Positions 1 through 64,000 of a DNA stretch of 64,000 nucleotides are shown here, in pieces; position 1 is the first letter of the stretch, and each line of letters opens with the position of its first letter. Where the stretch lies: positions 17,650-81,649 of the forward strand of contig JAFYYU010000018.1 in assembly GCA_017557425.1 (NCBI GenBank). The letters run 5' to 3'. Position numbers and translations under genes: made by a program. Below the pieces are notes generated by a model, which saw only the letters and a program-made list of their open reading frames with translations, did no database searches and was not told the DNA's origin. This DNA comes from Muribaculaceae bacterium (GTDB lineage Bacteria > Bacteroidota > Bacteroidia > Bacteroidales > Muribaculaceae).

Positions 1-900
1 GTGCCGAATTTTCCAATGTCCGAAGCAGAATTTTTAATATGGTCACTTGATCTACGTAAGGATTGGGCCGTTATTGTATGCCTTGTCGGTGGTGGTCAAG
101 AAATCAATACTGGTGAAGCAGGAATTGGAGAATGGATTAGAGCCGTCAACGAGACTTTCCCTGATTGGAAAGTATATATTTCAAAACATCTTACTGATAG
201 AGAATACGCTGAAGGCAATGTTGCATCACTTATAGGAAATAATAAGAATGCAAAACAAGTGGATGAACTACACCTTGCAGTCACTATGCGCTCATTCCGA
301 GCAGAAAGTTTATCAAAATTTGTGCATAGTGTTTTGGATAGAGATATAACCCAAGCCAGGCTTTTATATCAAAGTATTAAAGAAAATTATCCATTAGTTT
401 TAACAAGGGATATAAAAAAAGCTAAGCAGTGGCTTAAAGAAAAAGCACGCGGCTCAGAAAGATATGGTTTAGTCGTGTCGTCTCAAGCCTATCGATTGAA
501 ACCGCTAGCTATTGATGTGCGATTACAACCTGATGTTGTGAATTGGTTTCTTGCAGACAAAAAAGATGTGCGTTCATCTCTTTTCCTAGAAGATGCAGCA
601 ACAGAATTTGACATTCAAGGTTTAGAACTTGATTGGACTTGCCTAGTTTGGGATGGCGATTTTAGATACACTCAAAACGGATGGGACCATAATGCCTTTA
701 AGGGCTGTAAATGGCAAAAGATAAGAAAAGCCGAATCTCAGTCATATCAACTTAATGCATATCGAGTACTGATGACACGTGCACGACAAGGTATGATTAT
801 TTGTGTTCCAGAGGGTAATCCAAAAGATCATACTCGCCTCCCTGAATTCTACGATGAAACCTACAAATATCTGAAAACTATAGGTTTAGAAGAAATATAG
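1..900 (+). CDS. DUF2075 (Schlafen-like) helicase-type protein, C-terminal part
   Basis: The frame is open from the first base and ends in TAG at 898-900, so this is the 3' part of a gene that starts left of the window. The visible 299 residues resemble the C-terminal half of DUF2075 proteins (Schlafen group 3-like DNA/RNA helicases): a FDIQGLELDW segment at residues 203-212 and an arginine-finger-like stretch with MTRAR from residue 258, as in helicase motifs V and VI. The Walker A half would be upstream. These proteins are accessory and often sit near defence genes; substrate and role are unknown. Base composition is clearly more AT-rich than the following mfd gene, which suggests acquired DNA. 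Family assignment is by recognition only. Confidence 0.7.
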   Translation: MPNFPMSEAEFLIWSLDLRKDWAVIVCLVGGGQEINTGEAGIGEWIRAVNETFPDWKVYISKHLTDREYAEGNVASLIGNNKNAKQVDELHLAVTMRSFRAESLSKFVHSVLDRDITQARLLYQSIKENYPLVLTRDIKKAKQWLKEKARGSERYGLVVSSQAYRLKPLAIDVRLQPDVVNWFLADKKDVRSSLFLEDAATEFDIQGLELDWTCLVWDGDFRYTQNGWDHNAFKGCKWQKIRKAESQSYQLNAYRVLMTRARQGMIICVPEGNPKDHTRLPEFYDETYKYLKTIGLEEI

Positions 901-936
901 TTTTTCAAGTTGTTGTCTTGGTTGTTTGAAATAATA

Positions 937-950
937 CGAGCTATAGCTCG
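937..950. repeat. 14-bp perfect palindrome
   Basis: CGAGCTATAGCTCG is its own reverse complement and lies between the AT-rich first gene and mfd. It could be an operator or the core of a weak terminator; no T-run follows. Confidence 0.4.
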
Positions 951-1028
951 CAATACGGGACACAGAAGAATAGAAACAATAGATTTTAATAGATGCTATA
1001 GATAGTTGTTTGTAGAGAATGATTGGTC

Positions 1029-4000
1029 ATGGAGATTAGGGAGTTGTGTGAGGTGTTTAACCGCCGGGGGCGGTTGACGGCGGTCAGGAAACTGATCGAC
1101 GGCGACGGCAATGCGGTGATTGACGGGCTGGCGGGGTCGAGTGCGGCGTTGCTGTTTTCGCAGTTGCCGCAGCGTTCTTGTCCTTATCTGATCGTGGTCA
1201 ATGACCTTGACGATGCGGGCTACCTTTACAACGACCTGTGCCAATTGGCAGGGGACAAGCAGGTGCTGATTTTCCCGTCGGGCTACAAACGCGACATCAA
1301 ATACGGCCAAATCGATGCTCCCAACGAAATTTTGCGCACTGAGGTGCTGAACCGCTGGTATGACGACGCCGAGGTGCGTTGGGTGGTGACCTACCCCGAG
1401 GCGCTTGCCGAGCGTGTGCGGCGCCGCGAGGACGTGGAGGCGAGCACCGTGCAGTTGAAGGCCGGCGGCACCGCCGACCTGACCGAGGTGACGGCACGCC
1501 TGCGCGAGTTGGGCTTTGTGGCGACCGATTACGTCTATGAGCCCGGCCAATACAGCGTGCGCGGCTCGATCCTTGACGTGTTCAGCTACAGCAACGAGTT
1601 GCCCTACCGCATCGACTTTTGGGGCGACGACATCGACTCGATACGCACCTTTAACGTGGAGACGCAGCTGAGCGAGGAGCGCCTGGAGCAGGTGAGCATC
1701 CTGAACAACAGCCCAAGTGGCGGCGGGCGTGAGGACAACGTGTCGCTGCTGGACTACATCGGCGACGACACCGTCGTGCTGTGCCGCAGCGAGCACTGGC
1801 TGACGACGCGCATCGGCGAGATTGCCAAGGAAGGTATGTCGGCCAGCGCCCTCATTGCCGACGAGGGCGACACCCAAGCGACCAACAAGGTCGTGGATGC
1901 CGACCTGTTCGTCAAGCGGCTGCATGAGCTGAGGCGCATCGCCTTTGTCAACGGCGAGGCAGCGCCCGAGCGCGGCGTGAAGCGCTTGTCGCTGCACTGC
2001 AAGCCGCAGGGCATCTACCACAAGAATTTTGACCTCATCGGGCAGTCGTTCACCGACTTCCTCGCCAAGGGCTACAAGCTGGTCATCCTGAGCGACAGCG
2101 CCAAGCAGATTGAGCGATTGCACAACATCTTTGAGGACCGCGGCGACGCCATCGCCTTTGAGCCCGTGCTGCGGACGCTGCACGAGGGCTTTGTGGACGA
2201 TGACCTGAAGCTGTGCGTCTTCACCGACCACCAGATCTTTGACCGTTTCCACAAATACAGCCTCAAGAGTGACCGTGCCCGCTCGGGCAAACTGGCCCTG
2301 TCGATTAAGGAGCTGAACCAACTCGAGAAAGGCGACTATATCGTGCACGAAGACCTGGGTGTGGGCAAATTCGGCGGTCTGATACGCACCTCGATGAACG
2401 GCACGCCACAGGAGATGATCAAGCTGACCTACCTGAACGGCGACGAGGCATATGTCTCCATCCATTCGCTGCACAAACTCTCGAAATACCGCAGCAAGGA
2501 AGGCGAGGCACCCCGACTCAACCGCCTGGGCAGCAACGCGTGGGCACGCATCAAGTCGCGCACCAAGAGCCGCCTGAAGGACATCGCGCGCGAACTCATC
2601 CGTCTGTATGCCGCGCGCCGCGAGCAGCAGGGCTTTGCCTACACGCCCGACGGCTACCTGCAGCAGGAGCTGGAGGCCTCGTTCATCTATGAGGACACGC
2701 CCGACCAGTTGACCGCCACACAGGCCGTCAAGGCCGACATGGAGAGCGGCAAGCCGATGGATAGGCTCATCTGCGGCGACGTGGGCTTCGGCAAGACCGA
2801 GATCGCCATCCGCGCCGCCTTCAAAGCCGCCACCGACGGCAAACAGACGGCCGTGCTCGTGCCGACGACAGTGCTGGCGTTCCAGCACTACCGCACCTTT
2901 AAAGAGCGTTTGCAGGACTTCCCCGTGCGTGTGGACTACCTGAGCCGCGCCCGCAAGCCCAAAGAGGTAAAGCAGCTGCTTGCCGACCTCAAGGAGGGGA
3001 AAATCGATATCCTCATCGGCACCCACAAACTCATCGGCAAGACGGTGCAGTTCCATGACTTGGGATTGCTGGTGGTAGATGAGGAGCAGAAATTCGGCGT
3101 TGCCGTCAAGGACAAACTCAAACAGATAAAACTCAACGTGGACACGCTCACGATGAGCGCCACGCCCATCCCGCGCACGCTGCAGTTCTCGCTGATGGGC
3201 GCCCGCGACCTGAGCACGCTGACCACGCCGCCCGCCAACCGCTACCCCATCATGACGACGGTGGGCACGCTGAATGACGACATCGTGGCCGAGGCCATCA
3301 ATTTTGAGCTATCACGCAACGGCCAGGTCTTCTTTGTCAACCACCGCATCGAGCAATTGGAGCAGCTGGAGAACATGATCCACCGCGTGGTGCCCGATGC
3401 ACGCGTAGCCGTGGGCCACGGCCAAATGCCGCCCGAACGGCTGGAGCAGACGATCATCGACTTCGGCAACCAGGACTATGACGTGCTGCTCTCGACCACC
3501 ATCATCGAAAACGGCATCAACATGCCCAACGTCAATACCATCATCATCAATAATGCTGACCGCTACGGCCTGAGCGACCTGCACCAGTTGCGCGGACGCG
3601 TGGGCAGGAGCAGCCGCAAGGCCTTCTGTTACCTGCTCGTTCCGCCGGGCAAACCGTTGGCCACCGATGCGCGACGCCGTCTGCAGGCCATCGAGAGCTT
3701 CAGTGACCTGGGTGCGGGCATCCAGATTGCCATGCAGGACCTGGACATCCGCGGCGCGGGCAACCTGCTGGGCGCCGAACAGAGCGGATTTATCGCCGAC
3801 TTGGGCTATGAGACCTACCAGCGCGTGCTCAAGGAGGCGGTGACAGAGCTACGTAACGAGGAGTTCTCGTCAATGTTCGCCGCCAAAGGCGGCGACTACG
3901 GAGACAATGAGGACGGGGGCGGCGAATTTGTCACCGACTGTGTTGTCGATACCGACTTGGAGCTGATGTTCCCCGCCAGCTATGTGCCGCAGGAGAACGA

Positions 4001-4394
4001 GCGCATCACCCTGTATCGCGAACTCGACAACATGGAGACTGATGACCAGGTCGAGGCCTTTGAGGAGAGGATGGTGGACCGTTTCGGCAAGATTCCCGAG
4101 ATGGCGAGCGAACTCATCCGCATTGTGCCGCTCAGGCGCACCGCACGCCGCCTGGGCATTGAGAAACTGGTCATCCGCCAGACACGAATGCACCTGTTCA
4201 TGGTGGGCGAGGAGAATGTGGCCTATTACCAGTCACCCGCCTTCGGGCGCCTGCTGAACTACGTGCAGCAGAATCCCAAGCGCTGCGCCCTGAGCCAGAA
4301 GAACGGGCGACGAAGCATTATCATCTCAAATATTCCGAGCGTGAGCACGGCATTGACGACCTTGCGCACCATCACCCATCTGGAGAGTATTTAG
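1029..4394 (+). CDS. mfd: transcription-repair coupling factor Mfd
   Basis: Mfd removes RNA polymerase stalled at DNA lesions and recruits UvrA for nucleotide excision repair. The 1121-residue length is normal. Visible order: N-terminal UvrB-like damage module; CarD-like RNA-polymerase-interaction domain (about residues 430-500, beginning EKGDYIVHEDLGVGKF); RecG-like SF2 motor with Walker A GDVGFGKTE (about 582) and a DEEQ box (about 683); helicase C lobe with QLRGRVGR; C-terminal TRCF domain. ATG at 1029 is preferred over the in-frame TTG at 1023; no Shine-Dalgarno is seen, which is normal for Bacteroidota. It is convergent with the sdh operon across a shared terminator. Confidence 0.97.
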   Translation: MEIRELCEVFNRRGRLTAVRKLIDGDGNAVIDGLAGSSAALLFSQLPQRSCPYLIVVNDLDDAGYLYNDLCQLAGDKQVLIFPSGYKRDIKYGQIDAPNEILRTEVLNRWYDDAEVRWVVTYPEALAERVRRREDVEASTVQLKAGGTADLTEVTARLRELGFVATDYVYEPGQYSVRGSILDVFSYSNELPYRIDFWGDDIDSIRTFNVETQLSEERLEQVSILNNSPSGGGREDNVSLLDYIGDDTVVLCRSEHWLTTRIGEIAKEGMSASALIADEGDTQATNKVVDADLFVKRLHELRRIAFVNGEAAPERGVKRLSLHCKPQGIYHKNFDLIGQSFTDFLAKGYKLVILSDSAKQIERLHNIFEDRGDAIAFEPVLRTLHEGFVDDDLKLCVFTDHQIFDRFHKYSLKSDRARSGKLALSIKELNQLEKGDYIVHEDLGVGKFGGLIRTSMNGTPQEMIKLTYLNGDEAYVSIHSLHKLSKYRSKEGEAPRLNRLGSNAWARIKSRTKSRLKDIARELIRLYAARREQQGFAYTPDGYLQQELEASFIYEDTPDQLTATQAVKADMESGKPMDRLICGDVGFGKTEIAIRAAFKAATDGKQTAVLVPTTVLAFQHYRTFKERLQDFPVRVDYLSRARKPKEVKQLLADLKEGKIDILIGTHKLIGKTVQFHDLGLLVVDEEQKFGVAVKDKLKQIKLNVDTLTMSATPIPRTLQFSLMGARDLSTLTTPPANRYPIMTTVGTLNDDIVAEAINFELSRNGQVFFVNHRIEQLEQLENMIHRVVPDARVAVGHGQMPPERLEQTIIDFGNQDYDVLLSTTIIENGINMPNVNTIIINNADRYGLSDLHQLRGRVGRSSRKAFCYLLVPPGKPLATDARRRLQAIESFSDLGAGIQIAMQDLDIRGAGNLLGAEQSGFIADLGYETYQRVLKEAVTELRNEEFSSMFAAKGGDYGDNEDGGGEFVTDCVVDTDLELMFPASYVPQENERITLYRELDNMETDDQVEAFEERMVDRFGKIPEMASELIRIVPLRRTARRLGIEKLVIRQTRMHLFMVGEENVAYYQSPAFGRLLNYVQQNPKRCALSQKNGRRSIIISNIPSVSTALTTLRTITHLESI

Positions 4395-4416
4395 TCTTAT
4401 AGTCTTTAGAGAATAA

Positions 4417-4453
4417 AAAATGTGCTGCGGGGGTCAACCCTGCAGCACATTTT
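4417..4453. terminator. bidirectional terminator between mfd and sdhB
   Basis: A perfect 12-bp inverted repeat (AAAATGTGCTGC and its complement) encloses a further GGG/CCC pairing. It has A-tract and T-tract flanks on both sides, so it can end transcription of both convergent units. Confidence 0.85.
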
Positions 4454-4473
4454 GTGGGATGTAATGGAAACCG

Positions 4474-5229
4474 TTAGTCGCTGCACTTGGCGCAGACGAA
4501 CTCGCGGTTCAAGCGAGCGATGTTGCTCAGCTTGATGTTCTTGGGGCACTCGGCGGCACAGGCACCGGTGTTGGTGCAGTTACCGAAGCCCAGCTCGTCC
4601 ATCTTGGCCAGCATGGCCTTCACGCGGCGCTTGGCCTCGGCACGGCCCTGAGGCAGCAATGCGAACTGGCTGACCTTAGCGCTGAGGAACAGCATGGCCG
4701 AACCGTTCTTGCAGGCTGCTACACAAGCACCGCAGCCGATGCAGGTAGCGCTGTCCATGGCCTCGTCGGCGGCCTCCTTGCTGATGGGGATGGCGTTGGC
4801 ATCCTGGGCACCGCCCGTCTGGAAGCTCACATAACCGCCAGCCTGCTGAATCTGGTCAAAGGCGTTGCGGTTCACCATCAAGTCCTTAATTACGGGGAAA
4901 GCAGCACTGCGCCAGGGCTCCACAGTGATGGTGTCGCCATCTTTGAAGCGGCGCATGTAGAGCTGGCAGGTGGTAGCACCCGTGGCGGGGCCGTGGGGGT
5001 GACCATTGACATAGAGCGAGCACATGCCGCAGATACCCTCGCGGCAGTCGTGGTCGAAGGTCACGGGCTCCTCACCCTTCTCGATGAGTTGCTCGTTGAG
5101 GATATCCATCATCTCGAGGAACGAGGTGTCGGTGGGGATATCGTGCATCTCGTAGGTCTCAAAGCGGCCTTCGGCATGAGCGTTGGCCTGACGCCAAACC
5201 TTAAGTTTGAAACTTATACTTGTATCCAT
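4474..5229 (-). CDS. sdhB: succinate dehydrogenase/fumarate reductase iron-sulfur subunit
   Basis: Electron-transfer subunit of respiratory complex II (menaquinone-linked succinate dehydrogenase or fumarate reductase), on the cytoplasmic face. At 251 residues it has normal length. The 2Fe-2S ligands are C62, C67, C70 and C88 ([10 protein letters not shown]). The 4Fe-4S motif [11 protein letters not shown] covers C163-C173, and the second cluster uses the C218/C224/C228 region. It is the last gene of the sdhC-sdhA-sdhB operon on the minus strand, 28 bp after sdhA. In anaerobic Bacteroidales this type works mainly as fumarate reductase; the direction cannot be decided from sequence. Confidence 0.96.
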
Positions 5230-5257
5230 TGTATTCGATGAATTTTAATGTGGTTGA

Positions 5258-7258
5258 TTATGACTTATAGTTACGCGTCTGGACCTTGATGGCCTCGTAG
5301 TGGAGCGGCTCCTTGATGAGCGTGGGAGCGGTCTCATCGTCACCGTTGTACTTCCAGCAAGCGACATAGAAGAAGTTCTCGTCGTCGCGCTTGGCCTCGC
5401 CTTCCTCGGTCTGATGCTCCTCGCGGAAGTGGCCACCGCAGCTCTCGTGACGGTTCAAAGCGTCATAGGCGATCAGTTCGCCCATGGTGATGAAGTCACG
5501 CAGGCGGAATGCCTTGTCCAACTCGACGTTCATGCCCTCTTGGGTGCCGGGGATGAACAGGTTGGTCTCAAATTCCTTGCGCAGTTCTTTGAGTTTCTGC
5601 AATGCGGTCTCGAGGCTCTCCTTGGTGCGTGCCATGCCCACATAGTCCCACATCACGTTACCCAACTCCTTGTGGATGCTGTCCACCGAGCGCTTGCCGT
5701 GGATGCTCATCAGGTTGTCGAGATTAGCCTGAACCTTCTTCTCGGCAGCCTCAAACTCAGGCGTGTCGGTCGAGAAGTGAGGCACGGTAATCTGGTCGCT
5801 CAGGTAGTTCTGGATGGTGTAAGGCAACACGAAGTAACCGTCGGCCAGACCCTGCATCAGCGCCGAAGCACCGAGGCGGTTTGCGCCGTGGTCGCTGAAG
5901 TTGCACTCACCGATGGCGAACAGACCCTTGATGCTGGTCTGCAACTCATAGTCAACCCAGATGCCGCCCATGGTGTAGTGGATGGCGGGATAGATCATCA
6001 TGGGATTGTAGTACTTCACGCCGTTGATCTCGTTGGCAAGCTCGCCGGGATTCACGTCGGTGATTTCCTCATACATGTCGAAGAGGTTGCCGTAGCGCTG
6101 ACGAATCACGTCGATGCCCAGGCGATTGATGGCCTCGCTGAAGTCAAGGAACACGGCCTTACCGGTGTTGTTCACGCCGAAGCCCTTGTCGCAGCGCTCC
6201 TTGGCGGCGCGGCTGGCCACGTCGCGGGGCACGAGGTTACCGAAGGCGGGATAGCGGCGCTCCAGGTAGTAGTCGCGGTTCTCCTCGGGGATATCGCTGC
6301 CCTTGATTTGTCCGGCCTGCAGCTTCTTGGCGTCCTCGATGTCTTTGGGTACCCAGATGCGGCCGTCGTTACGCAGTGACTCACTCATCAGCGTCAGCTT
6401 GGACTGCTTGTCACCGTGCACGGGGATGCAAGTGGGGTGAATCTGCACGTAGGCGGGATTAGCGAAGTAAGCACCGTGGCGATAGCAAGCCATAGCAGCC
6501 GAGCAGTTGCAGCCCATAGCGTTGGTGCTCAGGAAGTAGGTGTTGCCGTAACCACCGGTGGCGATAACCACAGCATGAGCGGCAAAGCGCTCGAGCTTAC
6601 CGGTCACGAGGTTCTTGGCGATGATACCGCGTGCACGTCCGTCGATGATGACCACGTCGTGCATCTCATAGCGGTTGTAGCTCTTTACCTTGCCGGCATG
6701 GATCATGCGGTTGAGGCTTGAATAAGCACCCAGCAGCAGCTGCTGACCGGTCTGACCCTTGGCGTAGAAGGTACGGCTCACCTGAGCGCCACCAAACGAG
6801 CGGTTGGCCAGCAGGCCGCCGTACTCGCGTGCGAAGGGAACGCCCTGTGCCACGCACTGGTCGATGATGTTGTTCGATACCTCGGCCAGGCGGTAAACGT
6901 TGGCCTCGCGGGCACGGTAGTCACCACCCTTGACGGTGTCGTAGAACAGGCGGTAAACCGAGTCACCGTCGTTCTGGTAGTTCTTGGCTGCGTTGATACC
7001 ACCCTGAGCGGCGATCGAGTGAGCGCGGCGGGGTGAATCCTGGATGCAGAAGTTCAATACGTTGAATCCCATCTCGCCCAGCGTGGCGGCTGCCGACGCA
7101 CCAGCCAGACCGGTACCCACGACGATGATGTCGAGGCGGCGCTTGTTGGCGGGGTTGACGAGTTTCTGATGGGCTTTATAGTTGGTCCATTTCTCAGCGA
7201 TGGGTCCCTCGGGAATCTTGGAATCGATGGGCTGAGCGTTGATCTTAGTTTCTTCCAT
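5258..7258 (-). CDS. sdhA: succinate dehydrogenase/fumarate reductase flavoprotein subunit
   Basis: Catalytic flavoprotein of complex II, interconverting succinate and fumarate. The 666-residue protein has the dinucleotide-binding [10 protein letters not shown] near residue 48, the flavin-attachment segment [12 protein letters not shown], and the HPTCIPVHG active-site region. The length and the N-terminal extension before the FAD fold are typical of the Bacteroidota enzyme. It lies between sdhC (36 bp upstream) and sdhB (28 bp downstream) and is co-transcribed with them. Fumarate reduction to succinate is a main anaerobic electron sink in this order. Confidence 0.97.
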
Positions 7259-7294
7259 TTGTGTTACAAATTTTAAAGGGTTAATACTCAGCGA

Positions 7295-7951
7295 TTAGAG
7301 GGCAAAGAACCAGGTAAAGTAGCAAGCCTCTACAGCAAACAGGATAAACACGATGCTAGCCCACCACTTGGAGATGCACTGCCAGCGGGGAATCCACTTG
7401 TCATTGGCAGTACCCAGGGTCTGGAAAGCGCTCCAGAAACCGTGGCTGATGTGGAACCACAGGGCGGCAAAGCCGATCAGGTAAACGGGCAGTACCCACA
7501 AGTGGCTGAAGGTAGCCTGCAGATACCACTTGCCGTTCATCACATGGTCACCCATGAGTTCGGGCAACTGCATCTTGGCCCAGAACTGCACGAGGTGGAG
7601 AACCATAAAGCACAGCACGATGAGACCCAGCACAAGCATGTTCTGGGAAGCCCATTCAACCTCCTTGGGCTTAGTAGTCACGGCATAACGGTTGTTGCCG
7701 CGTGCCTTGCGGTTCTGCAACGTGAGCCAGAAGGCGTAGATGATGTGAATCGCAAATCCAGCGGCCAACACGAGGGTACCGGCCACAGCATACCAATTGG
7801 CACCGAGGAACTCACAGATGGCGTCATAAGCGTCAAACGAAATGACGGCCACCGCGTTCATCAGCGCATGAAAGGTTACGAATAGGACAAGGAAGAGGCC
7901 GGTAACCGACATCACCACCTTGCGTCCTACAGATGAATTAGTTAACCACAT
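7295..7951 (-). CDS. sdhC: succinate dehydrogenase cytochrome b subunit (b558 type)
   Basis: Membrane anchor of complex II that binds haem b and the quinone. The 218 residues form five hydrophobic helices, starting just after MWLTNSSVGRKVVMSVTG. Conserved histidines lie in the helices (TFHALMNAV, IHIIYAF, LHLVQFW, FHISHGFW). One large cytochrome subunit instead of separate C and D subunits is the known Bacteroidota/epsilonproteobacterial arrangement. First gene of the sdhCAB operon, with a TAnnTTTG box about 60 bp upstream. Confidence 0.95.
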   Translation of the reverse strand: MWLTNSSVGRKVVMSVTGLFLVLFVTFHALMNAVAVISFDAYDAICEFLGANWYAVAGTLVLAAGFAIHIIYAFWLTLQNRKARGNNRYAVTTKPKEVEWASQNMLVLGLIVLCFMVLHLVQFWAKMQLPELMGDHVMNGKWYLQATFSHLWVLPVYLIGFAALWFHISHGFWSAFQTLGTANDKWIPRWQCISKWWASIVFILFAVEACYFTWFFAL

Positions 7952-8012
7952 AAAATTGTTGATTTTTTAGTTATTAATTGATTGTGAATATGTTATTTTC
8001 TACATTATCCTG

Positions 8013-8020
8013 CAAAGATA
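8013..8020 (-). promoter_or_regulatory. -7 box (TATCTTTG) for sdhCAB
   Basis: Matches the Bacteroidota TAnnTTTG consensus on the minus strand, about 62 bp before sdhC. No well-spaced -33 TTTG is visible. Confidence 0.6.
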
Positions 8021-8041
8021 GTAAAAATATTTCAATTATCA

Positions 8042-9097
8042 TCAGTCGTTGAGGATGAGCATGGCATCGCCATAGGCGCCGAAGCGGTATTTTTCCTCGA
8101 TAGCCACCTGGTAGGCATTCATCGTCTGCTCGTAGCCACCAAAGGCCGCCTGTGCCATCAGCATGATGGAATAAGGCATGTGGAAGTTGGTGACGAGGGC
8201 GTCACAGGTCGTGCACTCATAGGGCGGGAACAGGAACTTGTTGCTCCATCCCTCGAAGGGCTTGATGTGACCGTTCATGCCCACACAGGTCTCAAAGGCG
8301 CGCAAAACCGACGTGCCGATGGCGCACACCTTGTTGCCGCCGTCACGCAGGGTGTTGACCTTCTCGGCCAGCTCGACGCTGACGTCCATCTCCTCGCTGT
8401 CCATGCGGTGCTTGGACAGATCCTCGACGTCGATATCGCGATAGCTGCCCAGACTGATGTGCATCGTGATGAAGTCGCAGCCGATGTCGCGGATCTCCAT
8501 GCGACGCATCAACTCGCGCGAGAAGTGCAGTCCTGCCGCCGGCACAACCACGGCGCCCTCCTTAGACGCGAAAATGGTCTGGTAGCGCTCGGCATCTTCG
8601 GGTTCGGCATCACGCTGGATGTAATAGGGCAACGGAGTGTGGCCCAAGTTGTACAGGTCCTTCTTGAACTGGTCATGGTCGCCGTCATAGAGGAAACGCA
8701 AGGTGCGTCCGCGCGAGGTGGTGTTGTCGATGACCTCGGCCACCATCGAGTCGTCAAGACCGAAGTAAAGCTTGTTACCGATGCGGATTTTGCGTGCAGG
8801 TTCCACGAGCACGTCCCACAGCTTGTTGTTGGGGTTGAGTTCACGCAACAAAAAAACCTCGATGCGAGCACCCGTCTTCTCCTTGTTGCCAAACAACTTG
8901 GCGGGAAACACTTGGGTATCATTGAACACGAACAGGTCGTTCGGGCCGAAGTACTCAAGGATTTCCTTGAAAATCTTGTGCTCAATCTGGTTGCTGCGTT
9001 TGTGCAGTACCATCAGGCGCGACTCGTCGCGCACGGGGACAGGATGCGAGGCAATGAGTTCCTCGGGCATCTTGGTGTTGAATTCTGACAGTTTCAT
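8042..9097 (-). CDS. queA: tRNA preQ1(34) S-adenosylmethionine ribosyltransferase-isomerase
   Basis: QueA transfers and isomerises the ribosyl group of SAM onto 7-aminomethyl-7-deazaguanine in tRNA, giving epoxyqueuosine in the queuosine pathway. The 351-residue length is typical. Family segments are readable: the DELIASHPVPVRDESRLMVL-like N-terminus, FNDTQVFPAKLFG (about 58-70), AAGLHFS (about 187) and a TNFHMPYSIMLMAQAAFGG region near the C-terminus. It ends the DUF3098-uppP-truB-queA operon, 36 bp after truB across a TTTAGT/CTAGT repeat spacer. Confidence 0.96.
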   Translation of the reverse strand: MKLSEFNTKMPEELIASHPVPVRDESRLMVLHKRSNQIEHKIFKEILEYFGPNDLFVFNDTQVFPAKLFGNKEKTGARIEVFLLRELNPNNKLWDVLVEPARKIRIGNKLYFGLDDSMVAEVIDNTTSRGRTLRFLYDGDHDQFKKDLYNLGHTPLPYYIQRDAEPEDAERYQTIFASKEGAVVVPAAGLHFSRELMRRMEIRDIGCDFITMHISLGSYRDIDVEDLSKHRMDSEEMDVSVELAEKVNTLRDGGNKVCAIGTSVLRAFETCVGMNGHIKPFEGWSNKFLFPPYECTTCDALVTNFHMPYSIMLMAQAAFGGYEQTMNAYQVAIEEKYRFGAYGDAMLILND

Positions 9098-9133
9098 ATT
9101 TTTAGTTTTTAGTCCTTAGTTTCTAGTCCTTAG
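9098..9133. repeat. short TTAGTTTCTAGTCC-type spacer repeat
   Basis: The truB-queA spacer is built from repeats of about 11-14 bp, (T)TTAGTYYYTAGTCC. The same pattern recurs at 9986-10040 before truB, and weaker versions occur at 4391-4410 and 34480-34503. Confidence 0.5.
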
Positions 9134-9985
9134 TTATTTGATTTGGGACGTGCGCTTGGGGGGCGCGGCACATTTCTTTTCTTGCTTGCGGGCCTGGTGC
9201 TCGGCCTTCATGCGGGCGGCACGCTCGCGGTTCTCGATGCGTTCACGCTCCAGGCGCTCGGCAGCAGCCTGCTCGGGCGAGACATAGGTCTCGTTGTCAA
9301 GTTTCTCGACCAATCCTTCCAAGGTGAGGCACTTGTCGATGGTGATGTCGCCCACTCGGGTGCGGCGCAGGGCAGTCAAGTGGGCCCCGCTGTCCAGTGC
9401 CATGCCGATGTCGCGTGCGAGGGCGCGAATATAGGTACCCTTGCTGCACACCACGCGAATTTGCAGCGTCGGCTCCTCAGGCAAGCCGCATTGCAGCACC
9501 TCGATCTCGTCGATGACGAGCGTCTTGGGGCGTATTTCCACATCCTGTCCCCTGCGGGCCAGCTTGTAGGCGGGCTTGCCGTCGATCTTGCAGGCCGAGA
9601 ACGAGGGCGGCACCTGCTCGATGCTTCCCGTGAACTGCTCTTGCAGCACGCGGTCGATGAGGGCGCGGTCGATGTGTCGCCACTCGTAGGTGGCGTCCAC
9701 CTCGGTCTCCAGGTCATAGCTGGGCGTGGTAGCTCCCAACCTGAGGTCGGCGATATATTCCTTAACGCCCGCCTGCAACTCGTCGATGCGCTTGGTGGCA
9801 TGCCCTGTACACAGCAACAGCACACCAGTAGCCAGCGGATCGAGCGTGCCGGCATGGCCCACCTTGACCTGCCGGGTCTTCAAGTGGGTACGCAGGACGG
9901 CACGCACTTTCTTGACCGCGGCAAAGGAGGTCATCCTCAGCGGCTTGTCGATGCAGAATATTTCGCCTTCTATCGGGTTGAGCAT
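9134..9985 (-). CDS. truB: tRNA pseudouridine(55) synthase TruB
   Basis: TruB isomerises U55 in the T-loop of tRNAs. The catalytic aspartate lies in GHAGTLDPLATGVLLL (about residues 43-58). The YIRALARDIG and QVPPSFSACKIDGKPAYKLAR segments are also family hallmarks. The 283-residue protein ends in a charged tail rich in E, R and K (last ~45 residues), common in Bacteroidota homologues and probably RNA-binding or disordered. It is co-transcribed with uppP (upstream) and queA (downstream). Confidence 0.96.
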   Translation of the reverse strand: MLNPIEGEIFCIDKPLRMTSFAAVKKVRAVLRTHLKTRQVKVGHAGTLDPLATGVLLLCTGHATKRIDELQAGVKEYIADLRLGATTPSYDLETEVDATYEWRHIDRALIDRVLQEQFTGSIEQVPPSFSACKIDGKPAYKLARRGQDVEIRPKTLVIDEIEVLQCGLPEEPTLQIRVVCSKGTYIRALARDIGMALDSGAHLTALRRTRVGDITIDKCLTLEGLVEKLDNETYVSPEQAAAERLERERIENRERAARMKAEHQARKQEKKCAAPPKRTSQIK

Positions 9986-10055
9986 TATTCTTTAGTTTCT
10001 AGTCCCTAGTTTCTAGTTAATCTAGTTGAGCTAGATGTACTAGATAATCTAGATT
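9986..10055. repeat. CTAGTT/CTAGAT repeat-rich spacer
   Basis: The 70-bp gap between uppP and truB consists almost only of TTAGTTTCTAGTCC-like and CTAGAT/CTAGTT units that can pair with each other, such as TCTAGTTGA and CTAGATG. No promoter box is visible. It may be RNA structure, or simply slipped-strand expansion. Confidence 0.45.
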
Positions 10056-10871
10056 TTAGATTGCGGGGGCGGGCATGAGTTGGGACAGGGCGATGGCAAA
10101 CAGGCCGGCGATGATGCAATACACGCCGAACCACACCAGTTTGCCCTTCTTGACGATGTTGATCATCCACTTGCAGGCCAGGCATCCGGCTAGGAAGGCA
10201 GCCAGGAAGCCCACTACCAGCGGCAAGGTTTCGATTCCGCCAAAGGCTTCTTCTCCCTTGACAACCTTGAGCACGTCGAGCAAGGCCTCGCCCAGGATAG
10301 GCGGGATGACCATCAGGAACGAGAACTGCGCAAGCGACTCCTTCTTATTGCCCAGCAGCAGACCCGTAGCAATGGTGCTGCCCGAACGTGACAGTCCCGG
10401 CATGACGGCACATGCCTGTGCGATGCCGATAACGAAAGCGTCTTTCCAGGAAATCTTCTCCTTTTGGCGCGGCTTGGCATAATAGGAGAAGATAAGCAGT
10501 GCGGCAGTCACCAGCAGCATGATGCCCACGATAAGCAGCCCGCTGCCAAAGACTTCCTCGACCTTGTCCTTGAAGCAGAAGCCCACGATGGCAATAGGAA
10601 TCATCGACACCAGGATGTTGAGGAAATACTTGGTCTCTTCGTTCATCTTGAACTTGAACAAGCCCTTCAATATCCAGTCTATCTCGCTCCACAGGATGAC
10701 AAAGGTGCTGAGAATAGTGGCCACGTGAACCAGAACGGTAAACGTCAGGTTGTCGGCGCCATCAAGGCCAAACAGGTAACTGCCAATGGCCAGATGGCCG
10801 CTGCTGCTCACGGGGAGATATTCGGTCAGACCCTGGACAATGCCCAGAATCAATGCTTCGAGCCAACTCAT
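10056..10871 (-). CDS. uppP: undecaprenyl-diphosphatase UppP (BacA)
   Basis: Integral membrane phosphatase that recycles undecaprenyl pyrophosphate to the lipid carrier for peptidoglycan and O-antigen synthesis. The two family motifs are intact: [17 protein letters not shown] (about residues 14-30) and [13 protein letters not shown] (about 158-170). The 271 residues form about eight hydrophobic helices. ATG at 10871 lies 2 bp after the stop of the DUF3098 gene, so the two are translationally close. Confidence 0.96.
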
Positions 10872-10873
10872 GA

Positions 10874-11167
10874 TTATGCTTCCTCGTTGTTATCGTCCTT
10901 GCGGTCTTTCTTGCGATAGATGATGGCAAACGCCATGAGCACAAAGCCCAAAAAAGCGATAATGGGCCCCGTGGTGACACGGCTGCCCTCAAAGATGTTC
11001 TTGTTGAACGTGTCGCCCACGTTGGCATCACCCGTCATCAGCCAAAAGCCAATAATGATGAGCAACAGGCAGATTGCCATGAGAATGAAATTGATTTTTG
11101 TCAGCGGATAGGTCACTTTAGCCTTCTCCTTGTTCTCGACTTGTGTTTTCTTTTCTTGTTTAGCCAT
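10874..11167 (-). CDS. DUF3098 family small membrane protein
   Basis: A 97-residue protein with a lysine-rich cytoplasmic start, one hydrophobic helix (about 28-46), a short loop with [11 protein letters not shown], a second helix (about 66-84) and a charged tail. This matches DUF3098, a Bacteroidota family almost always found directly before uppP. The function is unknown; the location suggests a link with the undecaprenyl or cell-envelope step. It is the first gene of the DUF3098-uppP-truB-queA operon and has a good promoter 68 bp upstream. The ftsX gene often found before it is absent here. Confidence 0.85.
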
Positions 11168-11234
11168 TATAATTTCGTTCTTAGTTTATGGGGTTGCGGG
11201 TGTAGCGACGAGCGCATAACACCGCAATTTGATG

Positions 11235-11265
11235 CAAATATACAACTTTAAAGGGCCTTTGTCAA
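11235..11265 (-). promoter_or_regulatory. promoter for the DUF3098-uppP-truB-queA operon
   Basis: On the minus strand TTG (11265-11263), 20 bp, then TATATTTG (11242-11235) fits the Bacteroidota primary-sigma consensus. Confidence 0.7.
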
Positions 11266-11340
11266 TAGTTTTATCCCATTTTTTGATTTCTAGGGCGATT
11301 GACAGGCCATCCTGGATGGAAAACTGAACGAATAAGAGGA

Positions 11341-12453
11341 TTACTCCTCGAAGGTGGTGGCGACAAGTTTGAGGTTGTCGATGATGTCGATGTGTTGGGG
11401 GCATTGGGCCTCGCACTGGCCGCACTCGAGGCACTCGCTGGCCTTGCCGTGGCTCTTGGCGACCAGGTCGTAGTAGAGTTTGCTGTTGCCCCGCTGCTCG
11501 GGGAACTGCTGCAACGTGTTATAGAGGCTGAAGTACTCGGGGATGGCAATCTGCTGCGGACACCCCTCGCTGCAGTAATGACAAGCGGTGCAATGGATGG
11601 CAATGGCGTCGCGGATGACTTCGGTAGCCTGGGCGATGATGGCCTGCTCCTCGTCGTTGAGAGGCTGGAAGTCCTGCATATAGGTCGTGTTGTCATCCAT
11701 CTGCTCCATATTGCTCATGCCGCTGAGGACCATTATCACATTGGGCAGCGATGCGCAGTAGCGGATGGCCCACGAGGCGGGACTGGCATCGGGGTCGTAA
11801 TCCTTGAACAAACGCTCGACCGCCTCGGGCACACGGGCGAGCGAGCCGCCCTTGACAGGCTCCATGACGATGACGGGCTTGCCGTGCTTCTCGCACAGTT
11901 CATAGCATGCCTTGGATTCGATGGCGGGGCTGTCCCAATCCAGGTAGTTGATCTGCAACTGGACGTACTCCACCTCGGGATGTTTTTCCAAAATCTCGGC
12001 CAACAGCGCCGAGTCGTCGTGGAACGAGAAGCCGATGTGGCGGATCTTTCCCTCGTCACGCTTGCGGGCAATGAATCCCCAGCCGTCCATGCGGTCCATG
12101 ACCTCGACGCGCTCGCGGTTGAGGGCATGCAGCCAGTAGTAGTCAAAATAGTCCACACCGCACTTTTCCAACTGCTCGTTGAAGACGCGTTCCAGGTCAC
12201 CCTCCTCCTTGATGGCCCACACGGGCATCTTGCTGGTGACGGTAAAAGCCTCGCGGGGATAGCGCTTGACGACGGCTTCGCGTAGCGCCTCCTCGCTCTT
12301 GCCGCCGTGGTAGGGATAGGCAGTGTCAAAATAGGTGAAGCCACGCTCGATGAACCTGTCGGCCATCGCTTTAAACTGTTCGATATCGATGCTCGTCTGG
12401 TCATCGGGGTTGACGAGCGGCAAACGCATGAGTCCAAATCCAAGCTTTTTCAT
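11341..12453 (-). CDS. aldo/keto reductase with C-terminal 4Fe-4S ferredoxin domain
   Basis: NAD(P)H-type aldo/keto reductase barrel of about 260 residues fused to a ferredoxin-like tail. The barrel has the catalytic FDTAYPYHGG (D and Y near residues 43-47), K69 in TSKMP, and the LH pair in YYWLHALN. The tail has cysteine groups CTACHYCSEGC (about 286-296) and CLECGQCEAQC (about 340-350), enough for two 4Fe-4S clusters. The substrate is unknown. It is the last gene of the rnr-mtaB-glycosyltransferase operon, 13 bp after the glycosyltransferase. It resembles the Tat-exported reductase at 33021-34472 but is cytoplasmic. Confidence 0.88.
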   Translation of the reverse strand: MKKLGFGLMRLPLVNPDDQTSIDIEQFKAMADRFIERGFTYFDTAYPYHGGKSEEALREAVVKRYPREAFTVTSKMPVWAIKEEGDLERVFNEQLEKCGVDYFDYYWLHALNRERVEVMDRMDGWGFIARKRDEGKIRHIGFSFHDDSALLAEILEKHPEVEYVQLQINYLDWDSPAIESKACYELCEKHGKPVIVMEPVKGGSLARVPEAVERLFKDYDPDASPASWAIRYCASLPNVIMVLSGMSNMEQMDDNTTYMQDFQPLNDEEQAIIAQATEVIRDAIAIHCTACHYCSEGCPQQIAIPEYFSLYNTLQQFPEQRGNSKLYYDLVAKSHGKASECLECGQCEAQCPQHIDIIDNLKLVATTFEE

Positions 12454-12466
12454 AGGATTATAGTTG

Positions 12467-13489
12467 TTAGTTCTTAATTTTCAGGTCGGGGAAGTATTTC
12501 ACGCCGCGCATGTAGTGGGCTGTGACGATGTTGACGCGCTCCTCGGGCAGCTGCTTGAGCAGGTTGACATCAGGCTGCGAGGTGTAGCGGGACCGCATCT
12601 TGCGGAAGTCGCGGTGGGCACGCACGATGGCACGCGCGTCACCGAAGTGGAACTTTGCGATTGCCATGCCAAAGGCCAGGGTATCCATCAGGCGACGGAC
12701 AAGCAGCAGGCGCTTGCCCTCGCCGTGAGGCAGGTTCTTGTGGAGGAGCAACAGGTTGTTGCGGAAGTTGAGGTAGGTCTTGCGGGGATTGCCCTGAGGC
12801 AGGCTGCCGCCACCCAGGTGATAGACATGGCTCGTGGGCACCATCATCAGGTCGCTGCCCGAAAGGCGGATGCGCCAACACAGGTCAATCTCCTCCATGT
12901 GGGCAAAAAAGTCCTTGTCCAATCCTCCCACGTCCTGATAGAGCTGGCTGCGCACCATCAGGCATGCGCCCGTTGCCCAAAAGACGCTCTTGGGACCGTC
13001 GTCATACTGGCCATGGTCATCCTCGACATACTCAAAAATGCGTCCACGGCAATAAGGGTAGCCGTGGCGGTCGATGTAACCGCCAGCGGCTCCGGCATAC
13101 TCGAACATCTGCTTGCCATCCTCTCGGTCATGCAGCAACTTGGGCATCACGGCACCCACCTGGGGGTGGCGCTCCATGTAGTCCAGCAGCGGGTTGAGCC
13201 AGCCAACGGGAGTGCGAATGTCGCTGTTGAGCAACACCGTGTAAGGATACATCGTCTGGGCAATGGCTAGGTTATAGCCCTCAGCAAAGCCGTAGTTTTT
13301 GTCAAACTTGAGCACCTTGACCTCGGGGAATTCCTGTTCAAGAACCTGCAGGCTGTCGTCGGTGCTGCCGTTGTCGGCGACAATGACGTCGGCGATTGCG
13401 ACATCGGTGCCCTCGATGACGGTAGGCAGGTAATGGCGCAGCAAATTGGCTCCGTTCCAGTTCAATATGATGACAGCGACTTGCTTCAT
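12467..13489 (-). CDS. family 2 glycosyltransferase
   Basis: A 340-residue GT-A glycosyltransferase. The nucleotide-sugar site is visible: VAVIILNWNGANLL at the start, VADNGSTDDSL (about 38-48) and the metal-binding LLNSDIRTP (about 89-97). NYGFAEGYNLA matches rhamnosyltransferase-like GT2 enzymes. There is no clear transmembrane helix, so it is probably membrane-associated. The acceptor sugar is unknown; cell-surface polysaccharide is likely. It starts 3 bp after the mtaB stop and is co-transcribed. Confidence 0.9.
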   Translation of the reverse strand: MKQVAVIILNWNGANLLRHYLPTVIEGTDVAIADVIVADNGSTDDSLQVLEQEFPEVKVLKFDKNYGFAEGYNLAIAQTMYPYTVLLNSDIRTPVGWLNPLLDYMERHPQVGAVMPKLLHDREDGKQMFEYAGAAGGYIDRHGYPYCRGRIFEYVEDDHGQYDDGPKSVFWATGACLMVRSQLYQDVGGLDKDFFAHMEEIDLCWRIRLSGSDLMMVPTSHVYHLGGGSLPQGNPRKTYLNFRNNLLLLHKNLPHGEGKRLLLVRRLMDTLAFGMAIAKFHFGDARAIVRAHRDFRKMRSRYTSQPDVNLLKQLPEERVNIVTAHYMRGVKYFPDLKIKN

Positions 13490-13492
13490 TTT

Positions 13493-14803
13493 CTATTCTG
13501 TCATGACCTGTGCATCAACGCTCAAGTCATCGTTAAGGGTCAGTAATTTCACGTTCACTATGCGGTTAGCCAGCGACATGTCGGGCTCCACATTGACGCG
13601 GATGTAGTTGTCGGTGAAACCGTGCATCATTCCCTTGCCGCGGCCATGCTCCAACAAGACGGGCCGCACGGTGCCCAGGTAGCGGCGGGTGAAGTCGGCC
13701 TGTTTCTCATCGCTCAGCGCAATCATGCGGGCGGCGCGTGCCTGCTTGTCCTGTTGGGAGACGATGTAGGGAATGCGCAAGGCCATTGTGCCGGGGCGCT
13801 CGCTGTAGGGGAATACATGCAGGTGCTGGACGTCCAAGCCGGCGATGAAGTTGTAGCTGTCCTCGAACAGGTCGGGCGTTTCGCCACGGGTGCCCACCAT
13901 CACGTCCACACCGATGAAGCAGTCGGGCATGAGCTGGCGACAACGAGCCACTTTATCGGCAAACAGTTGACGGTCGTAGTGGCGACGCATCAGCTTCAAG
14001 ACGGGGTCACTGCCGCTCTGCAGCGGAATGTGGAAATGCGGCATGAAGGCCCGTGACTGTGCACACCAGTCGATCATGTCGTCGGTCAACAGGTCGGGTT
14101 CTATCGACGAGATGCGGTAACGCTCAATTCCCTCGATTTCATCGAGCGATTTGAGCAAGTCAAGGAAGTTTTCGCCTGTGTTTTTGCCGAAGTCACCGAT
14201 GTTTACGCCTGTGATGACGATTTCCTTGCCGCCCTCTTTAGCCACCTCGCGCGCCTGCTGGGTGAGTTGGGCAATGGTGCCGCTGCGGCTACGGCCACGT
14301 GCGGCGGGGATGGTGCAATAACTGCACCAGTAGTCACAACCGTCCTGCACCTTGAGCCAGTAGCGGGTGCGGTCACCGTGGTCGCACGAGGGCGAAAATG
14401 AGCGGATATCCAATGACGGCGTCACTGCCAACTGCTGCTTCTTGTCCTCGAACCATTGCAGGACATATTTGGTAATATCAGCCTTGTGCTCGCTGCCCAA
14501 AACGATGTCCACACCGGGGATTTCGGCGATTTCCTTGCCCTTGAGCTGGGCATAGCAGCCCGTGACCACCATCAGGGCGTCGGGATACTGGCGGATGAGG
14601 TGACGGATCTGCTGGCGGCACTTGCTGTCGGCCAATGCCGTCACGCTACATGTGTTCACCACACAGACGTCAGGCGCTTCGCCCTTGCCCACAGGCGTAA
14701 TGCCATGCTCGGCCAACAATGACTGCATGGTGGCCGTCTCCGAGAAGTTGAGTTTGCACCCCAACGTCACGAGTTTTACCTTATGTCCTGCTGCGGGACT
14801 CAT
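13493..14803 (-). CDS. mtaB: tRNA (t6A37) methylthiotransferase MtaB
   Basis: Radical-SAM enzyme that adds a methylthio group to N6-threonylcarbamoyladenosine-37. It has the three MTTase domains: an N-terminal UPF0004 domain with cluster cysteines (TLGCKLN at 13-19, NTCSV, TGCYAQ), the radical SAM CxxxCxxC in DGCDYWCSYCTIP (about 154-166), and a C-terminal TRAM domain. TLGCKLN and the 436-residue length fit MtaB better than MiaB or RimO. ATG abuts the rnr stop codon without any gap, suggesting coupled translation. Confidence 0.94.
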   Translation of the reverse strand: MSPAAGHKVKLVTLGCKLNFSETATMQSLLAEHGITPVGKGEAPDVCVVNTCSVTALADSKCRQQIRHLIRQYPDALMVVTGCYAQLKGKEIAEIPGVDIVLGSEHKADITKYVLQWFEDKKQQLAVTPSLDIRSFSPSCDHGDRTRYWLKVQDGCDYWCSYCTIPAARGRSRSGTIAQLTQQAREVAKEGGKEIVITGVNIGDFGKNTGENFLDLLKSLDEIEGIERYRISSIEPDLLTDDMIDWCAQSRAFMPHFHIPLQSGSDPVLKLMRRHYDRQLFADKVARCRQLMPDCFIGVDVMVGTRGETPDLFEDSYNFIAGLDVQHLHVFPYSERPGTMALRIPYIVSQQDKQARAARMIALSDEKQADFTRRYLGTVRPVLLEHGRGKGMMHGFTDNYIRVNVEPDMSLANRIVNVKLLTLNDDLSVDAQVMTE

Positions 14804-17206
14804 TTATTTCTTACGGCCACGGGGTTTGCCCGAACGGCCTGATTTGCGGCCAGGTTTACCGACTTTGTTATCACGGGTTTCACGTGCTTGACGACGGGTG
14901 CTGTTGCCCCGCTGTCCCCGTTGTTGGCGTCGAGAGGCGCTGCCGCCCTCATACTGCATGCGCTGGCGCTCGTCACGCGACAATTTACCGCTTGTGCTAC
15001 GGCTGTTCATCTCGGTGATGGGTTCACGGTCGATGCGATGGGTATTGGCCGGATTCTCCTTGTCCACGAGGACGAAATCGAGCTGTTTCTTGATGAGGTC
15101 GGCCCGCGCCACCTGGATGGTAATGGGGTCACCCAGGCGATATACCTTGCCGCATCGGCGGCCGCGGATGCAGTAGTTTTTCTCGTCAAACTCGTAGAAA
15201 TCGTCATCCAGGCCACGAATGCCCACCAAGCCCTCGCAATGCGTCTCGTCGAGCTCGACATACAAGCCCCACTCGGTCACGCCCGAGATGTGTCCCGTAA
15301 AGACACCGCCAAGGCGCTGACCCATAAACTCGACCTCCTTGTACTTGATGGAGGCGCGCTCGGCATTGGCGGCAAGCTGCTCCTGGGCGCTCATGTGCTT
15401 GCACTGGTCCTCGAGTTTGACAGGATCCACGCTCTTGCCGCCAGCGGCATACTGGTCGAGCAGGCGGTGTACCGTCAAGTCGGGGTAACGGCGGATGGGC
15501 GAGGTGAAATGCGTGTAGTAGTCAAACGCGAGGCCGTAGTGGCCGATGTTGGTCGCACTGTAGATCGCCTTGGCCATCGAACGGATGGCAAGGATGGAGA
15601 GCATTTCCTCCTCGGGTTTGCCCTTGGCCTGCTCGAGCATCTTGTTGATGGACTTGTTGATGTCGCGGCCGGAGCCCTTGGTGCGCACTTTGTAGCCGAA
15701 ATGGGCCGCGATGTCGGCGAAGTTCTGCAGTTTGTCGAGGTCGGGCTGGTCGTGCACACGATAGACAAACGACTTGGCCGTCTTATTCTTGGGCACCTTG
15801 CCGATGTGCTCAGCCACCTTGCAGTTGGCCAGCAGCATGAATTCCTCGATGAGCTTGTTGGCGTCCTGTGCCACGTGCACGTGGACAGCGGTGGGTTTGC
15901 CGTTTTCGTCGATATCGAACTTGATTTCCTCGCGGTTGAACGACACCGAGCCGCCCTCTTCAAAACGGCGCTTCCTCAGCTGCTTGGCCATCTCGTTAAG
16001 CACAGCGAGCTCGTCGGCGAGGTCGCCCTCGCCCGTTTCCAGAATGTGCTGGGCTTCCTCATAGGAGAATCGCCTGTCGCTGCGGGTCACCGTGTGGCAG
16101 ATTTTGTATTTTTTCACCTTAGCCTCGGCATCCATTTCCAGGATGACCGAGTGGGTGAGTTTATCCTCGTCGGGGCGCAGTGAGCAGATGAAGTTGCACA
16201 GTTTCTCGGGCAACATGGGCACGGTGCGGTCCACCAGATAAACCGATGTGGCGCGCTCATAGGCCTCCTTGTCGATGATGGAACCCGGGGTGACATAGTG
16301 GCTCACATCGGCGATGTGCACACCGATTTCCCAATTGCCGTTCTTGAGTTTCTCAATCGAGAGGGCATCGTCATAGTCCTTGGCATCGGCAGGGTCGATG
16401 GTAAACGTGGTCACACCGCGCATATCCCTGCGCTTGGCTATCTCCTCGGGGGTGATGCCAGGATCCAGGGTTTCGGCAGCCTCGGTGACGTTCTCGGGGT
16501 ACTTGTAAGGCAAGCCGAACTCGGCCAGGATGGCGTGAATCTCGGCATTGTTCTCGCCTGCCACACCCAGCACATCAACCACCTCGCCGATGGGCGTGTT
16601 GGCATCCTCGGGCCAATCGACAATCTTGACGACCACCTTGTCTCCGGTTCTTCCTCCAGCCAACTTGTCGAGCGGGATGAAGATGTCGGTAGCCAGGAAC
16701 TTGCTGTCGGTGGACAGTTGGGCGAAGTATTTCATCACCTGCAGGGTACCCACAAACACCTGCTCCTTGCGCTCGAGAATCTTTACTACTTCGGCCTCGG
16801 GCTCCATGCCGTGGCGTGCCGCGCTGATGTGCACCAGCACGCGGTCCCCGTTCAGGGCGTGCATCGAGTTGCGCTCGGCAACCATGATGGGCATGCCGTC
16901 GTCACTGGCCGTATCCACGCTGTTCTTGCCGTTGCTGCGACGGATGAAGATGCCCTCGGCCACCGAGGAGCGGTTCACAGCCTTATAGCTGCCGGGACCG
17001 ACTTGAACCACAAAGCCGTCCACAGCAAGCTGTTCCAGAATCTCCACAATGAGGGTGCGTCGCTTGGGGGTATTGGCGCCCACGGCAGCCGACACCTGCT
17101 TGTAGTTGAAGTGCCCCTCACCCTGTTCATTGAAGAAGTTGATTACCCTGTCGTGGTATTCACGACGCTCCTGTTTCAACGATTGCAATCCACTCTTTTT
17201 TGCCAT
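14804..17206 (-). CDS. rnr: ribonuclease R
   Basis: Processive 3'-5' exoribonuclease that degrades structured RNA. The 800 residues hold an N-terminal helical/winged-helix region, cold-shock domains, the RNB core with metal-binding DPADAKDYDDALS (about 273-285) and HIADVSHYV, an S1 domain (about 640-720) and a basic tail rich in R, K, S and G (last ~60 residues), typical of RNase R. First gene of the rnr-mtaB-GT2-reductase operon; a TATCTTTG box lies 39 bp upstream. Confidence 0.96.
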   Translation of the reverse strand: MAKKSGLQSLKQERREYHDRVINFFNEQGEGHFNYKQVSAAVGANTPKRRTLIVEILEQLAVDGFVVQVGPGSYKAVNRSSVAEGIFIRRSNGKNSVDTASDDGMPIMVAERNSMHALNGDRVLVHISAARHGMEPEAEVVKILERKEQVFVGTLQVMKYFAQLSTDSKFLATDIFIPLDKLAGGRTGDKVVVKIVDWPEDANTPIGEVVDVLGVAGENNAEIHAILAEFGLPYKYPENVTEAAETLDPGITPEEIAKRRDMRGVTTFTIDPADAKDYDDALSIEKLKNGNWEIGVHIADVSHYVTPGSIIDKEAYERATSVYLVDRTVPMLPEKLCNFICSLRPDEDKLTHSVILEMDAEAKVKKYKICHTVTRSDRRFSYEEAQHILETGEGDLADELAVLNEMAKQLRKRRFEEGGSVSFNREEIKFDIDENGKPTAVHVHVAQDANKLIEEFMLLANCKVAEHIGKVPKNKTAKSFVYRVHDQPDLDKLQNFADIAAHFGYKVRTKGSGRDINKSINKMLEQAKGKPEEEMLSILAIRSMAKAIYSATNIGHYGLAFDYYTHFTSPIRRYPDLTVHRLLDQYAAGGKSVDPVKLEDQCKHMSAQEQLAANAERASIKYKEVEFMGQRLGGVFTGHISGVTEWGLYVELDETHCEGLVGIRGLDDDFYEFDEKNYCIRGRRCGKVYRLGDPITIQVARADLIKKQLDFVLVDKENPANTHRIDREPITEMNSRSTSGKLSRDERQRMQYEGGSASRRQQRGQRGNSTRRQARETRDNKVGKPGRKSGRSGKPRGRKK

Positions 17207-17244
17207 ATCTTGTTCAATTATTTACGAAAATGATGTTTAACCTA

Positions 17245-17252
17245 CAAAGATA
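17245..17252 (-). promoter_or_regulatory. -7 box (TATCTTTG) for rnr
   Basis: TAnnTTTG match on the minus strand 39 bp before the rnr start. No -33 element at proper spacing is visible. Confidence 0.55.
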
Positions 17253-17415
17253 AACATAATTGCCGACAATGTCACCACGGCAGCGACACTTTTCGCATTT
17301 TTTAGGAAAAGTGCCATTTCCTGGCGACTGCAGGTTTTGGCGGCAGGAGCAACAAAAAATAAACGGGTTCTTGAATTTCTCAGGTTGAATTCTGGTTTTG
17401 TGACCTAAAAAACAC

Positions 17416-17423
17416 TATCTTTG
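17416..17423 (+). promoter_or_regulatory. -7 box (TATCTTTG) for the lysozyme pair
   Basis: TAnnTTTG on the plus strand, 33 bp before the ATG at 17456. A TTTG at 17397-17400 is a possible but close -33 element. Confidence 0.6.
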
Positions 17424-17455
17424 CAGCCACTTTACTCTTGAATACTTCGATAGCA

Positions 17456-18985
17456 ATGAAATCTATGAAAGCGACACTATATATAATACTGATGACAATA
17501 ACACTGAGCCTGATGCCACTATCGGGTTCAGCTACACCACAGCATACCGACATCACCAAGCCCACCCGAGAACGTGTAAACAAGAATAACTCCAAGACCA
17601 CCGACAAGAAAGACGACAAGAAGGACGACAAGAAGGACGACAAGAAAACTGACGTCAAACCTGCCGTAACCAAAAAGGAGGAGCCTAAGCCCGCAACCGC
17701 GCCCAAGAAGGACGAACAGCCCGCTAAGCCCGTGGGCGACACGGCCAAGGTTGCTGTGCCCGAAAAACCCAAGCCCCCGACGACGTTGAACCCCGACAAT
17801 GTGCAGTTCGACGGCATCGACATCTCCAAGTACCAGGGCAACATCAACTGGGAGGAACTGAAGAAACAAAGCAAAATCAAGTTCGTCTATATCAAGGCCA
17901 CCGAGGGCACTGATTATGTCGATCCCCGCTATCACGAGAACATTCGCAACGCGCGCAAGCACGGTTTCAAGGTGGGCAGTTACCACTTCCTTTCCACTCG
18001 CTCGGCGGTGACGACCCAGTTCTACAACTTCATCCGCACGGCCAAGCGTGAGGATCAAGACCTGCTGCCCGTCATTGACGTAGAGAACCTGAAACCCTGG
18101 AGTGCCCAGCAGCTCCGCGACAGCATCAAGGTGTTTGCCGACCTGATTGAGGATTACTACGGCTGCAAGCCGCTGATCTACACATCCGAGAAGTTTTTCA
18201 CAACCAACCTGGGGCGCGCGTTTGCCAATTATCCCCTGTTCATTGCCAAGTACAGCGCCTCACAGCCCAACATCGGCTACAAGTGGATATTGTGGCAGTT
18301 TGCTGACAACGGCCTGTTCAAGCCGGTCAAGGGAAATGGCGGCAGGGTGGACATGAGCCGTTTCAACACCGGCTGCAGCATCAACGACATCATCTATGTT
18401 CCCAGCAAGCACAAACCCAAGAACATCAGTGTCAAAGATGCGGTTGACCACAAGGAGAAACCCGACAAGGTAAACATGACCGAGCAGAAGGCCAAAGAGG
18501 CCCCAAAGCCTTCTAAAAGACAGCAGGAAGAGGCTCAGAAACAGGCCGAAAAAGAAAAGAAGGCCAAGGAGCGCAACAAGAAGTTAGCCGAGGAAGAGGC
18601 CAAACGCAAAGCCGAGGCTGACAAGAAAGCGCAACAAAAGGCTGAGCAGCAGAAACGCGACAAGGCACGCCAACAGGCCCGTGAGGCTGAAGCAAAAAAA
18701 GAAGCGGATGCCAAAGCCAAGCGTAAAGCCGAGGCACAAAAAGAGGCTGAAGCCAAGGCCAAGAAAGAAGCTGATGCCAAGGCTAAACGCAAAGCAGAAG
18801 CCCAAAAGGCCCGCCAGCAGAAAGCCCAGCGCGATGCCACCACCAAGACCAACAAAACCAACAAGACCGCCAGCTTGATGAACTCATCCTCGTCCAAGCT
18901 CTCGCAGTCACAGCGCAACGACAGTATACGCAACGCTCAATACAAAGGCCGCAAAACCAACAAGAGCTCGGCCGACAATGACTAA
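17456..18985 (+). CDS. secreted GH25 lysozyme with basic coiled-coil tail
   Basis: GH25 muramidase, expected to cut the MurNAc-GlcNAc bond of peptidoglycan. From ATG 17456 there are 509 residues: signal peptide (about 1-27), a repetitive K/D linker (KKDDKKDDKKDDKK), a GH25 barrel (about 117-320), and a tail of about 170 residues of K, A, E and Q heptad-like repeats forming a likely long coiled coil, ending in an S/N-rich segment. D119/D122 (DGIDISKYQG) and D208-x-E210 (DVEN) match the family acid residues. The TTG six codons upstream would spoil the signal peptide. The tail is unusual for GH25 and may bind cell wall or a partner. Confidence 0.9.
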   Translation: MKSMKATLYIILMTITLSLMPLSGSATPQHTDITKPTRERVNKNNSKTTDKKDDKKDDKKDDKKTDVKPAVTKKEEPKPATAPKKDEQPAKPVGDTAKVAVPEKPKPPTTLNPDNVQFDGIDISKYQGNINWEELKKQSKIKFVYIKATEGTDYVDPRYHENIRNARKHGFKVGSYHFLSTRSAVTTQFYNFIRTAKREDQDLLPVIDVENLKPWSAQQLRDSIKVFADLIEDYYGCKPLIYTSEKFFTTNLGRAFANYPLFIAKYSASQPNIGYKWILWQFADNGLFKPVKGNGGRVDMSRFNTGCSINDIIYVPSKHKPKNISVKDAVDHKEKPDKVNMTEQKAKEAPKPSKRQQEEAQKQAEKEKKAKERNKKLAEEEAKRKAEADKKAQQKAEQQKRDKARQQAREAEAKKEADAKAKRKAEAQKEAEAKAKKEADAKAKRKAEAQKARQQKAQRDATTKTNKTNKTASLMNSSSSKLSQSQRNDSIRNAQYKGRKTNKSSADND

Positions 18986-19727
18986 ACAGTCACATAGCAA
19001 CCCCTTGAGGCCTTTGCCGGCACTATTGTGCCTGGCACTGGTCATGCTGGTTGCATGCACGGGGCCCAACATGCGTCATCACGGTGAGTCACAGCGTGAA
19101 GTGCCGCCCCGCAACGAGGGGGCTAAGTATGACGGCATTGACATTTCAAGTTACCAGGGCTATATCGACTGGGGCAAGGTAAGCAGCGACAAGGACATCC
19201 GCTTTGTCTATATCAAGGCCACCGAGGGTGCGACCTACCGTTCACCGCACTATGCCCACAATATCACCCAGGCCCGCCGCTATGGTCTGCTCGTGGGCAG
19301 TTACCACTACCTGACATCCTCCTCGTCAATTGTCGATCAATTCAACAATTTTTCCACCTATGCTTTGGTGGACGTTCAAGACCTCATGCCCATGCTTGAC
19401 GTGGAAGTGCGCGGCAGCTGGTCACGCAGCCAGCTCATCGACAGCGTGAACAAGTTCTGCGACCTGGTTGAGGATCACTATGGCGTACAGCCGATGATTT
19501 ACAGCACAATGGGCTTTTACAACAAGAACCTGACACCCTACTTCAACAAGCACAAGCTGTACATTGGCCGCTACTCCAACAGTGAGCCCGAAATCAACTG
19601 GGAGGGCGAATACACCATCTGGCAATATAGCGAAAACGGCATCATCCCCGGCATTGATGCCTATGTGGACTTGTGCCGCTTCCGTAAGGACGGCTGGTTA
19701 GAAGAAATCCTTCTTCCAAAGGACTAA
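18978..19727 (+). CDS. GH25 lysozyme, predicted lipoprotein
   Basis: Second GH25 muramidase, 249 residues. The N-terminus has a hydrophobic stretch ending in a lipobox (LVAC, Cys27), so it is probably lipid-anchored. The barrel covers about residues 48-240 with catalytic acids D52 (DGIDISSYQG) and E143 (DVEV). The ATG lies inside the last codons of the preceding lysozyme (8-bp overlap), so the two are translationally coupled paralogues, one soluble with a coiled-coil tail and one anchored. It ends 5 bp from the convergent cvpA-like gene. Confidence 0.9.
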   Translation: MTKQSHSNPLRPLPALLCLALVMLVACTGPNMRHHGESQREVPPRNEGAKYDGIDISSYQGYIDWGKVSSDKDIRFVYIKATEGATYRSPHYAHNITQARRYGLLVGSYHYLTSSSSIVDQFNNFSTYALVDVQDLMPMLDVEVRGSWSRSQLIDSVNKFCDLVEDHYGVQPMIYSTMGFYNKNLTPYFNKHKLYIGRYSNSEPEINWEGEYTIWQYSENGIIPGIDAYVDLCRFRKDGWLEEILLPKD

Positions 19728-19732
19728 AAGAA

Positions 19733-20293
19733 TCATTCAACAGGCTCGACAGGAACCGGCTCGATGAGGTCACGATACAACTTCAACGAGTCACTGGGCA
19801 TTTTGTCGCTGCCCAAGATCGTGGGCATGAGATCGAGCGTCAACTCATAAGGCTTGTTGTTCATCATGTGGCGAGCGCCAAATGTGTCCATATCGGGATT
19901 GATGGCATAAAGCAGATTGAGCACGATGCTCAAGATAAACGCATACTTGAACATGAAGATCAGCGAGCCGCCCAAGCGGTCGATAAAACCCAGGTTGGCC
20001 GCTTTGAGCGCTCCCTTGAACAAGCGCAACAGTAACCTGATAACCACCATGACGAGCAAGAATGCAAAAGCCAGCGAAACTGTCTTGACCGTGATGGATG
20101 ACAACGGCCATTCGGCGGCACTGGGAACGATGGCAAGGAAGATGCTCTGAACCAGGTCGCCGCACTTGTAACACAGGATAATGGCCACAATCCATGACAC
20201 AACCGAGGACAACTGGCCGATGAAACCCTTGCGGTAGCCCAGTACAATGCCCCCTATCACAATCAATATCAATAAAGCGTCAACTAATGTCAT
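19733..20293 (-). CDS. CvpA family membrane protein
   Basis: A 186-residue protein with four hydrophobic helices, beginning MTLVDALLILIVIGGIVLGYRKGFIGQL, the CvpA (colicin V production) family signature. CvpA proteins contribute to envelope stress and bile resistance in other bacteria, but the molecular role is not known. The tail after the last helix is acidic. It is transcribed divergently from aroA through the inverted repeat at 20323-20360. Confidence 0.85.
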   Translation of the reverse strand: MTLVDALLILIVIGGIVLGYRKGFIGQLSSVVSWIVAIILCYKCGDLVQSIFLAIVPSAAEWPLSSITVKTVSLAFAFLLVMVVIRLLLRLFKGALKAANLGFIDRLGGSLIFMFKYAFILSIVLNLLYAINPDMDTFGARHMMNNKPYELTLDLMPTILGSDKMPSDSLKLYRDLIEPVPVEPVE

Positions 20294-20322
20294 ATATTCT
20301 GTAATAATGGTGACTTAGAGCG

Positions 20323-20360
20323 CAAAGATACTAAAAAATCCGATGAATTTAGTATCTTTG
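20323..20360. promoter_or_regulatory. symmetric divergent promoters for cvpA-like gene and aroA
   Basis: A perfect 13-bp inverted repeat (CAAAGATACTAAA at 20323-20335; complement at 20348-20360) with a 12-bp centre. The outer 8 bp of each arm are TATCTTTG -7 boxes, one pointing left (cvpA-like gene) and one right (aroA). Confidence 0.7.
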
Positions 20361-20389
20361 TAGCACGATTATCACCACCCACGAGCCAG

Positions 20390-21625
20390 ATGGACCTGCA
20401 ACTCACAGCACCACAAAGGGCTAAAGCGACGATCATGTTGCCTTTGTCCAAAAGCATCAGCAACCGCGCACTGGTCATTGCCGCATTGTGTGACGGCAAG
20501 CCGCAGGTGCGGCATCCCGCGTTGTGCGATGACACCGATGTGCTCATCGAAGCCCTGTCGCGCAACGGCGGTAATATCCATGTGGGGGCTGCAGGCACAG
20601 CCATGCGGTTCCTGACCGCCTACTTTGCTACCCGTGAGGGCGTCACTGTCACGCTCGACGGTGTGGAGCGCCTGCGCCAGAGGCCTATGGGCCCGTTGGT
20701 CGATGCGCTGCGTGAACTGGGGGCCCATATCGAATATTTAGGCCAGGAAGGCTATCCCCCGCTACAAATCACGGGAACAGCCATGCACGGCAAGGATATC
20801 GTCATGGACGGCGGAGTGAGCTCGCAATTCACCTCGGCGGTGATGATGATCCTGCCCGTCATCGAGGGCGGAAGCATTGAACTGACAGGCGACATCGTGT
20901 CGATGCCCTACATCCAGATGACCGCAGCGGTGATGCAAGACATGGGCGCTGATGTGGACATCACGAGCAGACACATTTCCATCGGCAAGGGCTACACGGG
21001 CAATGATTACCTGGTCGAAGGCGACTGGAGCGCCGCTGCGCCGTGGTATGCCATCGCCGCGCTGCTCCCTCAGTCACAACTCACGCTTGAAGGCCTGTCG
21101 GCCGACAGCATCCAAGGGGATTCCCGCCTGGTGGAACTAGGCAAAAAACTAGGCATCATGTCACGGTTTGATGCCCACGGAGTGACGCTGGATACAAGCG
21201 GTTTCATCGGCTGTTGCTGCTCTTCCTTTGCCGACATGGCCGCCACACCCGACCTCGTGCCGTCGTGGGCCGTGCTGATGTGCCTGCTGGAAAGGTCGTT
21301 CCGCATGACGGGCGTGCGCACACTGCGCTTCAAGGAGAGTGACCGGCTGAAGGTCCTGCGCGAGGAACTGCTCAAACTGGGTTATGTCCTGAAAATCGAG
21401 AACGAGGATGCCATTTCATGGTATGGCGAGAAAGTCCCCGTCACCCAGGAGCCGCCGGTCATCAATCCACACGGCGACCACCGCATAGCGATGGCTTTTG
21501 CTCCTGCTGCCGTGCGTTTTCCCGGGCTGGTCATCGCTGATGCCGAGGTAACGAGCAAGTCCTATCCCGCCTTTTGGCGTCATCTTGAGAAAACCGGATT
21601 TACTATTCATCAATTGGCACAATAA
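20390..21625 (+). CDS. aroA: 3-phosphoshikimate 1-carboxyvinyltransferase (EPSP synthase)
   Basis: Sixth step of the shikimate pathway: joins phosphoenolpyruvate and shikimate-3-phosphate. The 411 residues have the family landmarks LPLSKSISNRALVIAAL (about 16-32), GAAGTAMRFLTAYF with RLRQRPMGPLVDALRELG, FKESDRL (about 311-317) and PHGDHRIAMAFA (about 363-374). The usual GNAGTA reads GAAGTA here, as in many Bacteroidota enzymes. It lies 21 bp before a metallophosphoesterase gene, so the three downstream genes may be one unit. Confidence 0.95.
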   Translation: MDLQLTAPQRAKATIMLPLSKSISNRALVIAALCDGKPQVRHPALCDDTDVLIEALSRNGGNIHVGAAGTAMRFLTAYFATREGVTVTLDGVERLRQRPMGPLVDALRELGAHIEYLGQEGYPPLQITGTAMHGKDIVMDGGVSSQFTSAVMMILPVIEGGSIELTGDIVSMPYIQMTAAVMQDMGADVDITSRHISIGKGYTGNDYLVEGDWSAAAPWYAIAALLPQSQLTLEGLSADSIQGDSRLVELGKKLGIMSRFDAHGVTLDTSGFIGCCCSSFADMAATPDLVPSWAVLMCLLERSFRMTGVRTLRFKESDRLKVLREELLKLGYVLKIENEDAISWYGEKVPVTQEPPVINPHGDHRIAMAFAPAAVRFPGLVIADAEVTSKSYPAFWRHLEKTGFTIHQLAQ

Positions 21626-21646
21626 ATGCAATAACGAGGCAAGAAA

Positions 21647-23116
21647 ATGAAAACAAGACTCATTATTATATTAATGGCATTAACGACACTGTTTGCACTG
21701 GATTCATCGGCACGTAACGTGCGCAACCGCATTGTCATCATCAGCGACGTGCATCTGCTGAGTCCCGAACTCATCACCCCCGGCAGCGCCATTGACCGTG
21801 CCGATGCCGGCGAGACCAAAATGATGGCGATGAGCGACGACATCATGACCGCCATCACCGACAGCATTATCGAGATGGAGCCGACAGTGGTATTGCTCAC
21901 CGGAGACCTCACCAACAACGGTGAGCGGCTGAGTCATGAACGCATGGCACAGCACCTGGCGCGCATGAAACAGCAAGGCATCCAGCCGCTGGTCATCCCG
22001 GGCAACCACGACTGCAACAACCCCTATGCGCGCAGCTTTGACGGCGACCGCACCGTGCCTGCCGCCACCGTCACACGAGAAGAGTTCGCCCAGATATACA
22101 AGGACTTTGGCTATGGCAAGACATCTGTGCGTGACACTGCCTCCCTGAGTTATTGCTGCGAGCCCTTCAAGGGCGTCGTCATCATCGGTATCGACAGCAA
22201 TATGGACGAACAGAACACACTCACTTGCCGCGGTGACAACGCCGACACCTACCACAACGGCGGGCGCATCAAGCCCGAAACGCTGCAGTGGGTCATTGAC
22301 CGTGCGATTGAGGCCCGCAAACAGGGCAAACAGGTCATCGCGATGATGCACCACCACTTGGTGACGCATTTCGACCAAGAGGAGCGGCTGTTGGCGAACT
22401 ATATCATCAAGCGCCACGACGAGACGGCCCGACAACTGCTTGAATCAGGCATCCACACCATCTTCACCGGGCACCTTCACGTGACCGACGCCGCCACTGC
22501 ATATAACAGCGAGGGCACCGACAGCATCGTCGAGATAGCCACAGGCTCGGCCATCTGCTATCCCTTTGCCCTGCGCACGGCGTCAATCGATGACAAGAAG
22601 AAGACGCTGCAGGTCAACACACAGTGGCTCACGTCCACAGCCTCCTGCCCCACCCTGCGCGAGCAAGGACGCCAGCGCATCATCGCCGCTGCACCAGGCT
22701 TGGCCAGCATGATTTCAGGCAAAGCGTGGGACAAACTTGGCGGACGCGTGGGCCAGATCAAGGCCATGCTTGAGATGAACGGCAATAAGGTCAATCTGCC
22801 CGAGTCTCCCCAGCAAGCCACACAACTCGCCTTACGCCACTTGAGCGAGGTGCTGTCGCGAACGCTGCTGGCCGTGGTGGAGGGCAACGAGCAGGAAAAA
22901 GACGTCGAGACCCTTATCGAACAGGGCAAACAGGGCTTACGTGCCATGATTGAAGAGGTTGCACCGGACCAGGCCGAAAACCTGTGGGAGTTCTTCCTGG
23001 AGAATGTATATCCCAGACTGGAGCCCCTGGTGCTCAGCATACTTGAGGACCGCAACGGTGTGGGCACCCCCACCGAAAGCCATACCGACGACCTGCATCT
23101 TACCGTCAACCTGTAA
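21647..23116 (+). CDS. secreted calcineurin-like metallophosphoesterase
   Basis: Binuclear-metal phosphoesterase of 489 residues. A signal peptide (about 1-22) is followed by the metal motifs SDVHLLSP (D/H), TGDLTNNGER, PGNHDCNNP, MMHHHLV and FTGHLHVTDA, in the usual order over about 30-290. The remaining ~190 residues form an alpha-rich C-terminal domain shared with the next gene (both end in SILEDRN-GxxT). The substrate is unknown. Likely periplasmic or surface; it arose by tandem duplication with 23169-24584. Confidence 0.88.
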   Translation: MKTRLIIILMALTTLFALDSSARNVRNRIVIISDVHLLSPELITPGSAIDRADAGETKMMAMSDDIMTAITDSIIEMEPTVVLLTGDLTNNGERLSHERMAQHLARMKQQGIQPLVIPGNHDCNNPYARSFDGDRTVPAATVTREEFAQIYKDFGYGKTSVRDTASLSYCCEPFKGVVIIGIDSNMDEQNTLTCRGDNADTYHNGGRIKPETLQWVIDRAIEARKQGKQVIAMMHHHLVTHFDQEERLLANYIIKRHDETARQLLESGIHTIFTGHLHVTDAATAYNSEGTDSIVEIATGSAICYPFALRTASIDDKKKTLQVNTQWLTSTASCPTLREQGRQRIIAAAPGLASMISGKAWDKLGGRVGQIKAMLEMNGNKVNLPESPQQATQLALRHLSEVLSRTLLAVVEGNEQEKDVETLIEQGKQGLRAMIEEVAPDQAENLWEFFLENVYPRLEPLVLSILEDRNGVGTPTESHTDDLHLTVNL

Positions 23117-23168
23117 CTAATCGTTAAAACGTCCACAATCAACATCAAACTATTCAAACGCTGGACAG

Positions 23169-24584
23169 ATGAATACTCAATCAAAGGCAACTATTAAGAT
23201 GGCCGTCATCAGCGACCTGCACGTGATGGCGCCGCAGTTACTCGTCAGTGAGGGCAAAGCATTTGAGGATTACCTGATCAAGGACCGGAAAATGCTGCGT
23301 GAAAGTGCCGAGATTCTGGATACCCTCGTGACCGACATCCTGGACATGAAGCCCCACCTGGTTCTGGTAACGGGAGACCTGACCAAAGACGGTGAACGTA
23401 TAAGTCACCAGTTGGTTGCGGCACAGCTGCACCGGCTTGTGGATGCAGGCATCCAAGTGCTTGTCGTCCCCGGCAATCACGACATCAACAACCCTGATGC
23501 CAAGTTTTATGATGGAGAGACCGCTACACCCGCCGACACGATCACTCGCAACGAGTTTGCCGAGATCTACAAGAATATGGGCTATGACGAACTGTCACGA
23601 CGTGACCCCGACACGCTGAGCTACTGCCGCGACGTGACCGACAGTCTCACCATCCTGGCCATTGATGCCTGCATGGACCGCCTCAACACCTTTGTGTCGC
23701 GTGGAGATGCCCGCGACCACTGCAAGACCAGCGGCAATCTGGAAACGTCAAGCCAGCAATGGCTGGTAGAGCAAGCCGCCGCCGCGACCGCAGCGAGCAA
23801 ACGTGTCATCGCCATGATGCACCACCACCTGGTGCCGCACTTCCACATGGAGGACACCCTGGCTGCGCCTTATATGGTGGATAGCGCAGGACAGCTGTGC
23901 GAAAGGCTCGTTGCGGCTGGCGTACACGTGGTTTTTACCGGCCACCTGCACATCAGCGACGTCAGCCAGACCAATATGAACCAAGGCCAAATGGTCGAGA
24001 TTGCCACCGCTGCCGCTGTGGGCTACCCCTGCCAGTGGCGAGTGGCGACCTGCAACACATCCACCGGCAAGATGCAGTTGCGCACCGTCACCCTGCATAG
24101 CCTGCCGTCAGACCCCGACTTCAATGAGCGCTCCCGCGACGTGTTTGTCAATTGCATCCCCACAATGACCCGTGGCGTACTCACACGCTACTGGCCCGAG
24201 GTCAGTCAAGCCATTGACAACTACAGGCATGAACACTCCTTTATGATGCGTTTCGTCAATCTGCCTGACACCCCCGAGGGCATCGCCCAGCTGCTGCTCA
24301 AATACCTGCAGGAACCCGTGACGCAGACCTATATCGCCTTTGCTGAAGGCAATGAGGGGGGCAGCGACAATCTGGCGCTGGTGGAGCAGCTCATCGACGG
24401 CGTGAATCATGTGGTCAACGAGACGACACGCGGCATCCTGCGTCCTCTGGCCAAGGCCGCGCTACGGCTGCGTGTTTACAGCATTGCCCGCAAGGTGTTG
24501 CGTAGCATTCTTGAGGACCGCAACGACATCGGCACCAAGCACGAGGCCGTCATCAATGACCATACGGCAATCATCAGCATTTAA
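23169..24584 (+). CDS. calcineurin-like metallophosphoesterase, no signal peptide
   Basis: A 471-residue paralogue of the preceding gene with the same metal motifs (SDLHVMAP, TGDLTKDGER, PGNHDINNP, MMHHHLV, FTGHLHISDV) and the same C-terminal domain ending in SILEDRNDIGT. It starts MNTQSKATIKMAVISD with no signal peptide, so it is probably cytoplasmic. The pair could act on one substrate in two compartments; that is inference. Confidence 0.86.
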   Translation: MNTQSKATIKMAVISDLHVMAPQLLVSEGKAFEDYLIKDRKMLRESAEILDTLVTDILDMKPHLVLVTGDLTKDGERISHQLVAAQLHRLVDAGIQVLVVPGNHDINNPDAKFYDGETATPADTITRNEFAEIYKNMGYDELSRRDPDTLSYCRDVTDSLTILAIDACMDRLNTFVSRGDARDHCKTSGNLETSSQQWLVEQAAAATAASKRVIAMMHHHLVPHFHMEDTLAAPYMVDSAGQLCERLVAAGVHVVFTGHLHISDVSQTNMNQGQMVEIATAAAVGYPCQWRVATCNTSTGKMQLRTVTLHSLPSDPDFNERSRDVFVNCIPTMTRGVLTRYWPEVSQAIDNYRHEHSFMMRFVNLPDTPEGIAQLLLKYLQEPVTQTYIAFAEGNEGGSDNLALVEQLIDGVNHVVNETTRGILRPLAKAALRLRVYSIARKVLRSILEDRNDIGTKHEAVINDHTAIISI

Positions 24585-24847
24585 CGTCAACTTGCTACCC
24601 TGAGACGCTCGTCAAAGCCGCATTCCTATTAGATTCCCACATGTCTGTAACACCGGGTCAACAGACCTTGTATAAACAGGTTTATCGGCAAGAGAGGTTA
24701 ACGGTTTGTCAGCATATTTTAAAACCACTCATTATTTCAAAAAAGGAATAATTTGAGACAATTTGGATAACTTTTCTAAAAAAAGCCTATTATTTCTACT
24801 GAAATAAATAGTTTTGATATCATTTTGCCCAAATTATTGCCAATTTG
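24585..24847. other. AT-rich intergenic region
   Basis: No gene is visible between the phosphoesterase stop and the promoter of the HTH gene. A small perfect inverted repeat TTATTTC-tact-GAAATAA lies at 24790-24807, 40 bp upstream of the -33 box, and may be an operator. Confidence 0.4.
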
Positions 24848-24879
24848 TTTGGTGTGATAGGTTTTCCTCTATAAATTTG
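24848..24879 (+). promoter_or_regulatory. promoter for the LuxR-type HTH gene
   Basis: TTTG (24848-24851), 20 bp, TAAATTTG (24872-24879): a near-ideal Bacteroidota promoter, giving a leader of about 35 nt. Confidence 0.75.
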
Positions 24880-24919
24880 CAAGTACGTTATAATTAGCGT
24901 CTTATCAAAACCAAGTATT

Positions 24920-25138
24920 ATGAATACCCCCAAAACCGAACTCACTTCCCGGGAGAAGGAAGTACTGGAGCTGCTGTCATCAGGGTATAACAGCAAAGAA
25001 ATAGGTGAGAAGATATTCATCTCCTCTAACACTGTGGAGTATCACCGCAAGCAATTGTTGCGCAAAACAGGTTCGCGCAATGTTGCTGAATTAATCGGTA
25101 AAGCATACCGCACCGGTCTGTTGAAGATCAACGACTGA
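24920..25138 (+). CDS. stand-alone LuxR/GerE-type HTH protein
   Basis: Only 72 residues, essentially just a GerE/LuxR DNA-binding domain: LTSREKEVLELLSSGYNSKEIGEKIFISSNTVEYHRKQLLRK covers the four helices (about 8-50). There is no receiver or sensor domain. The strong promoter and following terminators make it a genuine monocistronic gene, not a fragment. It probably acts as a small transcription regulator or interferes with larger LuxR-type regulators; targets are unknown. Confidence 0.85.
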   Translation: MNTPKTELTSREKEVLELLSSGYNSKEIGEKIFISSNTVEYHRKQLLRKTGSRNVAELIGKAYRTGLLKIND

Positions 25139-25163
25139 GATTATCAAGTATTCAACGATTAAA

Positions 25164-25198
25164 GGCTATGCCGTTTAGGGGGCATGGTCTTATTTTTT
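25164..25198 (+). terminator. terminator of the HTH gene
   Basis: Stem GGCTATGCC/GGCATGGTC with G-U pairs, followed by TTATTTTTT. Confidence 0.7.
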
Positions 25199-25215
25199 GA
25201 CAGTATCCAATGCAA

Positions 25216-25257
25216 CAAACGCGCCCGCTGCACATGAACGGCAGCGGGCGTGTTTTG
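25216..25257. terminator. strong bidirectional hairpin between the HTH gene and mscL
   Basis: Perfect 10-bp GC stem CGCCCGCTGC/GCAGCGGGCG extended by CAAAC/GTTTTG. It serves both convergent units. Confidence 0.75.
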
Positions 25258-25315
25258 CCTCGATCGAGCAAGTGGGTTCCACCTGGTGGAATAACCCCTT
25301 GCCTTGTCGTGAAGA

Positions 25316-25726
25316 TTACTTCTTGTCCTTGAGCAGGTCGCGGATGTCGGTAAGCAACTCTTCCTGAGTGGGTCCAGCAGGAGCCTCGGGCTCTTCCTTC
25401 TTGGGCATGAGCTTGTTCATGGCCTTAATCATCAAGAAGATACACAGGGCGATGATCAGGAAGTCGATGATGTTCTGGATGAACATGCCATACTTGAGGG
25501 TGGCGCCAGCGATAGGCTCTCCGCCATCCACTGCGGGCAACATCATCTCATACTTCAGACCTGACAGGTCAATACCGCCAGTCAACATACCGATGAACGG
25601 CATGAGCACATCGTCCACGAGGGAGCTAACAATCTTGCCAAAGGCACCGCCCATGATTACACCGACAGCCATGTCCATCACGTTGCCTCTCATGGCAAAC
25701 TCTTTAAATTCTTTTACAAAACCCAT
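25316..25726 (-). CDS. mscL: large-conductance mechanosensitive channel MscL
   Basis: Homopentameric inner-membrane channel that opens under membrane tension and releases solutes in hypo-osmotic shock. The 136 residues begin [30 protein letters not shown], the MscL signature, with pore-lining TM1 (about 15-45) and TM2 (about 75-100). The C-terminal helical bundle carries an [10 protein letters not shown] linker and ends [10 protein letters not shown]. Single gene, convergent with the HTH gene. Confidence 0.95.
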
Positions 25727-25839
25727 AATTCATCAAGTTTTTAAAAATTAATATAATTACTGAATTATTAAACATTCTTAATTCGGCTTTAAAAGGAGCA
25801 TTTTAATATTCAAAGTCAACAATGAATCAATATTTTTGC

Positions 25840-25847
25840 TAACTTTG
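25840..25847 (+). promoter_or_regulatory. -7 box (TAACTTTG) for gapA
   Basis: TAnnTTTG match 102 bp before gapA. A GCAGCCGC-ATA-GCGGCTGT hairpin at the expected transcript start and an A/T-only leader before the ATG are notable. Confidence 0.6.
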
Positions 25848-25946
25848 CAGCCGCATAGCGGCTGTTTGTTACAAACGCCAATGCAAAGGTAATAAAAAAT
25901 TAAAATAAACGTTATATATCCACATTATTTATTAAAAAATTATTAA

Positions 25947-26987
<1,041 letters not shown>

Positions 26988-27019
26988 TGCCACTGTTCAT
27001 CCACTGATTAAAGAAAAAG

Positions 27020-27055
27020 TCCCTGCGGTGCATTGACGCATCGCGGGGATTTTTT
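27020..27055 (+). terminator. gapA terminator
   Basis: A 12-bp stem with two G-U pairs (TCCCTGCGGTGC/GCATCGCGGGGA), a 6-nt loop and a T6 tract. Confidence 0.9.
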
Positions 27056-27074
27056 CATAAAAAAGAATAAAAAA

Positions 27075-27107
27075 TTTGGAATGTTGGTACCCGATGGCGT
27101 AACTTTG
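27075..27107 (+). promoter_or_regulatory. promoter for the rubredoxin-rubrerythrin unit
   Basis: TTTG (27075-27078), 21 bp, TAACTTTG (27100-27107). The expected transcript starts about 40 nt before the rubredoxin ATG. Confidence 0.75.
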
Positions 27108-27154
27108 TAACCAACAAAACGTTTTTTATTAACCATCTAAAACAATTCACGACA

Positions 27155-27268
27155 ATGAAGAAATGGAAATGCGTTGTGTGTGGCTACATCCACGAGGGTG
27201 ACACACCTCCCGAAGAGTGCCCGCTGTGCGGCGTTGGACCCGAGGACTTTGAGGAAGTGACCGAGTAA
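27155..27268 (+). CDS. 37-residue rubredoxin-like protein
   Basis: A complete small gene, ATG 27155 to TAA 27266-27268. It begins [20 protein letters not shown] and continues with [17 protein letters not shown]. Two CxxC pairs (C6/C9 and C22/C25) form one Fe(Cys)4 site, as in the short rubredoxin domain of rubrerythrins; a classical rubredoxin is about 53 residues. It sits 88 bp before a rubrerythrin carrying nearly the same domain at its N-terminus, and shares its promoter. A likely electron carrier to the diiron site; it probably arose by partial duplication. Confidence 0.85.
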
Positions 27269-27356
27269 CCGTCACCCCACAGTTTTGACCTCGATACATT
27301 GACTATCAAAACATCTGTTTAACTTACTAACCGAGAATAACAACTGACTAACAATT

Positions 27357-27908
27357 ATGGCTAAAAAATGGATCTGCACCGTGTGCGGTTACGTGCACGA
27401 GGGTGATACCCCCCCTGAGAAATGTCCGCAGTGTAAACAACCCGCCGAGAAGTTCAAGGAACTCAAGGAGGACGATGAAGTAACCTATGCCGCCGAGCAC
27501 GTTATCGGCGTTGCCAAGGGCGTTGACCCCGAAATTCTTGCTGGCCTGAAGGCACACTTCGAGGGCGAATGCTCTGAGGTGGGCATGTATCTGGCTATGT
27601 CACGCCAGGCCGACCGTGAAGGCTATCCCGAGGTAGCCGAAGCCTTCAAGCGCTACGCCTTTGAGGAGGCCGAGCATGCCGCCAAGTTCGCTGAGCTGCT
27701 GGGCGAGGTAGTTTGGGACACCAAGACCAACCTCGAGAAGCGCATGGCCGCCGAGGCCGGTGCCTGTGAGCACAAGACCCGCATCGCCAAGCTCGCCAAG
27801 GCCCAGAACCTCGACGCCATCCACGACACCGTTCATGAGATGGCACGCGACGAGGCCCGCCACGGCCAGGGCTTCACCGGCCTGTACAACCGCTTCTTCA
27901 AGAAATAA
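27357..27908 (+). CDS. reverse rubrerythrin (N-terminal rubredoxin, C-terminal diiron domain)
   Basis: NADH-linked peroxidase type protein that detoxifies H2O2 (and possibly O2) in anaerobes. The 183 residues have the domain order reversed from classical rubrerythrin: rubredoxin [10 protein letters not shown]...CPQC (C7, C10, C23, C26) first, then a four-helix ferritin-like diiron domain (about 55-180) with ligands in [19 protein letters not shown] and [11 protein letters not shown]. This matches clostridial reverse rubrerythrins. Likely induced by oxygen; partner of the mini-rubredoxin upstream. Confidence 0.92.
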
Positions 27909-27910
27909 GC

Positions 27911-27996
27911 GGGTACTTCCAGCGGGAATCGAACCCACAAAGAAATCGCCCGGGCATAGCGCCTAGGCGATTTCTTCATTGTACTCCCGCTGGGAA
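27911..27996. repeat. tRNA 3'-end fragments around a hairpin (probable attachment scar)
   Basis: On the minus strand the region reads as the last bases of tRNA-Arg (ATTGTACTCCCGCTGGGAA on the plus strand, 27978-27996), then a hairpin (AAGAAATCGCC/GGCGATTTCTT), then a second T-arm-like piece (GGGAATCGAACCCA, plus strand, about 27922-27935). The 19-bp part is repeated exactly at 29584-29602 inside the intact tRNA-Arg gene. The hairpin may also terminate the rubrerythrin transcript. Confidence 0.6.
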
Positions 27997-28096
27997 ATGA
28001 TAGAATTTCCTGTTATTTCTGTTGATTTCAGAATAATGACTGAAATTCAATGGATGAAAATATGAGTAGCATATTATTCCACTCTCGCATCTTTCT

Positions 28097-28176
28097 ACTG
28101 AAAACTTTTTGGTTTTTTTAAAAAACTTTTCAGTACGAATGAAAAGTTTTCCTATCTTTGCAAAAACTTTTCAGTA
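28097..28176 (+). promoter_or_regulatory. promoter with repeated AAAACTTTTCAGTA operator half-sites for the ATPase gene
   Basis: Four copies of the motif, in alternating orientation, occur at 28097-28110, 28121-28134, 28139-28150 and 28162-28176. The middle two form a perfect 11-bp inverted repeat. A TATCTTTG -7 box (28153-28160) lies between copies three and four, so a bound protein would block transcription. Confidence 0.6.
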
Positions 28177-28200
28177 TAATTCGTTAGTAAAGAACAGAAA

Positions 28201-29388
28201 ATGATTATCCGAGAGCATTATATAGAAAAGATACGCCCTTTCTACGACAGTGATCTTATCAAGATTATCACTGGGGTACGCAGGTGCGGCAAATCAGTTA
28301 TCAAAGACCAGATAGAACAAGAGCTTCGTGAACAAGGGAAACGTACACTTTCACTTGATTTTGAGAGACTTTCGGTGAGCTCTCAAATACGAACCGCCGA
28401 AGAACTGGAGGCGTTTGTGTTGTCTCATTTATCGTCCGAGAAGACCTACGTATTTCTTGATGAGATCCAGTTGGTAGAAAATTGGAACCTGGCATGCCGT
28501 TCGTTGCGTCTCGAAAACCTGTCACTGTTTATTACCGGCAGCAATTCCAAGCTGCTATCCAAAGAACTCACAAAGGCATTCTCTGGAAGATATGTGTCTT
28601 TTAACATACGTCCATTCGTCTATAAGGAAATTTGTGAGTACGCCGCCGAGACAGGGAACACGCGCTCAGTGACCGACTATCTGATTTATGGAGGTTTCCC
28701 AAAAACCATTGAGTTTCCTGATAAATCATCCATTCTTACTTATTTATATGAGCTGGACGAGCAGATTGTGCGCAATGATATCATCAATCGTTACCATGTC
28801 AGAAAAGTGGCACTCTTTGAGAGACTCATCAATTATGTCCTGTGTGCCAACAGCAGGATATTCAGTGCCCATTCGGTGATGAAATATCTTAAAGGGCAAG
28901 GAATGCAAGCATCTGTCAACACAATCATGAAATACTTGAGCTATCTGGAGGAGGCTTATATCATCCGCTCTATTCCTCAGTACATGACAAAGGCAAAAAG
29001 GGAACTCATGTTTTTTTCCAAAGTGTATGACGAGGATGTCGCGTTTAACACAATACGACAACCTGAAAACCGATATGACCTGACACACAATCTTGAGAAT
29101 GTAGTGTATAACGAATTGGTTTTTATGGGTTATAACCTGTCAGTGTTCAGAAAAGACTCGCAGGAAATAGATTTCTATGCCACAAAGAACGGCAAGAGCT
29201 ATCTTGTGCAGGTAGCCTACTCCATTGCCGATGATGAGACTTACAATAGGGAGTTTGCGTTATTCAACAAACTGGATCAATCCATGCGGAAAATCATTAT
29301 TACCAATGATGACATTGATTACTCCACAAGCACCGTGCAACATATTATGCTTAAAGATTTCTTGAATATGAACGATTTGGAGGGTTAG
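28201..29388 (+). CDS. AAA ATPase with DUF4143 domain
   Basis: A 395-residue P-loop protein of the AAA_14/DUF4143 type: Walker A GVRRCGKS (about 25-32), Walker B VFLDEIQ (about 84-90), GSNSKLL sensor-like segment, a winged-helix middle (about 200-265), and a C-terminal DUF4143 part with a nuclease-like ELVFMGY...EIDFYATKNGKSYLVQVAYS pattern (D and Q/K positions as in PD-(D/E)XK folds). These abundant Bacteroidota genes have no settled function; toxin- or mobile-element-like roles are proposed. It is AT-richer than its neighbours and lies between duplicated tRNA-Arg 3' ends, so it was probably inserted. Confidence 0.8.
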   Translation: MIIREHYIEKIRPFYDSDLIKIITGVRRCGKSVIKDQIEQELREQGKRTLSLDFERLSVSSQIRTAEELEAFVLSHLSSEKTYVFLDEIQLVENWNLACRSLRLENLSLFITGSNSKLLSKELTKAFSGRYVSFNIRPFVYKEICEYAAETGNTRSVTDYLIYGGFPKTIEFPDKSSILTYLYELDEQIVRNDIINRYHVRKVALFERLINYVLCANSRIFSAHSVMKYLKGQGMQASVNTIMKYLSYLEEAYIIRSIPQYMTKAKRELMFFSKVYDEDVAFNTIRQPENRYDLTHNLENVVYNELVFMGYNLSVFRKDSQEIDFYATKNGKSYLVQVAYSIADDETYNREFALFNKLDQSMRKIIITNDDIDYSTSTVQHIMLKDFLNMNDLEG

Positions 29389-29537
29389 ACAAAATGCAGA
29401 GCAATACGTCATCGTTTCACAAAACACGCTAGCAATGATCATCTCCCTTTATGAGTGGGATTAAGCACTTTTTAAGGCTGGAAAACTGGTTGAAAGTGAC
29501 CTGAAAGTACATTATCATTATTACCAGTAGAAAATTC

Positions 29538-29572
29538 AAAGACACTGCAAATCAATGACTTGCAGTGTCTTT
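29538..29572 (+). terminator. terminator after the ATPase gene
   Basis: Perfect 13-bp stem AAAGACACTGCAA/TTGCAGTGTCTTT with a 9-nt loop and T-rich tail. Confidence 0.85.
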
Positions 29573-29587
29573 ATTGTTGTTGGATTG

Positions 29588-29659
29588 TACTCCCGCTGGG
29601 AATCGAACCCAAATCTAAGGTTTAGGAAACCTCCATTCTATCCATTGAACTACAGGAGC
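29588..29659 (-). tRNA. tRNA-Arg(CCT)
   Basis: On the minus strand a 7-bp acceptor stem GCTCCTG/CGGGAGT (two G-U pairs), anticodon arm GAGGT-TTCCTAA-ACCTT with anticodon CCT, T-arm with loop TTCGATT, and discriminator A. CCA is not encoded. Reads AGG codons. Its 3' end is duplicated at 27978-27996. Confidence 0.88.
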
Positions 29660-29721
29660 ATCAAAACCGGTTGGCGAAGAATTGGCACTATCGCCAACCG
29701 ATTATTATAAACTTTCAGGAA

Positions 29722-32706
29722 TTACTTCCTGGCGGTAGCAAGCTTAGCCTCCTTCTTGTCGCTGCGACGGGCAATCCAGTAAGCCACGGGCGAAGCGATG
29801 AACAGTGAGGAGCAGGTACCGATGATAACACCGAGGATCATCGCGAAGATGAAGCTACGGATCGACTCACCACCGAAGAACAGCATGATGAACAGCACGA
29901 GCAGGGTCGTGATAGAGGTCATCATGGTTCGTGACAGGGTGCTGCACAGGGCCTTGTTGAAGGTCGTGTAGAGATCCTGCTTGGGATAGAGCTTGCGGTA
30001 CTCACGCACACGGTCGAATACAACCACGGTATCGTTCACCTGATAACCGATAACGGTCAGGATAGCGGCGATGAACGTCTGGTCGATCTCCATGGAGAAG
30101 GGCAGCATGCCGTGCAGGTTGTAGAAGCCGATTACCACAAACGAGGTGAACGCTACGGCAGCCAGAGCGCCGATAGAGAACGCGATGTTGCGGAAGCGGA
30201 ACAGGATGTACAGTGCCATAGCAAGCAGCGAGAACAGCACAGCCCAGATGGCCTGGCGGGTCATGTCGCTAGCGATGCTCGGGCCGACGGTCTCACTCGA
30301 TACAACGCCGACGTCCTCGTTAGACATGCTGAAGTCCTCCTTGGTCATCGAACCGAGGTCACTCTTCAAGCCTTCATAGAGCTTGCCCATGATCTCGTCG
30401 TCAACGCCCTCGTTGGTGTCGTTGATCTTGTAGTTAGTCGAAACGCGCACCTTGGTATCGTTGTCGATGGTAATCACCGAAGTAGTAGCACCGGGGAACT
30501 GGTTCTCGAGCTGAGCCTCCAGCGCCTGGGTCTTCACGGGATGGTCAAATTGAACAACGAAGTTGCGGCCACCCGAGAAGTCGATACCACGCTGCAAGCC
30601 ACGCAGGCCGAACAGAGCGCCCATGATCACGATGAGAGCCAGAGCGATGTAAGCGGTCTTCTTGGCAGCGCCCATGAAGTCGAAGTTGACGTTCTCCATC
30701 AGGTGACGGGTCAGGCTGGTGTTGAAGGTCATCTTGTCGAAGGTGCCCTTGTTCACGAAGTGCTCCATCACGAGGCGGGTTGCAAACACTGCAGTAAAGA
30801 ACGAGCAGCAAATACCGATTACCAGGGTAACGGCAAAACCGCGGATAGGACCAGAACCGAGCAGAATCAGGATGATACCGGTGATGATGGTGGTCAAGTT
30901 GGAGTCGAAGATGGCCGAGAACGCATTCTTGTAACCATCGCTGACGGCAGCCTTGAGACCCTTACCAGCACGCAATTCCTCCTTACAACGCTCGAATATC
31001 AGCACGTTGGCGTCCACCGCCATACCCAGCGTCAGTACGATACCGGCGATACCGGGCAGGGTGAGCACGCTCTGGAACGATGCCAGAATACCAATGGTGA
31101 AGAACAGGTTGAGCAAAAGACCCAAATTGGCAATCATACCAGCCTGCCAGCCATAGGTGGCAATCATAAAGAGTGCCAACAGAATGAGAGCGATAGCAAA
31201 CGAGATGACACCCTTGCGGATGGATTCCTTACCCAGCGACGGGCCGATCACACTTTCACTGGCCACATTGACACGTGCCACCATCTTACCTGACTCGAGC
31301 ACGTTAGCAAGGTCACCAGCCTCCTCCACGGTGAAGCGACCGCTGATCTGCGAGCGACCACCGTCGATCTGGCTGTTCACATTGGGGAATGAGTAAACCT
31401 GATCGTCGAGGACGATGGCGATGGCCTTACCGATGTTCTGACCGGTGATGCGGCTCCACTGACGTGCGCCCTCATCGTTCATGGTCATCGATACGACCTG
31501 GCCCTGCAGGTTGTCAAACTCGCTGGTAGCACGGGTAACGACGTCACCGTTCAGGACGGGCTGGCCGTTAACAGTGCGCAAGGCGATCAACTGGAATACC
31601 TCGTGGCCACCCTGCATCTTCTCGGGCTTAACAGTCCAAGCGAGCTTCAGGTCGGCGGGGAGGATCGTCTTGGCGATGGGCGAGTTGATGATAGCGTTGA
31701 CAGCAGCGGTGTCACCAACGGCAACATAGCCCAAAACGGGGGTTCCGGGCTGTGCGCTGATCAGAGGCTCAAAGCCCATGAGCTGAGCCAGAGTCAGGTC
31801 AGCCTCCTTAGCGGCGGGAGCCTTCTCGGCAGCCTTAGCGGCGCTGTCGGCGGCAGCCTTGACCTCGGCGGTAGCGGTGGTGTCGGCAGCCTCAGCCTCA
31901 GCAACAGTCTTGTTGGCCTTAGCCTGGTCGCTCAACTGACGCAGTGAGCTAGCAACATCGGCGAGAGTATAGGTCTCGTAGAATTCCAGGTTAGCGGCAC
32001 CCTGCAATAGCTTACGCACGCGCTCGGGTTCTTTTACACCTGGGAGCTCAAGCAGGATGCGGCCAGTGCTCTGCAGCTTCTGGATATTGGGTTGAACCAC
32101 ACCGAAGCGGTCGATACGGTTGCGCAACACCTTGTAGGAGTTGTCCACCATAGCGTTGACCTCGTCGTTGAGGATGCTCTGGACCTCACCGTCGGTAGCG
32201 TTGGGCTTCTCCTTCACGCGCTCGATGTTGCGGAAGATCTGCGCCAAGCTGCCCTCGGGAGCCAGCTTCTTGTACTCCTTGCAGAAGGAGCCCACGAAGT
32301 CGTCCTGCGCGGTCTGGTTGTTGGCAACGTTGTCGATGGCCTGGTTAAACTTCTTGTCGGGATTGTTGTTCGCAAGGGCGCGCAAGATGTCGGGCACCGA
32401 AATCTGCAGTGTCACGTTCATACCACCCTTCAAGTCAAGGCCGAGGCCCAACTCTTTTTCACGAACCTGCTGGAAGGTGTAATAACCAAGATACACCTTC
32501 TTGTTAGCGAGGGAGTCCAGACACTCATTGAGCGCTGTCTTGTACTTATCGTTGCTGGTGTCGGCACTCGTGATGCCAGCAGCAGCGAGAGCCTTCTTCT
32601 CGGCCACGTTCTGGTAGTGATTGCTCACAAACGTGAACGAGAGATAGAAGGCGCAAATCAATAACAGTGCAATGGTAAGGACTCGAATAAAACCTTTAGT
32701 TTGCAT
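29722..32706 (-). CDS. secDF: protein translocase fusion SecDF
   Basis: Membrane partner of SecYEG that uses the proton gradient to pull exported proteins across. SecD and SecF are one 994-residue chain, as usual in Bacteroidota. Visible: TM1 (about 9-30), SecD motif DLKGGMNVTLQI (about 74-85), P1 periplasmic domain with a low-complexity Ala/Lys/Glu insertion (about 265-305), SecD membrane block with GMAVDANVLIFER, then the SecF half from about 690 with DFSGGRNFVVQF (about 706-717) and the second block with NDTVVVFDRVRE. Monocistronic; TATATTTG box 64 bp upstream. Confidence 0.96.
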   Translation of the reverse strand: MQTKGFIRVLTIALLLICAFYLSFTFVSNHYQNVAEKKALAAAGITSADTSNDKYKTALNECLDSLANKKVYLGYYTFQQVREKELGLGLDLKGGMNVTLQISVPDILRALANNNPDKKFNQAIDNVANNQTAQDDFVGSFCKEYKKLAPEGSLAQIFRNIERVKEKPNATDGEVQSILNDEVNAMVDNSYKVLRNRIDRFGVVQPNIQKLQSTGRILLELPGVKEPERVRKLLQGAANLEFYETYTLADVASSLRQLSDQAKANKTVAEAEAADTTATAEVKAAADSAAKAAEKAPAAKEADLTLAQLMGFEPLISAQPGTPVLGYVAVGDTAAVNAIINSPIAKTILPADLKLAWTVKPEKMQGGHEVFQLIALRTVNGQPVLNGDVVTRATSEFDNLQGQVVSMTMNDEGARQWSRITGQNIGKAIAIVLDDQVYSFPNVNSQIDGGRSQISGRFTVEEAGDLANVLESGKMVARVNVASESVIGPSLGKESIRKGVISFAIALILLALFMIATYGWQAGMIANLGLLLNLFFTIGILASFQSVLTLPGIAGIVLTLGMAVDANVLIFERCKEELRAGKGLKAAVSDGYKNAFSAIFDSNLTTIITGIILILLGSGPIRGFAVTLVIGICCSFFTAVFATRLVMEHFVNKGTFDKMTFNTSLTRHLMENVNFDFMGAAKKTAYIALALIVIMGALFGLRGLQRGIDFSGGRNFVVQFDHPVKTQALEAQLENQFPGATTSVITIDNDTKVRVSTNYKINDTNEGVDDEIMGKLYEGLKSDLGSMTKEDFSMSNEDVGVVSSETVGPSIASDMTRQAIWAVLFSLLAMALYILFRFRNIAFSIGALAAVAFTSFVVIGFYNLHGMLPFSMEIDQTFIAAILTVIGYQVNDTVVVFDRVREYRKLYPKQDLYTTFNKALCSTLSRTMMTSITTLLVLFIMLFFGGESIRSFIFAMILGVIIGTCSSLFIASPVAYWIARRSDKKEAKLATARK

Positions 32707-32710
32707 TTGA

Positions 32711-33020
32711 TTTGTTAATTATTTAATTAAATTTTGTTAAATTTCGCTTCAAACGTCTTTTTCAGCCTGCAAATATACATCATTTTCTTAACGTGGGCAT
32801 AAAAAAACCAAGTTTTTGCTTTTCACCTCACAATATTTAAAGGAAAAATGGCGCTTTCGCACCATTTTTCCAGTCATTTAGCGCGTTATTTGCGCTATTA
32901 TGGGTATCCAAAGCCATTTCTTGACATGACACTTTTACGAGCGGAATAGTTGTTGTACAAGCTGTCGCTTGCATTACGGGACGCGCGGGATGCGGGGGTG
33001 CAGTGGTAATATACTTCAGG
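32711..33020. other. intergenic region, promoter and terminator only
   Basis: Contains a minus-strand -7 box TATATTTG (32777-32770) for secDF, and a perfect 10-bp hairpin GGAAAAATGG/CCATTTTTCC (32842-32871) with T-rich flank that probably ends the upstream iron-sulfur operon. No gene seen. Confidence 0.6.
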
Positions 33021-34472
33021 TTAGGCTTCGAGGCCGCGGTCGATGTTGCGTTTTAGGGCCTCGACGTAGTTGTTGATGCGTTCCATTTCGCGTGGGATCT
33101 GGATGCGCTGGGGGCAATGTCTCACGCAATGGCCACAGCCGATGCAGTGGTCGGCCTGGCGCAGTTTGGGCACGCTGCGGTCATAGCCGATGAGGAAGGC
33201 ACGGCGCGCGCGGGCATAGTCGGGGTCGTTGCGGTCGCGGGAGAGGTTGCCCTCGGCGATGCACTTGTTGTAGTGGGTGAGAACACCGGGGATGTCGATA
33301 CCGTAGGGGCAGGGCATGCAGTACTTGCAGTCGTTGCAAGGGATGGTGTTGTAGCTCACCAGCTCCTCGGCGATGCCATAGAGGAACTCTTTTTCGTCAT
33401 CGTTGAGTTCCTCGAGCGGACAATAGGTGCACAGGTTCTCCTTGAGATGCTCCATGTAGGTCATGCCACTGAGGACGGTGAGCACGCGGGGGAACGAACC
33501 GACAAAGCGGAAGGCCCACGAGGCGAGGGTGCGCTCGGGGTCACGTACCAGGATTTTGCGTGCCAGGGGCTGGGGCAGCGAGGCCAGTCGTCCGCCCAGC
33601 AGCGGCTCCATGATGACGGCAGGAATGGCGCGCTTGTCGAGTTCGGCATACAGGTACTCGGCGTTGGTGTTATCCTCCTCGAAGGCCTTGGCGTGTTTCC
33701 AGTCCACGTAGTTCATCTCGATCTGGACAAAGTCCCATTTGTATTTGTCGTGGTTGGCCAGCAAGTGGTCAAACACGGCGATGTCGCCGTGATAGGAAAA
33801 GCCCAGATTGCGGATAATGCCTTTCTCGCGCTGCTCCAGCAGGTAGTCGAGGATGCCGTTGTTGATGTAACGGGCCTCAAAGACCTCCATCGCCGTCATT
33901 TCATCGTTGCTGCCGCCAACGGAGTGCAACAACAGATAGTCGATGTAATCGACCTGGAGCTCCTTAAGAGAGTTCTGGAACATCTCGATGCTGGCCTCAC
34001 GTGACCAGGTTTCGGGGGCGAAGTTGGAGAGCTTGGTGGCGATGAAATACTCGTCGCGTTTGTGGCGGCTCAGCGCGATGCCCGTGGCATGCTCGCTCTG
34101 GCCCTTGCAATAGGCAGGCGAGGTGTCGAAATAGTTGACGCCGTGCTCGATGGCGTAGTCGATCTGCTGATTGATCATCTCCTGGTCGATTTCAGCGTCA
34201 TTGTCGCGGCCGAAGGGCTGACCGTTGGTGGCAGGCAGGCGCATCATGCCGTAGCCAAGGATGGAAACTTTCTCTTTGGTCTTGGGATTCTCGCGGTAGA
34301 TCATCTTGCCTACCGGGGGCTCTTGTGCGGCAGGCTTGGCTCCATCACCACTGGCGCAGCTCACGATGACCGGCGCTGCAGCCGTTGCCGTCCCCAATCC
34401 GAGGGCTTTAAGGAAAGTGCGGCGACTCAACGTTTTACCGCCATTGTTGTCGTTATGATGTTTCTCGTTCAT
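33021..34472 (-). CDS. Tat-exported aldo/keto reductase with ferredoxin domain
   Basis: A 483-residue aldo/keto reductase with an N-terminal twin-arginine signal (SRRTFLKALGLG, about 16-27) that ends in IVSCASG, so it may also be a Tat lipoprotein anchored at Cys39. The barrel has FDTSPAYCKGQSEH, TKLSNF and LLLHSVGG. The C-terminal ~110 residues carry CNDCKYCMPCPYG and CIGCGHCVRHCPQR, enough for two 4Fe-4S clusters. Export with cofactors folded fits Tat. It follows the polyferredoxin membrane protein by 35 bp, so electrons may pass between them. Substrate unknown. Confidence 0.86.
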   Translation of the reverse strand: MNEKHHNDNNGGKTLSRRTFLKALGLGTATAAAPVIVSCASGDGAKPAAQEPPVGKMIYRENPKTKEKVSILGYGMMRLPATNGQPFGRDNDAEIDQEMINQQIDYAIEHGVNYFDTSPAYCKGQSEHATGIALSRHKRDEYFIATKLSNFAPETWSREASIEMFQNSLKELQVDYIDYLLLHSVGGSNDEMTAMEVFEARYINNGILDYLLEQREKGIIRNLGFSYHGDIAVFDHLLANHDKYKWDFVQIEMNYVDWKHAKAFEEDNTNAEYLYAELDKRAIPAVIMEPLLGGRLASLPQPLARKILVRDPERTLASWAFRFVGSFPRVLTVLSGMTYMEHLKENLCTYCPLEELNDDEKEFLYGIAEELVSYNTIPCNDCKYCMPCPYGIDIPGVLTHYNKCIAEGNLSRDRNDPDYARARRAFLIGYDRSVPKLRQADHCIGCGHCVRHCPQRIQIPREMERINNYVEALKRNIDRGLEA

Positions 34473-34507
34473 AATTGTTGGGATTTAGACTTTAGACCTT
34501 AGTTGGG

Positions 34508-35995
34508 TTAAATCTCGCTGTGGGCTTCGTGTCCCTCGACATAGATGGCGCTGAAAGGCCTGGACGGGCACACATACTCGCAGGTGCCGCATCCGATACA
34601 CATGGCCGTGTTCACGGCAGGAACCATGGGCGAGGCTTCATCGTCGGGGTTACTGGGCACCATCATGATGGCGCCAGTGGGACAATGACGGGCACAGTTG
34701 CCGCATGAAACGCCGTTGCTGAGGATAAGGCAGTTTTCCTTGACCCAAACGGCATGACCGATGATGGTCGAGGATTTCCGGGCTACAGTGATGGGCTTGA
34801 TAGCGCCCGTGGGGCAGACGGTGGAGCACTCGACGCACTCGGGGCGGCAGGCTCCGCGCTCAAAACTCAACTCGGGCTGCATGAGGCGCAAGGGGTCGGA
34901 AGAGGGGCGCAACACGCCGTTGGGGCACTTGGCCACACACAACTGGCAGGCGGTGCAGTGCTGGGCAAAATGCTTGGCAGTCGCCGAGCCCGGAGGCGTG
35001 ACAGGTGTGGAGCGCTTGGCTGGCACTTTATCTTGGATGACAGCAAGACCGCCGTCCACCTTTTTAGATGCCTGTGCCAAAGCGATGTCGGCACCCACGA
35101 TGGCCGTTCCCACGAGGAAGGCGCGGCGGGCGTTGTCGGTCTTCTCGCCACCCTCGTCCTTAACGGGTTGGGCCACGGCCTTGGGGTGGCCGTAGTGCAA
35201 CGCGTCGAATTTGCATTTCTCCAGACAGTTGCCGCAGGTCACACAGCGGCTGTAGTCCACCTTGTGCGTCGTGAAGTCGATACACGATGCCTTGCAGTTC
35301 TTGGTACACAGGCTGCACGACTTGCACTTGTCGACATCAAAATACACCTTGAACCATGAGAACCTGGCCAACTGGGCCAGAATGGTACCCACGGGGCAAA
35401 TGGTGTTGCAATAGGTGCGTCCACCACGCCATGCCAGCACAACGATGATAATGAACGTCGCCAGTGCGATGAGGAAGGTGGGCAGACTCTTGATCCACAC
35501 GTCAACGCCGTAGATGGCGTAACTGTCCATACGCTCGGCAATCGAGGCCAGCAGGTTGTTGCCCCACTGATAAATGGGCAGCAGCAAGTTGGTCACCATG
35601 CGGCCGTAGCTGCTATAGGGTGCCAACAGGGCCACCAGCGAATGCACGCCTGCGACAAAGGCCACGATGAACAGTGCCAGCACGCCATAACGCAGCCAGC
35701 GTTTCTCGGGGCTGGCGGTAAAACGGTTCTTCTTGCGCTTGCCGTGAATCCACGAGACGATATCCTGGAAGATACCCAGAGGGCAGATGACGGAGCAGTA
35801 GATGCGGCCAAAAACGAGGGTGAGCAGCACCAGCGCCACGATAACGACGACATTGAGCGCCAGCAACGCGGGCAGGAACTGGATGCGCGCCGTCCATCCC
35901 AAGTAGTGGTGCAGCACGCCGCTAACATCAAGAAACAGCAGCGTGACCAAGACCATCATGATGGCGGCCAGCGTAATGCGGATTTTCCTTAACAT
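34508..35995 (-). CDS. NapH/RnfB-like membrane polyferredoxin
   Basis: A 495-residue membrane iron-sulfur protein. The N-terminal half has about five to six helices with NapH/NosR-type loop motifs CSVICPLG and CNTICPVG, followed by CKSCSLCTKNC and CVTCGNCLEKC. Around residue 290 a Tat-like RRAFLVG plus hydrophobic helix recurs, then CTACQLCVAKC, CVECSTVC, CGNCARHCPTG and CIGCGTCEYVC. It looks like a fusion of a NapH-type quinol oxidase with a NapG-type ferredoxin, likely moving electrons from menaquinol to a periplasmic reductase, here probably 33021-34472. Confidence 0.85.
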   Translation of the reverse strand: MLRKIRITLAAIMMVLVTLLFLDVSGVLHHYLGWTARIQFLPALLALNVVVIVALVLLTLVFGRIYCSVICPLGIFQDIVSWIHGKRKKNRFTASPEKRWLRYGVLALFIVAFVAGVHSLVALLAPYSSYGRMVTNLLLPIYQWGNNLLASIAERMDSYAIYGVDVWIKSLPTFLIALATFIIIVVLAWRGGRTYCNTICPVGTILAQLARFSWFKVYFDVDKCKSCSLCTKNCKASCIDFTTHKVDYSRCVTCGNCLEKCKFDALHYGHPKAVAQPVKDEGGEKTDNARRAFLVGTAIVGADIALAQASKKVDGGLAVIQDKVPAKRSTPVTPPGSATAKHFAQHCTACQLCVAKCPNGVLRPSSDPLRLMQPELSFERGACRPECVECSTVCPTGAIKPITVARKSSTIIGHAVWVKENCLILSNGVSCGNCARHCPTGAIMMVPSNPDDEASPMVPAVNTAMCIGCGTCEYVCPSRPFSAIYVEGHEAHSEI

Positions 35996-36033
35996 ATTGA
36001 TATAGAATATGAATGATTATTAGTTGATTGGGG

Positions 36034-36041
36034 CAAAGATA
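36034..36041 (-). promoter_or_regulatory. -7 box (TATCTTTG) for the polyferredoxin operon
   Basis: Minus-strand TAnnTTTG 39 bp before the start; a TTTG lies 24 bp further upstream, slightly too far. Confidence 0.5.
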
Positions 36042-36130
36042 ATGAAAAATAATTAAAAAGCGCGTCAAAAGTTATCTTTTTCTCTCATCTTGCGCCCCGC
36101 AGGCAGCTGCACTCTCATCGCAAGGGCCAT

Positions 36131-36166
36131 AAAAAGTGCCGGAAGCATCTTGCCCCGGCACTTTTT
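36131..36166 (-). terminator. terminator after the C10 peptidase gene
   Basis: Perfect 12-bp stem AAAAAGTGCCGG/CCGGCACTTTTT, 48 bp beyond the stop codon. Confidence 0.85.
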
Positions 36167-36214
36167 GGAGTTGCCATATTTTAACACTCTAGCGAGAGTG
36201 TCATTCAGGATCAA

Positions 36215-37933
36215 TTACATTTGCAACAGCATGTCAATCAGAGAGGTCACGTCAGCAATGTTCACCTCACCATCCCTATCGACATCGGAAGCATCCAGGT
36301 TGATGCCCGTGGCATCACCAGAGAGCAGATAGTCGATGAGTGCAGTAACGTCGGCAATATTCACATCACCGTCATTGTCCACGTCACCCACAATGAACTG
36401 GGGATCGGGAGGAGTTACCCAATCGCCAACGGTGAAGGGCACGGGATCGTTGAGGAACCACATCCACTCATAGCTGCTGGCAAAGTAGGGCGACCATACC
36501 ACGATGTAGTAAGTCTGACCCTCATAGAGGTTAGGATAAGCACCGCTCAGGTCAATAGTCGCAATTCCGTTATCCTCCATCTCGACGTTGGTAGTGGAAG
36601 AGTACACTGTGCTATAGGTATTACCACTCTTAGATACGATACCATAACGCAAAGTGCCGCTCCACTTGCCGCTCAATGCCTGCACGTCGATTGTGGCGCG
36701 TACGTCGTTGGCGGGCATAGTCTCTTGAACCAGATTGACAGCCTTCACGACGGGACCGCCAATGTCGGTGGTGTCAGGGCAGATACCGATGATGGCAGCC
36801 TGATTGGCGTTAAAGCCCGAAGCATAGGGGTCATAGTCATAATCGCTCCTGGGCGACAACAGTTCCCAGTCAAAATAGGTGTTGTAGGCCTCAGGCTGGA
36901 AACCCCAGTTGACGTGTACCTTGCCGTTGCTGTCATAGCCATCAAGCACAAATGCATGACCGATATTGCAGGCATTACCGCTGTTGTCAATGGTCCTATA
37001 ACCCATATAATAGATGGGGCGGCCATTGTCAATCTCGTTGTACATCAATTCATACCAGGACTGTGCATTATAGTAATTGCTCTTCTGCACATACTGGATG
37101 CCAGGGTTAAAGTTAAAGTAGGCAATGATGCCTTTAAACACATTCCTGAGGAGTGCGTCGCTGCTCTCACCCGAATAGATGGTATTGAAGGCAACACCGA
37201 CTTCATAAACCAACTCAGAAACAGCTTGGGCATTGCTGGCATTCTCGCCGTAGCCATTCCTCATGTTGCTGTAGTTGTAAGTGTAGTCATTGAACTTTGC
37301 CGAAACAGTTACCTCATTGCCATCCAACATAAAGCTGTAGCTGTTCTCGCCAGAACCGCGGGAGGGATACCTCAGACCCTTCATGATGGTCGAGAAAGCA
37401 ATGGGAACGCAACCGGCATAGCAGCGGCCATTGCTGGTCAGAGCATGGCTGGATCTGGGAACGTTGTTGTTGTAAGGGGGGAACTGATGCCAGTGAACCT
37501 CACCGCAGATGGGATACACACCATAGGGCTGCAGGTCGTAGGTGATGCGGGGAGCTTCCTGAGGGTTGTTACGCAACCACTCCAGATAATTCTGATAATT
37601 CTCGAGAATGAGCTTCATGGTCTCGGGAACCGTGTTCATGTCAAACGAGCCCTTGTCGCTGTAAGCCAGAATGGGAGTTGACACATCATCACCGGCAACT
37701 ATCACAAAACCCTGAGCGCCATCACGGTTAAACACGTAGTAGTCATTCATGCCCTTCATGTTCCTGCCAACATAGTTCAAATGCATGTTGGAGGCACCCG
37801 AAGCATTGAAAGAACGGGAACCGGCAGTAAACTGCTTGGCTGTTGCCATGGCCTGGTCAACAGTCACAACCTTTGCGTCAATGCCCTGAGCGCACAACGC
37901 GAGCACCGATAAAAACAGTAAAAACTTCTTCAT
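36215..37933 (-). CDS. C10 (streptopain-like) cysteine peptidase with dockerin-like C-terminus
   Basis: Secreted papain-fold peptidase, 572 residues: signal peptide (1-20, ending GIDA), an inhibitory pro-domain (about 21-150), catalytic Cys175 in CYAGCVPIAFSTIM and His326 in GHAFVLDGY, a beta-rich middle domain, then two EF-hand-like dockerin repeats (DVDNDGDVNIADVTALIDYLL and DVDRDGEVNIADVTSLIDMLL) at the end. The family includes SpeB and interpain A. The dockerin type repeats also end the three M6 peptidases next door; no cohesin is seen here, so they may be calcium-binding anchors. Expressed from its own promoters. Confidence 0.88.
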   Translation of the reverse strand: MKKFLLFLSVLALCAQGIDAKVVTVDQAMATAKQFTAGSRSFNASGASNMHLNYVGRNMKGMNDYYVFNRDGAQGFVIVAGDDVSTPILAYSDKGSFDMNTVPETMKLILENYQNYLEWLRNNPQEAPRITYDLQPYGVYPICGEVHWHQFPPYNNNVPRSSHALTSNGRCYAGCVPIAFSTIMKGLRYPSRGSGENSYSFMLDGNEVTVSAKFNDYTYNYSNMRNGYGENASNAQAVSELVYEVGVAFNTIYSGESSDALLRNVFKGIIAYFNFNPGIQYVQKSNYYNAQSWYELMYNEIDNGRPIYYMGYRTIDNSGNACNIGHAFVLDGYDSNGKVHVNWGFQPEAYNTYFDWELLSPRSDYDYDPYASGFNANQAAIIGICPDTTDIGGPVVKAVNLVQETMPANDVRATIDVQALSGKWSGTLRYGIVSKSGNTYSTVYSSTTNVEMEDNGIATIDLSGAYPNLYEGQTYYIVVWSPYFASSYEWMWFLNDPVPFTVGDWVTPPDPQFIVGDVDNDGDVNIADVTALIDYLLSGDATGINLDASDVDRDGEVNIADVTSLIDMLLQM

Positions 37934-38101
37934 TGTAATAGTAACAAAAATAATATCAAAAAATTAGTATCCAGTATATCCTTTCATCGTGTTTCACATG
38001 ACTGCTGTGAAAAAAGAAAAAATGAGGTCAATCTTGTTGTACTCGAAGCTCAAGCCAACAATAATGGATTACACCTCACAATCTTTTTCTTTTCACGGCT
38101 A

Positions 38102-38132
38102 CAAAAGTAGGCTATTCTACTGATACAACAAA
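38102..38132 (-). promoter_or_regulatory. promoter for the C10 peptidase gene
   Basis: Minus strand TTTG (38132-38129), 19 bp, TACTTTTG (38109-38102). It would give a leader of about 160 nt. Confidence 0.6.
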
Positions 38133-38184
38133 ATTTTAAGGGGTCAAATAACCTAAACAACCTATTTTTTTCGTTTATAATGAA

Positions 38185-38215
38185 ATAGACACCGCGTTTC
38201 ACAACGCGATGTCCA
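38185..38215 (-). terminator. hairpin between two minus-strand promoters
   Basis: Stem GACATCGCGTT/AACGCGGTGTC (11 bp with G-U) followed by a weak TATTT tail. It lies about 35-60 nt after the promoter at 38254-38285 and may end a short RNA or the M6 transcript. Confidence 0.5.
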
Positions 38216-38253
38216 TTTAGGATGAATAGTATTAATATTTCCAACTTTGGTCG

Positions 38254-38285
38254 CAAAGTTACTACCGTTATCAATCTTAGCCAAA
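38254..38285 (-). promoter_or_regulatory. second minus-strand promoter, 320 bp before the C10 gene
   Basis: TTTG (38285-38282), 20 bp, TAACTTTG (38261-38254), near-ideal. It drives either a small RNA ending at the 38185-38215 hairpin or a long-leader transcript. Confidence 0.6.
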
Positions 38286-38343
38286 AATTTTTAGCTAAAA
38301 TTTGTTATTGTTAATAACTATTTTCGGTAGGGGATCCGTCTGC

Positions 38344-40602
38344 TCAATTATGACCTATATTGAGCAGTATGTCAATGAGGTTGGTTACGTCGGCTATATT
38401 GATATTGTCATCGCCATTGATATCAGCAGCATATAGATTGATCCCGCCCGCGTCACCACTGAGCAGGTAATCGATGAGGCTGGTTACATCGGCGATATTC
38501 ACGGCACCGTCATCATTTACATCGCCCGGTATGTACTCGGGCTCTTCGGGCTCCCAGGTTGCCTCATAGCACACCTCGACATCGTCAATATAACAATACT
38601 CTGAAGAGCTGCCCATGGTCTGCTGGAGGCGCAGCATGATGGGCTTATCGGTGGGCAGTGAGGTGACCGTTGCCACTGCTGTCGAACCGGCAGCGACATA
38701 GAAAGAGTAAGGATACTCATCTAGGCCTTTCCATCTGCTACCATTGTTGATGGAGTATTTGGGTGTGATTTCCACGCCTGCCGACGTGGGATTGTAAATC
38801 GTGAAGCGAACAATTTTGGGAATCTTGTTGAGGTTTGCGTCGGTGTTGAAGTAGCTGCCGTTCCTCATGGCAACGACATGTCCGTTAACCACTTGTGCGG
38901 TATCCACCACAGAACAGTTATAGAAGTCCCAATTGGCATAGACACCGGCCACGCCCCGTTCGTTAAGGGTAGCGCCCACGGGCATCTTCTCGAAATCCTC
39001 GATGGAGCTCTTGGAGTTATCTTTCACCACGTCAAAGGTGATGATGCTGTCGGCCTCGGCGATGTTGATGAAGGCAAATTGGCTCAACTTGCCGTCCCAC
39101 GTGCGCATATTGGGTTGAGTAGAGTTGGTGATGGAGGTGACACCAGAGACGCCAGGGAAGGGGTCATTGTAGCTGTCGCTCATGCCGTTGAAATTGGCCC
39201 TGAGCAACTCATAGTAATTGTGGTTGGGATTCGCATTGACCAGATTATTTTCCCAGACATCGACATTGGTCGAGTCCACACGCCAAATGAGCATACCCGG
39301 GCCAGCCAGATTCTTGTCCCACTTGATGCGCTGGCGGTTCTCGATGATGAAATACTCACTCTCGTTTGCGGTATTCAGGCGGTAACCTGCGTTGCTCTTT
39401 TCAAGCCCTGGCACGGTGATTGTGCCCTCTCCCTCGATGAGGGCGGGTTGTGCAAAGCCCAAGGCATAGCGCTCAAACAGACTGTAACCCACGGGGTTGC
39501 GTCCATTGTTGTTCTTGAAGCCGCTGGCCATGATGGACCAAGTCATGGGATACTGTCGGCTAATACCGCCGCTGCCTTCACTGTCGGTATCATAAAAATC
39601 GGGCAGTCCCAAGCAATGACTGAACTCGTGGCATATCGTGCCAATACCGGCGACGTTATTGTAAACGATGTAATACTCATTTTCTTCACCTATCATATTT
39701 GTCGAGCAGGCATAGAGGCTGAAATTCACACCATCGAGTACGGGAGACTCGGTGAAATCTTTCATGTGAGGCCACAGGTAGTCCCTGTTGTTGGCGCTAT
39801 AGTCCGAGCCATGTCCGGCAACCAAAAAGAACACCATATCGACGGTGCCATCCTCGTCAGTGTCATACCGGCTAAAGTCCACCTCTGGATCAAGTGCCTC
39901 AAGAGCAGCATAAAAAATGGAGTCGCAATTGAACTGGTGGGCGTCGGTGCATGCAAAAGGCACATCCACAGGTCCCAGGATGTCAAAGTGCGGGTCAAAC
40001 TGCTGGAAAGAGTTGTCATAGTAGTAATCTCGCACGCTGCCCATGCAGTCAATCCTGGTTCCTGCTGGAAGCGTGAAACCATCGTAGTCATGGCCATTAA
40101 TCATGGCTTCATAGAAGTCAAGTGGCGTATAATTTGAAGGCACGTAGTCGTCAAATTTCCGGTCGGTGTAGTTGATCAGAATGATCAAGCCACGGAACTT
40201 GCTGTAGTCCATGTGGCCGCCGTGGCCTATGCCGCGCAACAGGTCGTTGCGGTGATTGAGCATCTTGGTTCCACGCTCTACCATCGAACGGCTTCTCAGG
40301 CCCTTAGGCACGCTGGCAAGATACATCTGGTCGGCAGCGGTGCGGTAATCGCGCGCAATGCATTCACTTGCAACCAGACGGTCACCGTCAAGACGGGCAT
40401 AGGTGTAATAACCTGCCTCGTTCTTGACCACGGTGTAGCCATCGCTGGTAGTCAGGTAATTCAAGAACTCATCACCATGTAGAATCAGGGTGATTGTGGT
40501 TCCATCGGGTTGGGTCACTCTCGCTGGAGTGGGGTCAGCAGGGGTCGCATGTGCCAATACACACATAACCCCCATCGCAAAAAGCAACAGAGTCTTTTTC
40601 AT
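38344..40602 (-). CDS. M6 family metallopeptidase with dockerin-like C-terminus (copy 1)
   Basis: Secreted zinc peptidase (immune inhibitor A-like), 752 residues: signal peptide (about 1-19), M6 catalytic domain with HEFSHCLGLPD (H325, E326, H329, D335), a jelly-roll-like C-terminal half with a YCYIDDVEV strand, and two dockerin-type calcium repeats (DVNDDGAVNIADVTSLIDYLL; DINGDDNINIADVTNLIDILL). Last of three tandem M6 genes read leftwards; 82 bp separate it from copy 2 with no promoter visible. Probably degrades host, dietary or mucosal proteins outside the cell (inference). Confidence 0.88.
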   Translation of the reverse strand: MKKTLLLFAMGVMCVLAHATPADPTPARVTQPDGTTITLILHGDEFLNYLTTSDGYTVVKNEAGYYTYARLDGDRLVASECIARDYRTAADQMYLASVPKGLRSRSMVERGTKMLNHRNDLLRGIGHGGHMDYSKFRGLIILINYTDRKFDDYVPSNYTPLDFYEAMINGHDYDGFTLPAGTRIDCMGSVRDYYYDNSFQQFDPHFDILGPVDVPFACTDAHQFNCDSIFYAALEALDPEVDFSRYDTDEDGTVDMVFFLVAGHGSDYSANNRDYLWPHMKDFTESPVLDGVNFSLYACSTNMIGEENEYYIVYNNVAGIGTICHEFSHCLGLPDFYDTDSEGSGGISRQYPMTWSIMASGFKNNNGRNPVGYSLFERYALGFAQPALIEGEGTITVPGLEKSNAGYRLNTANESEYFIIENRQRIKWDKNLAGPGMLIWRVDSTNVDVWENNLVNANPNHNYYELLRANFNGMSDSYNDPFPGVSGVTSITNSTQPNMRTWDGKLSQFAFINIAEADSIITFDVVKDNSKSSIEDFEKMPVGATLNERGVAGVYANWDFYNCSVVDTAQVVNGHVVAMRNGSYFNTDANLNKIPKIVRFTIYNPTSAGVEITPKYSINNGSRWKGLDEYPYSFYVAAGSTAVATVTSLPTDKPIMLRLQQTMGSSSEYCYIDDVEVCYEATWEPEEPEYIPGDVNDDGAVNIADVTSLIDYLLSGDAGGINLYAADINGDDNINIADVTNLIDILLNIGHN

Positions 40603-40684
40603 AGCCTTAAGTATTAGTCAGTTAATAACTATAAAGTAAAAAACTAGTTAAACAAGTTTATTATTCTTATATTTTATGATAGTT

Positions 40685-42880
40685 TTAATCTAATATCAGT
40701 GCAATGATTGCGTTCACATCGGCAATGTTCACCTCACCGTCACCGTTAATATCACCCGCCGGATTATTCTCACCATTCAGGATGTAGCCAACCACTGCAT
40801 TCACGTCGGCGATATTAACTTCTCCGTCCTCGTTCACATCACCCTTAAGAGGCCATTCCTCCTCATAAAACAGCTGAATGTTGTCCAAATAGCAATAGAC
40901 GCGGGTACTGCCTGCCGTCTGGTTAATACGGAGCATGATGGGATCGGTGGTGGGCAACATCAAGAGGACGGAATGGGACGACTTGGCTTCGACCGTGAGG
41001 ATATTGTCACCCTGATCGGTCCACGTCTCGCCTCCATCCAACGAATAAGTAAACTTGAAGTTTGCCCTGGTTGTAGTGGGGTTATAGACCACGTAACGCA
41101 CGGCATAGGGCTTTTGCGTCAGGGGCTTGGAGGTAGTCACCATGCTGGGAGTCTTCATGGCGACGGCACGCATGCCGTCACACTTGCCCTCGCCCGGCTC
41201 AACGACACTACACCTGGTGAAATCCCAGTTGCAGTAAGCACCACGCACATTCTTGGCATCCACATCATCGGTCACGGGAATATTCTCAAAATCCTCGATA
41301 ACGTTCTGAATAGAGGAGCTGCTCTTCAATCGGAAGAAGATGTTGTTGCCCTCTTCGGCGATATCCATGATCGAGAAATCATTGAACGATTTGTCCCAAG
41401 TGAGCAGACTGGGGGTGGTGAAGTTGGTAATCGAGGTAACACCTGCAGAACCGGGGAACGGGTCATATTCCGAATCCCGCCCCATGTAATTGGCCCTCAA
41501 GAGCTCGTAATACATATGGTTGGGGTTGCAGTTGACCGTATTTTGCCACCACACGTTCACATTGCTGGAATCGACACGGGCCACCATCATGCCATGGCCA
41601 GGAAGGAACTTATCCCACTTGCCGGCCTGGCGGTTCTCAATGAGGAAGAATTCGTTCTCATTAGGCGTGTTCAATCGGTAGCCGAGGTTGCTCTCGTCGA
41701 GCGGCTGCATGATGTAATTGTCTTCTTCCTCTAACAGCACAGGTGTAGTAAAGCCCAGGGCATAGCGTTCATACAGGCTATAGCCCACAGGATTGCGGCC
41801 ATAGTTATCGCCGCTGCCGCCGGCCATGATTGACCAATTACCGGGGTTGCGGCTCTCACCACCGCTGCCGTCATAGTCAGTATCATACAGGTCAGGCAGG
41901 CCCAATACATGTCCGAACTCGTGGCAGAAGGTGCCGATGCCGTTCACGCTGTAGTAATTGGGATATCCTTCCCAACCGGCAATTTCGGTCGAGCAGGCAT
42001 ACAGGCCAAAGTTCACGCCATCGAGAGCAGGAGACCAATACAGGTAGTACATGTGAGGCCACAGGTAGTTATCATCATTACCGCCGTAGTTGGCCGAGAA
42101 ACCCGCTACCAGGAAGAACACCATGTCCACATATCCATCGCCATCGGTATCGTAATCGCTATAGTCGATGTCGTCATCAAGAGCGGCCAGAGCGGCATTG
42201 AAGATTTCGTCGGCGCGATTGGTGCTCTGGGGATAGCGGCACGAATACGGCACATCAACGGGACCCACCACGTCAAAGTGCGGGTCAAAAATGTGATTGG
42301 AGTTATCGTAAAAGTAGTCGCGGACACTACCAGTCATGCGAACTGGACGGTTGTTGAGCGTGTAACCCGTGTAATCGTGGGTGTTGACCATGTCATCATA
42401 GAAGGCGTCGGGCTCGGGCATCGAGAATTTCTTGTCGGTGTAGTTGACCAGGATGATCAGGCCGCGGAAGTTTTCATAATCCATCAATCCGTCGGCACCC
42501 ACACGGCGCATGGCACTGTTTCGGCTCCCCAGCATCTGGTTGCCGCTCCTTAACAGTTGTTTGTCTTTTAGCCCTTTGGGGGTCACGGCCAGGGCTGCCA
42601 AATCGGCTGCAGAGCGGTGCGACGGGTCGCGGGCGATGCGGTCGCCTGCCACCAATCGGTCGCCGTCAAGCCTGGCATAGGTATAGAAACCTGCGGCATT
42701 TTTCAGGACCGTATAACCGTCAACCGTGGTTGTGAAGTGGAAGAACTCGTCACCATGCAGGGTAATGGTGAGCCTGGTACCGTCAGGCTGCGTAACTTGA
42801 ATTGGCATGTTGTCAGCGGGGACAGCTTGCACAGCAAGGCAAAACAGTCCCAAAAAGAACGACAAGATGAAATTTCTCAT
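40685..42880 (-). CDS. M6 family metallopeptidase with dockerin-like C-terminus (copy 2)
   Basis: Paralogue of the flanking genes, 731 residues from the ATG at 42880; an ATG five codons upstream (42895) is possible but lengthens the signal peptide. Signal peptide ends near LAVQA. Zinc motif HEFGHVLGLPD (about 320-330). The end carries DVNEDGEVNIADVNAVVGYIL and DINGDGEVNIADVNAIIALIL. It lies only 25 bp after copy 3, so these are co-transcribed. Sequence between copies differs enough that the duplication is old. Confidence 0.88.
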   Translation of the reverse strand: MRNFILSFFLGLFCLAVQAVPADNMPIQVTQPDGTRLTITLHGDEFFHFTTTVDGYTVLKNAAGFYTYARLDGDRLVAGDRIARDPSHRSAADLAALAVTPKGLKDKQLLRSGNQMLGSRNSAMRRVGADGLMDYENFRGLIILVNYTDKKFSMPEPDAFYDDMVNTHDYTGYTLNNRPVRMTGSVRDYFYDNSNHIFDPHFDVVGPVDVPYSCRYPQSTNRADEIFNAALAALDDDIDYSDYDTDGDGYVDMVFFLVAGFSANYGGNDDNYLWPHMYYLYWSPALDGVNFGLYACSTEIAGWEGYPNYYSVNGIGTFCHEFGHVLGLPDLYDTDYDGSGGESRNPGNWSIMAGGSGDNYGRNPVGYSLYERYALGFTTPVLLEEEDNYIMQPLDESNLGYRLNTPNENEFFLIENRQAGKWDKFLPGHGMMVARVDSSNVNVWWQNTVNCNPNHMYYELLRANYMGRDSEYDPFPGSAGVTSITNFTTPSLLTWDKSFNDFSIMDIAEEGNNIFFRLKSSSSIQNVIEDFENIPVTDDVDAKNVRGAYCNWDFTRCSVVEPGEGKCDGMRAVAMKTPSMVTTSKPLTQKPYAVRYVVYNPTTTRANFKFTYSLDGGETWTDQGDNILTVEAKSSHSVLLMLPTTDPIMLRINQTAGSTRVYCYLDNIQLFYEEEWPLKGDVNEDGEVNIADVNAVVGYILNGENNPAGDINGDGEVNIADVNAIIALILD

Positions 42881-42905
42881 AACTTTACTATACATTCAAA
42901 AGTGT

Positions 42906-45173
42906 TCAACTGTTCAAAATAATGTCGATGATGGCATTGACATCGGCAATGTTCACCTCACTGTCACCATTCACATCGGCACGAGGGAATAATTCGAGGT
43001 AATCAAGATCTCTCAAAATAATGTCGATAATGACATTGACATCGGCAATGTTCACCTCATCGTCCCCGTTCACGTCGCCCGTATTAGTAGGCGCAGGGCC
43101 GCCAGCCTCACCCGTATAATAGAAAACCAGGTTATCCACATAATTGGCCACATTCTTGTTACCGGCCCGCTGATAGATTCGGAAACGGGCGGGTTGCGTG
43201 TTATTGAGGTCCAACAACCAATACAATCTGCTCTGGCTTTTTCCAGGGGCATCGGCAGCGTCGGCTCCTTTAGAACTGGGAGCAATCACCCAGACGGGAT
43301 TGCCTTCGGCATCGTTCTCCACCGAGTATTCCAATGAATACTTGGCATCAGTCGAAGACATGTTGAACACGGTCATTTCGGCCATGTAGATATTGTAATA
43401 GACCGGTGTGGTGCTGTAGAACAGGCTCGGTGTCTTTGTCATCACGCTGTTTAGACCAATGGCCTTATCCTCGCCTGGTGCGCGTACACCCGTCTTGTTG
43501 AATGACCAAGATGCAAAGCGTCCTTCAACGTTCTGGTCGGTCGTACCCGTTGAGACAGGCATGGTTTCGAAGTCCTCGACCAGGGCCGTAATCTCGTTTT
43601 CTCTCATCACATTGAAGGTGATGACATTATTATTCTCCTTGATGGCCAAAATATTAAACTCATTCTCATAGCCGCCCCATGTGAGAAGGCTGGGAGCAGT
43701 ATTATTGGTAAGCATGATATTGCCGGTTAAACCAGGGAAGGGGTCACTCGCCAGATCCCCATACGAGTTATTGCCGGCACGCAACAACTCGAAATAGTTA
43801 TGCTCAGGGTTGCAGTTCACCTTGTTTCTGTTCCAGATACTCACGTTGGTGCTGTCCACGCGGGTCACCAGCATGCCATGACCTGGCAGATTGGAGTCCC
43901 AACCCGTCTTTTGGCGGTTCTCAATGGTAAAGAACTCGTTCTCGACAGGTGTGCGCAGGATGTAGCCCTCACGTGACGTGTTCACGGGGTTGAGCGTGTA
44001 GGTTCCCGACTGGGTGATGGTGATGGGGGTGGCCCATCCCAGGGCATAACGTTCATAGAAAGTGTAGCCCACCGGACTGCGGCCATAGTTATAGTCAGAT
44101 CCGCCAGCCATCACGTCCCATCCGCCCGGGTCATGGCTTTGACCGCCGCCTTCCTCATAGTCGGTATCGTAAAAATCAGGAAGGCCCAACACATGGGAGA
44201 ACTCATGGGCGACAGTACCGATGCCTTCAACAGTCACCGTGCTTGGGGTGCTCTCAAAGCCAAAGAGCTCGGTCGAACAGGCATAGCCGTCGAGTTTCTT
44301 GTTGTCAAAATAACGGTTGAGGGAACTCAGATTGGATGCATGGGGCCAAAGGTAGCCCTCATTATTACCCGAGAAGCTGGAAGCATAACCGGCCACCAAG
44401 AAATAGACCATGTCAATCTTCCCGTCATTATTGTTGTCATAATTAGTGAAATCGACCTCCTCGTTAGCAGCTTTCAACGCATTTACGAATAAGGTGGTTG
44501 ACAGACTCTGGCACTGGTTGGAGCGTGCCTGGGTGTTATTGGAGCCGTAGGTGGCACGATAAGGGCCATATACATCAAACGGGGGGCGAAACGCACCATT
44601 GGACTGATCGCTGAAATAATCGCGGACACTGCCGGGACAGCTCACATCACGATCGGTGACGGGGTCATGGAAGCCCGTTAATCCCTCGCTGCTGAACATC
44701 TGGGTGTAAAAGGCCTTGGGGTCGTCGGCAGCGAAATGCTGATTGTAGAAGTCAACCAGTATCACCAGACCGCGGAAGTTGTCCAGGTCAAAGCTGGACA
44801 GGTCAATCTGGCGCCTGGCGCGGAGCAGGTGCCCCTGTGCGACGGCCGTCTCATCGACGAGACGCTTGGGCATAGCTGCCAAGAATTCCACCTCGGCCGC
44901 CCCGCGGTCACGGACATCGTGAGCAAGCATGCTGGTCGGCTCGAGCGTCATGCCGTCGCGCTTGGCATACACGTAAGCGCCGGCATCATTCAACATGATT
45001 GTATAACCGTCGGTGGTGGTATTGAAGTGATAGAACTCGTCACCCACAAGGCAGACCGACAACATTGAGCCGTCAGGTTGAGGCATCAACACCGAGCCGC
45101 GATGGGCGGGATTGGCAGCGGCGTTGAAGCACATCAACACTGCCAGCAACAGTAGGGAAGATAATTTTCTCAT
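42906..45173 (-). CDS. M6 family metallopeptidase with dockerin-like C-terminus (copy 3)
   Basis: First gene of the three-peptidase unit, 755 residues. Signal peptide (about 1-20, ending FNAAA), catalytic motif HEFSHVLGLPD from H323, FYDTD shared by all copies, and C-terminal dockerin-type repeats DVNGDDEVNIADVNVIIDIIL and DVNGDSEVNIADVNAIIDIIL separated by a longer spacer than in the other copies. The motif NIADVN/T is the common mark of all four peptidases here. A TAAATTTG box lies about 110 bp upstream. Confidence 0.88.
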   Translation of the reverse strand: MRKLSSLLLLAVLMCFNAAANPAHRGSVLMPQPDGSMLSVCLVGDEFYHFNTTTDGYTIMLNDAGAYVYAKRDGMTLEPTSMLAHDVRDRGAAEVEFLAAMPKRLVDETAVAQGHLLRARRQIDLSSFDLDNFRGLVILVDFYNQHFAADDPKAFYTQMFSSEGLTGFHDPVTDRDVSCPGSVRDYFSDQSNGAFRPPFDVYGPYRATYGSNNTQARSNQCQSLSTTLFVNALKAANEEVDFTNYDNNNDGKIDMVYFLVAGYASSFSGNNEGYLWPHASNLSSLNRYFDNKKLDGYACSTELFGFESTPSTVTVEGIGTVAHEFSHVLGLPDFYDTDYEEGGGQSHDPGGWDVMAGGSDYNYGRSPVGYTFYERYALGWATPITITQSGTYTLNPVNTSREGYILRTPVENEFFTIENRQKTGWDSNLPGHGMLVTRVDSTNVSIWNRNKVNCNPEHNYFELLRAGNNSYGDLASDPFPGLTGNIMLTNNTAPSLLTWGGYENEFNILAIKENNNVITFNVMRENEITALVEDFETMPVSTGTTDQNVEGRFASWSFNKTGVRAPGEDKAIGLNSVMTKTPSLFYSTTPVYYNIYMAEMTVFNMSSTDAKYSLEYSVENDAEGNPVWVIAPSSKGADAADAPGKSQSRLYWLLDLNNTQPARFRIYQRAGNKNVANYVDNLVFYYTGEAGGPAPTNTGDVNGDDEVNIADVNVIIDIILRDLDYLELFPRADVNGDSEVNIADVNAIIDIILNS

Positions 45174-45281
45174 CTATATTAAGTTTATTTCAGTTTTTGG
45201 CTGGTTTTCACAACAAGTATTACAGCATGAGCCTGTTTGCACTTAGTTGGTTGACTTTCCTTTTCAAGGAATTGCAGCCTG

Positions 45282-45289
45282 CAAATTTA
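45282..45289 (-). promoter_or_regulatory. -7 box (TAAATTTG) for the M6 peptidase operon
   Basis: Minus-strand TAnnTTTG, 109 bp before copy 3. A TTTG 16 bp further upstream is too close to be a normal -33. Confidence 0.5.
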
Positions 45290-45456
45290 AGTCATTTTTT
45301 TATAGCAAAGGCTTAATTAATGGTTAAAAATTTGCGTAAGCCTAATGCCATGATGCTTACATCGATGGCTGAGGCGCCACCAAATTTATTCAAATATTGC
45401 CATTATCAGCCATTTTGCATCATCCTAGCAGCCTGATTCTGATCATTGAAGCATTA

Positions 45457-45507
45457 TGTGGAACTTGTGTTAGGGTGCCCTAAAGGGTCAAAATGGAATG
45501 TTCCACG
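45457..45507. promoter_or_regulatory. parS-like half sites upstream of parA
   Basis: TGTGGAAC (45457-45464) and TGTTCCACG (45499-45507) are halves of the general parS palindrome TGTTYCACGTGRAACA. A third half, CGTGAAACA, spans 45600-45608. No complete site is present. Confidence 0.4.
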
Positions 45508-45603
45508 ATTTATTAACAATTATGTTAAGTTTTAAACAATTCACCGATTTTAACGGAGTTTTTAGCTATTCTTAGAGTAAAAAATTGTTCCTTTGTAGTC
45601 GTG

Positions 45604-45800
45604 AAACATCGCAAAAGCCGAAAACCATGAAATTTATTTCGATGGTTGAGGCGCAACAGATGTTATTAAAACATCGCAAAAGCCGAAAACCATGAAATTT
45701 ATTTCGATGGTTGAGGCGCATCAGATGTTATTAAAACATCGCAGAAGCCGAAAACCATGAAATTTATTTCGATGGTTGAGGTTTTGCCGATGTTATTTAT
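45604..45800. repeat. three 65-bp tandem repeats upstream of parA
   Basis: Units begin at 45604, 45669 and 45734 with AAACATCGCARAAGCCG. The first two are almost identical and the third diverges at its end. Each unit is an imperfect palindrome: AACATC...GATGTT outside, AACCATGAAAT...ATTTCGATGGTT inside. A degenerate piece (ATCGATGGCTGAGGCGC) lies at about 45361-45377. Confidence 0.85.
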
Positions 45801-45821
45801 GACTGATAAGAACACCTATTC

Positions 45822-46583
45822 ATGGGAAAGATAATAGCAATAGCCAACCAAAAGGGCGGTGTGGGCAAAACCACTACCGCCATCAACCTGTCGGCGGCAT
45901 TGGCCGCCAGCGGACAGCGTGTCCTGCTCATCGATGCCGACCCTCAGGCTAACGCCACATCGGGCTTGGGCATTGAGACTAAAGACATGTCCTCTACCAT
46001 CTATGAATGCCTGGTAGACGACTACCCCATACGCAGCGCGATCATCGATACCAACGTTGAGGGCCTCAGGCTGCTGGGGTCGCGCATAGACCTCGTGGGG
46101 GCCGAGCTTGAACTTGTGGAGAAGTCGGGACGTGAGCGCGTGCTGGGCAAAGCACTGCAAGAGGTAAAGGACGACTATGACTACATCATCATCGACTGCA
46201 GTCCGTCGCTGGGACTGATTACAGTCAACGCCCTGACCGCTGCCCACAGTGTCATCATCCCGGTACAGGCCGAGTACTTTGCTCTGGAGGGCATCAGTAA
46301 GCTGCTCAACACCATCCGCATCATCAAGGCCAAGCTCAACGCAGGCCTGCGCATCGAGGGTTTCCTGCTCACGATGTATGACGCCCGCCTCAGGCTGGCC
46401 AATGAGATTTATGAGGAATTGAAGAGCCACTTCGGCAATATGGTCTTTAATACGGTAATTCCGCGCAACACCCGCATCAGCGAGGCGCCGAGTCATGGCA
46501 TGCCCGTCACCCAGTATGACCCCAACTGCCGCGGCGCAACGAGCCACATGCAGCTCGCTCACGAAATCATTTCACGCAAATAA
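45822..46583 (+). CDS. parA: chromosome partitioning ATPase ParA (Soj)
   Basis: Deviant Walker-A ATPase that moves ParB-bound origins. The 253 residues start MGKIIAIANQKGGVGKTTTAINLSAAL (P-loop, residues 10-18), with DADPQANAT (A-prime motif) and IIIDCSPSLG (Walker B). There is no N-terminal HTH, so it is chromosomal type rather than a plasmid SopA. It lies 31 bp before parB, with 65-bp repeats and parS-like halves directly upstream, a candidate centromere or control region. Confidence 0.96.
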   Translation: MGKIIAIANQKGGVGKTTTAINLSAALAASGQRVLLIDADPQANATSGLGIETKDMSSTIYECLVDDYPIRSAIIDTNVEGLRLLGSRIDLVGAELELVEKSGRERVLGKALQEVKDDYDYIIIDCSPSLGLITVNALTAAHSVIIPVQAEYFALEGISKLLNTIRIIKAKLNAGLRIEGFLLTMYDARLRLANEIYEELKSHFGNMVFNTVIPRNTRISEAPSHGMPVTQYDPNCRGATSHMQLAHEIISRK

Positions 46584-46614
46584 AGATTAGAAACTTATAA
46601 CAAGACAAGAATAT

Positions 46615-47496
46615 ATGAAAGGTAAAGCACTCAAGCGCGGCCTAGACGCCCTCATCGACATGGATGTCATCCAGACCGAAGGCTCTTCGGCCATCAATCA
46701 GATACCTATCAACCAGATTTTGCCCAACCCTGAGCAACCTCGTCAAGTCTTCGATGAGGAAGCGTTGGAGGAACTGGCGACAAGCATCCGTGAGTTGGGC
46801 ATCATCCAGCCGCTGACCCTGCGCAGCATGGGCGACAACACTTACCAGATCATTTCGGGTGAGCGTCGCTACCGTGCGTCTCTGTTGGCTGGACTGAACT
46901 CTGTGCCGGCCTACATCCGCACCGCCAACGACAGTGAGGTGACCGAGATGGCGCTCATCGAGAATATCCAGCGCGAGGACCTGAACGCCATTGAAATCGC
47001 GCTCACCTTCCGCAAACTCATCGACCAGTACCACCTCACCCAGGAACGGCTCAGTGAGCGCATCGGCAAGAAACGCGCCACCATCGCCAATTTCCTGCGC
47101 CTGCTCAAACTGCCTGCCGAGGTGCAACTGGGTCTGCATGACCACGCGCTGGACATGGGCCACGCCCGCGCCCTGCTCTCGCTCGACGACCCCAAACTGC
47201 AGCTCAGGCTCTACAACGAGACCATTAAGAAGGGGCTGTCGGTGCGGCAAGTGGAACAACGCGCCAAGCAGATGCAGCAAGCCGCAAACGACGAGCGTAC
47301 CCAGCAGGAAGGCAACACCAAAACCGTGAATGCCAAGGATTATGCCATTCTGCAAAAGCACTTGGCGTCAACCTTCGGCGTACCCGTGAAATTCAGTTGT
47401 GACAACTCGGGCAAGGGAAAAATCACCTTCCCCTTTGCCAACGAGGCACAGCTAGAGAAGATCATCAGCATTTTTGATAATCTGAAGAATGCCTAA
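46615..47496 (+). CDS. parB: chromosome partitioning protein ParB (Spo0J)
   Basis: DNA-binding CTP-dependent clamp that loads at parS. The 293 residues have the N-terminal CTPase domain with GERRYRASLLAGL (about 82-94) and ENIQREDLNAIE (about 114-125), the central HTH (LTQERLSERIGKKRATIANFLRLLKL, about 141-166) and a C-terminal dimerisation domain (about 240-293). Partner of parA immediately upstream. Confidence 0.96.
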   Translation: MKGKALKRGLDALIDMDVIQTEGSSAINQIPINQILPNPEQPRQVFDEEALEELATSIRELGIIQPLTLRSMGDNTYQIISGERRYRASLLAGLNSVPAYIRTANDSEVTEMALIENIQREDLNAIEIALTFRKLIDQYHLTQERLSERIGKKRATIANFLRLLKLPAEVQLGLHDHALDMGHARALLSLDDPKLQLRLYNETIKKGLSVRQVEQRAKQMQQAANDERTQQEGNTKTVNAKDYAILQKHLASTFGVPVKFSCDNSGKGKITFPFANEAQLEKIISIFDNLKNA

Positions 47497-47516
47497 ACAG
47501 TAAGCATCACAGACGG

Positions 47517-48341
47517 GTGAAGAGGTTCAAGACATATCGCTCAGGTTGGTACCGGCTCATCACTGTCCTGGTGATGTGGCTGCTGTGGCAAGGTGTTGCC
47601 GCACAGGCCATCGTGCCTACAACTGCCCCGGACGACAGCACCGCCACCACGAAACGCCATCTGCAACGCCGACCGGTGGTACTGAGTGATACCGTACGCC
47701 TTGACGATGGCCAACACGTGCGCGTGGTGAATGCCTCGGGCGATACCATCACTTTTGCCTCCATCGACTCCATCAGGGGCATCGAGGGGGTGGAAATCCT
47801 TGCCGACACCACTTCATCACCGGTCATGGGCAAGGTGCGCGTCTTCAATCCCGACCCGCAACGGGCGCTGTGGATGTCGGCCCTGTGCCCCGGCCTTGGA
47901 CAAATCTACAACCGCCGTTACTGGAAACTGCCCATCGTGGTGGGAGCCTTTGTGGGGCTGAGTTATGGCGCCGCGTGGAACAACCGCATGTACAAGGACT
48001 ACTCCAAGGGCTACCGCGATGTCATGGATGATGACCCTGACACGCGCAGTTACATGGATTTCTTCCCGCCCACAGTCCAGGAAAGCAGTCTAGACGTGGC
48101 CTGGCTGCAAAAAGTGATGAAAAACAAGCGCGATTACTACCGGCGGTACCGTGAAATTTGCGTTATCGCCATGGTGGGCGTGTATTTGATCAACATCGTG
48201 GATGCCTATGTGGACGCTTCGCTGGCCCACTTCGACATCTCTCCCGACCTTACCCTGGACGTGGCGCCTACAGCCATCGACAATGGCGTGACAGGCGTGC
48301 GGCTGCCCTCGTTGGGGTTGCAATGCGCCATCAGTTTTTGA
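47517..48341 (+). CDS. DUF5683 domain membrane protein
   Basis: A 274-residue envelope protein with a GTG start at 47517, chosen because the next in-frame start would remove the signal-anchor (KRFKTYRSGWYRLITVLVMW). A disordered Thr/Asp-rich region follows, then the DUF5683 core (about 118-235) with ALWMSALCPGLGQIYNRRYWK and two hydrophobic helices. In Bacteroidota this gene regularly follows parB and precedes a LysM transglycosylase, suggesting a link between chromosome segregation and envelope growth; the function is unknown. Confidence 0.82.
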   Translation: MKRFKTYRSGWYRLITVLVMWLLWQGVAAQAIVPTTAPDDSTATTKRHLQRRPVVLSDTVRLDDGQHVRVVNASGDTITFASIDSIRGIEGVEILADTTSSPVMGKVRVFNPDPQRALWMSALCPGLGQIYNRRYWKLPIVVGAFVGLSYGAAWNNRMYKDYSKGYRDVMDDDPDTRSYMDFFPPTVQESSLDVAWLQKVMKNKRDYYRRYREICVIAMVGVYLINIVDAYVDASLAHFDISPDLTLDVAPTAIDNGVTGVRLPSLGLQCAISF

Positions 48342-48374
48342 CTCAATGACAAGACTTAAACAAAAAACGACAAT

Positions 48375-50414
48375 ATGAACAAACAACGACTTCTCACTTG
48401 GTTTCTCATGACACTGCTGGCAGCAACGACAGTGCTGGCGGCAACACGCGAGAAAAACAACATCCTCTCGTTAAAGAACTCTATCACCGACGACGACATC
48501 GTCTTTCCCGAGAGCTTTGACACCGACGTTCACAAGATGATGACCAACTGGTATCTGCAGAACTATACCGTCCTTGATGCCGACGTCGAGAACAAATCCC
48601 CTGGCGAGGTGAGCGAGGAAACCTACATCCGCAGGCTGGCTGCAATACCCTCGGTCATCGAGATGCCGTACAACCAGATTGTGCGCAAGCACATCGAGCG
48701 GTACGTTTATCGCAGCCGCACGCTCATCGAGGAAATGCTGGGCATGAGCCTTTACTACATGCCTATCTTTGAGCAAGCCCTTGAGAAGGAAGGTCTGCCA
48801 CTTGAACTCAAATACCTGCCCATCGTCGAGAGCGCACTTGATCCCAATGCGGTGTCACGTGTGGGAGCTGCTGGACTGTGGCAATTCATGATCGGCACTG
48901 GCAAGGGACTGGGACTTGAAATCAACTCCCTCGTGGACGAACGCCGTGATCCCTACCGTTCCAGCGCGATGGCCGCCAAATATCTCAAGAACCTGTATCA
49001 GATCTACAACGATTGGTCGTTGGCAATCGCCGCCTATAACTGTGGCCCCGGAAACGTGAACAAAGCGCTCCACCGCAACGGCGGCACGGGCGACTTTTGG
49101 GACATCTATGAATACCTGCCCCGCGAGACCCGTGGTTACGTGCCGGCTTTCATCGCCGCCAACTATGCGATGACCTATTACAAGCAGCACAACATCAGCC
49201 CCACGCTGGCCCGCAAACCGCTCATCACCGATACTGTGAGTGTGAACCGCCGCATCCACTTTGCGCAGATTGCCAGTGTGCTCAACATGCCCATCGAGGA
49301 AATCCGCACCTTCAATCCGCAATACCGTGCCGACGTCATTCCTGGCGACAATCATCCTTACACACTTGTTTTGCCCTCGCAGCAGGTTTACAGCTTTATC
49401 ATGAGCCAGGACAGCATCGACAACTACCGTGATGACCTGTATGCCCACCGCGAGGTCGTCGAGCCGGGAGGTGAAACCGCCACGGCCGAAGAGTATCTCT
49501 CGGGACGCACGGCAAACGGCGACGTACGCACCATTACCCACAAGGTGGGACGTGGCGAGACCGCCTCGACCATTGCAGCCAAATACGGCATGACCACCGG
49601 CGAACTGATGGCCATGAACAACATGAGCAGCGAGCGGGTGCGCCGAGGCGACAACCTCAAGGTGAAAGCCCCGAGCCACAGCAACGCCAGCGCCGACAAC
49701 GAGGATACCGGCATCATCGAGACCACCTCAAACTCCAACAACGAGGATTTGGCAATGAACGAACAGGTGGCCGAGAGCGAGCAGGAACAATTTGACGAAG
49801 TCAAAGACATTCAGCGCAAAGCTGCCGAAAAAGAGCCGTACAAGCGCTCTTATACCGCCAAGTCTGATTCTGAACCCGTCACCCAAAAAGCCAGCAGATC
49901 CACCTCGACGAGGGATGACGACCAGGCTTCGCGCCGTCAGGCATCTAAAACCAACTCCAGCAGCTGGCGCTCACGCAATGCCAAATATGCCGAAAAAGAG
50001 AGCAGTCACAAGTCTAAGCGCAACGAGAGCGCCGAGCGCAGCTCCAAGAGCAGCAAGAGCAAAAGCAAGAAACAGTCCAAGCCCAAACAGCCCAGTGAGG
50101 TGACCGTCCAAAAGGGCGAATCGCTGACCAAAATCGCCGAGAAGGCCGGCGTTTCGGTTAAGGACCTCGAACGGGCCAACGGCATTGAAAACGGCAACAA
50201 GATCAAGGCTGGCGAGAAAATCAAGATTCCCACCAAGGAAGAAGCCCGCAAGGCCGCTTCAACCGAGAAGAAGGGCAGTAAATCCTCTTCGGGAAAGAGT
50301 TCGTCCGGTAAATCTTCGAGCAAGGCCTCTAGCAGCAAGTCTTCGGGCAAAAGCAGCTCGTCCGGAAAGTCCAGCTCATCCGGAAAATCCAGCAAAAAGT
50401 CCAAGAAGAAATAA
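48375..50414 (+). CDS. membrane-bound lytic transglycosylase with LysM domains (MltD-like)
   Basis: Cleaves peptidoglycan glycan strands non-hydrolytically. The 679 residues have a signal peptide (about 1-24), an SLT domain (about 115-250) with catalytic Glu152 in IVESALDPNAVS and GLWQFMIGTGKGLGL, then LysM repeats (about 300-345 weak; 391-432 HKVGRGETASTIAAKYGM; 573-616 VTVQKGESLTKIAEKAGV) binding glycan. The C-terminus is a Ser/Lys/Gly low-complexity tail. Fourth gene of the parA-parB-DUF5683 set; a relA/spoT gene often follows in this order but here tcdA comes next on the other strand. Confidence 0.92.
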   Translation: MNKQRLLTWFLMTLLAATTVLAATREKNNILSLKNSITDDDIVFPESFDTDVHKMMTNWYLQNYTVLDADVENKSPGEVSEETYIRRLAAIPSVIEMPYNQIVRKHIERYVYRSRTLIEEMLGMSLYYMPIFEQALEKEGLPLELKYLPIVESALDPNAVSRVGAAGLWQFMIGTGKGLGLEINSLVDERRDPYRSSAMAAKYLKNLYQIYNDWSLAIAAYNCGPGNVNKALHRNGGTGDFWDIYEYLPRETRGYVPAFIAANYAMTYYKQHNISPTLARKPLITDTVSVNRRIHFAQIASVLNMPIEEIRTFNPQYRADVIPGDNHPYTLVLPSQQVYSFIMSQDSIDNYRDDLYAHREVVEPGGETATAEEYLSGRTANGDVRTITHKVGRGETASTIAAKYGMTTGELMAMNNMSSERVRRGDNLKVKAPSHSNASADNEDTGIIETTSNSNNEDLAMNEQVAESEQEQFDEVKDIQRKAAEKEPYKRSYTAKSDSEPVTQKASRSTSTRDDDQASRRQASKTNSSSWRSRNAKYAEKESSHKSKRNESAERSSKSSKSKSKKQSKPKQPSEVTVQKGESLTKIAEKAGVSVKDLERANGIENGNKIKAGEKIKIPTKEEARKAASTEKKGSKSSSGKSSSGKSSSKASSSKSSGKSSSSGKSSSSGKSSKKSKKK

Positions 50415-50421
50415 ACACGCG

Positions 50422-51144
50422 TTATCGGGTGAGGTCCACGATTACCTCACGTGCGATGAGCAAACCGGCCGCGGCAGGAACGAATGCGTTGCTGCCCGGC
50501 TGTTTTTTTCCATCGACATAGACCGGCACATCAGGATTGAACCGGGGCTCTTCCTCGCTATAGACACACTTGAAGTGGTGGATGCCCTCGCGGTGCAACA
50601 GCTTGCGCAGCATCCGCGCGAGCGGGTCGATGCGCGTTGAGTCAAAGTCCGCTACCCTGAAGGCCATCGGGTCCATCTTGTAGGCCGCGCCCATCGAGCA
50701 GATGTGTGTCACGCCCAGGCGCAGGCAACGCCGTGCAATCTCCATCTTCGCCGTAATGGTATCCAGGCTATCAACGACATAATTAAAGCAAGAAAGGTCG
50801 ATTTCATCGGCATTTTCGGGCAGATAGAACATCTTGTGGGTCGTCACCTGGCACTGCGGATTGATGTCGCGCACGCGCTCGGCTGCTACATCCACCTTCG
50901 CACGGCCGATGGTGCTGTGCAGCGCAAAAATCTGACGATTGATGTTCGTCACACTCACCGTGTCGTCATCAATCAGGTCCAGCGCCCCCACCCCACTGCG
51001 GGCCAGCGCTTCGACCACATAGCCGCCCACGCCGCCGATGCCGAACACCGCCACGCGGCTCCGCGCCAACTTTTCCATTGCCGCAGTTCCAAGCATCAAT
51101 TCAGTGCGAGCAAACGGGTTTTCTGTCGTCTGTTGATTCTCCAT
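50422..51144 (-). CDS. tcdA: tRNA threonylcarbamoyladenosine dehydratase TcdA
   Basis: E1-like enzyme that cyclises t6A37 of ANN-decoding tRNAs to ct6A using ATP. From ATG 51144 there are 240 residues: ENPFARTELMLG start, nucleotide loop FGIGGVGGYVVEALARSG (about 34-51), DDDTVSVTNINRQ (about 58-70), and VVDSLDTITAKM. An in-frame extension up to 51333 is rejected because it runs through the promoter and the tRNA-Leu gene. Functionally related to mtaB at 13493, which also modifies t6A. Confidence 0.94.
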   Translation of the reverse strand: MENQQTTENPFARTELMLGTAAMEKLARSRVAVFGIGGVGGYVVEALARSGVGALDLIDDDTVSVTNINRQIFALHSTIGRAKVDVAAERVRDINPQCQVTTHKMFYLPENADEIDLSCFNYVVDSLDTITAKMEIARRCLRLGVTHICSMGAAYKMDPMAFRVADFDSTRIDPLARMLRKLLHREGIHHFKCVYSEEEPRFNPDVPVYVDGKKQPGSNAFVPAAAGLLIAREVIVDLTR

Positions 51145-51164
51145 TTTTTGAGATTTTGTGACCG

Positions 51165-51172
51165 CAAAAATA
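51165..51172 (-). promoter_or_regulatory. -7 box (TATTTTTG) for tcdA
   Basis: Minus-strand TAnnTTTG, 20 bp before the chosen ATG; this supports the short start. Confidence 0.55.
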
Positions 51173-51242
51173 CTAAAAACAAAGCCCAATCGCCGTGAAA
51201 ACCAACACAAAATAATAATGGCAGGCAAAAAAAAGTGATTTT

Positions 51243-51276
51243 TTTGCCCACCATTAAAAATTTTGACGTACCTTTG
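51243..51276 (+). promoter_or_regulatory. promoter for tRNA-Leu
   Basis: TTTG (51243-51246), 22 bp, TACCTTTG (51269-51276), 13 bp before the mature tRNA start. Confidence 0.6.
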
Positions 51277-51289
51277 CACCCGCTTCGAC

Positions 51290-51373
51290 GCCCAGATGGC
51301 GGAATCGGTAGACGCGTTGGTCTCAAACACCAATGGGGTAACACCCGTGCCGGTTCGACCCCGGCTCTGGGTA
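51290..51373 (+). tRNA. tRNA-Leu(CAA)
   Basis: Class II tRNA with acceptor GCCCAGA/TCTGGGT, anticodon arm TTGGT-CTCAAAC-ACCAA (anticodon CAA), a variable arm, T-arm GCCGG-TTCGACC-CCGGC and discriminator A. CCA not encoded. It marks the left edge of the accessory island to the right. Confidence 0.93.
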
Positions 51374-51391
51374 CGAGTTTGACTCGAAAAT

Positions 51392-51430
51392 AATCGCTAA
51401 AGCCTTGAAATTAAAGACTTTAGCGATTTT
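51392..51430 (+). terminator. terminator after tRNA-Leu
   Basis: Perfect 11-bp stem AATCGCTAAAG/CTTTAGCGATT with TTTCTATTT tail. It overlaps the putative integrase remnant on the minus strand. Confidence 0.75.
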
Positions 51431-51513
51431 CTATTTCTCAGTTTTCCCCACATTTTCCCCACATCTGCAAAGATTCTTGCAAAATTTTTTCTTTTCCCCA
51501 CAAATTTCCTCCC
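51397..51513 (-). pseudogene. putative C-terminal remnant of a tyrosine recombinase (integrase)
   Basis: The minus-strand frame ending at TAG 51399-51397 reads FADVGKMWGKLRNRKSLKSL near its end, preceded by GRKFVGKRKNF. This resembles the last residues of Bacteroidota integrases that insert at tRNA-Leu, whose stop codon lies in the attachment region; this is from memory of the family and not verified. The frame is broken by stops upstream of about 51560, so no intact integrase remains. Confidence 0.4.
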
Positions 51514-51840
51514 CATTTCCCATCTTTCCCCACCCAGACCACAACAAACACCCCAACCACTTCAACGTCATTCAATCCAATTAAACAGTTTTCAATGCTT
51601 CACTAATTGAAAAACCTCCTCTACCCTCTATTCGGAGAGATAAATAAAGATCTTGTTATGTTTTCTGAGACATTTTTCTATTGCGTTTTCTGAGACGTAT
51701 CTATGACATTTCTGTTCGGTTTTTTGATACCTATACACCTACTCTTAACTGCTTTTTTCTTTTTTAAAGAGCTAGCCATTTCTGACCCGCTCCAATCCAT
51801 GAATATCTCAGTTAAAATTGGGGTTACATGTTGCAATAGT
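51431..51840. other. decayed intergenic stretch at the island edge
   Basis: Pyrimidine-rich plus strand covering the integrase remnant, then at about 51655-51720 two TTTTCTGAGAC units. On the minus strand these translate to a VSENAIEK-like piece, similar to the decayed repeats at 56530-57130. No intact gene is visible. Confidence 0.5.
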
Positions 51841-52233
51841 TTATTTCTTGGTCATTTTGAAGACCGTTGAAAGGTTGCTCTCATCGAGCGTCCCTTTCAT
51901 CTTAACGGTCAGTGTATTACCATTTCTGCCCATGAGTTCATAGACATACATCGGCTCTTGCGTTTCGGCATAGTAAGTCTTGACCAGGCCGCCTTCTATT
52001 TTGTATGAATCCTCCATAGAGAATCCAGTTGAGCAAGTACCGTTGGAATTGAACGTGAGCATGGTGCCGGTGAGGATCCACCACCATTCAGGTGAACCTT
52101 GTACTTCGGTGATTTCCCATGTTCCAATGATGGCGTTTTTATCAAACTGAAGGCTTGGTTCATCATCGCTGCCACATGACACGAATACCAGTGCAGAAAA
52201 CATCAGTGAAAAGAAAATGATTAACTTCTTCAT
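51841..52233 (-). CDS. small lipoprotein, lipocalin-like
   Basis: A 130-residue predicted lipoprotein: signal peptide with lipobox FVSC (Cys20) and a GSDDEP linker. The fold resembles small lipocalin-like Bacteroidota proteins, with IIGTWEITEVQGS near the start, TMLTFNSNGTCSTG, and repeated short beta strands ending in FKMTKK. Function unknown; probably outer-membrane or surface. It is the first protein gene of the island and lies 48 bp downstream of tRNA-like RNA 1 on the same strand. Confidence 0.75.
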   Translation of the reverse strand: MKKLIIFFSLMFSALVFVSCGSDDEPSLQFDKNAIIGTWEITEVQGSPEWWWILTGTMLTFNSNGTCSTGFSMEDSYKIEGGLVKTYYAETQEPMYVYELMGRNGNTLTVKMKGTLDESNLSTVFKMTKK

Positions 52234-52280
52234 ATTAAAGCGTATTTAGTTAATGAAACATGTTTTGCTATATATAAAAA

Positions 52281-52365
52281 GTGTGGGCTGGCAGGGATTC
52301 GAACCCGCAATATCAGCTCCTTGCTAACGGCTACTGCCCGCTCCTATGCGACCATCAGCCCACAC
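52281..52365 (-). ncRNA. tRNA-like structured RNA 1
   Basis: On the minus strand a perfect 10-bp closing stem (GTGTGGGCTG/CAGCCCACAC) encloses a D-arm-like hairpin (TCGC-ATAGGA-GCGG), a middle arm and a T-arm-like GGG-TTCGAAT-CCC. The closing stem is followed by TTTTT, so it also works as a terminator. The stem is longer than a tRNA acceptor and no normal 7-nt anticodon loop can be drawn, so it is not a standard tRNA. Confidence 0.6.
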
Positions 52366-52383
52366 CCAACTTGTTTTACGCTG

Positions 52384-52421
52384 CAAAGAAAACATCAGGT
52401 TGTCCCAAATCGTGGGACAGC
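52384..52421 (-). promoter_or_regulatory. palindromic element plus -7-like box upstream of RNA 1
   Basis: TGTCCCA-AATCG-TGGGACA (52401-52419), then 14 bp after its TTTG a TTTCTTTG box (52391-52384). The same module recurs at 53714-53755 and 55387-55425. Confidence 0.55.
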
Positions 52422-52532
52422 ATAAGTTTTTTTGCGAAAAATCACCCTGGTTCACTTCTGGTACGTTCCAAGGTGATAATAGAAAGCCCCGATGGCTTGT
52501 GTTCAATGTCTCTTTAAGACCAATTATGGCAA

Positions 52533-53096
52533 CTATTCCATAGGGGTATTTGCGGAATCTCGTATCGAAGCAAGATTACCATTTTCATCAAGTTTAAAGA
52601 TGTGATATTCCTTGATGAACTTCATCATCATGCAATCTAAATCAGCGAAAAAGATGAACGAATCTATATACGCCGACAAGACTATGCGCTTTTTCTTTGA
52701 GCTATACACATAGAAATAAGCGGTTTCAAAGATATCATTAGCCATATTCTTGAACTTGCGTTTATCATCGTGGACTACAGGCTCAAAACTTATGGTAAAC
52801 TTATCCTCTCCATTATCCACAGTGACCGAGGCCGAACCGCAGCACCATGCAAGGTTGATGTAAAGCAGCCATTCATGAAGATAACTCAATGCCAAAGCTT
52901 CGTTACTCATGGGGATATAGAGTGTTTTTGGCTTTCTCTTCTTCACCTCTTCATAATCAACATGAATGACCATCACTGATTTCTCGCCTTCAAGTTTCTT
53001 GAAGCGTATGCTAATATAATCTGTTGTGATGGGTTGTTGGACGGCGATTTCTTGCAACAGCCGTGCCCTTTCGCTATACCAATTTCTCACTTTCAT
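52533..53096 (-). CDS. hypothetical protein (187 aa)
   Basis: Not recognised. 187 residues, mixed alpha/beta, no signal peptide or membrane helix; begins MKVRNWYSERARLLQEIAVQQ. Contains a DYEEVKKRKPKTLYIPMS stretch and hydrophobic strands (IRFKKLEGEKSVMVIHVDY) suggesting a compact cytoplasmic domain. It follows the 94-residue gene by 20 bp and is probably co-transcribed with it and with the upstream RNAs. Confidence 0.6.
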   Translation of the reverse strand: MKVRNWYSERARLLQEIAVQQPITTDYISIRFKKLEGEKSVMVIHVDYEEVKKRKPKTLYIPMSNEALALSYLHEWLLYINLAWCCGSASVTVDNGEDKFTISFEPVVHDDKRKFKNMANDIFETAYFYVYSSKKKRIVLSAYIDSFIFFADLDCMMMKFIKEYHIFKLDENGNLASIRDSANTPME

Positions 53097-53116
53097 ATGT
53101 TTTAATGTATTGATGA

Positions 53117-53401
53117 TTAAACTCTGATGATATCACTCTCTTCAACTATTTTCAACTTGTTTTGTTTCCCAAGTGGAATCCACATGAGTTCTTCGATGTA
53201 CTCAACATAGTAAGGTCTGTTGAGAATACCCAGTGCTATCTTAAGTCGGTCTTTGTGGCTGGCTTGTAGGAATTCACGCCATACATCCCAACTCATTTCT
53301 GCGATGTCGCATGATGGATTCACAGGCATTCTATACCTCAGTCTTAGTACGACTGTAACTTTTATGTCTTCTGGTTTTCGATAAGAGATTTCGTCTTCCA
53401 T
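53117..53401 (-). CDS. hypothetical protein (94 aa)
   Basis: Not recognised. 94 residues, starting MEDEISYRKPEDIKVTVVLRLRYRMPV, cytoplasmic, with a WDVWREFLQASHKDRLKIALGIL helix pair and LMWIPLGKQNKLKIVEE at the end. The ATG lies 33 bp after tRNA-like RNA 2 on the same strand, and the 187-residue gene follows by 20 bp, so the two form a small unit of unknown role. Confidence 0.55.
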   Translation of the reverse strand: MEDEISYRKPEDIKVTVVLRLRYRMPVNPSCDIAEMSWDVWREFLQASHKDRLKIALGILNRPYYVEYIEELMWIPLGKQNKLKIVEESDIIRV

Positions 53402-53434
53402 TTGATATGTAAGTTATTTGGTTTGACACATAAA

Positions 53435-53522
53435 ATGTGGGCAGGTGATGGAGTCGAACCATTCCCTTCCCTCATCAAGGAGGGACCGCCGTTCCACACA
53501 TCGCGGGTCTGCCTGCCCACAT
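53435..53522 (-). ncRNA. tRNA-like structured RNA 2
   Basis: Perfect 11-bp closing stem ATGTGGGCAGG/CCTGCCCACAT, an inner D-arm-like stem (GACC...GGTC), hairpin CCCTC-CTTGAT-GAGGG with a 6-nt loop, and T-arm-like ATGG-TTCGACT-CCAT; TTTT follows. 88 nt. Confidence 0.6.
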
Positions 53523-53533
53523 CGGTTTCAAAA

Positions 53534-53594
53534 TGCTCCAACTCACACAGGTCGCGTGCCGTGAGCAAACGGGGCTCCTATCCCAGTTGGAGCA
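53534..53594 (-). ncRNA. short structured RNA 4 between RNAs 2 and 3
   Basis: Perfect 10-bp closing stem TGCTCCAACT/AGTTGGAGCA with inner hairpin CCGT-TTGCTC-ACGG (again a 6-nt loop), then TTTTG. 61 nt, without a T-arm. It lies 11 nt from RNA 2 and 4 nt from RNA 3. Confidence 0.5.
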
Positions 53595-53598
53595 GAAA

Positions 53599-53694
53599 GT
53601 GTGCAGGATGGGTAGGACTCGAACCTCCTATATCAAGCCCGGGATTTAGTCTGGGCTTGCTCGCTACCAAACCTGCGACCATCATCCTGCACAC
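53599..53694 (-). ncRNA. tRNA-like structured RNA 3
   Basis: Perfect 12-bp closing stem GTGTGCAGGATG/CATCCTGCACAC; D-arm-like TCGC-AGGTTTGGTA-GCGA; hairpin CAAGCCC/GGGCTTG with a loop of about 12; T-arm-like TAGGA-GGTTCGAG-TCCTA. 96 nt, followed by TTTC. Shares GATGGTCGCA with RNA 1. Confidence 0.6.
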
Positions 53695-53713
53695 GCAAAC
53701 TTGTTTTACGGTG

Positions 53714-53755
53714 CAAAGAAAACACGAGGCTGTCTCAAATCATGGGACAGCCTCG
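53714..53755 (-). promoter_or_regulatory. palindromic element plus -7-like box upstream of RNA 3; also a terminator
   Basis: CGAGGCTGTC/GACAGCCTCG (10 bp, 53725-53755) around TCAAATCATGG, then TTTCTTTG (53721-53714) at the same 14-bp distance from the loop TTTG as at the other two copies. It also lies 18 bp beyond the restriction-gene stop. Confidence 0.6.
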
Positions 53756-53772
53756 AAAAATATTTGAAAAAA

Positions 53773-55347
53773 TCACAAATTTTTGATTACTTCTTTACCT
53801 ATTAGCTTATTTAGTTCGGCACCGACACGTGAATCATTATAAATTGACGCCCAATGTTCTTCGAATATTGGAGCATTTCGGTCAGCAGTGCCATTAACGT
53901 CTACGCGATATATGACAAGGCGTTCCTTATCGCATATTGCCATCAGAGACGAGCGTAGCATTTTGGCATACGATAATCCTTGCGAAAAAGCATTGATTTG
54001 TTCTCGCATAAGTGACATATCTAGTTTTGCTTCAATCACGAAAGGTGCAGTTTCAAAATGTTTATCTCCCTTCGCAAAGAACACAAAATCGGGGATGGCC
54101 TTGAGACCTCTTCCTGCCTTAAGCGAAAGCTGACGGGTCCAGTCCTGTTCTTCATACCCTAGTTTGCGCAAAATGGGTATAAGAATTCTCTCTTCGACAT
54201 CTTTCTCTAGTTTGATTTCACCAAAATCAACATCTTCGACTTCATAGAGTTTTGGCAAGACAGAAGTGTCACCTCCTTTTTGTTCAATTAGTCGAAGGAG
54301 TTCAGAGTAGTCCTGAGCAGACAACTCCACACCATTAATTCCTTGAAGATTCTTACGGACAATGGGGAGGTTGGAAAAATACTGATCTGCTTTTAAATCT
54401 TTATTTGAAATTTGAGGTACCCTTGAGCCGTCACAAACGGTTGTCCTGCATTTGTAATAATCAAAAGGATTATACAGACCAGCTGTATTAGCACGCCATA
54501 CTGAATGAATATAACTCCTCGGAGAGAGGCAATATACAATAACAATATCTCCCCGCTTTGTTCTTTCATTGCATGCCCAGATACTGTTGCCAACGCCTTT
54601 TATTTCCCCACTTGTTGCTTTGTCAAGATAATCAAAATCACTACCAGATGCGCCCGTTAGCCACACATTGACAGGCTTTGGCAGGTCAGTTTGAATGGAC
54701 TCTTCGTTTAGCATTTCTGCCAAACCATAGAAACAAGCGCAAAATTCCGCGTCGCTCATTTCATACTCAGCCTGGAATGCATTCATGGCACAACAAACGT
54801 CAAAATAGTACTTCATGAATGCTTTGTAGTCTTTTGTATGTGGTATCGGGGGCAACTCAATACCAAGAGCATTACAATTTCTCATTATCAAGTCATATCT
54901 ATAAGGGAAAAGGATTGGTTTGAAATGAGAATGTACGATGAAAAGATATAATGAAAGAGGAAGAACATAAGATGATTTTCCCCTAAAATCAGTAGCTCTT
55001 AATACTTTCTTCCTCTCATCTGTGCTACAACTGAGGTTCCCTTTCTCGTCTTGAATGATTTCTGTTAAATAGAAATCATTAACTAATTTTTCATAATCTT
55101 CCAATAACGTGTCATCATTAATGGTAAGTCCTTGACAAGAAAGATTCTCTGCAAGGAAGAACACTTCGTTTACAATGTATTCCGTCTTGATTTCATCAAG
55201 ATTCGCCATTTTGGGTTGGCATTCTTTAGAATAATTAATAATGCCCTCTAGCAACAATCTATGATCATTGGTTTCAGGGTCGAAGAGTTGAATCAGTTTT
55301 TTCCCTTCGTCCGACGTTTTGTAATTCTGCCAAAGTTTCTTATTCAT
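53773..55347 (-). CDS. putative modification-dependent restriction protein (EVE-like + HsdR_N-like nuclease)
   Basis: A 524-residue protein. The N-terminal ~215 residues are unrecognised and helical. About 227-300 resembles an EVE/PUA-like modified-base reader (VNVWLTGASGSDFDYLD, then RGDIVIVYCLSPRSYIHSVWRAN). The last ~130 residues look like the type I restriction HsdR N-terminal nuclease: DVEERILIPILRKLGYEE, IPDFVF with D420 and VIEAK with E439-x-K441, a PD-(D/E)XK core. EVE plus nuclease is a known layout for enzymes that cut modified DNA; this reading is inference. WYL regulator next door; own TAATTTTG promoter. Confidence 0.62.
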   Translation of the reverse strand: MNKKLWQNYKTSDEGKKLIQLFDPETNDHRLLLEGIINYSKECQPKMANLDEIKTEYIVNEVFFLAENLSCQGLTINDDTLLEDYEKLVNDFYLTEIIQDEKGNLSCSTDERKKVLRATDFRGKSSYVLPLSLYLFIVHSHFKPILFPYRYDLIMRNCNALGIELPPIPHTKDYKAFMKYYFDVCCAMNAFQAEYEMSDAEFCACFYGLAEMLNEESIQTDLPKPVNVWLTGASGSDFDYLDKATSGEIKGVGNSIWACNERTKRGDIVIVYCLSPRSYIHSVWRANTAGLYNPFDYYKCRTTVCDGSRVPQISNKDLKADQYFSNLPIVRKNLQGINGVELSAQDYSELLRLIEQKGGDTSVLPKLYEVEDVDFGEIKLEKDVEERILIPILRKLGYEEQDWTRQLSLKAGRGLKAIPDFVFFAKGDKHFETAPFVIEAKLDMSLMREQINAFSQGLSYAKMLRSSLMAICDKERLVIYRVDVNGTADRNAPIFEEHWASIYNDSRVGAELNKLIGKEVIKNL

Positions 55348-55386
55348 AATACTTTCAAAATATTAATGTGTTACACTTTTTGCATC

Positions 55387-55425
55387 CAAAATTAGGATCA
55401 CGTTGTCTCAAATCATGGGACAGCC
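55387..55425 (-). promoter_or_regulatory. palindromic element and -7 box for the restriction gene
   Basis: TGTCTCA-AATCA-TGGGACA (55404-55422) with TAATTTTG (55394-55387) placed 14 bp after the loop TTTG. Third copy of the module. It lies 27 bp beyond the WYL stop. Confidence 0.6.
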
Positions 55426-55451
55426 TCGCAAAAACTATATTTTTGGCGATT

Positions 55452-56396
55452 TTATTCGTTTTCTTGCTCATACATCTGTACAGACCGCAGATGCATGGTG
55501 TGGATCTCGTCGGCCAGCCATTGTGGTTCCAGAACCTTTATCAGATAGCTGCGGCTTACAAAGTGAGTGCTCAGGTCTATCGTCGGGCGCATAATCAATT
55601 CAAAGTCGGAATAGTGTTCTGCTTTGTTTATCTCCCGTTGGCTCTTGTGAATGGGCAGATCTTTTATGTAGTATCGCTCATCCCCAAAGACTCGTATGAC
55701 GATCCTTTGAACTTGTGTGTCATCGTTGACCAGCACACCAAAGCATTCGTCGAAGTATGCTTGGGCATTAAAGCTGCTTAGCATCTTGAACTTCTCGTTG
55801 GTGAGAGACATATTCAAGATGCGGTCAAACGAGAAAACACCGAAGTAGTCAATCATTGGCCAGTCGGCAGTTGCGTCTCGATGGAAGTGGCCCAGGATGT
55901 ACCAACGCTGTTTGAACAGCTTGATGCAGTAGGGTTCAAATGTCAAGTGGCGGGGTTCCTCATCACCATATTTCCTGTAGTCCACGGCCAGTTTGACATT
56001 CTTCTTCATCGCCTCGATGACAGTCTTCAAGTAATCACCTTCGACGATTGCCGGTTGTAACAGGATTCGGTCTTGCAATGACATTGCTTCGCCAAGGATA
56101 TTGCTCACCGAAAGCGTGTTTAACATCCAGTTCTGGACGCTCTCGCCACGGAGCACCTCGGGATTACCGATATAATACTTGTAGCTGTTCTGACGGTTGC
56201 AATCGATGTAGATGCCGAAGATGTCCTCAATCGCATCCTTGTGGCGGTTGAATGTGGAGCGAGCTAGATCCACACCCTCGCTCATGTCCGTTTCAAGCCA
56301 CTTCTCGTTAATATCGGCAAACGATATACCATCTTCGGCTTTGTGAATGGTATTCACAAGCCAGATATACTCTTTGAATAGTGTCGGTACCCTCAT
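55452..56396 (-). CDS. WYL domain transcription regulator
   Basis: A 314-residue regulator: an N-terminal winged-helix-like part (ISFADINEKWLETDMSEGVDLARSTFNRHKDAIEDIFGI, about 24-62), a WYL domain (about 140-215) with PYCIKLFKQRWYILGHF, and a WCX-like C-terminal part (about 225-305). WYL regulators sense nucleic-acid ligands and control many defence loci (for example BrxR-like proteins). It lies directly upstream of the restriction gene on the same strand, and the palindromes repeated nearby are plausible binding sites. TAAATTTG box at 56479-56472. Confidence 0.85.
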   Translation of the reverse strand: MRVPTLFKEYIWLVNTIHKAEDGISFADINEKWLETDMSEGVDLARSTFNRHKDAIEDIFGIYIDCNRQNSYKYYIGNPEVLRGESVQNWMLNTLSVSNILGEAMSLQDRILLQPAIVEGDYLKTVIEAMKKNVKLAVDYRKYGDEEPRHLTFEPYCIKLFKQRWYILGHFHRDATADWPMIDYFGVFSFDRILNMSLTNEKFKMLSSFNAQAYFDECFGVLVNDDTQVQRIVIRVFGDERYYIKDLPIHKSQREINKAEHYSDFELIMRPTIDLSTHFVSRSYLIKVLEPQWLADEIHTMHLRSVQMYEQENE

Positions 56397-56471
56397 TTAT
56401 TTAGTATTGCTATTGTCATTGATTTCAACACCTGTATTTAAATCGGAGCAAACAGTTACACTCCTAAGCCA

Positions 56472-56479
56472 CAAATTTA
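56472..56479 (-). promoter_or_regulatory. -7 box (TAAATTTG) for the WYL gene
   Basis: Minus-strand TAnnTTTG, 76 bp before the start; no -33 match. Confidence 0.5.
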
Positions 56480-56519
56480 GACATTTTTCTGGAATTTGAC
56501 ATATATGAATGAGTGGTTT

Positions 56520-57135
56520 TTGTTCGGTTCCAATCACCTTTTCTATCACCTTTTCTGTGACCTTATTTCATTTACACTCACTTTTACATTCACCTTTGGT
56601 CTATAAACATCTATTATAGCATCATCCCCTTCAGTCAATACAGCAATAGTATTATGAGCAAGCGGTTTGAAAAAAGCTTATGGAGAGCCACATTTTTTGA
56701 GGCTTATCATTGGGCATGGTCCTACACTCTTTAAGAAGCATTTATTAACTGCAACTTACTTATTCATCCTTATTATTGCGATCAAACTGTTGCGCGCAGG
56801 CAACATTTTTTCAAAAAAAGCTGTTTATGCGCAACGATTTTATGCTACTTAAATTGTTGTCAATATCTCTCCATGTAGCAAAAATTTCTCTACCCTCGAT
56901 TTAAAACTCTATTGAGGAAGCTTTTTCTATCACCTTTTCTATCACTTCAATATAGTTTTCTATCACCTTTTCTGTGACGTTTACTGTGACGTGTCTATGG
57001 TTTACTGTGACCTTATTTCATTTACAGTCACCTTTACATACACCTTTTCGGTTTTTACAGTCAACTTTTTCTGTCAACTTTTCTGTCAACTTATCTGTCA
57101 ACTTATCGTGATTTTCTGGTATTTTTTCTGTCAAC
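56520..57135 (-). pseudogene. decayed repeat-coding region (TENVT/KLTEK-type linker remnants)
   Basis: No intact gene lies between the WYL gene and the kinase. On the minus strand 57135-56910 translates, with frame changes, to KLTDKLTEKLTEKV, then VKTEKVYVKVTVNE, then VTVNVTEKVIENYIEVIEKVIEK; 56590-56530 repeats VNE...VTEKVIEKVIG. Such VTE/LTE repeats are found in the C-terminal linker of Bacteroidota AlbA_2 (RecG-like) DNA-binding proteins. Most likely remnants of one or two such genes. The middle (56600-56900) shows nothing recognisable. Confidence 0.45.
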
Positions 57136-57151
57136 TTATAAATGTAAGCGT

Positions 57152-57159
57152 TATATTTG
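57152..57159 (+). promoter_or_regulatory. -7 box (TATATTTG) at the kinase start
   Basis: TAnnTTTG ending 5 bp before ATG 57164; if used, the transcript would be leaderless or nearly so. Confidence 0.4.
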
Positions 57160-57163
57160 CAAC

Positions 57164-59399
57164 ATGATAGACGATACTAAGGATTTTACAAAGAAATATT
57201 CAATCAAGAAAAATGGTGGACTTGGAAGTGGTGGCAATGGTGATGTAAAAACTGCTATATGCAACGACACGGGAGAACCAGTGGCATTAAAGTGCCTTAG
57301 CAAAGAAGCCATGAACAATAAAAGAGAAGTGCGAACGCTTTGAGGATGAGATCAATACAATGTGCACGGCAGGGAAGGCAATCAAAGGCATTATACCCAT
57401 ACTAGACTATTCAATAGAAGGTGGATGGTATGTAATGCCAATAGCGGAAAGAATAGAAAGCCATTGTAATAATATAGACGAGATAGTAAATGGCATATTA
57501 GAAATAGCAGAGACCTTAGTGGAACTACATAAGATGAATTTGTCTCATCGGGATATTAAGCCAGATAATCTACTGTACTATGAGGGCAAATGGGTGCTTT
57601 GTGACTTTGGACTAGTGGATATTCCCGACAACCCTCATAACCTGACAAAGAATGACAAACGCATTGGAGCTGTAAAGACTCTGGCTCCAGAAATGACCCG
57701 TTATGCAAAAGATGCTGATGGAAGAAAAGCTGATGTGTACTCACTGGCAAAAACTCTGTGGATTTTATTAACAGGAAATACAAAAGGATTTGAAGGACGA
57801 TATGTAGTAACTGACACTTCTATATCTCTACATGAATATGAACACCTGAAAAATGAACATCTGGTAGAGATAGATGAGCTGCTAAATGTTGCCACACAGA
57901 ATGACCCAGATGAACGACCTGAAATGGAAGAATTTGCCAAAATGTTAAAAAAGTGGCAGGCAGTAAAGGTTGACAATTGGAAGAAGGCTGAAAGCAATTG
58001 GAATTTTGTGAAGAGATTTTTATTCCAAAGAAATACGCCACAACGTAGTTGCTGGATGAATCCCAATGATATAATTGAGGTGCTTAGTGTAATATCAGTT
58101 TTGCCTATAGATTGCCATTTGTTCTTTCCTAACCGCGGGTGGATGGAATTTAAGAGAGTTGAGCCATCACGCTCTGAGGAAGGATGTCTTGACATATATA
58201 CCCCTATGGCAATTTACCGAGTGAAAGTGGGGAAATTAATATTTGAAAGTTTCCATTTGGCATCTATGGACTACTTTTTGATGGAGACCGCACCTTTGGA
58301 ACCAGCTGTCGGAATAGAAATAGACGAATGGTTTGAACAGGTAGTAGATGATGGAAAAGGACGGATTGTGTCAGCGGTTGATGCAATGTATGGTGTTTAC
58401 GATTATGATACGGGCGAGAAGCTTCCCAAAGAATCAAGACTTATAGAGAGGTGTTTAAAAGGCAAATTCTTGATGATACTGAAATATGGGCTATATAATA
58501 TGATACCAGAAATGGATGATGGCAGGCATAACAATTGCACTAATGATGAATTCAGAGCTTATATTGAAAGATTGGAAAAGATATTTGTGTTACACGATTA
58601 TATGGAAGGTGATGAATGGCGGGAAATGCTTGATAATGAGGTCAGGCATTGCCCATTTATACCAAAAAGGGAGGTGCCGAATACAAGTATAATAATCAAA
58701 ACAGACCCAGACTTTGTTATAGATAATATGGGGGCTTTTGATTTTAGTAGTGTTATCTCTAAGTATGATGGCATGTCAGTTGGCAAAGCCAAATACAGAT
58801 ATGTGTTCCATCCATCGACAAGAATAAATCTTTTTAAGAGGTTACTGACAAACAAAAAGTTCTATCTATGTAAGGATGGGCATCTGAGAGAACTAGATTC
58901 GAGTTCGCCAGATATTTATGAGGCTACAGATAGAGAGGCGGCGTTATATATCCATAGAGAACTTTCTGATGCGGTAAAAGCATTCTGCAATGGTAAGGTA
59001 GGTGACTCGGAGCAACCGTATTTTTCGATTGATATCATAAAAGTTGGCAACCCGTGTTGTCTTTTCTCTAAAGAAATAATAAAGGAGTTGATGATGGCTG
59101 CTGACGACAGACACAACAATACTTTGGTGATAGATGAAGACGGTAACGCACATATTATTGAGGACATCGATGCAGCGAGAGTTTATCCCGTGATACACGA
59201 GACATGGTTTGCACGAAATGTGTATGTGGGAAAATACTCCAATCTACAAGACCTTGATTCGGCATATCACTACTGTCTTGGCAAATGGCTTGATTATTTG
59301 GAACAAGGGATTGGCCAACATATGGAGGATTATGATAATCATCATGAGAGTGATGCGGAACTTGAAGAAAGAATTAAGAAAATAATGCGAGTTGAATAA
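57164..59399 (+). CDS. serine/threonine protein kinase-like protein, frameshifted
   Basis: Two frames together make one kinase. The first (57164-57343) encodes the N-lobe: NGGLGSGGNGDVKTA (glycine loop) and PVALKCL (VAIK lysine). It ends at TGA 57341-57343. The second continues in the +1 frame from about 57321 (KEKCERFEDEINTMC), with the first ATG at 57360: catalytic HRDIKPDN (H63-N70 from that ATG), DFG (82-84), APE (109-111), and about 460 further residues of unknown type. One base too many in the AAAA run 57320-57323 explains the break. True mutation, slippage switch or sequencing error cannot be separated here. Confidence 0.72.
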
Positions 59400-59879
59400 G
59401 CACTTACGTAATAAGCTGAAAATTGAGAGTTTCAAGTGCTTTGGTTCATTTCAGTAACTTTCCTGTTTTCTCAGTTCGTTTTCTGTTAGAATAGATAACG
59501 TTTGGTTATCTGTCGCCAAATGAAAATCTCAGCTTAAATACATCAGTTGGGCTTCTCATTTTTACAAAATTGAGCCTTTATCGTGGATCTCTATTAAGTG
59601 TAAACCTTTTTAGTTGTCCCTCACAAATCTGTCAAGTGTTTTTAGGGATAGACTGTTCCAACTATTTATGGTATCACTAATCAAGATGGTAATACTTTCA
59701 AAGACCATATTCTTGCCGATGAACAGTGCGAGAAATTGCTAAAGCAGATTGACTTTCTTAAGAACAAAATGAGAACAACTAAGTAACCCCCTCCCAAACT
59801 AGAGCTGCATCAAGAATTGGAAAAAAATCTGGAAATTTTTGCTATTTTCGTAAAAAACTTACAAAAATCAACAAAATAT
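59400..59879. other. intergenic stretch with a short orphan coding remnant
   Basis: Just after the kinase stop AAGCACTT pairs with AAGTGCTT (about 59398-59443), a weak terminator. From 59652 to 59786 an open frame without a start reads IYGITNQDGNTFKDHILADE then QCEKLLKQIDFLKNKMRTTK, a coherent helical C-terminus of a lost gene; not identified. The rest shows nothing recognisable. Confidence 0.45.
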
Positions 59880-59911
59880 TTTGTTATTTCACTTGAAATA
59901 ACTTATCTTTG
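59880..59911 (+). promoter_or_regulatory. promoter for the AAA15-RloB-HEPN operon
   Basis: TTTG (59880-59883), 20 bp, TATCTTTG (59904-59911), 25 bp before ATG 59937. It shows that the upstream in-frame extension from 59817 is not translated. Confidence 0.75.
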
Positions 59912-59936
59912 CGCCAAAACTTCAATACAATATATC

Positions 59937-61211
59937 ATGATTAGAGAATTTTGGGCAGAAAATTTTCTGTCAATTAAGGAACGGCAAACCGTTAACTTTG
60001 AGACGAAGTCCAAAGACGACGAGTGGGCTTCGGTAGATGTGGGTGGCGACAAGCGAATCAATAAGCTTGCAGTAATCTATGGCGCAAATGCTTCTGGTAA
60101 GTCTAATTTGCTCTTGGCTATTCAAAATGTGTTTGAATTGTTATTCTATTCACAGGCTAAAAGGGCAGCCTTGGTTCGGACAAAAAGAACATTTGCTTCG
60201 ATGCCAGAAGAACCAACAAGAATGTATGTATCATTCTATGCAGATGGCGTAAGATACGATTATTTCGTTACATTTACAAGAAAACACATTCTTCAGGAAA
60301 ATATGGATTGGTACCCTAATGGAGCGAAAGCTCTATTCTATAAGAGATCTTTTGTTTCTGATGAATCTCAAGCAGAGGTTAAATTTGGTGACAGTTTATC
60401 AATGTCTGCTGATACAAAAAAAGTTTTTCAGCAGAACACATTGAACAATCACACGGTTTTGTCCACTTTTGATAAAATCTCTGTTGAGAATGATGCTGTA
60501 AGGATTGCCAATTTGTATACATGGATGGCAGTTTATATGCATGAAGTTAACATCCAGCAAGGAATGCTTGAAGACATATTGAAATCAGTAGAGAACGACA
60601 AGAAAAGGAAAGATTTCTTTCTCGCATTATTGCGTAAGGCTGATTTTAACATCGTCGATTTCTATACTGAAACAGTAACCGAAAGTCATCCCATTCGACA
60701 GCTCACAACACCTGATGATGTTAATGATGGCCCTATGTATCTGATAGAGCGTACAAAAGCCTACTTCAAATGTGCAGCTGGTGACGATGAGTTTATCTTG
60801 AGCCTTGATGAACAATCTCAAGGCACCAAGAAATTCTTGTCCAATCTTGCTTGTCTTTACAGTGCGATTACGGGCAATCATGTATTTCTGCTTGACGAAA
60901 TTGATTCAGAACTACATGATGATTTACTATTGTATTTTTTGGACTCGTTTGTATTGAACTCCAAGAAATCACAGCTGATTTTTACGACACATGAAACATC
61001 TTTGTTAGATGAGGATTTGCTTAACACACATCGGGGCTTTGTGTTCCTTGCTGAGAAAGACCGAGAAGGGGCCTACTCAAAATACACGAGAGTTGATGAG
61101 TTCGGGCTGCACAAGAATCTCTCATTATACAATGCTTACAAGACAGGGCGGCTTGGTGCTGTGCCGCAATTAGGTTCACCCATCATTTATATGGACGATG
61201 ACGAAGATTAA
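59937..61211 (+). CDS. AAA15/RloA-type ATPase
   Basis: First gene of the four-gene operon, 424 residues from ATG 59937. SMC/ABC-like AAA15 layout: MIREFWAENFLSIKERQTV start, Walker A GANASGKSN (49-57), a helical lid and middle (about 120-290), signature-like LDEQSQGTKKFLSNL and Walker B VFLLDEIDSELHDD (D320/E321), then TTHETSLLDE. This is the family of RloA and of AriA in PARIS, where the ATPase senses a trigger and releases a Toprim partner. The next gene is RloB, overlapping by 14 bp. Confidence 0.82.
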   Translation: MIREFWAENFLSIKERQTVNFETKSKDDEWASVDVGGDKRINKLAVIYGANASGKSNLLLAIQNVFELLFYSQAKRAALVRTKRTFASMPEEPTRMYVSFYADGVRYDYFVTFTRKHILQENMDWYPNGAKALFYKRSFVSDESQAEVKFGDSLSMSADTKKVFQQNTLNNHTVLSTFDKISVENDAVRIANLYTWMAVYMHEVNIQQGMLEDILKSVENDKKRKDFFLALLRKADFNIVDFYTETVTESHPIRQLTTPDDVNDGPMYLIERTKAYFKCAAGDDEFILSLDEQSQGTKKFLSNLACLYSAITGNHVFLLDEIDSELHDDLLLYFLDSFVLNSKKSQLIFTTHETSLLDEDLLNTHRGFVFLAEKDREGAYSKYTRVDEFGLHKNLSLYNAYKTGRLGAVPQLGSPIIYMDDDED

Positions 61212-61818
61212 AGACTCGATAGCTGTGATTGGCGAAGGAATAACGGAATACTATTATTTCAATTCCTTGAAAGATGAGTTCACTCAGCTTAACTTGCGCC
61301 CAATGTACCCCAAGCACTCCACAAGTCTTGAGGATCTTGAACAGGAAATCGAAAAGGCCATCGGTAGGGGCTACAATTTGATTTTCTGTGTTATAGACAT
61401 GGACAACAAGAAAGATGGCACAGAAAAGCAAAACTATCTTAACTTGAAAAAACGTCTTGAGGGCACTTGGACCATTAAGAAGACAGATCAGACCTATACC
61501 ATTCGCTTTATTGAGAACGAGCGATGCACCGAACTGTTCTTCTTGTTTTACTTTGTTTACACATCCCGCCACTTCCAGAACCAACCAGCCCTATTACAAG
61601 AGCTCAATAAACACTGCAAATATGAGAAAACCGAGAAGTTCTTCAAAGCACATAGTCTGCACCAGTATTTTCAGAAGAATGGCGGCAGCTTCATGGACGC
61701 GTTGCGCAATGCCGCTCGCTCAATGAAGGAGAAAGAAGAGACCAGACGAGACCACTCCTATTCCCAAATGGCCGAACTGTTTGCGGCCTTGGGAATACAA
61801 TCACAATATATATCATGA
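61198..61818 (+). CDS. RloB-like Toprim-type protein
   Basis: 206 residues. IAVIGEGITEYYYFNSL (E13, E17) near the start and LIFCVIDMDNKKD (D67/D69) later give the acidic E...DxD pattern of Toprim folds; FIENERCTELFFLFYF and the GIRNE-like C-terminus fit RloB (partner of RloA). Toprim proteins paired with AAA15 ATPases act as nucleases in PARIS-like immunity; activity here is inferred. ATG overlaps the ATPase stop by 14 bp, and its own stop overlaps the next start (ATGA). Confidence 0.78.
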   Translation: MTKIKDSIAVIGEGITEYYYFNSLKDEFTQLNLRPMYPKHSTSLEDLEQEIEKAIGRGYNLIFCVIDMDNKKDGTEKQNYLNLKKRLEGTWTIKKTDQTYTIRFIENERCTELFFLFYFVYTSRHFQNQPALLQELNKHCKYEKTEKFFKAHSLHQYFQKNGGSFMDALRNAARSMKEKEETRRDHSYSQMAELFAALGIQSQYIS

Positions 61819-62534
61819 AAGAAATTTATATAATTATTAAAGACAAGGCGCATACCCTAAAGAGAATTGAAGGATTGTGCTCGAAGTATCATACTAAAAC
61901 TGCGATCAACGAACAACAAAGAAAGCGCCACTTTAAATCATACTGCCATGATGCAGTGACAGTGATCAATGATTGTTTTGAAACATCGTTGTTGGGAGCC
62001 AAGCGCACCATAAACAAAATCAATGAATACAGCAAGAAAGACAATGTCAATATCCAAGCAGCATCCCTTGATATATTCAACATACTAATAAATCTTAAGT
62101 GTCTTGTTGAGAGTTCCGTCCCCATCCAGGATTTACCTTCATGCAGAAGATTAATTGGCCTATCGCCTGAAGATGCAGTTTTCAAGGCAAACGAGTTCGT
62201 GAAGAATAACGATATTCGAGCAGGCATTCATATTTTATCCTTGGAATCAAATGTTACAGACACGCAGTATATCGAAGCCGTAACTACATTTTATAGTAAT
62301 TATCTGCATGAGTTAAAGGACGAGATCAATTTCAAAAGGATAGCTCCCAACCAAATTGAGCAGTTCTTGCTTGACAAATTCAATATAGAACTTGAATATT
62401 GCCGCCTTGCCCAACTTAAAGCCGGAAACAATATTGCAAAAGACATTAAAGGTTTAGCTGATATTGCCAAGGAAAGCATTGAGAAACGTGAGCAAAGACT
62501 TATAGCATTAAATAAAACATTGTTAAGCATATAA
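61815..62534 (+). CDS. hypothetical protein, third gene of the AAA15-RloB operon
   Basis: Not recognised. 239 residues, almost entirely alpha-helical, beginning MKEIYIIIKDKAHTLKRIEGL; no signal peptide, membrane segment or metal motif. Helical repeats such as KRTINKINEYSKKDNVNIQ and a charged C-terminal helix (AKESIEKREQRLIALNK) suggest a scaffold, sensor or antitoxin-like partner. ATGA overlap with rloB and a 5-bp gap to the HEPN gene indicate obligatory co-expression, so it is likely part of the same system. Confidence 0.6.
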   Translation: MKEIYIIIKDKAHTLKRIEGLCSKYHTKTAINEQQRKRHFKSYCHDAVTVINDCFETSLLGAKRTINKINEYSKKDNVNIQAASLDIFNILINLKCLVESSVPIQDLPSCRRLIGLSPEDAVFKANEFVKNNDIRAGIHILSLESNVTDTQYIEAVTTFYSNYLHELKDEINFKRIAPNQIEQFLLDKFNIELEYCRLAQLKAGNNIAKDIKGLADIAKESIEKREQRLIALNKTLLSI

Positions 62535-62539
62535 TAATT

Positions 62540-63184
62540 ATGTCAACTGATTTCATCAACATTGTGACAGATAAAGATAGGCTACAAAAGGAATTGATAT
62601 TTTACAGCCTATTCCTTATGGTTTTCGAGAACTTTGTTTCGCATTGGAAGGAAACTATTCGTTCATTTTACTCAAATGGAATGGCCATTGACGAAGAGAC
62701 TGGAAAATATTATGATTTTGTGAAAGTCAAATGGTGTGATGGACAATGTTTTACGACAAGGGACAAGGAGAAAGAACAACAGTTTAATCGAACTGTTTTC
62801 CAACGCATTAAAAAGAATGGGAATAATAATCCCAAATTGTCAATGTTTGACTGGATGGTTGATTTTAACCTCATCGAAAGAGAAGACTTTGACATTTTAG
62901 TAAAATGTTATGACAAAAGAAACGAATATGCTCATAATATTGCTGGTTGCCTTAATCAGTTTGTAACCAATGAGGAAAAAAATCTATTGAAATCTTTAAT
63001 ATCTATCAGCAATAAGGCTGCCAAACAATGGATTTTAGAGGTTGAACTGCCAACAAGTGCGCCTGAAGAACTAAAGAATTCCATTGACAAGAACGGAAAA
63101 TACAATGAACCTGACATCATTTCAGGCACTCAGTTATTTTATTCGTTAGTATTGGAAAATTTAAAAGATATAATAACTGAATGA
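62540..63184 (+). CDS. HEPN-like protein (RNase-type motif), fourth gene of the operon
   Basis: 214 residues, helical, cytoplasmic. KCYDKRNEYAHNIAG holds R127-N128-x3-H132, the Rx4-6H motif of HEPN ribonucleases, in a helix preceded by a hydrophobic one, as expected for the fold. HEPN proteins cut RNA in toxin-antitoxin and abortive-infection systems. It starts 5 bp after the helical protein. No other catalytic motif is visible; a non-enzymatic HEPN is possible. Confidence 0.62.
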   Translation: MSTDFINIVTDKDRLQKELIFYSLFLMVFENFVSHWKETIRSFYSNGMAIDEETGKYYDFVKVKWCDGQCFTTRDKEKEQQFNRTVFQRIKKNGNNNPKLSMFDWMVDFNLIEREDFDILVKCYDKRNEYAHNIAGCLNQFVTNEEKNLLKSLISISNKAAKQWILEVELPTSAPEELKNSIDKNGKYNEPDIISGTQLFYSLVLENLKDIITE

Positions 63185-63343
63185 AGTTTCGGCCAAGATT
63201 GAAAGGTCTCAAGTTAGATTTGGCACTCAATCAGCTAAATCGTTAATATAAATCTATTTAAGTAAATATTTTAAATCGTAGATAATAGATAAACAGAATT
63301 TCATATTAGCAGATTCGATTCTCAAATATCGCAATATAATCTA
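63185..63343. other. AT-rich gap between convergent genes
   Basis: 159 bp, no gene and no clear terminator hairpin. Confidence 0.4.
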
Positions 63344-63841
63344 TCATATTTTTTTTCCTTTAATTGAATACTGGTAGGACTTATCGTCTATAAACATTTG
63401 ATACTCATTAATGCCTTTTTCTTTCGCTATCAAATGTAGTATTTTTTTATTGATTGGTGAAATATTCTTACCATAATAAATAGCATTCGGCCTTATATGC
63501 TTAATACCATAAAAATCTTCTTCTGGGGAGCCATTCATTAAAGTTAGGATAAGTCTCCATTCCTTTTCATAACTCCACTGAGTAGATTTATACAACTGAC
63601 ATTTAGAAACAGCTAATATGTCAGGATTATTCATAGGCAGTCCCAAACTTTTTCCAATAAAAGATAGCAAATAATTAGTCGCATCATAACGCCGCTTATC
63701 ATATATTACTGGGTACAGATTATTAATCACGGCTTTCTCGCATTGTTTCAACTTATCACATTTCATACATCGCATTTGCAATGTCCTTAAATCATATTCC
63801 AAAGCAAAACCTTGGTGGAATTTTGCATAGTGCGACCACAT
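63344..63841 (-). pseudogene. DUF2971 protein, 5'-truncated
   Basis: 165 residues matching the C-terminal two thirds of DUF2971 proteins, which usually read LMWSHYAxxHxGFCLEYD; here the frame begins exactly at MWSHYAKFHQGFALEYD, so the apparent start Met is internal and about 60-100 N-terminal residues are missing. The break at about 63842 coincides with insertion-sequence-like DNA to the right. DUF2971 genes are common in defence islands; function unknown. Confidence 0.7.
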
Positions 63842-64000
63842 CGTTACAGAATGAATAGTTGCGTATTCCGGCGATACCCGTTCAGCAATTCCGGTGATAC
63901 CCGTTCACTCGGTTGCTGGTTTTCAGTATCGGCGGCAAAATTAATATTTTTTTCTTAGGCTCTCTCCTTCGAGCTGAAATCTTTTGGATTTATGCACGAG
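63842..64000. mobile_element. probable end of an IS21-family insertion sequence
   Basis: Two direct copies of an ATTCCGGYGATACCCGTTCA motif (63867-63886 and 63890-63909) lie just inside the break of the DUF2971 gene, the layout of multiple terminal repeats in IS21-family elements. The transposase genes would lie right of the window. Confidence 0.55.

Follow-up and report, generated by a model that had tools for sequence, protein, structure and literature searches.

Abortive-infection systems of the AbiL/RloAB type consist of an AbiLi-type ATPase gene followed directly by an RloB/AbiLii gene, whose product carries conserved Toprim acidic residues. The RloB-type Toprim protein of Clostridium algidicarnis is a toxin that is neutralized by its AAA partner (PMC10440598), and for RloAB pairs neither the trigger nor the target is named in the portions of the literature searched. 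In PARIS, DUF4435 has been used to detect the AriB component (PMC9122126). OLD-ABC-Toprim and HEPN genes have been described as auxiliary effectors around BREX (PMC12839542), and HEPN genes also occur in restriction operons (PMC3710099). Because of these two precedents, the general theme of the locus described below is already known. Its particular combination of four genes is not described among the literature matches listed.

The locus is a four-gene operon, A-B-C-D, whose presence in a Muribaculaceae genome is confirmed. It lies in a stretch of 64,000 nucleotides, the whole of which is referred to here as the window, and has the following features:

59880 to 59911, + strand: match to a Bacteroidota-type promoter, TTTG...TATCTTTG (pattern match)
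59937 to 61211, + strand: gene A, ABC/AAA ATPase of the AbiLi (RloA-like) type, 424 aa (AAA_21, 1.5e-23; PADLOC AbiLi, 6.1e-63; residues)
61198 to 61818, + strand: gene B, RloB/AbiLii Toprim protein, 206 aa (Pfam RloB, 7.7e-22; AbiLii, 1.2e-12; residue conservation in 92 proteins)
61815 to 62534, + strand: gene C, unnamed protein predicted to be all-helical and soluble, 239 aa (no family at E < 0.01; low-confidence model)
62540 to 63184, + strand: gene D, probable HEPN RNase with R127-x4-H132, 214 aa (motif; four-protein alignment; distant relative L142)

Genes A and B share 14 bases and B and C share 4, with a 5-base gap between C and D, exactly the spacing given in an earlier, sequence-only reading of this DNA. 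Because of these overlaps and the short gap, the four genes are very likely carried on one transcript. The same reading had proposed one strong promoter. A match to TTTG...TATCTTTG, which we take to be the Bacteroidota-type promoter, is located in front of the operon, ending 25 bases upstream of the gene A ATG, and none is found inside. Seven matches to TTTG N18-22 TANNTTTG are present in the window versus 1.04 expected from shuffled sequences, and the other six all lie outside the operon. The G+C content drops from 0.54 in window positions 1 to 40000 to 0.33–0.43 across the four genes. Past gene D the contig runs on for 816 bases, to window base 64000, and the genome (G000) comprises 2.58 Mb in 24 contigs and is 85% complete.

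The sequence-only reading took the operon to be a PARIS-like system of four parts. When the gene order was sought in other genomes, the window was the sole copy among all searches made, and a fixed four-gene system was rejected. We tentatively read the operon instead as an AbiL/RloAB abortive-infection switch carrying two plug-in add-ons, with D as a second RNA-cutting effector, a view to which we assign slightly less than an even chance.

The first two genes are readily placed. Gene A is an AbiLi-type ATPase gene followed directly by the RloB/AbiLii gene, and gene B retains the conserved Toprim acidic residues. Judged by these family matches, and by the ATPase that usually stands upstream at RloB loci, A-B is an ordinary AbiL/RloAB member. 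The Walker motifs of gene A are intact (Walker A K55 in GANASGKS, Walker B D320-E321), and all four Toprim residues of gene B are present (E13, E17, D67, and D69, in GEGITE and DMD). Across 92 aligned RloB proteins, which include that of the window as well as L004 from outside the survey described below, D67 is conserved in 92, D69 in 91, E17 in 90, and E13 in 75, so E17 is the better conserved of the two glutamates. The residues singled out in the earlier reading (K55, E13/D67, and R127/H132) had all been placed correctly, although E13 is the less conserved choice. That reading had also likened the operon, with A-B identified as AAA15 plus RloB, to PARIS. The ATPase–RloB assignment stands, but by profile the pair is AbiL/RloAB: gene B has no match to DUF4435 (PF14491) in Pfam up to an E-value of 1, and PARIS membership was rejected. 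The closest relatives of gene A share 46, 42, 42, and 40% identity (loci L081, L129, L089, and L111, respectively), and neither C nor D is present in the fetched stretches of these loci. A search for gene A in viral_contigs gave no result, and solved structures yielded only a weak SMC match (0.0072).

To place the operon among its relatives, 98 of 131 listed RloB places, including the window, were surveyed; genes were called by a simple ORF script, so that start positions are approximate. RloB is present in 90 of 295 genomes of the order, again with the window's own included. A same-strand gene longer than 350 aa that is identified as an ATPase by iterated profile lies directly upstream of RloB at 91 of the 98 loci. 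Downstream, a same-strand gene follows within 60 bases at 20 loci, and at four the stretch ends before any gene. The first genes behind RloB are varied. They encode HsdR (three), HsdS, SIR2, a CD-NTase (below cut-off), a KAP NTPase, and HNH (one each); the others are DUF5131 (two), housekeeping-type genes (five), genes without a family (three), C in the window, and D at L105. Among the 98 loci, D is found at two and C at one, with the window counted in both. Phocaeicola vulgatus plasmid pPvulCL10_1 (NZ_CP096966.1) carries the order AAA-RloB-TIR-SIR2-TIR, in which RloB and TIR overlap by 4 bases. For a B. fragilis plasmid, the displayed stretch has an incomplete gene table, which contains no gene downstream of RloB on the same strand.

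A rival explanation is that A-B is a self-sufficient AbiL system and that C and D are independent defense genes sharing its transcript, as defense islands collect such genes. The variety of the genes behind RloB favors it, although five of the 20 close followers are housekeeping-type genes. Genes of 120 to 350 aa with a HEPN motif account for three of 99 proteins at a distance of up to two genes from RloB versus one of 126 farther away, and two of the three are D itself; a general enrichment beside RloB was rejected on these counts, which likewise speaks for independent neighbors. The tight B/C and C/D junctions in the window point the other way.

Gene C was described earlier as an unrecognized product, and this is borne out, as no family was matched at E < 0.01 in Pfam, PADLOC, NCBIfam, or PHROGs. 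No solved structure matched it, and nothing was returned from plasmids, from genome_contigs (single-sequence search), or from viral_contigs. The protein is probably all-helical, according to a weak model with ten helices (pLDDT 46.9, from a two-row alignment). A membrane segment is unlikely, since the highest 19-residue Kyte-Doolittle mean is 1.45. Relatives with 32–35% identity occur in three other genomes, one of which is a Muribaculaceae MAG from the same family as the window's genome. Counting that genome, C is present in two of 297 genomes of the family and three of 393 of the order; in a sample of the phylum it occurs in one of 173, the window's own. The families of genomes G571 and G559 gave one of three and one of seven, respectively, which are again just those two genomes.

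Only one of the three other loci has C behind RloAB. At L004 (the same locus as L002 and L145) the order is ATPase-RloB-C without D, and C begins 11 bases behind the pair. In G559, C is intact and flanked by two genes that are presumably a priA-like gene and a MATE-type transporter gene. In G571, C lies near the contig start and contains an internal stop; it is preceded by the tail of an open frame, which gave no match to the RloB profile. A profile search found no RloB in either genome, which adds to the case for independent neighbors. Thus, on the evidence of gene order, C is less tied to RloAB than had been supposed, because its relatives are mostly away from the pair (two of three other loci, a tiny sample). 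The gene C proteins of the window and L004 are 34% identical and their ATPases are 26% identical. Because these distances are similar, C may have moved together with the ATPase–RloB pair.

Gene D is likely a HEPN RNase because of its motif. HEPN proteins are defined as a superfamily by R-x4-6-H (PMC3710099), and gene D carries R127-H132 (RNEYAH), a motif also found in its three aligned relatives; R127, N128, A131, and H132 are invariant in all four proteins. The sequence-only reading had named D a HEPN-type RNase candidate. The motif agrees with this, whereas no Pfam HEPN profile accepts D itself up to an E-value of 10, a limit of what these profiles detect rather than evidence against HEPN membership. 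The only one of the four to match HEPN models over the same range is L142, the distant relative in genome G321, whose matches to HEPN_MAE_28990 (4.5e-4) and HEPN_Apea (1e-3) fall short of the curated cut-offs. When compared with a three-row D profile, L142 aligns over 135 columns with a probability of 96%.

The D profile was also compared by hhalign with MAE_28990 proteins, nine of which were taken from 14 places found. With L142 included, the probability is 13% (E 0.002) over 28 columns, with the motif in register; without it, the values are 9.6% and 0.0033 over 38 columns. Two subgroups of the nine gave 0.4 to 14%. As controls, six column-shuffled profiles reached 0.07–1.05% and the gene C profile 0.14–0.32%. 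A single-sequence model of D, of low confidence, is mostly helical (pLDDT 36.2). No match to D was found among solved structures, PHROGs, or NCBIfam, and searches of plasmids, phages, and viral_contigs gave no result.

Copies of D are rare. A single-sequence search recovered it in one of 297 family genomes, the window's own. In the family of G376, two of 31 genomes matched, namely G376 and G479. A two-row profile found five of 393 genomes of the order: the window's own, G479, and G376 strongly, G321 weakly (1.7e-6), and G504 (1.9e-4). The last match is short with two internal stops and was dropped as chance.

G479 and G376 belong to one genus and share one D locus, which we take to be a type III restriction-modification locus adjoining a mutase gene. 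In G479 the order is ATPase, RloB, D, methylase, an Abi_C protein, another gene, and a restriction subunit. In G376 it is another ATPase, a probable OLD-like Toprim protein, D, methylase, another gene, and a restriction subunit. For the Toprim protein of G376, the assignment is based on weak matches, with PF20469 (3.2e-4) falling just short of its cut-off. The two D proteins are 94.6% identical. The DNA is 90% identical through D, and this identity ends 9 bases upstream of the D start; in G376 that point is the Toprim stop codon, and in G479 the RloB gene lies ∼45 bases farther upstream. Between the two pairs there is no blastp match at 1e-3; their ATPases do share a superfamily, since both match the AAA_21 and AbiLi profiles.

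These loci constitute a natural experiment, in which site and D are the same and the ATPase–Toprim pair differs. The retention of D under this change of partner argues against independent neighbors. Because G479 and G376 carry one D lineage, they represent a single independent lineage outside the window, with two partners. The D proteins of the window and G479 are 56% identical and their ATPases only 26%, so D and the pair have had different histories. In total, D is seen with three ATPase–Toprim pairs; it follows two of them immediately, and in the window C stands between it and the pair. The earlier proposal that D is linked to such a pair is upheld in that both other full-length copies follow one, with the restrictions that only one pair contains RloB and that the two loci are orthologous. 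As judged from these gene orders, the attachments appear to be swapped among pairs rather than built into one fixed four-gene machine.

The setting in G479 and G376, with D between the pair and a methylase gene in a type III-like locus, could also mean that D belongs to restriction loci, acting as a suicide RNase beside a restriction-modification system and a guard pair, and that the window copy has been displaced. L142 comes after genes for a methylase and a type II endonuclease (PADLOC REase_II, 2.1e-131), and the MAE_28990 HEPN family is in an operon with DNA methylase genes (PMC3710099). However, no restriction or methylase family was found by Pfam in eight window proteins between 53773 and 63841, one of which (53773 to 55347) matches no Pfam family, with the contig ending at 64000. 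We regard this origin of D as improbable.

Even less probable is that C and D are a toxin–antitoxin pair of their own, with D as toxin and C as antitoxin, hitchhiking behind RloAB. The two genes are 5 bases apart, and some HEPN toxins have small partners. Against this, C has no D in its vicinity in L004, G559, and G571, D has no C in its vicinity in G479 and G376, and the window is the only fetched locus that holds both. An obligatory C-D pair was rejected for this reason.

The reading of the operon as a switch with two add-ons draws on the family matches of A and B, the intact Walker motifs and Toprim residues, the tight packing, the one promoter match, the HEPN motif, and the location of D behind an ATPase–Toprim pair in the window (with C between), G479, and G376. 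It also draws on the break in DNA identity just in front of D in the latter two, the position of C behind RloAB at L004, and the extended pair of pPvulCL10_1. Several observations count against it. Two genomes without detectable RloB carry C, as an intact gene in G559 and with an internal stop in G571; the closest ATPase relatives lack C and D in their fetched stretches; both genes are rare at the 98 RloB loci, and G479 and G376 carry one D lineage; D adjoins a methylase gene in those two genomes; and the C and D models are both of low confidence (pLDDT 46.9 and 36.2). The explanation by independent neighbors is a serious rival and nearly as likely.

If the operon is a switch with add-ons, then ATPase A would, as in PARIS, assemble into a sensor that keeps the RloB nuclease in check and releases it on encountering a phage product. 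Restraint of the Toprim nuclease by the ATPase is the likeliest arrangement because of PARIS (PMC12409363, PMC9122126) and of toxin neutralization in another RloB pair (PMC10440598). Gene D would be a second effector that cuts RNA and is triggered by the same control, leaving a phage that neutralizes one nuclease still exposed to the other. Gene C would be a helical accessory, and our guess is that it is most likely an adaptor, an inhibitor, or a part that recognizes the trigger. We infer the control of ATPase A over C and D. Both add-ons would be dispensable modules exchanged between ATPase–Toprim pairs.

A bolder version, which we consider unlikely, is that RloAB and OLD-like pairs are interchangeable control units and that the D RNase is released by whichever ATPase precedes it, forming a Toprim plus HEPN suicide switch, with C as a new helical family of regulators or trigger-recognition proteins.

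The G479 and G376 loci could show whether ATPases of this class control more than their own Toprim partner. If they do, a single sensor would act on two nucleases whose folds are unrelated, making phage escape by a single inhibitor harder. The role of C, which would represent a new protein family, is open to testing.

Compared with known systems, the operon most resembles AbiL (AbiLi–AbiLii)/RloAB in gene order, families, and the catalytic residues of A and B, but AbiL is bicistronic (PMC10440598), whereas two further genes follow in the window. It shares with PARIS (AriA–AriB) an ABC/AAA ATPase followed by a Toprim nuclease and, likely, the working principle; AriB, however, is a DUF4435 protein (PMC9122126) and gene B is RloB. 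Gene D has the R-x4-H motif of the HEPN MAE_28990 and ApeA proteins, and L142 matches both weakly, but D itself matches neither and the resemblance is limited to the motif region. Plasmid pPvulCL10_1 offers a parallel in overall plan, because there too an effector-type gene overlaps the end of an ATPase–RloB pair and further genes come after it, although its extra genes are TIR and SIR2 where the window has C and D.

The DUF2971 gene, with its PDC-S31 match, converges on the four-gene operon (59937-63184, plus strand), which suggests that a small defence island lies at the contig end. Genes flanking the operon are as follows:

55452-56396, minus strand: WYL-domain regulator (WYL domain match, 2.4e-9)
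57164-57343 and 57360-59399, plus strand: Ser/Thr kinase gene, in two pieces (Pkinase, 9.7e-17; PADLOC PD-T4-6, 8.4e-21)
63344-63841, minus strand: DUF2971 protein (DUF2971, 2.1e-11; PADLOC PDC-S31, 4.8e-21)

The kinase gene looks split in two, with the glycine-rich N-lobe in one frame and the remainder in another, and would be either a pseudogene or the product of a sequencing error. The WYL-domain gene adjoins it; WYL-domain regulators are a frequent type of regulator in defence islands.

There is additional swapping within the one restriction locus common to genomes G479 and G376. An Abi_C/AbiJ-like gene is present only in G479 (L144:5696-7810 versus L141:3892-5508, the compared stretches), and the genes preceding the restriction subunit differ in length (422 and 538 aa) and are 37% identical.

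The DUF5131 gene is a further recurrent third gene after RloB, found in two genomes with a 4-base overlap at one junction and a 43-base gap at the other; the second row below gives a plasmid pair with other extra genes:

L041:3398-4129 and L084:1955-2680 (two surveyed RloB loci): RloB, then DUF5131 gene (2.7e-95 and 9e-98, respectively)
L164:4001-8509 (NZ_CP096966.1, Phocaeicola vulgatus plasmid): AAA-RloB-TIR-SIR2-TIR

In the plasmid, TIR-SIR2-TIR follows RloB in a single run.
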